From assembly GCA_013178165.1 (NCBI GenBank), contig JABLXG010000025.1, forward strand, positions 1 to 46,311: DNA of 46,311 bases, written 5' to 3'. Below, in pieces: positions 1 to 46,311 of this stretch. The position numbers and the translations under genes were made by a program. Source of the DNA: Anaerolineae bacterium. Lineage in GTDB: Bacteria; Chloroflexota; Anaerolineae; Aggregatilineales; Ch27. Each line of letters starts with the position of its first letter. The stretch's first letter is position 1. The notes under the pieces are model-generated. The model ran no database searches. It had not been told where the DNA came from and was given only the letters and a program-made list of their open reading frames with translations.

Positions 1-142
1 AATGAAGTCGCGTGTCATTTTGAGAGAAAATACACATGCGATTTGGTGCTTAGATGGGCAACCTTCAACCGGCATCTGAATTTCAACCGCGAAAGATACA
101 CTACCGGACTTTGCAACAGCCGTGCCAGCTGCCCATCTGCGC

Positions 143-171
143 TTGACATGCCTTCCCCGGCCATGTACACT
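143..171 (+). promoter_or_regulatory. Sigma-70 type promoter of the ABC-F gene leader
   Basis: TTGACA at 143-148 is followed by a 17-nt spacer and TACACT at 166-171. The -35 is a perfect consensus match and the -10 matches four of six positions. The predicted start near 178 gives a leader of about 260 nt before the ABC-F start codon at 438. This is the best-formed -35/-10 pair on the plus strand of the window. Confidence 0.7.
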
Positions 172-204
172 CCAGGGCGCTGGTAAAACACAACGGAGTC
201 ACCC

Positions 205-255
205 ATGGACGGCAGGCTGATGATCAGAATGGCTGGTGGCGCTTTTCCAGCCTGA
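205..255 (+). CDS. Possible leader peptide 1 (16 aa)
   Basis: A 16-codon frame starts with ATG at 205, 6 nt after a GGAG ribosome site (195-198), and ends with TGA at 253-255. It lies on the predicted leader transcript of the ABC-F gene. The peptide reads MDGRLMIRMAGGAFPA. Its stop overlaps the start of the next tiny frame (TGATG). Translation is inferred only from the ribosome site and position. Leader peptides are known upstream of some antibiotic-resistance ABC-F genes, but no homology is claimed here. Confidence 0.35.
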   Translation: MDGRLMIRMAGGAFPA

Positions 256-353
256 TGTTGCGCCTGCACGCCCTTAGCAATGCTACGAGCAAATTCTTAA
301 GGCTGTGGGCGCATGTCCCGCAGCTTTTTGCTTTTTTGCCCGGCGGAGCGTAA
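255..353 (+). CDS. Possible leader peptide 2 (32 aa), coupled to leader peptide 1
   Basis: ATG at 255 overlaps the stop of the preceding tiny frame, and the frame runs 32 codons to TAA at 351-353. It has no ribosome site of its own, so translation would depend on coupling. Its last codons and stop lie inside a GC-rich hairpin (339-345 pairing with 354-360), so a ribosome finishing this frame would melt that hairpin. The peptide is hydrophobic and basic with a C-terminal QLFAFLPGGA. The ABC-F start lies 84 nt downstream. No known family was recognised. Confidence 0.3.
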   Translation: MLRLHALSNATSKFLRLWAHVPQLFAFLPGGA

Positions 354-360
354 CGCCGGG
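339..360 (+). repeat. Hairpin in the ABC-F leader
   Basis: CCCGGCG (339-345) and CGCCGGG (354-360) form a 7-bp perfect stem with an 8-nt loop that contains the stop codon of leader frame 2. A T-run precedes rather than follows it, so it is not a standard intrinsic terminator on the plus strand. Confidence 0.5.
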
Positions 361-437
361 AACGCTTATCCCAGCACACTGATGACGGTCTGTTCAGCGG
401 CCCCGCAGGTCGCTGGAAGCTGAAGGTAAACACCATC

Positions 438-2444
438 ATGGCCCTGGTAACCCTGACTAACGTCACCAAGAGTTTTGGCGCCAGCGATATCTTCACCGAT
501 GTCAGCGCCAGCATCCCCCACGGTGCGCGTATCGCCCTGGTCGGCGCCAATGGCGTCGGCAAGACCACCCTGCTCAACCTGATCGTCGGCCTGGACACGC
601 CCACCAGCGGCACAATCACGCGGGCCAGCGGCCTGCGCATCGGCTTCCTGCCCCAGCGTCCGGAGCTGGCCGGCGATCATGCGCTCTATGAGGAGATGTT
701 GCGCGTCTTTAGTCCGCTACGTGACATGGAAGCCCGCCTGGCCGAACTGGAACACGAGATGGTTGGCAGGCCGGACGATGACGAACTCATCGCAGCCTAT
801 GGCGCGCTGCAGCAACGCTATGAACAGGCCGGCGGCTTTGAGTACGAACACCGCATCCGGATGGTGCTGACCGGCCTGGGCTTTACCCCGGACGAATACG
901 CGCGTCCGCTGACCAGGCTCTCCGGCGGGGAGCGCACCCGCGCCCTGCTGGGCCGCCTGCTGCTGGAAACGCCTGATCTGCTCGTCCTGGACGAGCCGAC
1001 CAACCACCTGGACATTGACGCGGTGGAATGGCTGGAGGGCTTTCTCAAGTCCTTCGCTGGAGCGGTGCTGGCCGTCAGTCATGACCGCTATTTTATGGAC
1101 CGCGTGGTCACTACCATCTGGGAGATGGCCTTTGGCCGGATGGAGGTCTACCGCGGCAATTACAGCCACTACGTCACCCAGCGCGAGGAACGCCACGAAC
1201 GGCTACGCCGGGAATACGAAGCCCAGCAGGCTTTCATCGAGAAGGAACTGGACTACATCCGCCGCAACCTGGGCAAGCAGAACACCAGCCAGGCCCGCGG
1301 CAAAATCCGCAAGCTGGAAACGATGGTGCTGGGCAAGTCAAAAGGCGACCTCAACCGCCTGGAGGCCGCCCTGCGCGGCGAGTTGCCTGCCCGTGGCGGG
1401 CGGTTGTTGAGCGCGGCGCAGCACGAGAAACACATGCACATGCGCCTGGAGGCGGCCATCCGCAGCGGGGACAAGGTGCTGATGACCTACAACCTGGGCG
1501 TTGGCTACCCGGATGGCGACCTGCTCTTCACCGTGCCGGATATCACCCTCTACCGGGGCGAGATCGCCGCCCTCATCGGCCCCAATGGGGTAGGGAAGAC
1601 CACGCTGCTCAAAACGTTGCTGGGCAAGCTGGCTCCCAAACAGGGCAGCGCCCGGCTGGGGGCGGGCGTGCAGATCGGCTACTTCGCCCAGGCCCACGAG
1701 GAACTCAACCCTGCCAACACGGTCATCGACGAACTGCTGAGCGTCCGCCATATGCCGCAGAGCCAGGCCCGCAATTACCTGGCAACATACCTGTTCACCG
1801 GCGAGGATGTCTTCCGTTCGGTCAACACGCTCTCCGGTGGGGAGCGCGGGCGGCTGGCCCTGGCCAAGCTGGCTCTCAGCGGGGCTAATTTCCTGCTGCT
1901 GGACGAGCCAACCAACCATCTGGATATCGCCAGCCAGGAGATTCTGGAAGAAGTGCTGGATCGCTTCAACGGCACGATCCTGATGGTCAGCCACGATCGC
2001 TATTTGATCGATCGCCTGGCGACGCAGATCTGGGATGCCCGCCCCGGCGAGTTGATTGTCTTCAAAGGCCCCTATGCCGAATATCTGGTTGTGCGGGACG
2101 GTCGTAGCGCCGAAGGCGAACCGCCCCAGCCCGCTGCCCCGGCAGAGCGTACGGCGATCACCGCCCCCAAACGATCCAGAGCGCCAAAGCCCCCGGCGGA
2201 TGATGAGCGCGCTGGGCGTTCGCCCAGGCTCTCCCCCTATCAACGCGCCCGGCTCACCACCGAACTGGAGCGCCGCATCGAGGCGCTGGAGGTGCGGCTG
2301 GTCGATCTCAGCGGCGCAATCGGGGAGGCCAGCGCCGCCGGGGATGCGGCCCGCGTCCACGACCTGGGGCAGGATTACGCCCGCGCCGAGCAGGAGCTGG
2401 AAGCCGCCCTGGCCGAATGGGAGGCACTGATGGTGGAGGATTGA
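438..2444 (+). CDS. ABC-F family ATPase (ribosome-associated type)
   Basis: This 668-residue protein has two ABC nucleotide-binding domains and no membrane segments, the ABC-F layout (Uup/EttA/antibiotic-resistance group) of factors that act on the ribosome. Domain 1 has Walker A GANGVGKTT near residue 36, signature LSGGERTR near 161 and Walker B LVLDEPTNHLD near 181. Domain 2 has GPNGVGKTT near 380, LSGGERGR near 464 and LLLDEPTNHLD near 486. The charged helical linker between them (about 235-290) fits the P-site tRNA interaction region. A proline-rich spacer (about 562-598) leads to a C-terminal coiled coil (about 600-668), as in Uup-like members. The ATG has GAAGGT ten nt upstream. Two same-strand genes follow at short gaps. 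Whether it is housekeeping or resistance type cannot be told from motifs; the long leader is compatible with inducible control. Confidence 0.93.
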   Translation: MALVTLTNVTKSFGASDIFTDVSASIPHGARIALVGANGVGKTTLLNLIVGLDTPTSGTITRASGLRIGFLPQRPELAGDHALYEEMLRVFSPLRDMEARLAELEHEMVGRPDDDELIAAYGALQQRYEQAGGFEYEHRIRMVLTGLGFTPDEYARPLTRLSGGERTRALLGRLLLETPDLLVLDEPTNHLDIDAVEWLEGFLKSFAGAVLAVSHDRYFMDRVVTTIWEMAFGRMEVYRGNYSHYVTQREERHERLRREYEAQQAFIEKELDYIRRNLGKQNTSQARGKIRKLETMVLGKSKGDLNRLEAALRGELPARGGRLLSAAQHEKHMHMRLEAAIRSGDKVLMTYNLGVGYPDGDLLFTVPDITLYRGEIAALIGPNGVGKTTLLKTLLGKLAPKQGSARLGAGVQIGYFAQAHEELNPANTVIDELLSVRHMPQSQARNYLATYLFTGEDVFRSVNTLSGGERGRLALAKLALSGANFLLLDEPTNHLDIASQEILEEVLDRFNGTILMVSHDRYLIDRLATQIWDARPGELIVFKGPYAEYLVVRDGRSAEGEPPQPAAPAERTAITAPKRSRAPKPPADDERAGRSPRLSPYQRARLTTELERRIEALEVRLVDLSGAIGEASAAGDAARVHDLGQDYARAEQELEAALAEWEALMVED

Positions 2445-2507
2445 TGGCGGCGGCATTGCCACAGCAGTGACCGGGGCACTTCCGCCGCGAAAGGGGGGAA
2501 ACTCTGC

Positions 2508-3314
2508 ATGAACCGGGCTGAGTATGAGGCGTTTACAGCGGCGCTGGTGCGCACCCTGGGCGCCGATTCCCGTGTGCTGGGTTTGATTGCTGCCGGATCG
2601 ATGGCCGCCACCGACCACGCCCCGGATGAGTATTCCGACCATGACTTCTGGATCGTAACCACGCCGGGCGCGCAGGAGCACTTCCGTACCACCTTCGACT
2701 GGCTGCCCGACCACGAGCAGATCGTCCTGGTCTTCCGGGAGACGGCGCACGGCCTCAAAGTGCTTTACCGCTTCGGCCACCTGGTGGAATACGCTGTGTT
2801 TGCGCCGGACGAACTGGCAGTCACCCGCCTGAACAGCTACCGCGTCCTGATCGACCGCGCCCGGATCGCGGCCCGCGCCGGGGAGATCGCAGCCCGCCCG
2901 GCAGCCGAGCATGCCAGGCGGCAGGCTGACCCGGCCTATCACTTCGGCCAGTTCCTGACCAACCTGTGGGTGGGAATCGGGCGACACCGGCGGGGGGAAC
3001 GCCTGAGCGGGCACCGGTTTGTGCGCGGCGAGGCCGTCACCCATCTGCTGACGTTGATCGCAGCGCTGGTTCCCGCCGACCGGCCCGGCGTGCTAGACAG
3101 CATCGATCCGGCCCGCCGCTTTGAGCAGGCTTACCCGGCCCCGGCGGCGGAGATCAACGCTGCGCTGCTACTGGAAACGCCGCAGGCCGCCGCCGCACTG
3201 CTGGCGCTGGCCGAGCGGTTGCTGCGCGACCGCCTGCCGGATTACCCGGTGGAAGCCGTGGCGGTGGTGCGGCGGCTGGCCCTGTCCACGCCCGACGCTG
3301 GCGGGTTACAATAG
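2508..3314 (+). CDS. Nucleotidyltransferase-fold protein (aminoglycoside/lincosamide adenylyltransferase-like)
   Basis: This 268-residue protein has an N-terminal nucleotidyltransferase core: GS at about 30-31, then the metal-binding signature YSDHDFWIV near residues 43-51, with the two acidic residues separated by one residue. The C-terminal part is helical, with an RGE motif near 172 that resembles the helical domain of drug nucleotidyltransferases. A GGGGGGAA ribosome site precedes the ATG. It follows the ABC-F gene by 63 nt and precedes the M24 peptidase by 36 nt, suggesting co-transcription. Family members transfer AMP to small molecules such as aminoglycosides or lincosamides; the substrate here is unknown. 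The ABC-F/nucleotidyltransferase pairing hints at, but does not prove, an antibiotic-protection role. Confidence 0.75.
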   Translation: MNRAEYEAFTAALVRTLGADSRVLGLIAAGSMAATDHAPDEYSDHDFWIVTTPGAQEHFRTTFDWLPDHEQIVLVFRETAHGLKVLYRFGHLVEYAVFAPDELAVTRLNSYRVLIDRARIAARAGEIAARPAAEHARRQADPAYHFGQFLTNLWVGIGRHRRGERLSGHRFVRGEAVTHLLTLIAALVPADRPGVLDSIDPARRFEQAYPAPAAEINAALLLETPQAAAALLALAERLLRDRLPDYPVEAVAVVRRLALSTPDAGGLQ

Positions 3315-3350
3315 GCGGGCCTGGACCAACATTGCGAAGGGGAAACGCCC

Positions 3351-4580
<1,230 letters not shown>

Positions 4581-4611
4581 CGCCGGAGGAGATCCCCCCA
4601 GACGAGAGACC

Positions 4612-4659
4612 GGCCCGGATCGCCGTGGATGGCAGGCGCCAGCCGGGCGGATCCGGGCC
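4612..4659 (+). terminator. Long hairpin between convergent genes
   Basis: GGCCCGGATC (4612-4621) pairs perfectly with GATCCGGGCC (4650-4659) around a 28-nt GC-rich loop. It lies between the end of the M24 peptidase gene (4580) and the end of the minus-strand acetyltransferase gene (4688). No T-tract follows on either strand, so intrinsic termination is uncertain. Confidence 0.45.
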
Positions 4660-4687
4660 TGTTGATGCTGGCGGGAAAGGGGTCTGT

Positions 4688-5293
4688 TCAGGGCGTCGCC
4701 TGTGCCCGGCGTGCTTCCCAGTCCGGGCGGATCAGGCCGAAAACCAGCGTATCGCGCAGTTCGCCGCCGGGGGTGCGGGTGTCGCGGCGCAGGCAGCCCT
4801 CCAGCGTAAAGCCGCAGCGTTCGGCGACCGCCCGGCTGCGCCTGTTGAGAGCGTCGCAGCGGATCTCCAGGCGTTCAGCACGGAGCGTGACAAAAGCGAA
4901 ATCGGTGATGGCCCGCACAGCCTCGCTGATGTAGCCCTTGCCTTCCTCGTCAGCACGCACCCAGTAACCGATCTCAAAGCGCGGTACGTCCCAGTCCGGG
5001 TCATGCAGGCCACTGCCACCGATCCAGCGCCCGTCTGCCTTGCGGATCAGCATCATCCAGAAGTCCTCGCGGCGCGTCCAGCGGGCGATACCCTCGCGCA
5101 CCAGAGCCTCGTATTCCTCCGGAGAAGCCACGCGCTGCGCCCAGGGCATCCACGGTTGCAGGTGGGTCTGTGAGTCGCGGACAGCTTCAGCCAGGGGCGG
5201 GCCATCGCCGGGACGCGGGGCGCGGATGATCAGGCGCTCGGTTTCGATCTGGTCAGGGAAATCAAGCAGAATCGGCTTCGTGGCCGGGGTCAT
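4688..5293 (-). CDS. GNAT acetyltransferase, RimJ/RimL type
   Basis: This 201-residue protein opens with IETERLIIRAPRPGDG, the usual start of RimJ/RimL-type N-acetyltransferases. It has GYWVRADEEGKGYISEAV near the middle, the acetyl-CoA pyrophosphate-binding loop, and a C-terminal NRRSRAVAERCGF segment of the same family. Such enzymes acetylate N-termini or small amine compounds with acetyl-CoA. AGGAGG lies 7 nt before the ATG. It starts 45 nt after the stop of gatB on the same strand and is probably its operon partner; that position does not reveal the substrate. Confidence 0.88.
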   Translation of the reverse strand: MTPATKPILLDFPDQIETERLIIRAPRPGDGPPLAEAVRDSQTHLQPWMPWAQRVASPEEYEALVREGIARWTRREDFWMMLIRKADGRWIGGSGLHDPDWDVPRFEIGYWVRADEEGKGYISEAVRAITDFAFVTLRAERLEIRCDALNRRSRAVAERCGFTLEGCLRRDTRTPGGELRDTLVFGLIRPDWEARRAQATP

Positions 5294-5338
5294 GCCAGGT
5301 CCTCCTGTGGAGAAGAAAGCGTATCAGCGGCTCGGGGA

Positions 5339-6802
<1,464 letters not shown>

Positions 6803-6852
6803 GGCGGGTATCTCGCTCAGGCGCAGGTTGGACGCTCACATTCAAGGCGCCG

Positions 6853-6858
6853 ATTGTA
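6853..6858 (-). promoter_or_regulatory. -10 element upstream of gatB
   Basis: TACAAT (minus strand) lies about 50 nt upstream of the gatB start codon. No convincing -35 is seen at 16-18 nt. Confidence 0.4.
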
Positions 6859-6985
6859 CCACGACCGGGCTGCCGGGGCAGCGCCGGGAAGCGCCGGGAG
6901 ATCGAGAGGGCCGGGAAGCCGGGCGATTCCCCGGCCTCCCGGCCTGTTCTCTGCGCTCTATGTGTAGCAGGAAGCCGCGCCGCTG

Positions 6986-8383
6986 CTACGCCGCCGGGCC
7001 AGTCTGTGGCGTTGACGCCCGGGGCGCCGATTCGGGCTGCCCGGCTTCCGCTGGCGGCTCCTCTGGCGGCGCGGGCTTGAGCGGCAGCAGTACGTCAAAG
7101 GTGCTGCCCTTGCCGATCTCGCTCTGCAGACGAATCTCCCCGCCCATCATCTGGACCAGATGGCGGGTGATGGCCAGCCCCAGACCGGTGCCGCTTTCCT
7201 GGGAGTTGCGCACTTCCTGGCGGAACTCCTCAAAGATGGTCTTGAAGTTCTCCTCGCGGATGCCGCGCCCGGTATCGGCCACGCGGATACGCCAGAGCGT
7301 CTTACTCAGCCGGTCGATGGTCACTTCAACCGAGCCTTTGTCGGTGAACTTGATGCCGTTGTGGGCCAGGTTGATGGCGATCTGGCTGAGCCGCTTTTCA
7401 TCCCCCACGATCTGCGTCGGCATATCCGGGGCCAGGGTGACCGTAAAGCGCAGCCCTTTTTCCTGGGCGCCGGAAGCCAGGGTAGTATGCAGGATGTCTA
7501 CCAGCCGGTGCAGCGGAAACGGCTCTTCCACGATCACCATCTCCCCCGCTTCGATCTTGGAGATGTCCAGGATGTCATCGATCAGGGATTTGAGCCGCTT
7601 GGCGCTGAGCAGCACATGTTCCATGCTGGCGCGCATTTTCTCAGTCAGGGGGCCATAAGCCCCGCGCAGGGCCAGGTCAGTGAAGACGATGATCGCGCTC
7701 AACGGTGTGCGCAACTCATGGCTGGTGCGGGCGGTGAATTGCGACTTAAGCTTGCTGGCTTCTTCCAGCTGGCGGTTAGCCTGCACCAGGTCGTAGGTGG
7801 CTTCGTCCAGGGCGTGACGCAGATCGCTGGTCCCCAGCTGGCTGAGGACCCCCACAAAGAAGATGGTCAGGATCATGATGACCATCATGCTGATCGAGCC
7901 AACAGGCTCCGGCAGCGGGGCCGGGCTAACCCACCCCTGGGTCAGGGCCAGCTGCGTCCCAACCCACAGGATGGAGGCAATCGCGGCGCTCACGTAGCTT
8001 TCCCGCGGCCCCAGCATCATCCCGGCTATCACCACGATAGCGATATAAACTGGCCCGACCACCATGCTCAACCCTTCGATGAGCAGGGAATTGATGGCCA
8101 GGATGAGCATGATCAGGGGCAAGAGCAGGTAGCCGCCAAGAGCAGGATTACCCCGGCGGGCCAGTTCACGAGCGCTCAGGCTGATGGGGATGATGAACAT
8201 GCACAGCACCAGCGTGAGCAGGACCCGTGTGTCGTAGCGGTCCAGCAGCATGAGGGCATACAGCGCCAGCACCGGAATGATGAACAGAGCCATGCCCCAG
8301 CTGATATCCATCACCAGGCGCTGCCGCCGGGTATGCTCCAGCCGCTTGTACGGCGACAGTGTGTTGAACAAGTCCCTTGCCAT
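6986..8383 (-). CDS. Membrane sensor histidine kinase
   Basis: In this 465-residue protein, residues about 25-170 hold around six membrane segments with short loops, followed by a coiled stretch and the HisKA domain. The H-box is SHELRTPL with the phospho-accepting His near residue 222. The HATPase domain shows an N-box (INLAHNGIKFT, slightly unusual with NG in place of the common NA), G1 DTGRGI near 372 and G2 GTGLGLAI. No large extracellular sensor domain is present, so the membrane bundle itself may sense the signal. A proline/alanine-rich tail ends the protein. It is the last gene of a three-gene minus-strand unit with the response regulator and methyltransferase; AAGGGTGAT precedes the ATG. 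Confidence 0.93.
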   Translation of the reverse strand: MARDLFNTLSPYKRLEHTRRQRLVMDISWGMALFIIPVLALYALMLLDRYDTRVLLTLVLCMFIIPISLSARELARRGNPALGGYLLLPLIMLILAINSLLIEGLSMVVGPVYIAIVVIAGMMLGPRESYVSAAIASILWVGTQLALTQGWVSPAPLPEPVGSISMMVIMILTIFFVGVLSQLGTSDLRHALDEATYDLVQANRQLEEASKLKSQFTARTSHELRTPLSAIIVFTDLALRGAYGPLTEKMRASMEHVLLSAKRLKSLIDDILDISKIEAGEMVIVEEPFPLHRLVDILHTTLASGAQEKGLRFTVTLAPDMPTQIVGDEKRLSQIAINLAHNGIKFTDKGSVEVTIDRLSKTLWRIRVADTGRGIREENFKTIFEEFRQEVRNSQESGTGLGLAITRHLVQMMGGEIRLQSEIGKGSTFDVLLPLKPAPPEEPPAEAGQPESAPRASTPQTGPAA

Positions 8384-8434
8384 ATCACCCTTGGGTCACA
8401 GAGGACCCCCCTCAGGCCCGTTGCCGGGCTAAGT

Positions 8435-9505
8435 TCACTTGGGCTTGCGGACGCGGTAGGTTCCCACTGGCGAGGCCAGTTCCACCGCCAGGCCGTGTTC
8501 CGCAAACCACCGCCGGAAATCCTCCCGCCAGAACATGCCGTGGCAGTTTTCGTTCGTACGGAAGACCAGGTCAAAGTACGGGTTAGCCTCCGGCTTGAAG
8601 GCCTGCGCTCCGAAGATCAGGCCGCCCGGCTTGACCACCCGCACCAGCTCGCTGATGGCCTGGCGCGGATCGGGGGTCCAGTGCAACATCCAGAAAGTCA
8701 TGGCCGACTCAAAACTGTTGTCCTCAAAGGGCAGGCGCGTGGCGCTGGCCTCCAGGAATTCCGGGCGGTTTTCGTCGGTGACCGGTGGGTGATGTGGATC
8801 GATCTCCTTCAGGTAGCCGGGGAAGCTCTGCTGGGCCAGCTCGATAATGCCGGGGACAGGATCGACGCCGACGATGCGCACCTTGCCGCCCAGCCGCAGC
8901 CAGATTTCGGCGGTTTCCCGCCCGCTGCCACAGCCCACCTCCAGCAGCCTGCCGCCGCTATGCAGCCAGCGCAGATCGTCCGCCGTCAGGAAATCAAAGA
9001 CGGCCTTACGCATGGACTGGTACAGCCGCTGGCCCAGGGTCTTATCCAGTTTGGTCAGGAACTGGCGGCCATCTTTTTCAAAGCTTTCCAGCAGGATGAC
9101 CGGCTCCTGGCGCATGCGGGGCAGGATGTTCACCGTCATGCCCTCGGCCATGTGAGAAAAGCCTTTGACCGTGCCCGATGTGCGGGCCATGATGGCGTTG
9201 ATGTCCGGCATTTCCACTGCCGGGTTGCGGCGGAAGAGACCATCCTCATGAATCAGCATGTTCTCTTTGTCGGTGGAAAGGATTTCCAGCCACTCGCGGG
9301 TATAGTCGATGTCGGCGAAGCCAAATTCCGCCAGAATCTGACCGTAAGTGCGCGGTTCTTTCAGGTACTCAAACAGGCCTGCATCATCAAAAACTTTCAG
9401 GGCATAATAACGAAATATCTTGTCGGCCTGCCGTCCGAGCCGCATCACTGACCCGACATTCCTCAGGATGCGCCAGTATACCCGCGCCGTTCTGATGAAC
9501 AACAT
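8435..9505 (-). CDS. SAM-dependent class I methyltransferase
   Basis: This 356-residue protein has an N-terminal helical, winged-helix-like part (about 15-110) resembling the dimerisation region of small-molecule O-methyltransferases. The C-terminal Rossmann domain has motif I LLEVGCGSGRETAE near 188-200 and a later ALTFWMLHW/RVVKPGG segment typical of Methyltransf_11-type enzymes. The substrate cannot be read from the sequence. It sits 27 nt after the response regulator and 51 nt before the histidine kinase, all on the minus strand. The three are therefore probably one transcript, and the enzyme is either part of the signalling output or modifies a signal. Confidence 0.85.
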   Translation of the reverse strand: MLFIRTARVYWRILRNVGSVMRLGRQADKIFRYYALKVFDDAGLFEYLKEPRTYGQILAEFGFADIDYTREWLEILSTDKENMLIHEDGLFRRNPAVEMPDINAIMARTSGTVKGFSHMAEGMTVNILPRMRQEPVILLESFEKDGRQFLTKLDKTLGQRLYQSMRKAVFDFLTADDLRWLHSGGRLLEVGCGSGRETAEIWLRLGGKVRIVGVDPVPGIIELAQQSFPGYLKEIDPHHPPVTDENRPEFLEASATRLPFEDNSFESAMTFWMLHWTPDPRQAISELVRVVKPGGLIFGAQAFKPEANPYFDLVFRTNENCHGMFWREDFRRWFAEHGLAVELASPVGTYRVRKPK

Positions 9506-9532
9506 GGTTCGCCTGCCTTTCTGCCTGCTGGC

Positions 9533-9913
9533 TCAATGATCGTCCTGTAGATAGGGTTTCAGGAACGAAACAAACCGGTCGATGTCAATCGGCTTGGTGA
9601 AATAGTCGTCACAGCCGGCCTCCAGGGCGCGCTCCCGATCCCCGACCATGGCATGGGCGGTCAGGGCCAGGATGGGCGTATTCCGGAACCGGCTGTCCTT
9701 CTTGAGCGAGCGGACGACCTCCCAGCCGCTCAGTTTGGGCAGGGAGAGATCCATCAGGATGATGTCGGGCTGGTGCTGGTAAGTCATGGTGATGGCTTCG
9801 TGCCCATCGCGGGCAAAGAGCAGGTCGTGCTGATCCAGAATCAGCTCCAGAATCTGGGTCACTACCAGCAGGTTGGTCTGTTCATCTTCGACGATCAGGA
9901 TGCGCTTGGACAT
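9533..9913 (-). CDS. Single-domain response regulator
   Basis: This 126-residue receiver domain has no output domain. The acidic pair lies at residues 9-10 (VEDE), the phospho-acceptor Asp is D55 in LMDLSLPK, the switch Thr is T85 in ALTAHA and the conserved Lys is K107 in TKPID. Stand-alone receivers of this CheY/DivK type act by binding other proteins. ATG at 9913 is preferred over TTG at 9916, since GGGGAGG then lies 5 nt upstream. It is first in an operon with the methyltransferase and the membrane histidine kinase, its likely partner. Confidence 0.92.
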   Translation of the reverse strand: MSKRILIVEDEQTNLLVVTQILELILDQHDLLFARDGHEAITMTYQHQPDIILMDLSLPKLSGWEVVRSLKKDSRFRNTPILALTAHAMVGDRERALEAGCDDYFTKPIDIDRFVSFLKPYLQDDH

Positions 9914-10125
9914 CAAGGCCTCCCCGGCAAAACCTGGTCAGCGCAGGAACAAAGCAACAACCAGGTCACACTCGCAGCCCCCAGGCTGTGATAGCCAGGG
10001 AGGCGCTGCCTGTCGGGCAACAAGAACAGGTGTGGAGTTCTGCAAGCAGGGGTTACACAAGGCCGGCCATCAGAACACCAACACCTTAAATATAGAATAA
10101 ATTTCGACAAACAGGCAAGCAGTCT

Positions 10126-10133
10126 GTCAACCA
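10126..10133. repeat. Left flanking 8-bp direct repeat of the MITE-like element
   Basis: GTCAACCA abuts the left inverted repeat. The same octamer abuts the right end at 10351-10358 and is repeated once more at 10359-10366. Confidence 0.6.
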
Positions 10134-10350
10134 GGGTGCATTCCAAATTTGGGGCAGGGTCAAGCCGCCACAACCCAGAGGTCATCGAAGTCGTGGCTCA
10201 AGCCAAGCCAAACGCAGCACGAGTATCTGCTCAACACGGGGGGATCAGGGCATTCTCGGACCGGCCAGGCGAGTATTGTTTCCAATTGCCCATCCCTCCT
10301 CAGTGTTCCGCCAGCTTCTTGCTTTTTTGCCCCCAATCTGGAATGCACCC
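10134..10350. mobile_element. MITE-like non-autonomous element, 217 bp
   Basis: The two ends are inverted repeats of 23 bp matching at 21 positions: 10134-10156 and the reverse complement of 10328-10350, both beginning GGGTGCATTCCA. The octamer GTCAACCA lies directly outside both ends, as expected of a target-site duplication. The interior encodes no transposase. An 8-bp duplication is used by several IS families, so the parent element cannot be named from this copy. Because the right flank carries the octamer twice, insertion into a pre-existing tandem is also possible. Confidence 0.7.
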
Positions 10351-10366
10351 GTCAACCAGTCAACCA
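10351..10366. repeat. Right flanking octamer, present as a tandem pair
   Basis: GTCAACCA occurs at 10351-10358, touching the right end of the element, and again at 10359-10366. Confidence 0.6.
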
Positions 10367-10548
10367 CAGCCAATGTGAAGATAGAACCAAGCAAACCTTG
10401 TTGACTGATCGAAATTCCAGCAAGCAAAACGTGAATTTTTCGTTAATTTTCTACCGCAGGACAATTTTTCCACAACAAAATGTGTTATCATGCTTGTCAG
10501 GCATCATTGCCCTTCCGTGACTTGACCCTGAGACCAAGGAGCTGGCCC

Positions 10549-10602
10549 ATGTTCTTCCTTAACTTTTTGCGCGATCTGCGTCGCTACCTGGCTTTTCTGT
10601 AA
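10549..10602 (+). CDS. Possible 17-residue amphipathic peptide
   Basis: ATG at 10549 lies 7 nt after a strong AAGGAG (10536-10541), and the frame ends with TAA at 10600-10602. The peptide MFFLNFLRDLRRYLAFL would form a short amphipathic helix with a phenylalanine/leucine face and a basic face (R8, R11, R12, one Asp), so it could bind membranes. It lies in the long gap downstream of AT-rich sequence, and perfect hairpins follow within 90-200 nt. No homologue is recognised. A chance frame cannot be excluded, but the ribosome site is better than at most genes here. Confidence 0.35.
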   Translation: MFFLNFLRDLRRYLAFL

Positions 10603-10683
10603 AGGCCTGCTTCTCTCAGCCTTCCTTACGCGGGCCTTCTCCTGAAACATGAGCAGTTTTGCCATCCCTGCTCACCCCCCCCG

Positions 10684-10714
10684 GAGCGCCACGCCCTCCC
10701 CAGACGTGGCGCTC
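10684..10714. terminator. GC-rich hairpin after the tiny peptide frame
   Basis: GAGCGCCACG (10684-10693) and CGTGGCGCTC (10705-10714) form a perfect 10-bp stem with an 11-nt loop. No T-run follows on the plus strand. Confidence 0.45.
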
Positions 10715-10778
10715 ACCTTGCCGGGCTTCGGCAGGGATGATCAGGCCCATTGCGTAAAACATCCCCATGAACTGACAG

Positions 10779-10802
10779 GACAAGGGGCTTAAACCCCTTG
10801 TC
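10779..10802. terminator. Hairpin downstream of holB
   Basis: GACAAGGGG (10779-10787) and CCCCTTGTC (10794-10802) form a perfect 9-bp stem with a 6-nt loop, 30 nt beyond the holB stop. On the plus strand a short TTTT follows ten nt later. It may serve as a weak terminator for the minus-strand holB transcript. Confidence 0.5.
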
Positions 10803-10831
10803 TGAGCACTCCTTTTACGGATATGAGGTTC

Positions 10832-11875
10832 TTAGCCCTTCAAGCCGGGGTAATCCAGCAGCATCACTTCCAGCGCCAGGCGCACATTGACGTTGCGGCT
10901 GAGGTCATCTAGCGCCAGCCGGGTGGCGCGCAGGGCGGTTTGCGCCTGCTCCAGCGAAAAATCACGGGCGTACTGGTTGAGTAAAGCCCGCCGGTCGCGG
11001 TTAACCGGAGCCACGCGGCTATGCGTCAGGACCAGGATCACGTCCCGCCAGAACAGTTGCCACAGGATCAGCGTTTCGCGCAGGGCAGCGCGGTTGCGCG
11101 GCTGGGCCATTGCCTCCGCCCGCGCAAAACGATCGATGCGGCTCTCCGTCAGGATACGAGCCAGGTCATCCAGGGCCAGGTCGCGGGAGGCCAGCGCCTC
11201 AGGATCAGTCAGGGCGCGCACGGCCCAGCCCGGTCGCCCACCGGAAAGCTGGGCCAGCAGCGCCGCCTGTTCCGGGTTGGCCCCCCAGCGGGCGGTCAGC
11301 GCCGCTTCCACCTGACGCACCGGCACAGGCCGCAGGCGCAGTATCTGGCAGCGGCTGAGGATGGTGCGCGGCAGCAGGTTGACGTTTTCCGCCGTCAGCA
11401 CCAGCACCACATACGACGGCGGCTCTTCCAGCGTCTTGAGCAGGGCGTCAGCGGCCTGCGGGCGCGCCTCGTGAAAACGCCGCAGGATGCCCACCCGGTA
11501 GCGGCCCTCATAAGGTCGCAGCGCCAGCATATGCATCAACTCGCGCACCTGCTCGATCTTGAGCGTCCCACCGACTTCTTCGGCTTCGATCAGGCTGACA
11601 TCCGGGTGGTTGCCAGCGGCGATTTTGCGGCAGGCCAGGCACCGGCCACAGGGACGGGCGTTCTCGTCGTCGTGGAGGCAGTTCAGGCGGGCGGCAAAGG
11701 CGTGGGCCAGCGTCGTCTTGCCGATCCCGGCTGGCCCGACAAACAGGTAGGCGTGGCGAACACGACCATGGCGCAGCCCCCTGGCCAGATGCTCAACCGC
11801 CCACTGGTGGCCGATGATGCCCCAGTTGGCGGCGGCAGAATCTACCGGATTCGGCGCTGGTGATGGATCGGGCAT
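10832..11875 (-). CDS. holB: DNA polymerase III subunit delta prime
   Basis: This 347-residue protein is a clamp-loader subunit of the AAA+ family. Walker A GPAGIGKTT lies near residues 48-56. A zinc-ribbon cluster with PCGRCLAC near 76-83 follows, then the Walker B region and TLEEPPSYVVLVL, and a sensor-1/SRC-type motif at TILSRCQ. The SRC motif is typical of clamp-loader subunits and contacts ATP of a neighbouring subunit. The C-terminal collar domain occupies about 220-340. Length and motif order fit HolB rather than DnaX, which is longer. A -10 TACAAT with a TGGTCA -35 lies upstream. Confidence 0.92.
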   Translation of the reverse strand: MPDPSPAPNPVDSAAANWGIIGHQWAVEHLARGLRHGRVRHAYLFVGPAGIGKTTLAHAFAARLNCLHDDENARPCGRCLACRKIAAGNHPDVSLIEAEEVGGTLKIEQVRELMHMLALRPYEGRYRVGILRRFHEARPQAADALLKTLEEPPSYVVLVLTAENVNLLPRTILSRCQILRLRPVPVRQVEAALTARWGANPEQAALLAQLSGGRPGWAVRALTDPEALASRDLALDDLARILTESRIDRFARAEAMAQPRNRAALRETLILWQLFWRDVILVLTHSRVAPVNRDRRALLNQYARDFSLEQAQTALRATRLALDDLSRNVNVRLALEVMLLDYPGLKG

Positions 11876-11923
11876 AGCGCGGCTCTCAACGATCGGTCAG
11901 CAGGGCGCAACGGTTCTGGCTGG

Positions 11924-11952
11924 ATTGTAGCGCCGGCGCACAAGCCTGACCA
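11924..11952 (-). promoter_or_regulatory. Promoter of holB
   Basis: On the minus strand TGGTCA (11952-11947), a 17-nt spacer and TACAAT (11929-11924) lie about 50 nt upstream of the holB ATG. The -10 is preceded by CGC, as in the neighbouring lipoyl-transferase promoter. Confidence 0.5.
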
Positions 11953-12005
11953 GCACCGTACGTACCCCACAAGAGGCCGGGAAATCGCCAGGAGTGTGCC
12001 GCCTC

Positions 12006-12836
12006 CTACAGGCGGAAGGTCCACGTATCCGCGCCGTAGACATCGGTTACCAGCGCCACCGCCCGCGCCTCTTCCGCCGCGGTCGGCCCTTCCGGCGGGC
12101 CAAAGAGCAGCCCGAAGCGCTCTGCAAAGGCGTCGCGCAGGGCGTCCGCGGCTTCCTCCCAGCTCACCCGGCGGCCCAGCGCCCGCTCCAGCGTGGTGGC
12201 CCGCACCGCCACCCGCGCCCGCACGCGCTCGCGCTCGGCTTCGTCAGGGAAGGCCAGCGCGTCACAGATGCGGGTGATATCTCCCCACAGTGGCAGGGCG
12301 CCATGCTGCAGCACGCCTTCAAAGCGCCGCACCTGGGCGCTGCCGATCAGCTTGCTGCCGTTGGCAGTGATCTCGTAATCGGAAGGCACCTCAAAGCACA
12401 CCGGCCCGCCGGGGCGCGTCGCCGACCGCTCTAGCCGCCGGTCGGCCTGGGCCTGCAAGCCCAGCCGGGCCAGCCCGTCAAGCAGGGCAGCGCTCAGACG
12501 GTGGTAACTGGCGACCACATCGCCCTGCACCAGCGGATGGTTTTTCGGCAGGGTCACGCTATAGGTGATCTCATCGGTGTGCAGGATAGCCCGCCCGCCG
12601 GTTGGCCGGCGGACCAGCCCCCAGCCGCGTTCCTGCAGGCGCGCCAGGTCAACATCGGCGCTGGGCTGGGCCTGTCCCAGGGACAGGCATGGCGGAGTCC
12701 ACGCAAAGAAGCGCAGCGTAGGCGGCGCATTCCCCGCGCCGACCTGTTCCAGAATAGCCTGGTCAAGCGCCATGTTGTACGCGCCGGTACATGGCGGCGT
12801 GACCAGCAAACGCCAGTGTTCACGGGCAACAGTCAT
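12006..12836 (-). CDS. Lipoate/octanoate transferase, LipM-like (BPL/LplA/LipB fold)
   Basis: This 276-residue protein has the biotin/lipoyl-ligase catalytic fold. RRPTGGRAILHTDEITYSV near residues 75-93 is the lipoyl-ligase substrate loop, and NGSKLIGSAQVRR near 155-167 carries the catalytic lysine region. A cysteine in GPVCFEVPSDYE near residue 147 matches the position of the nucleophile of Bacillus-type octanoyltransferase LipM, whereas LplA ligases lack it. It is therefore more likely to transfer octanoyl groups from ACP to GcvH or E2 domains than to ligate free lipoate. No lipoyl synthase gene is in the window. It is divergent from the LCP gene across a 171-nt promoter region. Confidence 0.85.
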   Translation of the reverse strand: MTVAREHWRLLVTPPCTGAYNMALDQAILEQVGAGNAPPTLRFFAWTPPCLSLGQAQPSADVDLARLQERGWGLVRRPTGGRAILHTDEITYSVTLPKNHPLVQGDVVASYHRLSAALLDGLARLGLQAQADRRLERSATRPGGPVCFEVPSDYEITANGSKLIGSAQVRRFEGVLQHGALPLWGDITRICDALAFPDEAERERVRARVAVRATTLERALGRRVSWEEAADALRDAFAERFGLLFGPPEGPTAAEEARAVALVTDVYGADTWTFRL

Positions 12837-12894
12837 CGTTCTTGCTTCACTCCGGCTGTGCGGCGCACATCGTGCGGGCGCAAACGCGCTGGCA

Positions 12895-12900
12895 ATTGTA
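12895..12900 (-). promoter_or_regulatory. -10 element of the LipM-like gene
   Basis: TACAAT on the minus strand, preceded by CGCGC, lies about 60 nt upstream of the ATG at 12836. No good -35 is seen. Confidence 0.4.
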
Positions 12901-12946
12901 GCGCGTCTACGGTAGAACTACAGTCCGCTCTCGCCTGAGCACAGGC

Positions 12947-12975
12947 TTGGGCGGCGGGCCGCCCAGGAGTAAAAT
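12947..12975 (+). promoter_or_regulatory. Promoter of the LCP gene with an overlapping palindrome
   Basis: TTGGGC (12947-12952), a 17-nt spacer and TAAAAT (12970-12975) precede the LCP start codon by about 32 nt. A perfect inverted repeat TGGGCGGC-GG-GCCGCCCA (12948-12965) overlaps the -35 and spacer, a possible operator. Confidence 0.5.
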
Positions 12976-13007
12976 GAGGGCGTCCGACCGCTTACAGGTG
13001 ATACCGC

Positions 13008-14330
13008 ATGGACGAACGATTCCCGGCAAGCTCAGAACAGGACCCCCAGTCCACCGTGCCGCACCTGCCGCGCATCCCGGCAGATGACGAAGACGCCGCC
13101 CTGACCCGGCCCGCCGGACTGCCGCCGGTTATCCCCTACCCGCGCCAGCAGCCGGTCGCCGGGGCAGCGCCGTTGCGTCCCCCCCTGCTGGAATCCCGGC
13201 CTGCCGGCCCGCCGGAAGTGGCGTACCGGCGGCGAACACGGCCCCGCCGGCGACGCGGCAATGAGTGGGCCTGGCTGGTGGTGGCCATGGCCATGATCGG
13301 TGTGACGCTGGTCACCAGCCTGAGCATCTTCATGATCCTGCGCAGCAGCCGGGCAGACGCTTTTGTTGAGGATGAGGGCATGGTCGCGGCGTCGGCCACC
13401 TCGGTCGTCATCCTGCCTACCGCCGTGCCGAACTTTGCCATCAGTTCAGACGCTGGGGCCGAACAGCCAACCCTGGATCCGGCCAACCTGGGGATCGAAC
13501 CCTGGAACGGCACGGAACGCTTTACCATCCTGTTGATGGGCTGGGACCGGCGGCCCGGCGACCCCCCCGACGCCGCCTACCGCACCGACACCATGATGCT
13601 GGCCAGCCTGGACCCGACGACGGGGCGCATCGGCGTGCTGAGCATCCCCCGTGACCTGTACGTCAACATCCCCGGCTATAACCAGCTGCAGCGCGTTAAT
13701 TCCGCCTATGTGCTGGGCGAGTTGCGCCAGCCGGGTTACGGCCCCCGCCTGGCTATGGAAACGGTGCAGTACAACCTGGGGATGCGCGTCCATGATTACC
13801 TGATTGTGGACTTCAACGCCTTCATCACTGTGATTGACGCCATCGGCGGCATCGACGTGACCGTGGAGACCACCATCAACGATCCCCAGTATCCCGATAT
13901 GTTCTACGGCTATGATCCATTCTACCTGCCAGCCGGTCAGCACCACCTGGACGGCGCGACCGCGCTCAAGTACGCCCGTACCCGGCATGGCTCTAACGAT
14001 TTCCGCCGGGCGGAGCGCCAGCAGCAGGTGTTGTTCGCCATCCGCGACCGGGTGCTACAGGTGGGCAATCTGCCGCAGCTTGTCGTCGCCGCTCCGACGA
14101 TCTGGGCCAGCATCCGCGATGGTGTGCGCACCGGCCTGACCTTTGATCAGTTGCTCCGGCTGGCCTGGTACGCCAAGGATATCCCCCCGGAAAATATCCG
14201 TACCGGTGTGATCGACGAGCATTACATTAGCTTCTACACCACGCCAGACGGCCAGTCGGTGGTGATCCCTAACCGCTACGCGCTTGGCCCGCTGATGGTC
14301 GAGGTCTTCGGCGAGAACTATAACCAGTAG
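13008..14330 (+). CDS. LytR-CpsA-Psr (LCP) family cell-envelope protein
   Basis: This 440-residue protein has a long proline- and charge-rich cytosolic head (1-82, ending in RRRTRPRRRRG), one membrane segment (about 86-110) and an extracellular LCP domain (about 165-360). Conserved LCP elements are visible: LLMGWDRR, YRTDTMMLASLD, VLSIPRDLYVNIPG and the arginine cluster YARTRHGSNDFRRAERQQQ. LCP enzymes move glycopolymers from lipid carriers onto cell wall or protein acceptors outside the membrane. This fits the later glycosyltransferase cluster, though the genes are not adjacent. AGGTGAT precedes the ATG. It ends 18 nt before the convergent M1 peptidase gene. Confidence 0.93.
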   Translation: MDERFPASSEQDPQSTVPHLPRIPADDEDAALTRPAGLPPVIPYPRQQPVAGAAPLRPPLLESRPAGPPEVAYRRRTRPRRRRGNEWAWLVVAMAMIGVTLVTSLSIFMILRSSRADAFVEDEGMVAASATSVVILPTAVPNFAISSDAGAEQPTLDPANLGIEPWNGTERFTILLMGWDRRPGDPPDAAYRTDTMMLASLDPTTGRIGVLSIPRDLYVNIPGYNQLQRVNSAYVLGELRQPGYGPRLAMETVQYNLGMRVHDYLIVDFNAFITVIDAIGGIDVTVETTINDPQYPDMFYGYDPFYLPAGQHHLDGATALKYARTRHGSNDFRRAERQQQVLFAIRDRVLQVGNLPQLVVAAPTIWASIRDGVRTGLTFDQLLRLAWYAKDIPPENIRTGVIDEHYISFYTTPDGQSVVIPNRYALGPLMVEVFGENYNQ

Positions 14331-14348
14331 CCGGTGACAGGCTGTTTC

Positions 14349-15983
14349 TTACCCGCGGGCCGGGGTCGGCATCGGTGTCACCGTGATCCGGGGTGTTACC
14401 GTCGGCCGGGCCAATTCCGTTGGTCGGGCCGATACCGTCGGCAGAGCTGATACCGTCGGCAGAGCTGATACCGTCGGCAGAGCCGACACCGTTGGCCGGG
14501 CTGATACCGTTGGCAGAGCTGACACCGTTGGCAGGGCCGATACCGTTGGCCGGGCGGGCACCGTCGGCCGCAGCGTTGCCGTTGGCGGTGGGGGTGGCGC
14601 CCACCCCAGCTCCGGGATCGGGGGCAGCGGCAGACGGTACAGCCAGGCGTCGAAGAAATTGTCCAGTTCTTGCCCGCTGATTTCCTCCGCAACGGCGATG
14701 AAGTCCCCGGTGGTCGCGTTGCCATACTTGAAGCGGTCGTAGTAGGTTTGCAGGATGCGGAAGAAGACCTCATCGCCCAGCCGGGCGCGCAGAGCGTGCA
14801 GGGTCATCGCCCCCCGGACATACACGCTAATATTGAACAGGTCATCCGGCGGCGGCGATCCGGGCGGGGGCAGGAGGCTTTCTGCCAGGCGGTTGTAGAA
14901 GTGGTGCAGCACCTCGTCAAGCGCCTCGCGGCTTTCCAGGTATTCGTACCACAGGTAGGAAGCGTATTCGGCGAAGCCCTCGTTGAGCCAGATGTCGGAC
15001 CAGTCGGCCAGGCTGACGCTGTTCCCGAACCATTGATGGGCCAGTTCGTGGGCGACGGTGATCTCATCCCCCCGCTCGCCGTCCACATGCCGCCGCCCGA
15101 AGAGCGATAGCGTCTGCGTCTCCAGGGCGAAGGGGATGGGTGCATCGGCGACAACCACGCCATACGCCTCGAACGGGTACGGCCCGAACAGGCTGCTGAA
15201 CAGCGCGATCATCTGTGGTGTGCGCCCGAAGTCGTAAGAGGCTTCTTCGGCGATATCGGGCGGGAAATAGTTGCGGATAGGCAGGCCGTTCGGCCCCTCC
15301 TGCTCCTCGATCACAAAGTCCCCAATGCTGACGGTCACCAGGTAGCTGGCAGTCGGATAGCTGCTTTCCCAGACAAACGTCCGCATAGCCCCCCGGTCGA
15401 TGGTCTCCGTGAGCAGGCCGTTGGCGGCGACGACATATTCCGCCGGGGTGGTAACGCGGATCGTATAGGTAGCTTTGTCCAGCGGGTGCTCGTTGACCGG
15501 ATACCAGGACGACGCTCCGGCTGGTTCCCCGGCCACAAAGACGCCGTTCTCATGATGTGTCCAGCCCAGCTCAGTCATCCGCGTACTGCCCATGCCGGGG
15601 ATGCCCTCGTACAGAACGACGGTCGTGAAGGTGGCCCCGGCGGGGATGGGCCGGGTGGGGATGACGGTCAACTCCGTGCCGCGGTGCTCGAAAGCAGCGA
15701 TGGCCCCGTCGACGCGAATCTGGTTGATCGTCAGCCGCCGGAAGTCCAGGTTGAAGGCGCTCAGGTCCTGCGTGGCAACAGCCTCGATTGTGGCTGTGCC
15801 CATCAGCAGCCGGGCGTCAAAGTCGTAGAGCAGGTTCAGGTCATAGTGCTGGACGTCGTAACCGCCATTGCCCAGAGCGGGGTAATAGCTGTCGCCGAGG
15901 CCAGCGCCGCCGGGACTCTGGGCCAGGGCCGGGCCAGCCGCCAGCAATAGCGCAGTCAGGGCGATCAGAAGCGCGTGCCGCAT
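14349..15983 (-). CDS. Secreted M1-family metallopeptidase with VSALPT-repeat tail
   Basis: This protein of about 544 residues has an N-terminal signal peptide (MRHALLIALTALLLAAG..ALA). The M1 zinc site is HELAHQWFGN near residues 309-318, with the third ligand in NEGFAEYASYLWYE near 332. The substrate-binding GAMEN segment reads FALETQTLSLF. It should be an extracytoplasmic aminopeptidase. Residues about 468-528 are ten hexapeptides of the form V-S-A-L/R-P-T, followed by a proline/threonine-rich end. ATG at 15983 is preferred to an upstream start at 16013, since GGGAGG lies 5 nt before it and the signal peptide then begins the protein. A promoter TTGGAC-18-TAATGT lies upstream. Confidence 0.9.
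   Translation of the reverse strand: MRHALLIALTALLLAAGPALAQSPGGAGLGDSYYPALGNGGYDVQHYDLNLLYDFDARLLMGTATIEAVATQDLSAFNLDFRRLTINQIRVDGAIAAFEHRGTELTVIPTRPIPAGATFTTVVLYEGIPGMGSTRMTELGWTHHENGVFVAGEPAGASSWYPVNEHPLDKATYTIRVTTPAEYVVAANGLLTETIDRGAMRTFVWESSYPTASYLVTVSIGDFVIEEQEGPNGLPIRNYFPPDIAEEASYDFGRTPQMIALFSSLFGPYPFEAYGVVVADAPIPFALETQTLSLFGRRHVDGERGDEITVAHELAHQWFGNSVSLADWSDIWLNEGFAEYASYLWYEYLESREALDEVLHHFYNRLAESLLPPPGSPPPDDLFNISVYVRGAMTLHALRARLGDEVFFRILQTYYDRFKYGNATTGDFIAVAEEISGQELDNFFDAWLYRLPLPPIPELGWAPPPPPTATLRPTVPARPTVSALPTVSALPTVSARPTVSALPTVSALPTVSALPTVSARPTELARPTVTPRITVTPMPTPARG
14401..14580. repeat. 18-bp tandem repeat coding the VSALPT tail
   Basis: Ten 18-bp units run in phase from 14401 to 14580 inside the M1 peptidase gene, typical unit GTCGGCAGAGCTGATACC on the plus strand. 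Units differ at synonymous and L/R-changing positions, and several adjacent units are identical, suggesting recent slippage. Confidence 0.9.
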
Positions 15984-16032
15984 ACTGTCCTCCCGGTGCG
16001 TCAGGGGCACCATCCAGGGCCATTCGCCTCTA

Positions 16033-16062
16033 ACATTAGACGCAAACGGGGGATTCGTCCAA
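16033..16062 (-). promoter_or_regulatory. Promoter of the M1 peptidase gene
   Basis: Minus-strand TTGGAC (16062-16057), an 18-nt spacer and TAATGT (16038-16033) lie about 50 nt upstream of the chosen start and just after the terminator of the preceding gene. Confidence 0.45.
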
Positions 16063-16079
16063 CATGTAACGGGAAAAGT

Positions 16080-16103
16080 GGGCGCAGCCAGCCAGCTGCG
16101 CCC
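16080..16103 (-). terminator. Intrinsic terminator after the GH-A glycosidase gene
   Basis: GGGCGCAGC (16080-16088) and GCTGCGCCC (16095-16103) form a 9-bp perfect stem with a 6-nt loop. It lies 26 nt beyond the stop of the minus-strand glycosidase gene. On the minus strand it is followed by ACTTTTCC and on the plus strand by GTTTTCT, so it may work both ways. Confidence 0.75.
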
Positions 16104-16128
16104 GTTTTCTCTTTGCTCAGGCCGCGGG

Positions 16129-17544
16129 CTACTGCATCCCGGCGAAGGGGTCAGGGTTGGCCTTCAGCCAGTCAGTCAGGGCTTTGGGGGAGGTGAAGGT
16201 CTCCTCCCGCACCTTCACGCCCGGCGTATTGGCCCGGAACCAGGGCACCATCGAGCCATCCGGCGTGCCCCATTCCAGCGGGTTGACCACCAGCACCAGG
16301 CGCGTTTCCCCGGCGATGGTCAGCCCGGCTTCGCCCGGACTCCAGGTGATCGTCACCCCGCCCTGGCCGTAGTAACCGGCGTCCAGCACCGCCCGCCCCC
16401 AGCGGCCGTCGTCAAAAGGCGGCAGCAGGATCACCACCCGCCGCTGCACCGGGTGCTTCATCAGCCCCGGCCCGACCGACCATGGCCAGCTTGGGCCTTT
16501 GGGCGCGCCTTCCACCGGCACGTTAACCGGTCCCTCCAGCGCTTTAAGGTCAACCTGGGCGCTGCGCTGCGGGGCGTGAGCGCGCATCAGTTCCTGGAAC
16601 TTGTGGAAGGCCTGCTTGGGGCGGCCCAGCCCTTCCACAAACAGGCCGTACTTCTTGCCGAAATCCTCCGCACAGAACAGCGAGGCCAACGCCACCCGGT
16701 CATCGGCGGACAGCAGGGACATGCCCAGCGTATTCTGGCGGGCCTGGTAATCCTCCCCCAGATCAGATGACCAGCCGAACTCCGAGACGAAGATCAGGTG
16801 CTTGGTACCGGGGTCGTGGGCATGCATCACCGCCCACATACGGTCCATGTAGGAGCGGTAGGTGGCGCGGATATCCTCCGGGTTAATCGAGCCATCGGTG
16901 CCGGTCGGTGAAGCAGGGTCTTCGCCAATGTAAAGGTGGTAGCCGACGCCGTCCCACGGGACTTCGCCGGGCGCCCAGTTGCCGATCTGGTAGACAGTGT
17001 TCAGGTAGCGGGCGGCCTCGTTGCCATTGACCCACGTCGCTTCCAGCGGGGGGCTGATCAGGCGGATGCCGCGCTCACGGGGTTTGAGGGTCTGGTAGAG
17101 CGTGTTCATCATGGCCACGAACCAGCGCGGATGAACCAGAGCGCGGTCGCCGCCATGCCAGCCGTTCGGCTCGTTGAGCGCCTCGTAGACGAAGACCTTG
17201 CCCCGGTAGCGGTCGACGATGGCCCGGAAGCGGGCAGCGTAGGCCTGAATCCAGGCAGCGGCGTTGGGATGGTTGGGGTCGCGCAGGGTATCGCCGAGCC
17301 AGAAGTCGCGGCAGGCGTCGTGGCCGACCGTGGCGTAGATCTTCATCCCCCGGCTACGGAAGCCATCAACAATGCGGTCATAGCGGTCGAGGTAATTGAG
17401 GTTGGGCAGCACGAAGTTGAGACGTAGCCAGTGCGCGCCGGAAGAAGCCAGCAGGTCGGGGTTCTGCAGGCGGCGCGCGATGTTGCCAGAGGAATCCAGC
17501 GGCTGGTTGGCATCCAGCCCGAACTTGGCGTAGTTGATCGCCAT
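16129..17544 (-). CDS. Clan GH-A glycoside hydrolase-like protein
   Basis: This 471-residue protein has a TIM-barrel portion (about 1-315) with the two clan GH-A glutamates: acid/base in YEALNEPNGW near residue 124 and nucleophile in FVSEFGWSSD near 254. That is the layout of GH5/GH39-type retaining enzymes, but the family cannot be settled by eye. The C-terminal part of about 150 residues has a beta-rich look and no recognised domain. No signal peptide is seen, unlike many such enzymes. ATG at 17544 is chosen because AGGAGG lies 8 nt upstream and the barrel begins there; a longer frame reaches 17628 and would overlap radA. A strong terminator follows. Confidence 0.8.
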   Translation of the reverse strand: MAINYAKFGLDANQPLDSSGNIARRLQNPDLLASSGAHWLRLNFVLPNLNYLDRYDRIVDGFRSRGMKIYATVGHDACRDFWLGDTLRDPNHPNAAAWIQAYAARFRAIVDRYRGKVFVYEALNEPNGWHGGDRALVHPRWFVAMMNTLYQTLKPRERGIRLISPPLEATWVNGNEAARYLNTVYQIGNWAPGEVPWDGVGYHLYIGEDPASPTGTDGSINPEDIRATYRSYMDRMWAVMHAHDPGTKHLIFVSEFGWSSDLGEDYQARQNTLGMSLLSADDRVALASLFCAEDFGKKYGLFVEGLGRPKQAFHKFQELMRAHAPQRSAQVDLKALEGPVNVPVEGAPKGPSWPWSVGPGLMKHPVQRRVVILLPPFDDGRWGRAVLDAGYYGQGGVTITWSPGEAGLTIAGETRLVLVVNPLEWGTPDGSMVPWFRANTPGVKVREETFTSPKALTDWLKANPDPFAGMQ

Positions 17545-17624
17545 GCCTGATGCCTCCTGGGGGGAATCGTGCCTGCCCGCGACTGTAGGCCATCCAGCGG
17601 GATTCGTCAAGTGGAGGATGGCCG

Positions 17625-18998
17625 TCACTGCTCCGGCACGGCCACACGGAAGGCTTCCGCGATGCTGCGCACCGGGATCACCTCCAGCCCTTTGACCGCC
17701 AGATCGTCCTTGCGCCGGGCGCGGGGCACCAGGATGCGGCGGAAGCCCAGCTTGGCCGCCTCGTTCAGGCGGATCGGGAGCTGGCTCACCGCCCGCAACT
17801 CCCCGCTGAGGCCAATCTCGCCAACGATGGCCAGGTCAGCGGGCACCGGGCGATCCAGGTAACTGGAGGCCAGGGCGACGGCTACGGCCAGGTCTGCCGC
17901 CGGCTCATCGATCTTCAGGCCGCCGATCACGTTGACGAAGACATCCTGCTCCACCAGCTTGAAGCCCATCCGCCGCGTCAGCACAGCGGTAATCAGCAGC
18001 AGGCGGTTGTAGTCGATGCCATTGGCGGTGCGCCGGGCATAGCCGAAGGAGGTCGGGCTACATAGCGCCTGCACTTCCACCAGCAGCGGGCGCGTCCCTT
18101 CCAGCGTGACGGCGATGGCGCTGCCCGACGCGTTGACCACCCGTTCCGCCAGGAACGCCTCCGACGGGTTGGACACTTCCACCAGCCCGCTGCCACGCAT
18201 CTCAAAGACGCCCACCTCACTCGTCGCGCCAAAGCGGTTCTTGACGCTGCGCAGCAGACGGTAGGTCTGGAAGGGGTCGCCCTCCAGGTAGAGCACAGTG
18301 TCGACGATGTGCTCCAGGACACGCGGCCCGGCGATCGTGCCCTCTTTGGTCACGTGCCCGACGATGAAAACGGCCATGCCGCTGCTCTTGGCCAGCTCGC
18401 GCAGGCGGTTGGCGCACTCCCGCACCTGGGTGACGCTCCCGGCGGTAGAGGCCACCTCCTCGGTGAAGGTGGTTTGAATCGAGTCCACGATCAGGATTTG
18501 CGGCTGGTAGCGGGCTACATGCTCAAAGATCGTCCCCAGGCTGGTTTCCGTGACGATGTATAGCTCCTCAGGATGCAGGTTGAGCCGTTCGGCACGCATC
18601 TTGATCTGGTGGGCCGATTCCTCGCCGGAAACGTAAAGCACCGGCCCGCTGGTATCGGCCAGCTTCGCCGCCGCCTCCAGCAGCAGCGTGCTCTTGCCGA
18701 TGCCGGGATCGCCGCCGATCAGGACGATACTGCCGGGGACGATCCCACCGCCCAGCACACGGGAGAACTCGGCGATGGGCAGCGGCAGGCGCAGGCCGGC
18801 GTCGCCGCTGATCTCGCGCAACTTCTGGGGGCGGGATTGTGGTGCGCCTGCTGGACGCGGGCCGCCGCCTTTGGCGGGCGGTGCTTCCACTACCTCGACC
18901 ATGGTGTTGAACTCGCCGCAGGACGGGCAGCGGCCCATGTAGCGCGGGGATTCGCGCCCGCATTCCTGGCAAACGTATTTGGTGCGCGTCTTGGCCAT
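17625..18998 (-). CDS. radA: DNA repair protein RadA
   Basis: The 457-residue product (460 if the upstream ATG at 19007 is used) begins MAKTRTK like other RadA proteins, so 18998 is preferred. It has a four-cysteine zinc finger (CQECG..CPSCGEF, about 9-30), a RecA-like core with Walker A GGDPGIGKST near 93-102, the RadA-specific KNRFG motif, and a Lon-protease-like C-terminal domain ending in LGFRRILVPRARR. RadA is a helicase-like motor that processes recombination intermediates by branch migration. Upstream, a -10 TATACT is directly abutted by the palindrome TAGCAC-N4-GTGCTA, a possible damage-response operator. Confidence 0.96.
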   Translation of the reverse strand: MAKTRTKYVCQECGRESPRYMGRCPSCGEFNTMVEVVEAPPAKGGGPRPAGAPQSRPQKLREISGDAGLRLPLPIAEFSRVLGGGIVPGSIVLIGGDPGIGKSTLLLEAAAKLADTSGPVLYVSGEESAHQIKMRAERLNLHPEELYIVTETSLGTIFEHVARYQPQILIVDSIQTTFTEEVASTAGSVTQVRECANRLRELAKSSGMAVFIVGHVTKEGTIAGPRVLEHIVDTVLYLEGDPFQTYRLLRSVKNRFGATSEVGVFEMRGSGLVEVSNPSEAFLAERVVNASGSAIAVTLEGTRPLLVEVQALCSPTSFGYARRTANGIDYNRLLLITAVLTRRMGFKLVEQDVFVNVIGGLKIDEPAADLAVAVALASSYLDRPVPADLAIVGEIGLSGELRAVSQLPIRLNEAAKLGFRRILVPRARRKDDLAVKGLEVIPVRSIAEAFRVAVPEQ

Positions 18999-19034
18999 AA
19001 GCCCCATCTCACTGCTGGAAGCTGCTCAAGAGGT

Positions 19035-19054
19035 AGTATAGCACGTTTGTGCTA
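19035..19054 (-). promoter_or_regulatory. radA -10 element with abutting palindrome
   Basis: Minus-strand TATACT (19040-19035) lies about 30-40 nt upstream of radA. The palindrome TAGCAC-AAAC-GTGCTA (19054-19039) covers the spacer directly upstream and overlaps the -10 by two bases, the classical place for a repressor. Confidence 0.5.
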
Positions 19055-19146
19055 GCGGATGAAATGGCGTCCTGGTCGGGGCAGGCCGGGCCTGTCAGCG
19101 ATCTGCAGCAGCGCAGTGGCACAGCATACGCCGCGCCACTGCCTGC

Positions 19147-20643
19147 TTATCCCTGGCCACCCAGCGCCCCGGCGATGAAACCGGCCACGTCCGTCTTGAG
19201 CCTGGCCAGCGATTTAAGGTCCAGGTAGAGCATGTGCCCGGCCTCATATTCCGCCGTCTGGACGTTAGCCCGCTGTTCCAGAGCCAGATTCATGTGGCTG
19301 AGGGTGTAGTAGGTTGCCGTATAGGGCGTCGCCAGGTCATAGTACCCGGCGGCCACAAAAACCTTCATGTACGGGTTGCGGGCCAGTGCGCCGCGCAACG
19401 CCTCACTGGTATCGGCATACTTGCCCTGATCCCACTGCCATTCGGCATTCACCTTGAAGCTGAGCGTCTGGTATTCCAGGTCGGTCTCGTAGCCCAGTTC
19501 GCGGCGCACGTAGTCGTTGAGCATGGCCGTATAGGGTGGCACAATCGCGGTGTAGGAGGGGTCAAACTCCGGGCGTTCGGTCACAGCCAGGGCGTCCAAA
19601 CCCCTGAAGCGCGAATCCAGGCGACCAACGGTGCGCCCTTCATCCCGCAGCAGTTCCTTACAGAAGCGCATGATCTCGATGCGCAGCCGCGTGCCCTCGA
19701 TGTAACGCGGTTCCAGGCCGGTGTAGCGGGCCAGCTTCCTGATCACGGCCTGGCGCTCGCTCTCGGCCAGCCGGTCGCCTCTAGCCAGGGCGATCAGGTA
19801 CTCCGAGCCAGCCCAGGCTTCCACCTCATCCAGCACGGCGCGCAGGGGCTTTTCCTGCAGGTCAGCGGGCAGCTTGCGGTGGTACCAGGCAGTAGCCGTG
19901 TAGGTAGGCAAGAAGAGCGCATAGGGCAGGTCATTGCCCTGCTCAAATTCCAGCGTCTGGAAGTTGAGCGTGGTGGAGATCAGGACGATGCCGTTGAAGG
20001 CGATGCCCCGGTCAACCAGATGACCGGCCAGCCCTGCCGCGCGGGTGGTGCCATAGCTTTCCCCGGCCAGGAACAGGGGCGAGGCCCAGCGGTTGTAGCG
20101 CGTCAGGTACAGGCGAATGAATTCACCGACCGCCTGCAGATCCCCGCGCAAGCTCCAGTACTGCTGGTTTAGTTCCGGCTTGACGGCGCGGCTGAAGCCC
20201 GTACCGACCGGATCGATGAATACCAGGTCAGTCAGGTCCAGCCAGGTATGCGGGTTATCGACCAGCCGGTAAGGCGGCGCGGGCATCCAGCCTTCGTCCT
20301 GCATCAGGACACGGCGCGGCCCGACCGCGCCCAAGTGTAGCCATACCGACGACGATCCGGGGCCGCCATTGAACACAAATGTCAGCGGGCGGGCGCCAAG
20401 CGGCGCGCCCTCCGGGCGGTCAAGCGTATAGGCGACAAAGAACACGTGCGCTTCGACTTCGCCCTTTTCCTCGTTGGTCAGCGGCAGCCGCCCGGTGGTG
20501 ACGGTATAGGAGAGCGTGCGCCCGTTCACAGCGACGGTATGGCGCGTCTCGACCGGCGCGGGTTCCGGCGGCGTGGGCTTTTTCTCCGGGGTGTCATCCT
20601 TTTTCTGTTCGGGCTGTTCAACTTTCGGATTTTCTTCAGTCAT
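19147..20643 (-). CDS. Serine carboxypeptidase-like protein, S10 family
   Basis: This 498-residue protein has an S10 alpha/beta-hydrolase fold. The oxyanion-region motif is FNGGPGSSSVWLHLG, the nucleophile Ser lies in GESYGTTR near residue 195, Asp in GYYDLATPY near 436 and His in EAGHMLYLD near 468. The complete triad suggests an active carboxypeptidase or acyl hydrolase. The N-terminus is a charged lysine/glutamate/proline-rich stretch (1-35) with no signal peptide, so it looks cytosolic, unusual for a family best known from lysosomes and secreted proteins. GAGGGG lies 7 nt before the ATG. Confidence 0.9.
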   Translation of the reverse strand: MTEENPKVEQPEQKKDDTPEKKPTPPEPAPVETRHTVAVNGRTLSYTVTTGRLPLTNEEKGEVEAHVFFVAYTLDRPEGAPLGARPLTFVFNGGPGSSSVWLHLGAVGPRRVLMQDEGWMPAPPYRLVDNPHTWLDLTDLVFIDPVGTGFSRAVKPELNQQYWSLRGDLQAVGEFIRLYLTRYNRWASPLFLAGESYGTTRAAGLAGHLVDRGIAFNGIVLISTTLNFQTLEFEQGNDLPYALFLPTYTATAWYHRKLPADLQEKPLRAVLDEVEAWAGSEYLIALARGDRLAESERQAVIRKLARYTGLEPRYIEGTRLRIEIMRFCKELLRDEGRTVGRLDSRFRGLDALAVTERPEFDPSYTAIVPPYTAMLNDYVRRELGYETDLEYQTLSFKVNAEWQWDQGKYADTSEALRGALARNPYMKVFVAAGYYDLATPYTATYYTLSHMNLALEQRANVQTAEYEAGHMLYLDLKSLARLKTDVAGFIAGALGGQG

Positions 20644-20743
20644 GTGTTGCCCCTCTGAGGGTCATCTCCCGCGGCTGTTCAGGTTAATGACGGGGCAGCC
20701 CGCGCCCGCGAACTACCCCGTCTTCTCAGTGCATCTGCTAGTG

Positions 20744-22618
20744 TTATGCCTGGTGGTAGAGCGCCAGCAACTTCTCCAGCCGGGCGATACTATCCGCCAG
20801 GCCGCCGGGCCGGTTGCGGGCCAGCCAGATGCGCCGGTACTCATCCAGCAGCGGTTCGAGTTCCTCGGCCAGCCGCTTGCGCTGCCGACCCGGAATGTTG
20901 GTCACCTTCTGGCCCGGCGCGGCCAGTTGCGCCTGACCCAGCTTGCAGGCATGCAGCAACAGGTTGGCGGCCAGGTCGAACTCATCCATGATCAGGTCGG
21001 CGTCCAGAGCCATGATCTGCGCGCTGTCCAGACGCAGCATGATCTCCTCGATGGCTGCCTGAGCGCGGGCCAGGTTTTCGGCCTTCAGGCCGGCCATCCA
21101 GGTTTCGCCCAGCGGCACATCAGCGTGCATCAGCAGGCCGTGCAGGGCCGAGCGGTTATCGCCCAGCACACCGGCCAGCTGGTAGACATTGCCCAGATCG
21201 TAAGCCAGCTGCCCCATCACGCCCGCCTCATCCTGGAAGGCAAAGTGATCCAGGGCGGCGGGCACATCCAGGGTGCGGTTAGCCGCCGCTGCCCAGCTCA
21301 CCGCTGCGCCGTAGGCAAAGCCCAGGTAGGAGACAGGCAACGGCTGCCAGTGGCCGTAATCGCCCCAGTCGGTGTTCAGATAGCCGATCGCGCCGTGCTT
21401 GAGGCCGTTTTCCGCGGCGCTCCACAGGTTGGCGAGCGCGTTTGCCGTCCGCCCGGCAATGCTCAGCCAGCTTGACGTGCCGGGACAAACATAGAACGGG
21501 ATGCCCGATGCAGCGAAGGCCGCGCCGTGCTCATCAAAAGGATGATCCGCCTCGTAGCCCCATTCGAGGGCAATCGTGTCGGCGGGCAGTTCCGGGATCA
21601 GGTCGGGGTGCTTGATGATGATGTCGCCCCAGAACTGCATGGTGCGCCCATGCCGGGTAACCAGATCGTGGATCTGGCGCAGGAAATCCAGGTACACCCG
21701 GCCAGCGCCCTTCTGGCGGGCGATCGCTTCGCTGCGCGTGCCGGGCTGGCCGACATCCCAGGTTTCGTCGCACCCGACGTTGAACTGGCGGCTGCTGAAG
21801 TGTGGCAGCAACTCCTCGTACAACTCCGCCAGCAGCGCCAGCGAACCCGGATCGGTCGGGCACAGGCTGAACGGCTCCCTGGAAACCCGCCCCCAGGGGA
21901 AGGTAAAGCCGTTCGGCGCTTCGGCCAGGTGGGCATAGGCCGGATGCTTGAGCCAGCGCAGCATGTGGCCGAAGGAGTTCTGGTTGGGCACCAGTTCAAT
22001 GTACCGCTCCCGGCAGAAGGCATCCAGCTCCAGGATTTCTTCGCCGGTCATGGGGGAAGCTTCCGCCCAGACAACGGTATGGTTGCGGTAGGCGAAGGTA
22101 TGCTCCGTGTAAAGCTGTAGCTGGTTGATCTTCCAGCTGGCCAGGCGGTCGATCAGGCCATAAAGGGTGTCCATGGTCGGGACTTTGTCGCGGCTGATAT
22201 CCAGCATAACGCCGCGGCTGGGGAAATCCGGCCAGTCCTCGATCTGCAGGCAGGGCAGGCGGTTGTCTTCCATCTGGCGGGCGATCTGGGTGAGGGTCAT
22301 GGCCGCGTAGAACGCGCCCGGCCGGTCGTGGGCGACGATTTCAATACCCTGCGGCGTGATGCTGAGGGTGTAGCCCTGCGCCCTGAGGACGGCCGTCGGG
22401 TCCAGGCGGATCGAAGCACCGATCTGCCTGCCGTCCAGACGGGCGGCGGTCAGAGTCCAGTGTGGCCCGGCTACAGCCAGGGCGGCCCGAACCGCCCGCC
22501 CAATCGGCAGCGGTACCCCGTCCGCCAACCAGATAAAGCGTCCCGGCTCCAGCTCCAACGCGCCTTCCAGGTAGTTCAGCCGCTGCGGCGCGGGCAGCAG
22601 CACCAGGCTTTGCACCAT
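20744..22618 (-). CDS. GH20 beta-N-acetylhexosaminidase-like protein
   Basis: This 624-residue protein has an N-terminal GH20b-type alpha/beta domain (about 1-125) followed by a GH20 barrel starting at FPSRGVMLDISRDKVPT. The catalytic Asp-Glu pair is in NVGCDETWDVG near residue 283. Such enzymes remove terminal GlcNAc or GalNAc by substrate-assisted catalysis. No signal peptide is seen. The C-terminal third is helical, with no clear second catalytic domain. ATG at 22618 is chosen because AGGGGG lies 7 nt upstream; a start at 22639 is less likely. A -10-like TATACT lies at 22668-22663. Confidence 0.85.
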   Translation of the reverse strand: MVQSLVLLPAPQRLNYLEGALELEPGRFIWLADGVPLPIGRAVRAALAVAGPHWTLTAARLDGRQIGASIRLDPTAVLRAQGYTLSITPQGIEIVAHDRPGAFYAAMTLTQIARQMEDNRLPCLQIEDWPDFPSRGVMLDISRDKVPTMDTLYGLIDRLASWKINQLQLYTEHTFAYRNHTVVWAEASPMTGEEILELDAFCRERYIELVPNQNSFGHMLRWLKHPAYAHLAEAPNGFTFPWGRVSREPFSLCPTDPGSLALLAELYEELLPHFSSRQFNVGCDETWDVGQPGTRSEAIARQKGAGRVYLDFLRQIHDLVTRHGRTMQFWGDIIIKHPDLIPELPADTIALEWGYEADHPFDEHGAAFAASGIPFYVCPGTSSWLSIAGRTANALANLWSAAENGLKHGAIGYLNTDWGDYGHWQPLPVSYLGFAYGAAVSWAAAANRTLDVPAALDHFAFQDEAGVMGQLAYDLGNVYQLAGVLGDNRSALHGLLMHADVPLGETWMAGLKAENLARAQAAIEEIMLRLDSAQIMALDADLIMDEFDLAANLLLHACKLGQAQLAAPGQKVTNIPGRQRKRLAEELEPLLDEYRRIWLARNRPGGLADSIARLEKLLALYHQA

Positions 22619-22996
22619 GGGCAACCCCCTGTTGTGCACAGGCGAACAGACACACCGCCAAGAGTATACCGTGTTCTGCTGTTAATGGGCGGAGGTCGGG
22701 CGCGGAAAGCAGGGAAGGATGCGCCCGCCGGAAGCTACCTGCGATCTGGCGGCCATGATCCCGTTCCATGGCAGTGTATCGAATTCGGTTGAGGTGCGAA
22801 CTGGTTGTGCGCTGGGTCTCACCCCTGCTGCGCTGCGCATAGATTCCGGCCAGGGGGTAACGCCAGCCGAACGGCCTTGCGCCCGGTTTCAACCGAAAAG
22901 GATACCCCGCTTCAAGCATGGTGTGCGTACCCGCCGATCTGGCCTATAATCGAAGTCAAACTTGCCCGGCTTCATCTTTGTCCCAGGGAGTTCTCC
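22619..22996. other. Divergent promoter region
   Basis: About 380 nt separate the GH20 gene (minus) from the TIM-barrel gene (plus). A minus-strand TATACT (22668-22663) and a plus-strand TATAAT (22945-22950) are visible. The middle, about 22680-22900, shows no convincing gene. Confidence 0.5.
22945..22950 (+). promoter_or_regulatory. Consensus -10 upstream of the TIM-barrel gene
   Basis: A perfect TATAAT lies 46 nt before the start codon at 22997. The -35 position reads TGTGCG, a poor match. Confidence 0.5.
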
Positions 22997-23833
22997 ATGA
23001 GCGATTTCCCACGCACAACCGTCGGCGGAGTCAGCCTGCCCCGCCTGATCATCGGCACCAACTGGCTGCTGGGCTATTCCCACTCCAGCCCGGCCAAAGA
23101 TAAATTCATTAAAGATTTACAGACCCGCGAACGCATGACCGCTATCTTTAAAGTGTTTATGGCCCGCGGCGTGAATGCGGTCATGGCCCCGCTTTCCGAG
23201 CCGCTGGAGGAGGCCATCCGCGACGCCGAAGATGCCACCGGTGTGGAGATGATCCGCATCCTGACGCCGAGCTTCAACATCACCCCCGGCGGCAACCCGG
23301 CGGAGGACCCGGAGCCGGTACTGGACCGGGCGAAGGCGCTGGGCGCAACGATATGCATGCCGCACCAGTGCGTAACCGACGCTCTGATCGACCGGCGGAC
23401 GCGCGTCATCCGCGACATCGATCACTACACCCGCCTGATTCGCGAGCGGGAGATGATCCCCGGCCTTTCCACCCACATGCCGGAAGCGATCGTCTACGCC
23501 GATATGCAGGACGCGGATGTGGAAACGTACATCCAGCTCTACAATGCGGCGGGCTTCCTGATGCAGGTCGAGGCGGACTGGGTAATGGGCATCATCAAGA
23601 ACGCTCGCAAGCCGGTCATGACCATCAAGCCGCTGGCGGCAGGCAGGTTGCTGCCGGTAGTGGGCCTGGCTTTTGTATGGAGCACGCTGCGGCCCTGCGA
23701 TATGGTGACCATCGGCACGACCACGCCCGAGGAAGCCCACGAGGTGATCGATATCTCACTGGCCCTGCTGGCGGGGGAAGTGCCGGAATCGGCGCTGCAG
23801 AAGACGCGCAGCAAGGCTTCGCTGACGTACTAG
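22997..23833 (+). CDS. Aldo/keto-reductase-like TIM-barrel protein of unknown function
   Basis: This 278-residue protein has an overall pattern of alternating strands and helices that ends in TIGTTTPEEAHEVIDISL, resembling the cofactor-proximal end of aldo/keto reductases. The start, TTVGGVSLPRLIIGTNWLLGY, also resembles the first strand of that fold. A clear catalytic Asp-Tyr-Lys-His tetrad was not identified, so the function is open. ATG at 22997 has GGGAG just upstream; a longer frame from 22805 is unsupported. The GT-C membrane protein gene starts 21 nt after its stop, so they are probably co-transcribed. Confidence 0.7.
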   Translation: MSDFPRTTVGGVSLPRLIIGTNWLLGYSHSSPAKDKFIKDLQTRERMTAIFKVFMARGVNAVMAPLSEPLEEAIRDAEDATGVEMIRILTPSFNITPGGNPAEDPEPVLDRAKALGATICMPHQCVTDALIDRRTRVIRDIDHYTRLIREREMIPGLSTHMPEAIVYADMQDADVETYIQLYNAAGFLMQVEADWVMGIIKNARKPVMTIKPLAAGRLLPVVGLAFVWSTLRPCDMVTIGTTTPEEAHEVIDISLALLAGEVPESALQKTRSKASLTY

Positions 23834-23854
23834 CAGCGCCCGCACATCCCGGAA

Positions 23855-25948
23855 ATGGCTCATCCCACAGGCAAAACCATGCGCCGCGCCATTGCCACTG
23901 GCGCGGCTCTACTCTGGCTGGCGCTCGTCCTGGGGCTGTACTACTGGGTGCATAAACCCCTGACTCCGCCGCTGGCCGAGGCGATCGGCGGGGCAATCCT
24001 GGACGCGGCAGTAGCTGCCCTGTTCGCCCTGCTGGCAGGCGGGCTGGGGACGCGCCTGCTGGCCCGCCTGGACCTGAGCTTTCTCAGCCCGGCGGAACGA
24101 CTGGCAACGACCCTGCTGATCGGGCTGGGAGCGCTCGCCCTGTTGATCCTGGCCGTCGGGGCGGTCTCGCTCAGCCCGCTGAGCATGGCAGCGTTGCTGC
24201 TGGCTGTGGCGGCGCTGACCCGGCGGGAAACGCTAACCTGGGCGGGAGACTGGCAGGGCCTTCTGCGTGGCGGTCTGCCCCGCGACCGGTGGGGACGGTT
24301 CCTGGCCTTTATTGCTCTGATTCTGCTGGCGATCGCCTTCCTGCTGGCCCTGCTCCCACCGTCGATGTGGGATGTGTTGACCTATCATCTGGCAGGGGCG
24401 GCCCAGCACGTCCTCAACAGCCGCTTCTCTGCTGTTGAGCACAACCATTTCCTTGGCTTCTCACAACTGGTCGATACGCTTTACGCCGGCCAGCTGGCGC
24501 TGACCGGGCGGCTGACCGGCGCCGCACTGCTGCACTGGATCGTCGGCGTCGGCCTGTTACTGGCAGCTGGCGGATATGCCGCCCGGCGATCCGGCCCAGC
24601 GGCGGGCTGGGCGGCAGTAGGCGTCCTCCTGGCCGGGCGGACGATCTGGCTGGAGATGACCTACGCCTACGCCGATCTGTTGCCAGTAGCGCTGGCTGTC
24701 GTGGCCGTCTCCGCAGCGGAACGGTGGGACGAGGTGCGCCGCGCCGGCGAGCTGGAAGGCGCGGAGACGCGGCGGGGGGTGGGCTATCTCCTGCTGGTGG
24801 GCGCAGCAGCGGGTCTGGCCATGAGCACCAAGTACACTGTGGTATGGCTGGGCGCGGCGCTGGGGCTGTTGGTGCTGTGGTTAGCCCGGCGGGAAGCCTG
24901 GAGAAGCGTCCTGTCTTACGGCCTGCTCTACGGGCTGGTCGCGGCGGCGATTCTGGCCCCCTGGTTGATCCGCAATGCGCTGTGGTACGGCAACCCGTTC
25001 TACCCGCTGCTCTTCGATGGTGGAGAGATGGACGCAATCCGCCGGGCATGGTACAGCCAGCCCGGTTCCGGGCTGATCTACGGCGGCGGAGCCTGGCAAC
25101 TTCCGCTGCTGCCGCTGACGGCCAGCGTCCTGGGGGTAGAAGGAGCCGGGACATACAACACTGACATCGGCCCGCTGTTCGTAATGCTGACACCACTGCT
25201 CCTGCTCACCCGGCGGCAGCTCACGGCGGCGGAGCGGGCGACGGTGCGCTGCGCCCTGATCGTGGTTGGGGCGGTGACAGTAGCGTGGGTGTTGAGCGCT
25301 GCCTTCGGGTCGTACATCAGCCTGCAAACGCGACTGGTGCTATACCTGTTCGGTCCGCTGGCAGTCGTGGCCGGCATCGCTCTGGAGTCGCTGCGGCGGC
25401 TGCCGGATAAGCCGCTCAACCTTGGCTTCGTTGTACGGGCGATAGTGGCACTGGCGTTGATCTTCACGGTGGGTGATGCCCTGCGGACACTGGGGCGCAA
25501 GGGCGTACAGATTTACTTCTCTGGCGAGGCGGGCTATCGCGAGCGTTACCTGGAGCACGCGTTGGGCTGGCACTATGGGGCCATGCGCCAGGTCAACACC
25601 TTGCCGGAGGGGACGACGGTACGCTTCCTTTGGGAGCCGCGCTACCTCTACTGCGACGGCGACCGGCTAAACTGCTGGCCCGACTCGCTGATGGACGGCT
25701 GGTACTACGCGCGGCGGGCAGTTGACGATGGCTCCCCGGCAGCGATCGCGGCGGCGTGGCGGGCAACGGCGGATTACCTGCTGGTGTACGAATTCGGGCG
25801 GACGTTCGAGCGGGAGAACAGCATTCTCTACACGGCTGCCGACTGGGCCGCCTGGGAGGACTTCGTTACCGGGCACCTGGTTGAAGTGTGGCGCGGCGGC
25901 AACGATGGCGCAGCAGCACAATACATCCTGTACCGCTGGCGGGATTGA
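23855..25948 (+). CDS. GT-C type polytopic membrane glycosyltransferase-like protein
   Basis: This 697-residue protein has many membrane segments across residues 10-545 and a soluble C-terminal part of about 150 residues. The first extracytoplasmic loop carries PPSMWDVLTYHLAG, with the acidic residue expected of GT-C fold enzymes, which use polyprenyl-phosphate sugars outside the membrane. It resembles ArnT/PMT-like proteins in layout only. The start is uncertain: ATG at 23855 gives the longest product, while ATG at 23879 (MRRAIATGAALLW) begins directly at the first membrane helix. Confidence 0.75.
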   Translation: MAHPTGKTMRRAIATGAALLWLALVLGLYYWVHKPLTPPLAEAIGGAILDAAVAALFALLAGGLGTRLLARLDLSFLSPAERLATTLLIGLGALALLILAVGAVSLSPLSMAALLLAVAALTRRETLTWAGDWQGLLRGGLPRDRWGRFLAFIALILLAIAFLLALLPPSMWDVLTYHLAGAAQHVLNSRFSAVEHNHFLGFSQLVDTLYAGQLALTGRLTGAALLHWIVGVGLLLAAGGYAARRSGPAAGWAAVGVLLAGRTIWLEMTYAYADLLPVALAVVAVSAAERWDEVRRAGELEGAETRRGVGYLLLVGAAAGLAMSTKYTVVWLGAALGLLVLWLARREAWRSVLSYGLLYGLVAAAILAPWLIRNALWYGNPFYPLLFDGGEMDAIRRAWYSQPGSGLIYGGGAWQLPLLPLTASVLGVEGAGTYNTDIGPLFVMLTPLLLLTRRQLTAAERATVRCALIVVGAVTVAWVLSAAFGSYISLQTRLVLYLFGPLAVVAGIALESLRRLPDKPLNLGFVVRAIVALALIFTVGDALRTLGRKGVQIYFSGEAGYRERYLEHALGWHYGAMRQVNTLPEGTTVRFLWEPRYLYCDGDRLNCWPDSLMDGWYYARRAVDDGSPAAIAAAWRATADYLLVYEFGRTFERENSILYTAADWAAWEDFVTGHLVEVWRGGNDGAAAQYILYRWRD

Positions 25949-25967
25949 CCGATCAGGGGCAGCGGGC

Positions 25968-27134
25968 CTAGAACAGCGGCAATTGCACCGGCGGGCGGTG
26001 ACCATCGAGGAGGATGTACGGGGCGGCGCGGTTGGCCTGCACACCGAGCCGGTTGAGCGTAGCCAGATCGCGGATCGTTCCACGCCGCCGGGCGCGCAGC
26101 AGTTGCTCCACGCCTTTCGGCCCGATCCCTGGCACGCGTAGCAGCGTCTCCCGGTCGGCGCGCATGATCTCCACTGGCGCGGTCAGCAAATGGGCGTCGG
26201 CCCAGGCGCGCTTGGGATCAACATCGAGGCGCAGGTTACCCACCCCTTCAAAGGGTAGCTCCTCCACATCCCAGCCGTAATCACGCAACAGGAAGCTGGC
26301 CTGGTACAGCCGCCGTTCGCGCTGGGGATCGGTCGGCGGCAGGTTCTCGAAAGGCGTATCGATCACCGGGCTAAAGCCAGAGTAGTAGGCCCGCTTCAGG
26401 CCAAGCTGGCGGTACAGGCGGGCGCTCAGACTCAGCAACTCCAGGTCCGTGTCGCCCACCGCGCCGACCACGAACTGGGTCACGCTGCTGGCCCAGCGAC
26501 GCTCCGGGTTCGATTGGCGGATGCGCTGCGCCCACTGCAGGCGTAGCAGCAGGTCATCGCTGAAATCCTTACGGGGGGCCAGGGCATGCAACCGTTCGGG
26601 TGTAGGTGCTTCCAGGTTGATCGACACGCGATCGGCAATCTGCATGGCGCGAACGACCTGGTCGTATTCCGCGCCGGGCATGATCTTGAGGTGGATGTAG
26701 CCCCGGTAGCCGTACTTATGACGGATGATCTCGCCCGTATCGAGGATACGATCCTGCACCGCTGCGCCGCCCTTGATGATACCTGACGAGAGAAAGATGC
26801 CCTCCACTACCCCGGCCCGCACCAGCCTGTCGAAGGCGGCGGCCAGCTCATCCGGCGAAAAGGTCTCGCGGCGCATCTGTGTCCGCCCGGCGCGGAACGG
26901 GCAGTAGAAGCAGTTCTTCTCGCAGGCGGTGGTGATCATCGTCTTCATGACCGGCTTGAGACCCTGAGGGGTGGTCACATGGGTGACACAGGGCAGCAAC
27001 TCAGGGTCGGGCGCGGGGCGACTTTGCAGCGTCAGGCGCTCGCTCAAGGGGGCGTCACCCGCCGGCTCAAACTCGGTGATGGCGCCCAGCCGGGCCAGAC
27101 GGGTCAGGGTATCGGGGACCACGTGAATGTTCAT
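25968..27134 (-). CDS. Radical SAM protein with C-terminal helix-hairpin-helix, DNA repair/modification type
   Basis: This 388-residue protein has the radical-SAM cluster motif CEKNCFYC (CX3CX2C) near residues 69-76, followed by ETFSPDELAAAF and EGIFLSSGIIKGG, then YIHLKIMPGAEYDQV. This is the pattern of the putative DNA modification/repair radical SAM group often encoded beside a uracil-DNA-glycosylase-like partner; no such partner is in this window. Residues about 333-380 form a helix-hairpin-helix DNA-binding region (RVPGIGPKGVEQLL). The promoter lies so close that the predicted transcript begins at the ATG, with no ribosome site, and a LexA-type palindrome lies inside the promoter. SOS control is therefore suggested. 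Confidence 0.9.
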   Translation of the reverse strand: MNIHVVPDTLTRLARLGAITEFEPAGDAPLSERLTLQSRPAPDPELLPCVTHVTTPQGLKPVMKTMITTACEKNCFYCPFRAGRTQMRRETFSPDELAAAFDRLVRAGVVEGIFLSSGIIKGGAAVQDRILDTGEIIRHKYGYRGYIHLKIMPGAEYDQVVRAMQIADRVSINLEAPTPERLHALAPRKDFSDDLLLRLQWAQRIRQSNPERRWASSVTQFVVGAVGDTDLELLSLSARLYRQLGLKRAYYSGFSPVIDTPFENLPPTDPQRERRLYQASFLLRDYGWDVEELPFEGVGNLRLDVDPKRAWADAHLLTAPVEIMRADRETLLRVPGIGPKGVEQLLRARRRGTIRDLATLNRLGVQANRAAPYILLDGHRPPVQLPLF

Positions 27135-27140
27135 AAATCT

Positions 27141-27169
27141 ATAATACCGAACTTATGTTCTGAGGTCAA
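27141..27169 (-). promoter_or_regulatory. Promoter of the radical-SAM/HhH gene with LexA-like box
   Basis: Minus-strand TTGACC (27169-27164), a 17-nt spacer and TATTAT (27146-27141). The spacer contains GAAC-ATAA-GTTC (27160-27149), the Firmicutes/Actinobacteria-type LexA consensus. Six nt separate the -10 from the ATG, so the transcript is predicted to be leaderless. Confidence 0.7.
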
Positions 27170-27345
27170 TAGCGACAGCAGAGGCAACAGGGGCCTTGTC
27201 AACTCTGGCGGCATGGCGGCAGACAGCGAGCAGGTCAGGGGTTGGGAGGCCGGGAGGCTGAAGACACAAGGCCAGAGGCAGGTGGTAGAGCAAACAAGCC
27301 GGGAGAACGGGAAGCCAACCCGCTGCCCCATTGCCTGCTGAAAAG

Positions 27346-27395
27346 TAAAGCTCCAGGTCGTGTGAAGAGGGGGAAACACACAGCCCGGAGCTTTA
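27346..27395 (-). terminator. Long stem-loop, possible minus-strand terminator
   Basis: TAAAGCTCC (27346-27354) pairs with GGAGCTTTA (27387-27395), and an inner GTGTG/CACAC pair (27360-27364 with 27377-27381) extends the stem across 5-nt internal loops. On the minus strand ACTTTTC follows, so it may end read-through from the PEBP-family gene. Confidence 0.45.
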
Positions 27396-27574
27396 GAGGG
27401 GAAACTGCCTACAATATAGCACGAGTTCGTAAGAAATTAAAGTGCCAAATTTCACCATAAAAGGGTTCTTTAGGCAAAAATGGGCAAAATTCACGAATTT
27501 CTAAGCTTTTCCGGGGCTCAAAGCCAAGCTGAACACGCAGAGATTGCCGCCACAAACACGCCCGGACAACCGTA

Positions 27575-27598
27575 GCGGCGCGACTCGCATCGCGCCGC
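27575..27598. terminator. Hairpin after the PEBP-family gene
   Basis: GCGGCGCGA (27575-27583) and TCGCGCCGC (27590-27598) form a perfect 9-bp stem with a 6-nt loop, 8 nt beyond the minus-strand stop at 27606. The tail is not T-rich on the minus strand; on the plus strand CTTTCG follows. Confidence 0.5.
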
Positions 27599-27605
27599 CT
27601 TTCGC

Positions 27606-28067
27606 TCACCGCCGGGCATAGGTGCCCATCAGCCGGGTTTCCGCCAGGATATGCCCGCGCAATGCCCGCAGCAGGTCGTCGCGGCGCGCTCCCGGCCCCA
27701 GCTGGAGCAGTGTATTGAGGGCGTACAGGGTGAAGAAATAGCGGTGCGTGCCCCGCGGCGGGCACGGCCCGTTGTAGCCCACACGGCCCCAGCTATTGAC
27801 GCCCTGCCTGGCCCCGCCGGGCAGCGTCTCCTGCGGCGGTATCCCTTCGGCCAACCCGGTTTCTGTAGCCGGAATGTCGTAGATCACCCAGTGGATCCAC
27901 GTCCCCGCCGGGGCGTCGGGATCATCACAGATCAGCGCGAAGGCCCGCGTGCCCGCCGGCGCGCCCTGCCAGGCCAGCGGGGGAGAGAGGTCATCGCCAT
28001 CGCAGGTGTAACGGGATGGGATGGTCGCGCCGCTGGCGAACGCGGCGCTGGTGATTTCAAACGCCAT
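27606..28067 (-). CDS. YbhB/YbcL-type PEBP (Raf kinase inhibitor-like) protein
   Basis: This 153-residue single-domain protein has the usual length of bacterial PEBP-family members. Conserved blocks are YTCDGDDLSPPLAW, CDDPDAPAGTWIHWVIYDIP and GYNGPCPPRGTHRYFFTLYAL, which form the anion-binding pocket. The cellular role of bacterial members is poorly known. AGGAGGG lies just upstream of the ATG. It lies 55 nt beyond the stop of the small nucleotidyltransferase gene on the same strand, so may share its transcript. Confidence 0.93.
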   Translation of the reverse strand: MAFEITSAAFASGATIPSRYTCDGDDLSPPLAWQGAPAGTRAFALICDDPDAPAGTWIHWVIYDIPATETGLAEGIPPQETLPGGARQGVNSWGRVGYNGPCPPRGTHRYFFTLYALNTLLQLGPGARRDDLLRALRGHILAETRLMGTYARR

Positions 28068-28122
28068 GGTCGCCCTCCTGTTCTATAGCTTCCCGGCCTG
28101 GCACTCTGGAGACCGGAAACAC

Positions 28123-28836
28123 TTACCCTTGCTGCCTGAAACCGGCAAAGAGCCGCCCGCCTGCAGGAGCCAACGCGCCATCGACAAAGGCGATCAGGGC
28201 GTCAACCCGCCGATGGCAATACAGATCGCGCAGGGCGTCGGCCAGACGGTCGGCCAGGGTGGGGTTGTAGCGACGCAGGGCGCGGAGAGTCCACTTGCCG
28301 GTTCCCGCCCACTGGCCGTGGGTGATCAGCACGAACTCGGCGGCGCGCTGGGCCAGCTCTGCTGCGATGAAGTACCGTTCCCCGCTATCAGCAGCGCCCT
28401 GTAAATCGTCGAGCAAATCGGTCAGGGTGTAGCGCAGACTATCGGTTTCCTCCGGCGTCAGAGGGGGTGGCCCGGCGGCCAGCAACGACTCCGCCTCCGC
28501 CCGAATTTGTGCGGCTGTCCCATCGCGGTCACAGAGAATGGCGCCCTCCACACACATCATCGGCAGGGAAGGCCGCCGCCGCGCTACATCACTGGCGAAG
28601 TAGCGGCGCAACGACTCCGGCGTATGGACAAACGCCTCAACCGGCCAGCCGCCAAAATACAGCGATTCCCGGAAGGGGGCGTCCGGGTGGCCCGTCACGA
28701 CCACAATATCCAGATCGGAGGTCGGCGTATGATCACCGCGCACCACACTCCCCGCCAGGAAAGCCGCCCGGCAATCCGGGTAGTGAACGACGATGAAAGC
28801 TGTGGCTGTGGTCATGGCGTCAGAGCGATGAGTCAT
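28123..28836 (-). CDS. Minimal-nucleotidyltransferase-fold protein
   Basis: This 237-residue protein has an N-terminal pol-beta-like nucleotidyltransferase motif GSVVRGDHTPTSDLDIVVV near residues 25-43, with both metal-binding aspartates. The remainder is helical. This resembles the kanamycin-nucleotidyltransferase-like and MNT families; the substrate is unknown. ATG at 28836 is chosen because GGAGG lies 8 nt upstream and the frame then begins just after the preceding deaminase gene ends (28850). The longer frame to 28935 would overlap that gene. Confidence 0.75.
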   Translation of the reverse strand: MTHRSDAMTTATAFIVVHYPDCRAAFLAGSVVRGDHTPTSDLDIVVVTGHPDAPFRESLYFGGWPVEAFVHTPESLRRYFASDVARRRPSLPMMCVEGAILCDRDGTAAQIRAEAESLLAAGPPPLTPEETDSLRYTLTDLLDDLQGAADSGERYFIAAELAQRAAEFVLITHGQWAGTGKWTLRALRRYNPTLADRLADALRDLYCHRRVDALIAFVDGALAPAGGRLFAGFRQQG

Positions 28837-28849
28837 CGGCTTTCCTCCC

Positions 28850-29359
28850 TCAGGACAGGCCAGTCCCGAAGAGCTGGCGGTGACGGGCCAGGCGGGGCGT
28901 CCAGACGTAGCCTTCAAAGACGGCCAGGGCTTCATCCAGCAGGAGAGGCCCTACAACCTCCACCCGCCGCTTGCCGCCCATGTTCAGGATGCTCTCGCAG
29001 GATGGCTTGGGTGTGCCGCCCGTCATCTGCTGGAGGACGGTCTGCGGCGCCCCGAAGACCACGCGGGAGATGCGCGCCCAGTAGATCGCGCCGGCGCACA
29101 TCATGCACGGCTCGACGCTGGCGTATAGGGTAAAGCCCTCCAGAGAGAAAGCGTGATTCTCCCGGCAGTAGGCGCTGATCACGGCCAGTTCGGCATGGTA
29201 GGTCGGGTCAGAAGCTTCAACACTGCGGTCGCGATCCTGGGCCACCACGGTGCCGTCGTGCACCAGCACTGCGCCGAATGGGTCAGCCCCGTGCTGGCGA
29301 GCTTTAAGAGCCAGCTTGAACGTCAGCCGCAGAAAGTGCTCATCCGCGCTTGTCGTCAT
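28850..29359 (-). CDS. Cytidine-deaminase-fold enzyme (guanine deaminase/TadA-like)
   Basis: This 169-residue zinc deaminase has the active-site motif HAE near residues 56-58 and PCMMC near 83-87 (SVEPCMMCAGAIYWARI). The N-terminal region DPFGAVLVHDGTVVAQ is typical of the guanine deaminase/TadA branch. The longer C-terminus after the zinc site (SCESILNMGGKRRVEVVGPLL) favours a free nucleobase or nucleoside deaminase over tRNA adenosine deaminase, but this is tentative. ATG at 29359 has AGGAG nine nt upstream. It is first of a minus-strand set with the nucleotidyltransferase and PEBP genes. Confidence 0.85.
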   Translation of the reverse strand: MTTSADEHFLRLTFKLALKARQHGADPFGAVLVHDGTVVAQDRDRSVEASDPTYHAELAVISAYCRENHAFSLEGFTLYASVEPCMMCAGAIYWARISRVVFGAPQTVLQQMTGGTPKPSCESILNMGGKRRVEVVGPLLLDEALAVFEGYVWTPRLARHRQLFGTGLS

Positions 29360-29504
29360 CGTCGTCTTCTCCTGTTTCCCGGTCTGGAGCACGCCGATCC
29401 CCTGGATTCTGGAAAGAAACAGGAACTATCGCTGGCCTACCCAACTGGCGCGGGATCGGTTAGAGTATCGTGGTGAGAGTGCCTGTATGAACCGTGCTCT
29501 TTCT

Positions 29505-29510
29505 TATACT
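29505..29510 (+). promoter_or_regulatory. -10-like element before the CgeB-like gene
   Basis: TATACT lies 21 nt before the start codon at 29532. No convincing -35 is seen. Confidence 0.35.
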
Positions 29511-29531
29511 TGATCATAGCACAAACCGCGC

Positions 29532-30725
29532 ATGAAACTCCTGATCGTCGCCTCATCCCTCGATCTCCAGCAACCGTTCAGCAGCACACCGTCGTGGTGG
29601 CAGTTGCTCAAGGGACTGTATGAGATCGGCGTTGAGCTGGTCGTGACCACCTATCAGGGTCCGGCCATCGAAACGCTGTGGTGGCAGGCCGTCCCCAATC
29701 CGGTCAAGCGCCAGGGCGACCTGTTCAAGGCGCTGCGCGATGCCGCCCACCGCCTGCCGCGAATCAGTGGGACACCACCCGTCAGGACTCCCGCCGCCGG
29801 GCAACCGGAATCGCTCAGCGAGCGCCTGATCCGCCGGGCGGCGCAAACGCTGATCGCCCCCCGCTGGCGGGCGGTACTCGACCGGCTGCTGACTGAGCAG
29901 CCAGACATCGACGCCCTGCTCTTCCTGACCATCCCGCTCAATCACGTGGCCGGCGTGCCAGCCTACCTGATCGCAAAGCACGGCAAGCCGGTGTTCTTCT
30001 ACGATGGCGACCTGCCGGCCAGCCTGCCGCAGTTCAGGGGCTTCGCTACCGGCTTCCGCATCTACCAGGGGGCTGACCCCGGCGAGTACACGGCGGTACT
30101 GGGCAGCTCGGTCGGGGCGCTGGAACATCTGACCGCCCTCGGGGCGCGCCATGTCCACACCCTACATTACGCCGCCGACCCGGACATCTGGTCGCCGCTG
30201 GAAGTTCCGCAGGACATCGATGTCTTCTTCTACGGTCACGGGGCGGAATACCGCGAGGACTGGATCCGGGCCATGATCGCGGAGCCGTCGCGGGCGCTGC
30301 CGGAGCGGCGCTTTGCCGTGCGCGGCACAGCGCTGGGTGATCTGGGCCGCGCCGAACGGTTGCCCTACCTCTCCTTCAGCAAGCTACGCCAGTACGCCTG
30401 CCGCAGCCGGATCAACCTGCTGATCACCCGCCAGGCCCACGCCAGCGTCTATGCCAGCAGCAACGCCCGCCCCTTTGAGCTGGCCGCGCTGGGCGCGTGC
30501 ATGGTTTCCAGCCCCTACAGCGGGCTGGAAACGTGGTTCGAGCCGGAAAAGGAAGTGATCATCCTGGCCAGCGCGGAGGAAGCAACAGAGCGTATCGCCT
30601 GGCTGCTGGATCACGAGGCAGCGCGGGCGGCGATCGGGGCGGCGGCGCGAGCACGCTTCCTCAAAGAGCACACTTATCGTCACCGGGCGCAGGCGCTGGT
30701 TGCAATCATCCGCCAGTACCTGTAA
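29532..30725 (+). CDS. CgeB-like glycosyltransferase family protein
   Basis: This 397-residue protein shows the two-domain GT-B layout. The C-terminal part has YASSNARPFELAALGACMVSS followed by GLETWF and a helical end (DHEAARAAIGAAARARFLKEHTY), the pattern of CgeB-like and group 1_2 glycosyltransferases. The N-terminal domain has ADPDIWSPLEVPQDIDVFFYGHG, the usual linker in CgeB proteins. The sugar donor and acceptor are unknown. It is convergent with the next glycosyltransferase gene across only 16 nt, with no terminator between them. Confidence 0.82.
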   Translation: MKLLIVASSLDLQQPFSSTPSWWQLLKGLYEIGVELVVTTYQGPAIETLWWQAVPNPVKRQGDLFKALRDAAHRLPRISGTPPVRTPAAGQPESLSERLIRRAAQTLIAPRWRAVLDRLLTEQPDIDALLFLTIPLNHVAGVPAYLIAKHGKPVFFYDGDLPASLPQFRGFATGFRIYQGADPGEYTAVLGSSVGALEHLTALGARHVHTLHYAADPDIWSPLEVPQDIDVFFYGHGAEYREDWIRAMIAEPSRALPERRFAVRGTALGDLGRAERLPYLSFSKLRQYACRSRINLLITRQAHASVYASSNARPFELAALGACMVSSPYSGLETWFEPEKEVIILASAEEATERIAWLLDHEAARAAIGAAARARFLKEHTYRHRAQALVAIIRQYL

Positions 30726-30741
30726 ACCAGGGCTGACGCCG

Positions 30742-31821
30742 TTACGTCACCCGTTCCAACAGGGCGACCAACGGCGCAACGGCCTGTTCCGGCGTGTAAT
30801 GGCGGCGCACTGTTCTGGCGCCGGTCACGGCCAGGCGCTCACGCAGGGCAGGGTCTTCCGCCAGGCGGCGGATCATGCGGGCCAGGTCGCCGGGATTGCT
30901 CGGCGGGACGGTGATCAGGTCTTCCCCCGGGGCGAAGTATTCGCGGATGGCTGCCGACTCAGCGGTGATCAACGGCTTCTCCAGCGCCAGGCATTCCAGA
31001 ATGCGGTGTGGTACCACATAATCCGTCTTGGTGCGCCGGGCAAAGACACCCAGGCAGATATCGGCCCGCGCCACCATCGGGATCAGGTCGGATAGAGCCG
31101 GTGGCTCAATGAAGTCCAGCCGCTGGATACCCAGCAGGTGAGCGCGCTCGATGGCGGCGGCGTGGCGTGGCCCGCGCCCGATCATCTCAAAGCGAAAGCG
31201 CTCATCCGTGTTGAGCCAGCTCAGCGCCCGCAGGATCACCTCTGTGCCATGAAAGGGGTTGAAGTTGCCGTAGAACTGCACCAGCAGCGGCTCGTCCGGC
31301 CCTTTTTCGACAGGCGGGACGGCAGACAACCATTCCGGGCCAACTCCTACCGGGACGACGGCCAGCCGCCGCGCCGGTGCGCCGATCTGCTCCAGGAAGG
31401 CCGTTTTGTGGCAGTTGGTATCCGTGAAGACGCCTGCCGCCGTTGCCAGGTTCCAGGCGTCCAGCGCCCGGTAGGCGCGGCTGCGCCAGCGACGCTCCCG
31501 GACGTTGCTATCCACCACACGCGATTCATACAGCCCGACGATGTAATCGACCAGCACGGGCTTGCCCAGTAGCCGCCCTAACGCCACGGCCAGCGGGGCG
31601 AGTAACTGGTTATATTCAGCCACGATCAAGGCGTCGCATTCGCGGGCTTCCCGCCGCATGGTTCGCCATAGAACCGGCAGGGACTGGCGCAGGTTGAGGC
31701 CGGTGGGCAGCGGGGCTATCGAGACCTTCCAGCCGCGCGCTTCCAGCCCGGCGCGGATAACGCGGTTGCGGGTGGCAGCAGGATCAAAAGCGCCAAGATA
31801 GCAGACGGATCGCTGGCTCAT
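30742..31821 (-). CDS. GT4-like glycosyltransferase (1)
   Basis: This protein of about 359 residues has an N-terminal domain beginning VCYLGAFDPAATRNRVIRAGLEARGW, typical of the acceptor domain of GT4 enzymes. The C-terminal nucleotide-sugar domain has VQFYGNFNPFHGTEVILRAL, then VPHRILECLALEKPLITAES with the glutamate that contacts the donor. It most likely adds a sugar to a surface polysaccharide precursor. ATG at 31821 is preferred to TTG at 31824. It is the third of three minus-strand glycosyltransferase genes after the ClC gene. Confidence 0.85.
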   Translation of the reverse strand: MSQRSVCYLGAFDPAATRNRVIRAGLEARGWKVSIAPLPTGLNLRQSLPVLWRTMRREARECDALIVAEYNQLLAPLAVALGRLLGKPVLVDYIVGLYESRVVDSNVRERRWRSRAYRALDAWNLATAAGVFTDTNCHKTAFLEQIGAPARRLAVVPVGVGPEWLSAVPPVEKGPDEPLLVQFYGNFNPFHGTEVILRALSWLNTDERFRFEMIGRGPRHAAAIERAHLLGIQRLDFIEPPALSDLIPMVARADICLGVFARRTKTDYVVPHRILECLALEKPLITAESAAIREYFAPGEDLITVPPSNPGDLARMIRRLAEDPALRERLAVTGARTVRRHYTPEQAVAPLVALLERVT

Positions 31822-31904
31822 CAATCCGTTATCGTCCCCAGTCTCTGCCTCATCATACCCATCACCGACGAACAGCGGTGGGTTACCTGCCGCAGGCGAC
31901 GCGC

Positions 31905-32975
31905 TCAGGAGGCCATCAACGCCACCAGGCGGTCCATCAATCTATCCAGGCTGTGGGCAGCGGCGACGCGCGCGCTCAGGGTCAGGCCAATGGCCCGTCG
32001 TTCCTCGGCTGTTAGCCTGAGCAGGGCGTTCAGACGGGCAGCCAGCGCTTCGGCGTCGCTGCCATCGGGGATGCGCAGGTGATCGCTGTACTCGCCGAGC
32101 AGGTCATCAAAGGCCGGGTTGGCGACCACCGTCGGCACGGCGCACAGCAAACCCTCCAGCACCACCTTGTCGAACAGGCCTGGCGGGCTGCCATTAAAGG
32201 CCAGGCTGGCCTCATGAAAGACGCCCCGCACACCTTCGGCGGGAATCGGCCCCCACAGGGTCACCCGGTCGCCGACGCGCAGCCGGTCGACTTCCCGCCG
32301 CAGGAAATCGGCGTAATCCGCAGGCTGGCCGGGGAGCGTCCCACCAGCAATGGCGTAGCGGGCGGGAGGATCGCCATAACGATCGCGCAAGATAGCCGCG
32401 GCGCGGATCAGCGTCTCGTGGCGTTTGATCGGGGAAAGCCGCGCCAGGCTGACGATCAGCGGTGGGTCATCCGGCGGGGCGGGCGCTGGCTGAAAGGCAG
32501 CGGTGTTGATCCCGTGCCCCAGGGCGTGCACCTTCGGGCTGGCGATGGGAAAGCTGGAGGGGTGAGCGGTGGCGATATGGCGGGTCAACGGGACGGCCAG
32601 ACGCAGTTCCAGGCTGGCCTCGCGGTGGGTATACCACAGTGTGATCGGCTTCCGGTAGAGGGCGGCCAGCGGCGCTGCCGTCAGGACATAGCGCGGAATC
32701 ATGTGGGCAAAGAGCACATCAACCTCGCGGATGTGACGTTCCAGGGTGCGGAGAAACGCCGCAGCGCGGCCCGGTCGGCCCAGGCCGCGCTCCTTGCCCA
32801 GCGATTCGACGACCACATTACCCGGCAGGCTGTAATCCCCTGCCCGGACTGGCATAACCACCAGTCGCTCCACCCGCGCCGCCAGCGCTGCCACCCAGTC
32901 ATGGGTGAAGCTCAGCACCTGGTCGTGCCGGTCAAGCACCTGGGTCATCATCAGAACCCGCAACGATCGCGCCAC
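31905..32975 (-). CDS. GT4-like glycosyltransferase (2)
   Basis: This 356-residue GT-B protein has a donor-domain start at PLIVSLARLSPIKRHETLIRA with the phosphate-binding RLSPIKRH segment. The later part, VRGVFHEASLAFNGSPPGLFDKVVLEGLLCAVPTV, contains the E-x7-E-like donor motif in modified form. It has a GTG start with a GGGGGG stretch just upstream; an internal ATG at residues 9-10 is possible. It lies 57 nt after the first GT4 gene and 83 nt before the third on the minus strand. Confidence 0.84.
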   Translation of the reverse strand: MARSLRVLMMTQVLDRHDQVLSFTHDWVAALAARVERLVVMPVRAGDYSLPGNVVVESLGKERGLGRPGRAAAFLRTLERHIREVDVLFAHMIPRYVLTAAPLAALYRKPITLWYTHREASLELRLAVPLTRHIATAHPSSFPIASPKVHALGHGINTAAFQPAPAPPDDPPLIVSLARLSPIKRHETLIRAAAILRDRYGDPPARYAIAGGTLPGQPADYADFLRREVDRLRVGDRVTLWGPIPAEGVRGVFHEASLAFNGSPPGLFDKVVLEGLLCAVPTVVANPAFDDLLGEYSDHLRIPDGSDAEALAARLNALLRLTAEERRAIGLTLSARVAAAHSLDRLMDRLVALMAS

Positions 32976-33032
32976 AAGCCCCCCATATTCCTGCGAATGC
33001 GCCCGATCATAGCACGCCAGCGCCCAGTTTGC

Positions 33033-34187
33033 CTACCTGCCGATGCCTGCGGTCTCCCGCCAGCAGGCCATCCACTCCTCAAATAACCGCGTTGAATCAA
33101 ACCGCGCCAGCACCAGGGCACGCCCGCGCTCACCCATCGCCCGGGCTTGTTCCGGGGCGCGCAGCAGCGCCAGCACGCGCCGGGCAAAGGTTTCCACGTC
33201 GCCCTGGGGGATGAGGTAGCCGTTCTCGCCATCGACCACGACCGCCCGCGCGCCCGCCGACTCCATAGCCACAAGCGGCAGACCTGCTGCCCCGGCCTCC
33301 TGCAGCACGCGAGGTACTCCTTCGTAGACGCTGGTGAGCGCGTAAACGTCTGCCGCCCGATAGACAGCCGGGAGCCGGTCAAAGGGAATCCGGCCCGTCA
33401 GGATAACGCGATCTCCCAGGTTTCGCCGTGCGATCTCTGCCGGGATGTCCTCCTCAGCGGCGGCAGTATCACCGACCAGCACCAGGCGCGCCTTCGGTTC
33501 GGCGTCGGCCACCAGGCGCATGGCATCCAGCAACACCGGCAGGCGCTTAAGGCGCACCATCCGCCCCACCCACAGGACAACACGATGATCGGCGGTCAGC
33601 CCCCAGGTCGCGCGTTGCGCCGCGATCTGCTCCGCCGGGACAGGCGCAGCAAACGGGGCCGGATCCGCCAGCGGGATGACACGCACACGCTCCGGGGGAA
33701 TGCCCAGCGCCAGGTATTTATCGCGTTCGGCCTCGTTGACCACGCGGTTCATCGCTGCCCGGCGGATCACCCATTTGCCCAGCCGGTTGAAGATCGCGTG
33801 GCGACGCGGGCGCTCGGCGATCCAGTAAGGGTTATCGAAGAAGGCGCTGTGATTCTGGACAAGCAGCGGAGCCTTCAGCAGCCAGCTCAGGATCACCCCG
33901 GTCAGACCGGTGCCGAAAGGGTCCTGGGCGGTGATCAGATCAACCGGGCGGCGGGCGCGCCGCAGCCCTGTCCAGACGGCGCGGACCACGAACAGCGCGC
34001 GGCTGCCGCCGACCGGGTGCACAGACAGCTGAGGGGAGAAGATCGGGCTGACCACTGGACGACGGGTAGTATAGACAATCATCGTCAGGTGGCCAGCGAC
34101 CTCCCCGTAACGCTCATGACGCCGGTAGACTTCGCTCTGCAGCCCGTCCAGCACATCATCGCTCAGGCTGATCATGAGCACGTTCAA
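33033..34187 (-). CDS. GT4-like glycosyltransferase (3), coupled to the ClC gene
   Basis: This 384-residue GT4-type enzyme has a donor domain VLWVGRMVRLKRLPVLLDAM, then AADVYALTSVYEGVPRVLQEAGAAGLPLVA with the E-x7-E catalytic/donor motif (EGVPRVLQE). The N-terminal acceptor domain includes TAQDPFGTGLTGVILSWL. The frame begins with TTG at 34187 overlapping the stop of the ClC gene as TTGA, with GGAG ten nt upstream, so translation is probably coupled. An ATG four codons later (34175) is the alternative start. Confidence 0.86.
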   Translation of the reverse strand: MNVLMISLSDDVLDGLQSEVYRRHERYGEVAGHLTMIVYTTRRPVVSPIFSPQLSVHPVGGSRALFVVRAVWTGLRRARRPVDLITAQDPFGTGLTGVILSWLLKAPLLVQNHSAFFDNPYWIAERPRRHAIFNRLGKWVIRRAAMNRVVNEAERDKYLALGIPPERVRVIPLADPAPFAAPVPAEQIAAQRATWGLTADHRVVLWVGRMVRLKRLPVLLDAMRLVADAEPKARLVLVGDTAAAEEDIPAEIARRNLGDRVILTGRIPFDRLPAVYRAADVYALTSVYEGVPRVLQEAGAAGLPLVAMESAGARAVVVDGENGYLIPQGDVETFARRVLALLRAPEQARAMGERGRALVLARFDSTRLFEEWMACWRETAGIGR

Positions 34188-36241
34188 GTTTGTTCATCTC
34201 CTGATCGGCGGATGCCCGCCGCATGGGCCAACGCAGCCAGCTCACCGCTGACGGATGGGCTGCCAACGACAGTGATGACATCCCCCGCCCGCAATTCCGT
34301 GTTGCCGTGGGGGACGACCAGGCGGCCTTCCCGTCGAATAGCGGCCACGATACTCTCCGGCGGCCAGATCACCTCACAGATGCGCCGACCGGCAATCGGC
34401 GCCCCCGGTTCCAGGTAAAGCTCAAAGACATGCGCACCGGTCAGGGTATTGAGGCGGATGCGCTCCGCCAGATGCTGATCTTCCAGCTTGCGGGCGATGG
34501 CGATGTTATAGGCCCGCATGATATCACTCCGGGCGATCAACCCGACGACCTCACGTGTGCCAGGCCGGACAACCGGCACGCTTCCGACGCCGCGCGTGCC
34601 CATCATCCGCACTGCCGTCCACAACGGGGCATCCGGGCTGACTGTTGCCACCTCGCGGGTACAAATATCTCCGACCGTCAGCACCTGATCTCTAGCCTGG
34701 CTGTAGGCTCGCTGCAAATCCGACAGGGTGACAATGCCGCACAGCAAACCATCGCCATCCACCACACATAGAGCATGCCCCCCATGCTGACGCAGCGCAT
34801 CCCGCAACGCCAGCAGGCTGGCCTCTTCGGTGATTGTCGGGGCGGGCGTGCGCATCACTTCCCCGATAGTCATCCCCTGCATCAAATCGATATCACGACC
34901 CTGTGGCAGGCGCACCCCTTTGCGCAGCAATGCCCGCGTGTAGATGCCAAACGGCTCAAAACGCTCCGTCAGAAAGACACAGGACACGGTGACGAGCATG
35001 ATCGGCAGGATTAACCGGTAGTCATTTGTCAACTCAAAAACGAGCATGATGGCCGTAATCGGCGCACGCACCACCCCTCCCATCGCCGCCGCCATACCGG
35101 CGATGGCGTAGGCTTGCGGATCGCCAATGGTGGTGACAGGTAACAGGGTGTTGACCAACTGCCCGTACAGGCTGCCCAGTACCGTCCCGACGAATAGCGA
35201 CGGCGCGAAGATGCCACCGACGAAGCCGCCGCCCAGGCTAACCGCCGTCAGCAGAACCTTGAAACCAGCCATTGCCACCAGGGTCGCCAGCGGGAAGCTG
35301 CCTGTCCCACTGAGAATGGCCCGCATCGTCTCGCGCCCGGTCCCCATGATCTCCGGTAAGAAAATGCCGACCAGCCCGACCAGCGCCCCGGCCAGCGCGG
35401 TCCTGGCCGGGCGGGGCAGGTGGACGCGCCCCCACAGTTGATGCTGCCAGTCGACAACACGCATAAACAGCACAGAAACCAGCGCCAGTGCTGCGCCCAG
35501 GGGGATGACCAGCGGGATTTCCAGCGGCCCGCCCAGCGTATAGTTGAAGCGACCAAGTTCCGGGGCCGGTTCGATCGCCCCGGTGAGAGCAGACGAGACC
35601 ACAGCCGCCAGCACCACCACGCCGAAAGCGCGCGTCTCGAACGCGCCATTGAGGATCACTTCCAGGGCGAAGAACACCCCGGCGATCGGCGCCTTGAATG
35701 CGGCGGCAATAGCGCTGGCCGCCCCCGCCGCGACCAGCAGCCGCATCTGCTCCTCCCGCAGGTGCAGCAGGCTCCCAAACCACGAACCGAGATTCGCCCC
35801 GATCTGCACGCTGGGGTCTTCCGGGCCGACTGACGCGCCTGCGCCGAGCGACAACGCCGAAGCCAGCGCCTTAGCCGGCATCCGCCGGTAAGGCAGATGT
35901 CCACCGGCCAGCGTGACCGCCTCCAGCACCCCGGCCACACCGTGATGGCGCTCTTCCCCGACCAGGCGATCCACAATCAGGCCGACGATCGCCCCGGCCA
36001 GCGCCAGAGCGATGACGATCGCCGCCGGGCCAACGATCGCAGCCAGTGCCGTCTCCGCCAGGGAGAGGACGAACAACTCATGAAAGACCTGTATCCCCTC
36101 CCGGAACAACCAGATGGCCAAACCCACAGCCAGCCCCAGGGCAGCGGCCAGGGCCAGAATCGCGCCATGTTCAGAGGTGCGCAGCCGTCTGGCCAGCCTA
36201 GCCAGACCAGCATCCTGAAATAGGGTATACCAGCGCAGCAT
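34184..36241 (-). CDS. ClC-family anion channel/transporter with CBS pair and TrkA-C domain
   Basis: This 685-residue protein has about ten to twelve membrane segments (about 25-430). The ClC filter motifs are GPEDPSVQIG, retaining the gating-glutamate position of GREGP, and GGGFVGGIFAPSLFVG; the first motif reads HGVAGVLE in place of GSGIP. A CBS pair follows (about 458-580), then a TrkA-C-like domain (about 595-670). Such cytosolic domains bind nucleotides or other ligands and gate the channel. It probably moves chloride or a similar anion. AGGAAG precedes the ATG. It is followed with an overlap by a glycosyltransferase gene. Confidence 0.92.
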   Translation of the reverse strand: MLRWYTLFQDAGLARLARRLRTSEHGAILALAAALGLAVGLAIWLFREGIQVFHELFVLSLAETALAAIVGPAAIVIALALAGAIVGLIVDRLVGEERHHGVAGVLEAVTLAGGHLPYRRMPAKALASALSLGAGASVGPEDPSVQIGANLGSWFGSLLHLREEQMRLLVAAGAASAIAAAFKAPIAGVFFALEVILNGAFETRAFGVVVLAAVVSSALTGAIEPAPELGRFNYTLGGPLEIPLVIPLGAALALVSVLFMRVVDWQHQLWGRVHLPRPARTALAGALVGLVGIFLPEIMGTGRETMRAILSGTGSFPLATLVAMAGFKVLLTAVSLGGGFVGGIFAPSLFVGTVLGSLYGQLVNTLLPVTTIGDPQAYAIAGMAAAMGGVVRAPITAIMLVFELTNDYRLILPIMLVTVSCVFLTERFEPFGIYTRALLRKGVRLPQGRDIDLMQGMTIGEVMRTPAPTITEEASLLALRDALRQHGGHALCVVDGDGLLCGIVTLSDLQRAYSQARDQVLTVGDICTREVATVSPDAPLWTAVRMMGTRGVGSVPVVRPGTREVVGLIARSDIMRAYNIAIARKLEDQHLAERIRLNTLTGAHVFELYLEPGAPIAGRRICEVIWPPESIVAAIRREGRLVVPHGNTELRAGDVITVVGSPSVSGELAALAHAAGIRRSGDEQT

Positions 36242-36340
36242 GGTTCTTCCTGCTATTCACCAGGCCTTTTGAAATCGCGCCTATCATAACACTTTTGCTA
36301 CAGTGGAGCAGTTGACATGGGTCGACAGTTTCAGAACGGT

Positions 36341-36346
36341 TATAAT
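36341..36346 (+). promoter_or_regulatory. Consensus -10 of the epimerase gene
   Basis: A perfect TATAAT lies 40 nt before the start codon at 36387. TTGACA at 36312-36317 is present, but the 23-nt spacing is too long for a standard pair. Confidence 0.5.
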
Positions 36347-36386
36347 CCCCGGTGTTTGATCAAGCATACCAAAGGGGGCAAGCCCC

Positions 36387-37343
36387 ATGAACCTGATGAT
36401 CACCGGCGGGGCTGGCTTCATCGGTAGCCATATGGCCCGCCGGATGGCGCCGCAGGCCGAACGTATTGTCCTGCTGGATAACTTCAACAACGCTTATGAC
36501 CCGGCCATCAAGTGGGCCAACGTGCGCGCGTTGACGACCACCCGCAATGTTGTGGTGGTAGAGGCCGACGTGCGCGATGCCGCCCGCGTTGAGCGGTTGA
36601 TCGTCGATCATCGCATCACGCATATCCTGCACCTGGCGGCGATGGCTAACGTGCGGGCCAGCATTGAGCAGGCTCCGCTGTATACGGAAGTCAACGTGCT
36701 GGGGACGGTCAACGTCCTGGAGGCGGCGCGCAAGCACAGTGTCAAGCAGGTGGTATGCGCCTCAACCTCCTCGGTTTATGGGGCGGATTCACCCGTTCCC
36801 TTCACCGAGGACATGCCCGCCCTGCACCCGCTGGCCGCCTACCCCGCCAGCAAGCGGGCAGCGGAGATCATCGGCCACACCTTCTTTCACCTGTTCGGTC
36901 TGAACGTGACGTTCCTGCGCCTGTTCAACGTCTACGGGCCGAATGGCCGCCCGGACATGATGCCGCTGCGCGTACTGGAAGCAATCGTCCACGGGCGGGA
37001 GATCACACTCTACAACGGCGGGCAGATGCGCCGCGATTGGACCTACATTGACGATATCGTCGATGGTCTGAGCGCTGCACTGGAACAACCACTGGGTTAC
37101 CAGATCATCAACCTGGGCTGCGGGGAACCGGAGACCATGCTGGCTTTTGTGGCCCTGCTGGAGGAACTGACCGGCCGCCGGGCACTGACCAGGGACGCCC
37201 CCGCGCCGCCCAGCGAGCCGCCGATCACCTACTGCGACAACACCCGCGCCCGCGAGTTGTTGAACTTCGCGCCCCGGGTCCCGTTGCGCGAGGGGTTGGG
37301 GCGTACCTGGGAATGGTACCGGCGGGTGCGCGGCGTCCGCTGA
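36387..37343 (+). CDS. NAD-dependent nucleotide-sugar epimerase (extended SDR)
   Basis: This 318-residue protein has the Rossmann motif GGAGFIGSH at residues 7-15, the active-site Ser region ASTSSVYG near 130, the YPASK motif (Tyr-x3-Lys) near 152-156 and RLFNVYGPNGRPDM, typical of UDP-glucose or UDP-glucuronate 4-epimerases. It would supply an altered UDP-sugar to the nearby glycosyltransferases. The exact substrate is not determined. AAGGGGG precedes the ATG. It is convergent with the M23 peptidase gene across 17 nt. Confidence 0.92.
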   Translation: MNLMITGGAGFIGSHMARRMAPQAERIVLLDNFNNAYDPAIKWANVRALTTTRNVVVVEADVRDAARVERLIVDHRITHILHLAAMANVRASIEQAPLYTEVNVLGTVNVLEAARKHSVKQVVCASTSSVYGADSPVPFTEDMPALHPLAAYPASKRAAEIIGHTFFHLFGLNVTFLRLFNVYGPNGRPDMMPLRVLEAIVHGREITLYNGGQMRRDWTYIDDIVDGLSAALEQPLGYQIINLGCGEPETMLAFVALLEELTGRRALTRDAPAPPSEPPITYCDNTRARELLNFAPRVPLREGLGRTWEWYRRVRGVR

Positions 37344-37360
37344 GGGACGGGCTTGCCCTC

Positions 37361-38221
37361 TCAGGGTGCGGCGACCTCCAGGAACTGGGCCGGATCAACC
37401 CATTCGCCGTTGACGGCAATCTCCCAGTGGATGTGCGGCCCGCTGCTGCGCCCGGTGCTGCCACTGATGCCGATTACCTGCCCCTGGCGGACGTATTGCC
37501 CGCGGGTGACATAGATCTCGGAAAGGTGAGCCAGGCCAGAATAGACGCCCAGGCCGTGATCGATCAGCACATAGTTGCCGCGCACATCCAGCCGTTCCGC
37601 CAGGGCAATACGCCCGGCTGCCGGGGCCAGCAGCGGCGTTCCCGCCGGACCGCGCAGGTCAGCGCCGGTATGGCGCCCCCACAGCGACTCGTTGTATAGC
37701 CGCCATGCGCCGAACGGTGAGGTGAACTCCGCTTCCAGCGGTTTGGCGAACGGCCCGCGCCAGTAGTGCACCGGCGTCACCCGGCTGAAGATCGCGCTCA
37801 GGCGGGCGCGCTCGGCGCGGTCCACTTCCGGCTCCAGTAAGTAACCCAGGTCGTTGGTGATTGTCACATCCTGGCGCATGAACTCGGTGGCGATCACGGT
37901 CACCTGACCCGTCCACGTCTCGCGGGTGCCATCGTCAAACCAGCCGTAGACTTCCAGCGGGTAGGGGTTGGGCTGCTGCTCCATGTTGACCGCCAGCAGG
38001 CAATACCAGGCTTCATCGCGCTCGTAACAATCGATCAGGCGGTTGAGGAAGCGCGCCCGCACCCCGGCCAGGCCCACGCCCTGCACCGTTAGCAGGCCGA
38101 CCTTCCCCTGCGCCAGCGTGGAAAAGCCGGGCGTGACCGTCAGGCGCGGCTCATCAGCGGCGGCCGGGATTGCCCCGGCCAGCATGATCAGAATCAGCAA
38201 TCCCCTAAGCCAGATGCGCAC
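37361..38221 (-). CDS. Secreted M23 (LytM-type) peptidase
   Basis: This protein of about 286 residues has an N-terminal signal peptide (IWLRGLLILIMLAGAIPAAA). The C-terminal M23 domain carries HTGADLRGPAGTPLLAPAAG with the first zinc ligands and GRSSGPHIHWEIAVNG with the HxH ligands, so the active site is complete. It may cleave peptidoglycan cross-links or act in envelope remodelling. The second GTG at 38221 is chosen because GAGGAG is 8 nt upstream; the first GTG at 38227 is only 2 nt away from it. It follows the polytopic membrane protein gene by 22 nt. Confidence 0.9.
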   Translation of the reverse strand: MRIWLRGLLILIMLAGAIPAAADEPRLTVTPGFSTLAQGKVGLLTVQGVGLAGVRARFLNRLIDCYERDEAWYCLLAVNMEQQPNPYPLEVYGWFDDGTRETWTGQVTVIATEFMRQDVTITNDLGYLLEPEVDRAERARLSAIFSRVTPVHYWRGPFAKPLEAEFTSPFGAWRLYNESLWGRHTGADLRGPAGTPLLAPAAGRIALAERLDVRGNYVLIDHGLGVYSGLAHLSEIYVTRGQYVRQGQVIGISGSTGRSSGPHIHWEIAVNGEWVDPAQFLEVAAP

Positions 38222-38243
38222 CGGCACTACTCCTCATCCCAGA

Positions 38244-39176
38244 CTACGCCTGCTCCTCAGCCGGTTCGTGGGGCGCAGGCTCTTCAGGATGCGTCACAGG
38301 CGCTTCCGGCGGGGCGGCCCGGCAGGCGCGGTAAACCAGCGTCCACAGGGCGGACATGAACACATTTGCCACCGCCAGCAGCAACACCAGGATGACCGTC
38401 AGGAACATGGCCACGGCTAGCAACAACAGACCCGGCATCGCCAGCCCCCCGCCAGCAACCATCGAGAATAGCGCCGGCAGCATCAGGCCGGTAGTTGGCA
38501 ACGTCAGCAGCAGACGCACCAGCATGGTCAAAGCGACCCACCCGGCAATCGTCCCCCGCAACTGACGGGCATGGGTGATCAGTTCACTCCATCCGACCCG
38601 GATCGCAGCCAGCGGACCCAGGTCCTCCAGCACGGCAGCGCGATCGGCAAAGTGCTGAACGAGTGTCAGCCCCAGACTCATGATCACCAGCAGCCCGCAG
38701 ACGGGCAGCAATACGGTCAGCACCAGTTCCGAGGTCGTCCCCGCCGGGCCGGAGAGGCTGGCCAGTGCGCCGGTATAGGCCACAAACGTCAGCAGCAGGG
38801 CCGGGATGGCGACCGGCAGGCCGATCAGGAACAGGCGACCAAAATGAGCCACGCCCGCGTCCAGCGCCGTGACCAGATCGATCGGCTGGTCATCAGCCAG
38901 GCGGTCGACGGCCACAATCAGCGCGCCGCGCGCCACCGCGCCCGCCACCCACAGGGCTACGCCGCCTACCGCCAGCACCCCGCTGAGAAAGACGATCCCC
39001 ATCACATCCGGGACGGAATAGACCAGCGTCCTGTCGCCGACGGTGTTCAGCGTGCCGGGCAGGGTCAGGTCGACATTACCGCTGCCCAGCCCGGCCAGAA
39101 ACAAACCGGGCAGCCACAGCCAGGAGTGTTGACGCGCCAGACGCCAAGCCTGGCTCCAGATCGCGCCGGGATTCAT
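38244..39176 (-). CDS. Polytopic membrane protein of unknown function
   Basis: This protein of about 310 residues has around six membrane segments. The start, MNPGAIWSQAWRLARQHSWLWLPGL, resembles the N-termini of bacterial integral membrane proteins similar to the GdpD membrane-domain group, but no catalytic motif is visible. The C-terminal end is proline- and glutamate-rich. ATG at 39176 is chosen because GAGGAGG lies upstream and the membrane region begins there; a frame to 39251 would add an arginine-rich, unlikely extension. It is co-directional with the M23 gene. Confidence 0.75.
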   Translation of the reverse strand: MNPGAIWSQAWRLARQHSWLWLPGLFLAGLGSGNVDLTLPGTLNTVGDRTLVYSVPDVMGIVFLSGVLAVGGVALWVAGAVARGALIVAVDRLADDQPIDLVTALDAGVAHFGRLFLIGLPVAIPALLLTFVAYTGALASLSGPAGTTSELVLTVLLPVCGLLVIMSLGLTLVQHFADRAAVLEDLGPLAAIRVGWSELITHARQLRGTIAGWVALTMLVRLLLTLPTTGLMLPALFSMVAGGGLAMPGLLLLAVAMFLTVILVLLLAVANVFMSALWTLVYRACRAAPPEAPVTHPEEPAPHEPAEEQA

Positions 39177-39363
39177 TGGGGCCTGTGTCCTCCTCTGGCG
39201 GCTCCTGCCGCGCCTGGCGCAGAGTATAGCGCACAATCCGCGCCGGGCCACCCGCCGGGCGGGGCGTCAGATCTGGTTGCAGGAACCTCAGGAGGCTCAG
39301 TTTCTGGCGGCGCATCGATGCGCTGCCAGGAACGGTCGCCCTGCCCCGGCATCGCTGTGCTTC

Positions 39364-40668
39364 TCAAACCGGGTGGGGTGGCGGCAGCGTCTCCGGCGGG
39401 AAGGGGTCTTCCGCACGGATTTTATGCAGCAGGTAGTCAACGATCACGCGGATGGTGCTCATAAAGGGAGCCACCAGAAACGCACCCAGCACCCCACCAA
39501 CCGCCGCGCCGATCAGCACGCCAATGATGATCACCGGCAGGGGTAAATCCAGGGCGTCCCCCAGGATCAACGGCGCGGCCACATTCCAGATGACCTGGGT
39601 CAGCACCATATTCACCCCGATCACCAGCAGCGCCACCAGCCCATAGGGCATATCGACAAAAACGGTTGAGCCACGCAACAGCGGGACCAGCGACAGCGGC
39701 ACCAGGCTGATGAAGCCGCCCAGCGTCGGGATCAGGGAGATCAGAGCGGTGAAGAGCGCCAGAATCTCGGCCCCTTCGATGCCCATCAGCATCAGCTGCA
39801 GCCACGTTACCAGGCCGATGATCGCGCCGATGGTCACCTGGCCACGGAAGAAGCCGTTCCAGACCCGGGCGATTTCACGGGCCAGCAGCCGGAATTCGCG
39901 CCGGTAGCCGGGTGCGACCCAGTTGATGGCCGCTTCCCGCGTGCGCGGCCAGTCCAGCAGGATCAGGAACGAGACGAACAGCGCCAGCAGCAACGCGCCG
40001 AAAAAGCCAGTGACGGTGGTGATGGCCGAAGTCACCGTGCCGGTGACCTGCCCGGCCACGCTGGAAATGCCATCCAGCAACTGGTCGAAGCTGATCGGTT
40101 CCAGCAACGTTTCTCCGGTAACGGCATCGACGGTCTCCGCGTCCGCCGGGGCAGTTTCCTCCGCCGGGCCGGCGGCCAGCTCGCTACCCAGGATGAACTG
40201 GCGCAGTGGCACAGCGATCGAATTAATGTCCACGCGGAAACCCAGGATATCGATCACGCCCATCTCCGGCGTGTAGTTGCGCAGCGTGTCCTTGAGATTC
40301 TCGTAGGCATCCACGCCTTCCAGAACCAGGGTGTTGACGCCGCTGACCACCGGCGGGATGACGACCAGCAGGCTGCCCAGGATCGCCAGGATGAGCAGGA
40401 TGTACAGCAGCACAATGGCCAGCGGCCAGGAGATCGGCAACCGGCGGGTCAGGGCGCGGGCCGGGCCGTGAATCAGGAAGGCGATCAACAGGGAGAAGAT
40501 CACCAGCTGCATCACCGGCGCGATCAGCGTCAGAGCATAGACGGCAGCGATGATCAGGAAGATGACGACCACCAGCCGCGTGGTGCGGTCCCACTGGGGC
40601 ACAACGTAACCGGCAGCTGGCGGATCAGGGTTTGCTGCTGGCGGGGTTGAGGATTCAGGGGTTGTCAC
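39364..40668 (-). CDS. AI-2E family transporter (TqsA/YdiK-type)
   Basis: This 434-residue protein has eight predicted membrane segments, with a long loop (about 110-200) containing the acidic stretch AEETAPADAET. The C-terminal half includes GLVTWLQLMLMGIEGAEILALFTALISLIPTLGGF and GVLIGAAVGGVLGAFLVAPFM, the conserved blocks of this family. Members export small molecules or ions; autoinducer export is shown only for some. A GTG start is used with GGAGG ten nt upstream. Confidence 0.9.
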   Translation of the reverse strand: MTTPESSTPPAANPDPPAAGYVVPQWDRTTRLVVVIFLIIAAVYALTLIAPVMQLVIFSLLIAFLIHGPARALTRRLPISWPLAIVLLYILLILAILGSLLVVIPPVVSGVNTLVLEGVDAYENLKDTLRNYTPEMGVIDILGFRVDINSIAVPLRQFILGSELAAGPAEETAPADAETVDAVTGETLLEPISFDQLLDGISSVAGQVTGTVTSAITTVTGFFGALLLALFVSFLILLDWPRTREAAINWVAPGYRREFRLLAREIARVWNGFFRGQVTIGAIIGLVTWLQLMLMGIEGAEILALFTALISLIPTLGGFISLVPLSLVPLLRGSTVFVDMPYGLVALLVIGVNMVLTQVIWNVAAPLILGDALDLPLPVIIIGVLIGAAVGGVLGAFLVAPFMSTIRVIVDYLLHKIRAEDPFPPETLPPPHPV

Positions 40669-40760
40669 AGTCTGCGTTCCTCCGGGCGGCAGGGATTGGC
40701 GGTGGGCTGCTCCGCCCGCTGGCCCTCGATTCTACCCCGGATCGCCAGCCTCACAACTGT

Positions 40761-40840
40761 CGCCGCGCGTACTTCCGCATGAACACCTATAATGAAGCCT
40801 GCGCAATCCCGGCCCCCCAGTGGGCTGGTAAACACCGGAT
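40761..40840 (+). repeat. Duplicated promoter/leader cassette, copy A
   Basis: This 80-nt stretch matches 42536-42616 with four substitutions and a one-base indel. It contains TATAAT (40788-40793) and a 7-bp stem, CCGGCCC (40809-40815) with GGGCTGG (40822-40828, one G·U pair). It precedes the GT-C membrane protein gene at 40915. Confidence 0.85.
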
Positions 40841-40914
40841 TCTCTTGTGGCAGGCTGCCACGCATTATCGGGTCAGTGCTACAGGCGGTGCTGTGTTTTA
40901 TGGAGAAAGGGTCT

Positions 40915-42423
40915 ATGGGAATTCAGCGGAGGCGGCAAAACGAATCGCAGCGAACTGCCTGTATCTGGCTGGCGGTCGCCCTGGCGCTGGCATTCCTGCT
41001 GATGCGCCTGCCGCTGCTAACGCGCCTGCCGGTATTTGTGGACGAGGGCGCACATATCTTCTGGGCACAGGAGAATCTGGCTGGTGGCTGGGTTGACGGC
41101 AAATGGCTCTCGATTGTGATCATGGCTGGCTTTGTGGGCGGCCTGCCGCTGCCGCCGTTGCTGGCGGCGAGGCTGTGCGCCGTGATTCTGAGCCTGGGGT
41201 CGCTGTTGCTGATCATCAGTATCGGGGCGCGGCTGGGCACCCGCCGCGACGGTCTGCTGGCCGGGCTGATCTACGTCTTGCTGCCCTACACCTTTTTCTA
41301 CGACCGGCTGGCACTGACCGACCATAGCATGATCCTGTTCGGGCTGCTCGGGGTGTTGTTGACGCTGGACATCCTGCATGCATACCGTTCCGGCGGTGCC
41401 ATCCTGCTGACCCTCGCCCTGATCGCGGCGATGCTGGCCAAGCTCACCGGTGCGTTGTATGTCGCCGTACCGATCCTCGGTGTGGGGATTCTCATCCCCG
41501 TGCGGCGGTGGCGGGCGGTCATCCCCCGCATCCTCCCGGCTCTGATCAGCGCGGCAGTGGTTTACCTGGCTCTGCGGGCACGGGAATTCGCCGCGACGCA
41601 GTTCGCCGAAAAGCTGGCCGAACCCGCGCCGCTGGCCAACCTGGAGCAGATGGCAGAATGGGCCTGGATGCTGCTCACGCCACCGTTTGCCATAGTCGCC
41701 GTGCTGGCGGCGGGCCGGGCGGCGCTGAGCCGCCAGCGAGCGGATATCTTCTTGCTGGCGCTGCTGGCGCTATTCATCCTGCCCTACGTAGTTGGGGCTG
41801 GCGTGCTGTATCCGCGTTATCTGCTCCCGGCCCTGGGACCGCTGATCGTGCTGTGCGGACGTTTCCTCAACGCGACTGGAGAGCGGATCACCCACACTTT
41901 GACCTCCCGCCCGGTGCGGACGGCCGTCCTGGCCGGCGGGCTGGCGTTACTGGCCGCCTGGCCGCTAACGCTCAACGCTTTGATCGCCGTTGATCCAGCC
42001 AGCGCTCCCCTGCCGGAGCGTGTCCGCTGGCAATATATCACCGGCTGGCCCTCCGGCACCGGCCTGGACGAAGCTGCCCGCTTCATTCAGGAGCAGGCCG
42101 CCAGCGAGCCAGGGGGTGTTACCGTACTGCATATCTCCTCGCTAAGCTCTTCGTTCCTGGGTCTTCGGCTGGTTCTGCCGCCATCCGGCAATGTACGCCT
42201 GGAGGCGCTTGATCCCAGCTGGCCGGAACTGGCGGCCATTGTGCAGGAGCGTGCGGCTCAGGGGCGTACCTTTCTTGTCCTTTCGCCGGTGGCGGAAGGC
42301 GCCTATACCATCTGGCCAGGCCGAAGCCTTGTCGATCTGCTGGCGCAGGGAACGCTGATCTGGGAATACCCCAAGGACCATGGCAGCAGCCTGCAGATCT
42401 GGGAATTCCGCCCCGGCTCGTAG
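40915..42423 (+). CDS. GT-C type membrane glycosyltransferase-like protein
   Basis: This 502-residue protein has a first membrane segment (about 15-32) followed by LPVFVDEGAHIFWAQENL, with the Asp-Glu pair of PMT/ArnT-like GT-C enzymes. Around ten membrane segments extend to about residue 390. The remaining 110 residues form a soluble extracytoplasmic part. It probably transfers sugars from a lipid-phosphate carrier outside the membrane. ATG at 40915 is preferred (AAAGGG and GGAG upstream); frames from 40792 would start within the -10 element. The promoter cassette upstream is repeated before the next gene. Confidence 0.82.
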   Translation: MGIQRRRQNESQRTACIWLAVALALAFLLMRLPLLTRLPVFVDEGAHIFWAQENLAGGWVDGKWLSIVIMAGFVGGLPLPPLLAARLCAVILSLGSLLLIISIGARLGTRRDGLLAGLIYVLLPYTFFYDRLALTDHSMILFGLLGVLLTLDILHAYRSGGAILLTLALIAAMLAKLTGALYVAVPILGVGILIPVRRWRAVIPRILPALISAAVVYLALRAREFAATQFAEKLAEPAPLANLEQMAEWAWMLLTPPFAIVAVLAAGRAALSRQRADIFLLALLALFILPYVVGAGVLYPRYLLPALGPLIVLCGRFLNATGERITHTLTSRPVRTAVLAGGLALLAAWPLTLNALIAVDPASAPLPERVRWQYITGWPSGTGLDEAARFIQEQAASEPGGVTVLHISSLSSSFLGLRLVLPPSGNVRLEALDPSWPELAAIVQERAAQGRTFLVLSPVAEGAYTIWPGRSLVDLLAQGTLIWEYPKDHGSSLQIWEFRPGS

Positions 42424-42535
42424 AGCGCCGCGTAACACCGGTAAGCCAGCGAGCAATCAGAAACCAAAGAGGGCAAGCGGGGACAGCAACGGGGTTCTTC
42501 CGGGGACCAAATTGTCTGAAGATGGCGTACAGTAG

Positions 42536-42616
42536 CGCCGCGCGTACTTCCGCATGAACACTTATAATGAAGCCTGCGCAGTCCCGGCCCCGCCAGTGGG
42601 CCGGTAAACATCGGAT
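42536..42616 (+). repeat. Duplicated promoter/leader cassette, copy B
   Basis: TATAAT (42563-42568) and a perfect 7-bp stem, CCGGCCC (42584-42590) with GGGCCGG (42598-42604), precede the patatin-like gene at 42642. The sequence is near-identical to 40761-40840. Confidence 0.85.
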
Positions 42617-42641
42617 AGTATTGTTGTGAGGGGAAACGCAT

Positions 42642-43769
42642 ATGAACATCGGACTCGCGCTCTCCGGCGGCGGTGTGCGCGCCCTGGTCTTTCACCTGGG
42701 GGTGCTGGCCCGCCTGGCGGATGAATCTTTGCTGGAACAGGTTGTAGCGCTCTCAACTGTCTCAGGCGGTAGCCTGGGAATCGGGCTGGTCTACGCTGCC
42801 AACAGCTATCGCTGGCCGACCAGCGCCGAATACCGGGCGACCGTTGTGCCCCGCGCCCGGCACATCCTGACCACGCAGGACCTCCAGGGTACCTACCTCG
42901 GTCGCTTGCTGCGTGCGCCGCTGAGCCTGCTGCGGCCCAGGGCGGGTGACATTGCCCGGCTGATCGAGGAACTGTGGGGTGTCAGAACGTCGCTGCGCGA
43001 ACTCCCCCGCGCCCCTTACTGGCTGATCAACGCCACCTGTTATGAGACCGGCGTCAACTGGCGCTTCGCCCCGGATCGGATGGGCGACTACCTCTTCGGC
43101 TACAGCCGCGACCCGGATTTTCCGCTGGCTGCAGCCATGGCCGCTTCCGGCGCGTTCCCCGGCTTCATCGGCCCGCTAACCCTGGACACGCGACGCTATG
43201 TCTGGACTTCCGGCAGCGAGACGGCGCCCCGCCCGCCGCTGCACACCCGTGTTCACCTGTGGGACGGCGGCGTGTACGAGAACCTGGGTGTTGAAGCGCT
43301 GTTCAAGCCCGGCCAGGGCTACCGCTACAACGTGCAATTCCTGCTCACCAGCGACGCGGGGGCCGTGCCCGGCGGCGAACGTTACCGTTTCTTCAAGTCC
43401 GCCTACCGCCTGATCAGCCTGGCGACCAACCAGGTACGCGCCCTGCGGGCACGGATGGTGGTGGCCCATCTGCAGGCCGGTAACCCCGGCAGCTTCTTCC
43501 AGATCGATAACTCCGCCGCCTACCTGCTGGAAAAAGCAGGCCGGGCAGCGGAGATACCGGCCATCGCACCGCGCTACCTGCCGGAGGGCGAGGTCCGCCT
43601 GGCGGCGACGATGGAATCGACCCTGCGCCGGATCACGCCTGAGGAATTCGAGCGGCTGTTCCGGCACGGCTTTGAAGTAGCTGATATCACCATGCACGCC
43701 TTCGCTTCCGGCGGGCAGCGGCCATTACGTGGCTACGATGCGGCGGCCTGGGGTAATACATCGGCGTAA
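42642..43769 (+). CDS. Patatin-like phospholipase family protein
   Basis: This 375-residue protein has the oxyanion motif ALSGGGVRAL at residues 5-14, the nucleophile elbow STVSGGSLG near 42-50 (T-V-S-G-G instead of the canonical G-x-S-x-G, a tolerated variant in bacterial patatins), and the catalytic-dyad Asp in LWDGGVYENLG near 205-215. It is predicted to hydrolyse acyl esters of lipids. No signal peptide is seen. GAGGGG precedes the ATG. The promoter cassette is shared with the preceding GT-C gene. Confidence 0.9.
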   Translation: MNIGLALSGGGVRALVFHLGVLARLADESLLEQVVALSTVSGGSLGIGLVYAANSYRWPTSAEYRATVVPRARHILTTQDLQGTYLGRLLRAPLSLLRPRAGDIARLIEELWGVRTSLRELPRAPYWLINATCYETGVNWRFAPDRMGDYLFGYSRDPDFPLAAAMAASGAFPGFIGPLTLDTRRYVWTSGSETAPRPPLHTRVHLWDGGVYENLGVEALFKPGQGYRYNVQFLLTSDAGAVPGGERYRFFKSAYRLISLATNQVRALRARMVVAHLQAGNPGSFFQIDNSAAYLLEKAGRAAEIPAIAPRYLPEGEVRLAATMESTLRRITPEEFERLFRHGFEVADITMHAFASGGQRPLRGYDAAAWGNTSA

Positions 43770-43828
43770 ACCACCTCAGAAACGGCAATCCATACTGGAA
43801 GCAATAGGAAAAAGCGGCCCGGCGAGTC

Positions 43829-43834
43829 TATAAT
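43829..43834 (+). promoter_or_regulatory. Consensus -10 of the NUDIX/GNAT gene
   Basis: TATAAT lies 36 nt before the start codon at 43871. No recognisable -35 is seen. Confidence 0.5.
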
Positions 43835-43870
43835 CAGGGGCAAGGCAGCCGGCCTGTCAGGGAGAGAGGG

Positions 43871-44845
43871 ATGAGCCAAGCGGCCCCCGTTTATTGCCCC
43901 AATTGCGGTACCACGCTGGTGGTGCGGGAGATGGCCGGACGACAGCGCCCCGTCTGCCCGGAGTGCGGTTTTGTCCACTACCAGAACCCCATTCCGGCGG
44001 TGGGCCTGTTGATTGAGAAGGATGGCGGGCTGGTCATGGTCAAGCGCGGCCAGCCGCCCAAGGCCGGTCACTGGGCGCTGCCCAGCGGTTTTGTAGAAGC
44101 CGACGAAAGCGTAGAGGAGGCGGCCATCCGCGAGGCGCGGGAAGAAACCGGCCTGGAGGTCACCCTGCGCGATATGGTGGGGGTCTTCTCCTTCCCCGAT
44201 GGGCCGCCTACCAGCGGGATCATCGTCTTCTACCGCGCCCGGCCCGTCGGCGGGCGGCTGGGCGCCGGCGACGACGCGGCGGAGGTGCGCGTCTTCCTGC
44301 CGGATTCCTTCCCGGACCTGCCCTTCCGCACCCATCGCCAGGCGCTGGCCCGCTGGCAGGCCCGCCAGAGCGTCCACTGGCAGACCTACCACACCGTCGA
44401 ACGGGACGGCTTCTACATCCGCGCCGCACTGCCGGATGACGTCGACCGCATGCTGGCGCTGGCCGCGCAGATTCCAGGCCGGATCACACCGGAGCCAGAC
44501 CTGGCCCGCGCCGTCACCCAGCGTGTCCGCGAAGACCCTTCTCTGCTCCTGTTTGTCGCGGAAACTTATGGCCCTGACCGGCAGGTGATCGGCTTTGTGG
44601 CCCTGTCCCGCGTCCCAACCCTGACCAGCCCGATCGGCTGGATCGATGCCATGGTTGTCGACCAGGCTTACCGGCGGCAGGGCGTGGGCGCGGCATTGCT
44701 GGAAGCCACCCTGCGCCAGGCTGACCTGCTGAATATGAGCCAGATTTACGTCAATACGGAGCAGGCCAGCGCCGTCGCCCGTGCCTTCTACCACGCCAGC
44801 GGCTTCCAGGATGCGCGGATCACCCGCCTGCGCCTGCGCGGGTAG
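43871..44845 (+). CDS. Zinc-ribbon/NUDIX hydrolase fused to a GNAT acetyltransferase
   Basis: This 324-residue fusion starts with a four-cysteine zinc ribbon (YCPNCG..CPECGF, about 9-34), as in NudC/ADP-ribose-type NUDIX enzymes. The NUDIX box starting GFVEADE and ending REAREETG lies near 73-95 and has the conserved G, R, EE and G. From about residue 180 a full GNAT domain follows, with the acetyl-CoA loop DQAYRRQGVGAALLEA and the C-terminal FYHASGF block. Each domain looks complete, so both hydrolysis of a nucleotide-linked substrate and acetyl transfer are plausible. The ATG has GAGAGGG upstream. Confidence 0.92.
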   Translation: MSQAAPVYCPNCGTTLVVREMAGRQRPVCPECGFVHYQNPIPAVGLLIEKDGGLVMVKRGQPPKAGHWALPSGFVEADESVEEAAIREAREETGLEVTLRDMVGVFSFPDGPPTSGIIVFYRARPVGGRLGAGDDAAEVRVFLPDSFPDLPFRTHRQALARWQARQSVHWQTYHTVERDGFYIRAALPDDVDRMLALAAQIPGRITPEPDLARAVTQRVREDPSLLLFVAETYGPDRQVIGFVALSRVPTLTSPIGWIDAMVVDQAYRRQGVGAALLEATLRQADLLNMSQIYVNTEQASAVARAFYHASGFQDARITRLRLRG

Positions 44846-44851
44846 GGGCGG

Positions 44852-46126
44852 CTAGAAGCGGCTGTCCAGCCAGGCCAGGAAGTTCTCATTGAGGTCAGCA
44901 AAGCGCATGCCCAGCGCGGATGGCGTCGCTTCCTCCGGTGACGTGCCAGCCAGGGTGCGCAACCAGGCATTGCATGCCGCCTGTCCGTAGGTTTCGCTGA
45001 CGTAAGCCAGCAGCGCGTATCCCTGCAACCGGGCGAGATCGCTCAGGTCCGCCGCCAGCGGGCCGGGGGCGGCCAGGCTATCCCAGGCCGCCAGGCCTCC
45101 GGCCCGGCGACGCTCCTGTAACTGGAGAAGGCGAGCGTTGCGGTCAGCCTGCGTCCGGTAACGGGCCGCGACAGCTTCAGCCGCTCCCTCCAGCGCCCAG
45201 ACCGGGAGAGTGCCGGAAGCCCCCGCGGCCAGGTCAAGCAGGGTGTAGCGAGCCAGGAGATAGGCGAGCGTCGCCTCATCAGCGCCCGCTGTTCCGCCAG
45301 CGCCCGCTGTTCCGCCAGCGCCCGCTGCTTCGTCAGAGTCCGCAACCACGATCTTGATCGCCTCACCCGGCATGCTCCAGCCGTCAGTCGCCGCCGTGAG
45401 ACTCAACCGGGTGGTGGCGATCAGCGCCCAGGGATGGTCATAGAGCTTGACTTCCAGCGGCCCGGCGGGTACATGATCCAGTGTCTGCGTCACCTGCGCG
45501 TAAATGTCCGGCAGGAAGGCCGCGACCGCTGCGGCGGGTGCTTCCAGGCCGGGCAAGGCCCGCACCAGCAATGGCCCGGCTTCAAGCGCCGCCGCCCAGC
45601 CCTCCCCGGCGTAGCGCCACTGGCCATCCGCCCCCCGCGTGAAACGAGCCGGGAAATCCGCGCCCCGGCTGGTCTGGAGGTCGGCCAGGGTGCTCCAGGT
45701 CATGGAGAAGCTGGCGCTGGCCGTCTGACCATCGGCGGCCAGTGTCAGGTTGCGGATCGCCAGGGTGAAGCGCAGGACCACGCCTGGCGCAGCCCAGTCA
45801 TCAACCCAGCGGCGCTGTTCCAGAGCAAAGATCGGGTCGGAAAGATCGACCAGGGCCAGGTAGGCGGCGCGGTCGCGCCGCAGCACGGCGCTCTGCAGGG
45901 CATCCACCAGCCGGGCGATCGCCGCGGCGGAATCTGCAACAGCCAGCGGCGTGAGCGTAGGCGCGGCGGTAGGAATCGGGGATGGGAAGAGCGCCGCAGC
46001 GGTGGCCGGTAGCGCCGGATCGGGGGTCAGCGTTGGGGCGGAATCGGGGTCCACGCCACAGGCGGCCAGGAATACCAGCAGTGCCAGGGGTGCGGCCCGG
46101 CGGGCGATAGCGTGCAGCACGCGCAT
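44852..46126 (-). CDS. Lipoprotein with degenerate peptidase-MA-like segment
   Basis: This 424-residue protein has a lipoprotein signal with lipobox LAAC (Cys23). A threonine/proline-rich stretch (about 27-60) follows. The remainder resembles proteins with peptidase-MA-like domains: LPVWALEGAAEAVAARY near residues 305-320 mirrors the PxWLxEGLAEY block. The upstream segment that should hold HExxH reads YLLARYTLLDL, so the zinc site is missing and the protein is probably not an active metallopeptidase. A GGTAGA repeat lies just before it (18-bp DNA repeat at 45281-45327). AAGGA lies 7 nt before the ATG. Confidence 0.75.
   Translation of the reverse strand: MRVLHAIARRAAPLALLVFLAACGVDPDSAPTLTPDPALPATAAALFPSPIPTAAPTLTPLAVADSAAAIARLVDALQSAVLRRDRAAYLALVDLSDPIFALEQRRWVDDWAAPGVVLRFTLAIRNLTLAADGQTASASFSMTWSTLADLQTSRGADFPARFTRGADGQWRYAGEGWAAALEAGPLLVRALPGLEAPAAAVAAFLPDIYAQVTQTLDHVPAGPLEVKLYDHPWALIATTRLSLTAATDGWSMPGEAIKIVVADSDEAAGAGGTAGAGGTAGADEATLAYLLARYTLLDLAAGASGTLPVWALEGAAEAVAARYRTQADRNARLLQLQERRRAGGLAAWDSLAAPGPLAADLSDLARLQGYALLAYVSETYGQAACNAWLRTLAGTSPEEATPSALGMRFADLNENFLAWLDSRF
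45281..45327. repeat. 18-bp tandem repeat in the lipoprotein gene
   Basis: AGCGCCCGCTGTTCCGCC occurs at 45281-45298 and 45299-45316, then partly at 45317-45327, coding GGTAGA on the minus strand. Confidence 0.85.
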
Positions 46127-46168
46127 AAAGCAATCCTTGCCGGTCGGGAAGATGATCGACGGGCGTCA

Positions 46169-46174
46169 ATCATA
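46169..46174 (-). promoter_or_regulatory. -10-like element of the lipoprotein gene
   Basis: TATGAT on the minus strand lies about 43 nt upstream of the lipoprotein ATG. Confidence 0.35.
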
Positions 46175-46219
46175 CCACGCCGGGTAGGGCAATCGCATGT
46201 GAAACTCTAATGTAGGACA

Positions 46220-46249
46220 ATGGCAGCCAAACGACAAGGAGGCTGCCAT
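46220..46249 (+). promoter_or_regulatory. Stem-loop over the transposase start codon
   Basis: ATGGCAGCC (46220-46228) pairs perfectly with GGCTGCCAT (46241-46249). The AAGGAGG ribosome site (46236-46242) lies in the loop and stem edge, and the first two bases of the start codon are in the stem. Confidence 0.6.
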
Positions 46250-46311
46250 GCTACCCGAAACGAGCTTGCTCGCATACTTTGCAGACCTGGAAGACCCGCG
46301 CAATGACCATC
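46248..46311 (+). CDS. ISAs1-like (H-repeat) transposase, 5' fragment cut by window end
   Basis: Only the first 21 codons are present. The start LLAYFADLEDPRNDH matches the conserved N-terminal block of ISAs1-family, H-repeat-associated DDE transposases (the region before the catalytic domain, with F-x-x-L-x-DPR). AAGGAGG lies 5 nt before the ATG. The left inverted repeat of the element could not be located with confidence between 46180 and 46247. The gene cannot be judged intact from here. Confidence 0.7.
   Translation, partial: MLPETSLLAYFADLEDPRNDH

Follow-up and report, generated by a model that had tools for sequence, protein, structure and literature searches.

Layout of the radical SAM promoter

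The window, by which we mean the whole 46,311-nt stretch of Anaerolineae DNA analysed here, contains a radical SAM gene whose promoter, LexA-type box and start codon are held within 38 bases. The features are these:

27169-27164, minus strand: -35 hexamer TTGACC, from a promoter consensus scan; 71 distinct orthologue promoters have TTGA or TTGC at the matching position
27160-27149, minus strand: predicted LexA operator (SOS box) GAACATAAGTTC, within the 17-nt spacer; lexA of this genome has a box of that type, and most orthologues conserve it
27146-27141, minus strand: -10 hexamer TATTAT; T-12, A-11 and T-7 are invariant in 55 aligned orthologue promoters
27134-27132, minus strand: ATG start codon; transcription is predicted to begin at its A (27134, +1), after a gap of 6 nt from the -10 hexamer
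25968-27134, minus strand: radical SAM gene (388 aa) with a C-terminal ComEA-type helix-hairpin-helix; COG4277/TIGR03916-like, divergent

In the window sequence the minus-strand order can be written as TTGACC-TCA-GAACATAAGTTC-GG-TATTAT-AGATTT-ATG. A consensus scan of 25900-27700 returned TTGACC-17-TATTAT as the sole sigma-70-like promoter (10 of 12 matches, 0.4 expected). The distance from the -10 hexamer to the ATG is so short that a Shine-Dalgarno site cannot fit in the predicted transcript, and none is evident at any alternative in-frame start within 66 codons of the gene. An earlier note on this DNA had described GAAC-ATAA-GTTC in the spacer of this promoter, an ATG 6 nt beyond it and no ribosome site; each element is present at the coordinates listed above, and the later starts have no evident ribosome site either. 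The window contains no RNA elements or tRNAs.

A divergent radical SAM protein

The protein joins a radical SAM domain (PF04055) to a C-terminal helix-hairpin-helix related to ComEA. The cysteines of its CX3CX2C cluster motif, TACEKNCFYC (C71, C75 and C78), are invariant in 18 orthologues. Its AlphaFold model (mean pLDDT 85.6) was matched best by HydE in Foldseek (E 1e-9), and also by ThiH and BioB-type radical SAM barrels; motif, Pfam domain and barrel match place the protein in the radical SAM superfamily. Among curated families the closest is TIGR03916, described as a putative DNA modification/repair radical SAM protein, with 246.3 bits over positions 53-379 of 415, a score that leaves the protein outside that family as curated (cut-off 343.5). 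We take COG4277 to correspond to the TIGR03916-type radical SAM/HhH protein.

Two candidate relationships were rejected. Spore photoproduct lyase is absent among the 50 fold matches listed, which are of HydE, ThiH, BioB, MiaB and lipoyl synthase types. A linked UDG or DUF4130 partner was not found beside the gene: the UDG genes lie on other contigs, with none next to the radical SAM gene in the window, and DUF4130 (PF13566) is absent from the genome. This TIGR03916-related protein is a divergent branch without linked partner genes. The helix-hairpin-helix tail hints that the protein binds DNA, and our best guess is therefore an enzyme that repairs DNA or modifies its bases.

Upstream regions of orthologues

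We compiled 92 distinct 60-nt upstream regions of orthologues, which are related sequences and not independent trials. The exact box occurs in 45 of them (0.05 in shuffles), and a box with at most one mismatch in 80 (1.7 in shuffles), usually ending 13-14 nt before the ATG. As a control we took the starts of 505 other ORFs from these loci, which yielded 6 exact boxes and 14 with at most one mismatch. Pairwise identity is 59% within the promoter versus 26% upstream of -36, the latter being about chance for a flank that is unalignable. Shine-Dalgarno-like runs are absent from 88 of 91 orthologue upstreams.

Our scoring of the gap after the -10 hexamer breaks ties toward 6; because of this bias we used in its place the unbiased distance from TTGAC to the start codon, which is 35 in 48 orthologue promoters and 36 in 13 (61 together). 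Among the 71 promoters with TTGA or TTGC in register, base -1 is a pyrimidine in 70, and positions -2 to -6 are mostly purines; the remaining 21 upstream regions have no base preference before the start. Base -1 played no part in any step by which these promoters were selected.

In a protein tree built from 108 rows, both sides of the midpoint root include members with the layout, Ktedonobacteria among them, with scattered exceptions, a distribution that fits an old state followed by several losses. Ktedonosporobacter rubrisoli and Thermosporothrix hazakensis are two named relatives that show it. The strict layout, as scored, is missing in 24 of the 108 rows. The tight packing of the predicted elements is conserved in most relatives examined. 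Two loci (L072 and L101) have the radical SAM gene second in an apparent operon, behind a gene for a protein of ~280 aa of no assigned family. Immediately before the start of that first gene stands an exact GAACATATGTTC box, so that predicted SOS control can, it appears, persist where the leaderless start has been lost.

LexA-type boxes at lexA, recA and other genes

In Gram-positive bacteria (Bacillus, Mycobacterium, Corynebacterium) the LexA box is GAAC-N4-GTTC. The nearest named records to this DNA are Anaerolineae MAGs of the Chloroflexota, some of them labelled Aggregatilineales. The organism belongs to the Chloroflexota, so this consensus of Firmicutes and Actinobacteria was only a lead needing a test. 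The genome has one full-length LexA (contig C15), with HTH and S24 self-cleaving peptidase domains, and its promoter reads TTGACA-TC-GAACTGCTGTTC-GCC-TATACT, a 17-nt spacer with the box placed as in the radical SAM promoter. Full-length LexA was found in 29 of 30 genomes searched. We examined 29 lexA loci, that of the source genome among them; in 27 a box that is exact or has one mismatch lies within 150 nt, mostly placed between -35 and -10 as here. The leaders that follow the lexA promoter vary widely in length, and lexA is not leaderless in the loci examined.

The recA gene of the source genome has a degenerate box, GAATATATGTGC, with two mismatches. Among 26 recA loci, 15 have a box that departs from the consensus at no more than one base (shuffling predicts 1.8), typically GAAC-N4-GTGC, and in loci L229-L253 the variant AGAAC-N4-GTGC-TA recurs downstream of a TTGC or TTGAC hexamer. 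The variant suggests that recA in these relatives may be under weaker LexA control.

Other boxes in the same genome lie upstream of genes for SRAP (SOS response associated peptidase), DNA polymerase I and a LexA-like HTH protein. LexA-type boxes were also seen at two paralogous genes for membrane proteins of no assigned family with a FELFNFATTEYAL-like motif (L038:1720-1761 and L034:1666-1677); the promoter of one of them is flanked by a pair of boxes spaced 30 bp apart.

A predicted leaderless start

Bacterial transcription is usually initiated with a pyrimidine at -1 and a purine at +1. The pyrimidine at -1 in nearly all in-register promoters, together with the A at +1, is this signature for a transcription start at the A of the ATG. 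The -10 hexamer also falls within the 5-8 nt of the start codon by which leaderless genes are recognized, with no Shine-Dalgarno site. We infer that the radical SAM mRNA begins at the A of its ATG and is leaderless.

The gene could be under SOS control and still not be leaderless, if its transcript started further upstream or translation began at a later in-frame codon; promoter geometry alone would then fix the spacing. A GTG at codon 5 would offer such a start, and some orthologues without the strict layout, L074 for instance, appear to have a leader with a ribosome site. We consider this unlikely. Promoter geometry cannot fix the position of the ATG, since the same promoter in lexA precedes leaders of very different length, and neither the start distance of 35-36 nor the base preference at -1 sits well with it. 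The N-terminal residues up to a conserved PD motif align from this ATG, and the later in-frame starts, as noted above, have no evident ribosome site.

Occurrence of the fused module

A search of 396 genomes from the class for the pattern box-TATNNT-5 to 7 nt-ATG gave about 76 matches in 70 genomes, versus about 9 for the reversed control pattern. Thirty matches were fetched as loci: (i) 14 were identified directly by BLAST as this radical SAM protein; (ii) others encode a LuxR/GerE-type HTH protein of ~137 aa (L214 and L215, and L210 by resemblance); (iii) others again encode a ~190-aa protein (L211-L213) without a Pfam or NCBIfam match. In the relatives that have them, the second and third families have a predicted leaderless SOS-type promoter upstream of the matched ATG. 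Perhaps, and here we are in some doubt, GAAC-N4-GTTC underlies a LexA regulon of the Chloroflexota. A few of its genes (radical SAM and, in relatives, the LuxR-type HTH and ~190-aa genes) would be made leaderless by the fused module, and hence would be translated during damage by a route unlike that of SOS genes like lexA.

Predicted SOS control

LexA represses by occupying a site in the promoter, and is released by RecA-stimulated self-cleavage. The layout, the match to lexA, the conservation and the +1 signature are taken directly from the sequence. Occupancy by LexA, induction by damage, the position of the true 5' end and the repair role are what we infer: the radical SAM gene very probably has an SOS promoter and would be LexA-controlled, damage-induced and leaderless, its product likely acting in DNA repair or base modification. 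The LexA encoded on contig C15 would bind GAAC-N4-GTTC between -35 and -10 and block RNA polymerase. Upon DNA damage, RecA filaments would form and LexA would cleave itself, emptying the operator; a polymerase of the housekeeping type could then start transcription at the A of the ATG. The resulting mRNA would be leaderless, with ribosomes reading from its 5'-terminal AUG.

The box may instead be real but bound mainly by another repressor, such as the small LexA-like proteins that lack the self-cleaving peptidase, in which case the gene would respond to a different signal or the small protein would compete with LexA. Small proteins with the LexA DNA-binding domain and no peptidase are common in these genomes. 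Here one is represented by an ORF with LexA_DNA_bind only (73-92 aa, contig C29; L047:1722-2013), with its own GAACATTTGTTC box upstream, and many relatives have short LexA-type matches in open frames of ~100 aa. We rate this reading as improbable, slightly more so than a start other than the leaderless one. Full-length LexA is nearly universal among the genomes searched, its promoter mostly has the same box, and the boxed genes of this genome include those for SRAP and DNA polymerase I (polA). Such small proteins may share the operator without replacing LexA, and could serve as non-cleavable competitors of it.

Taken by itself the 8-bp box is weak. By chance, 0.31 occurrences are expected per window, and 26 of 100 shuffles of the window contained it; the 4.19-Mb genome has 35 sites versus 29 for the reversed control pattern, so hardly any enrichment, and we rejected the bare count as evidence. 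The case must therefore rest on position and conservation, and the promoter position, the matching lexA layout and the conservation among orthologues do take the box far beyond chance. A chance palindrome within an ordinary constitutive promoter, which the frequency of the pattern in shuffled windows and its slight genome-wide enrichment would allow, can be dismissed as extremely improbable given the retention of the box upstream of most orthologues and the matching lexA promoters.

The preferred reading, SOS control by LexA with a leaderless transcript, agrees with most of what the earlier note had proposed. It had suggested looking for the box at lexA, where it is present in the same-genome promoter at the same position, and at recA, which in this genome has the two-mismatch form, and aligning the upstream regions of orthologues, most of which have the box and place the start codon at the predicted +1. 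Its proposal of LexA (SOS) control thereby gains support from the lexA promoter and the orthologue boxes, and its proposal of leaderless translation from the start spacing and the pyrimidine at -1.

Comparison with known systems

We found neither a Chloroflexota LexA motif nor a fused operator-promoter-start module in the literature searched, although that literature takes in few subscription journals and its silence does not establish novelty. What we regard as new is the fused module, with its conservation, together with a LexA motif for Chloroflexota. It would give this large, little-studied phylum a sequence-based definition of the SOS operator, and it supports a role in DNA damage for the radical SAM enzyme family. 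It also offers a natural example of a repressor site, a promoter and a start codon that are conserved together, in which one can test directly why a stress gene stays leaderless.

The box here has the same core inverted repeat and spacing as the Gram-positive LexA box, and likewise stands at lexA, with a variant of it at recA in many relatives; it differs in being found in the Chloroflexota. The SOS core of Gram-positive bacteria and Balneolaeota includes a radical SAM protein (PMC7739468), perhaps of the present family.

The UDG-COG4277 operon (COG1573-COG4277) is reported to be SOS-regulated in Bacteroidetes, Verrucomicrobia and Alphaproteobacteria (PMC8565304). SOS control of this family, which the earlier note proposed in the form of damage induction, was thus already reported in other phyla. 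The two systems would share the protein family and its predicted LexA control. They differ in that the radical SAM gene here has its own promoter, with no adjoining UDG and no DUF4130 in the genome, and in that the LexA motif is a different one and the mRNA is predicted to be leaderless.

Leaderless genes are known from Actinobacteria and Deinococcus-Thermus; among the Chloroflexi, 4 of 12 genomes have about 5% of their genes leaderless (PMC3160421). As in those genes, a TATAAT-like box lies ~10 bp before the start codon, and there is no Shine-Dalgarno site. Unlike in those genes, the predicted repressor operator lies inside the module, and the spacing of all its parts is nearly fixed across the class.
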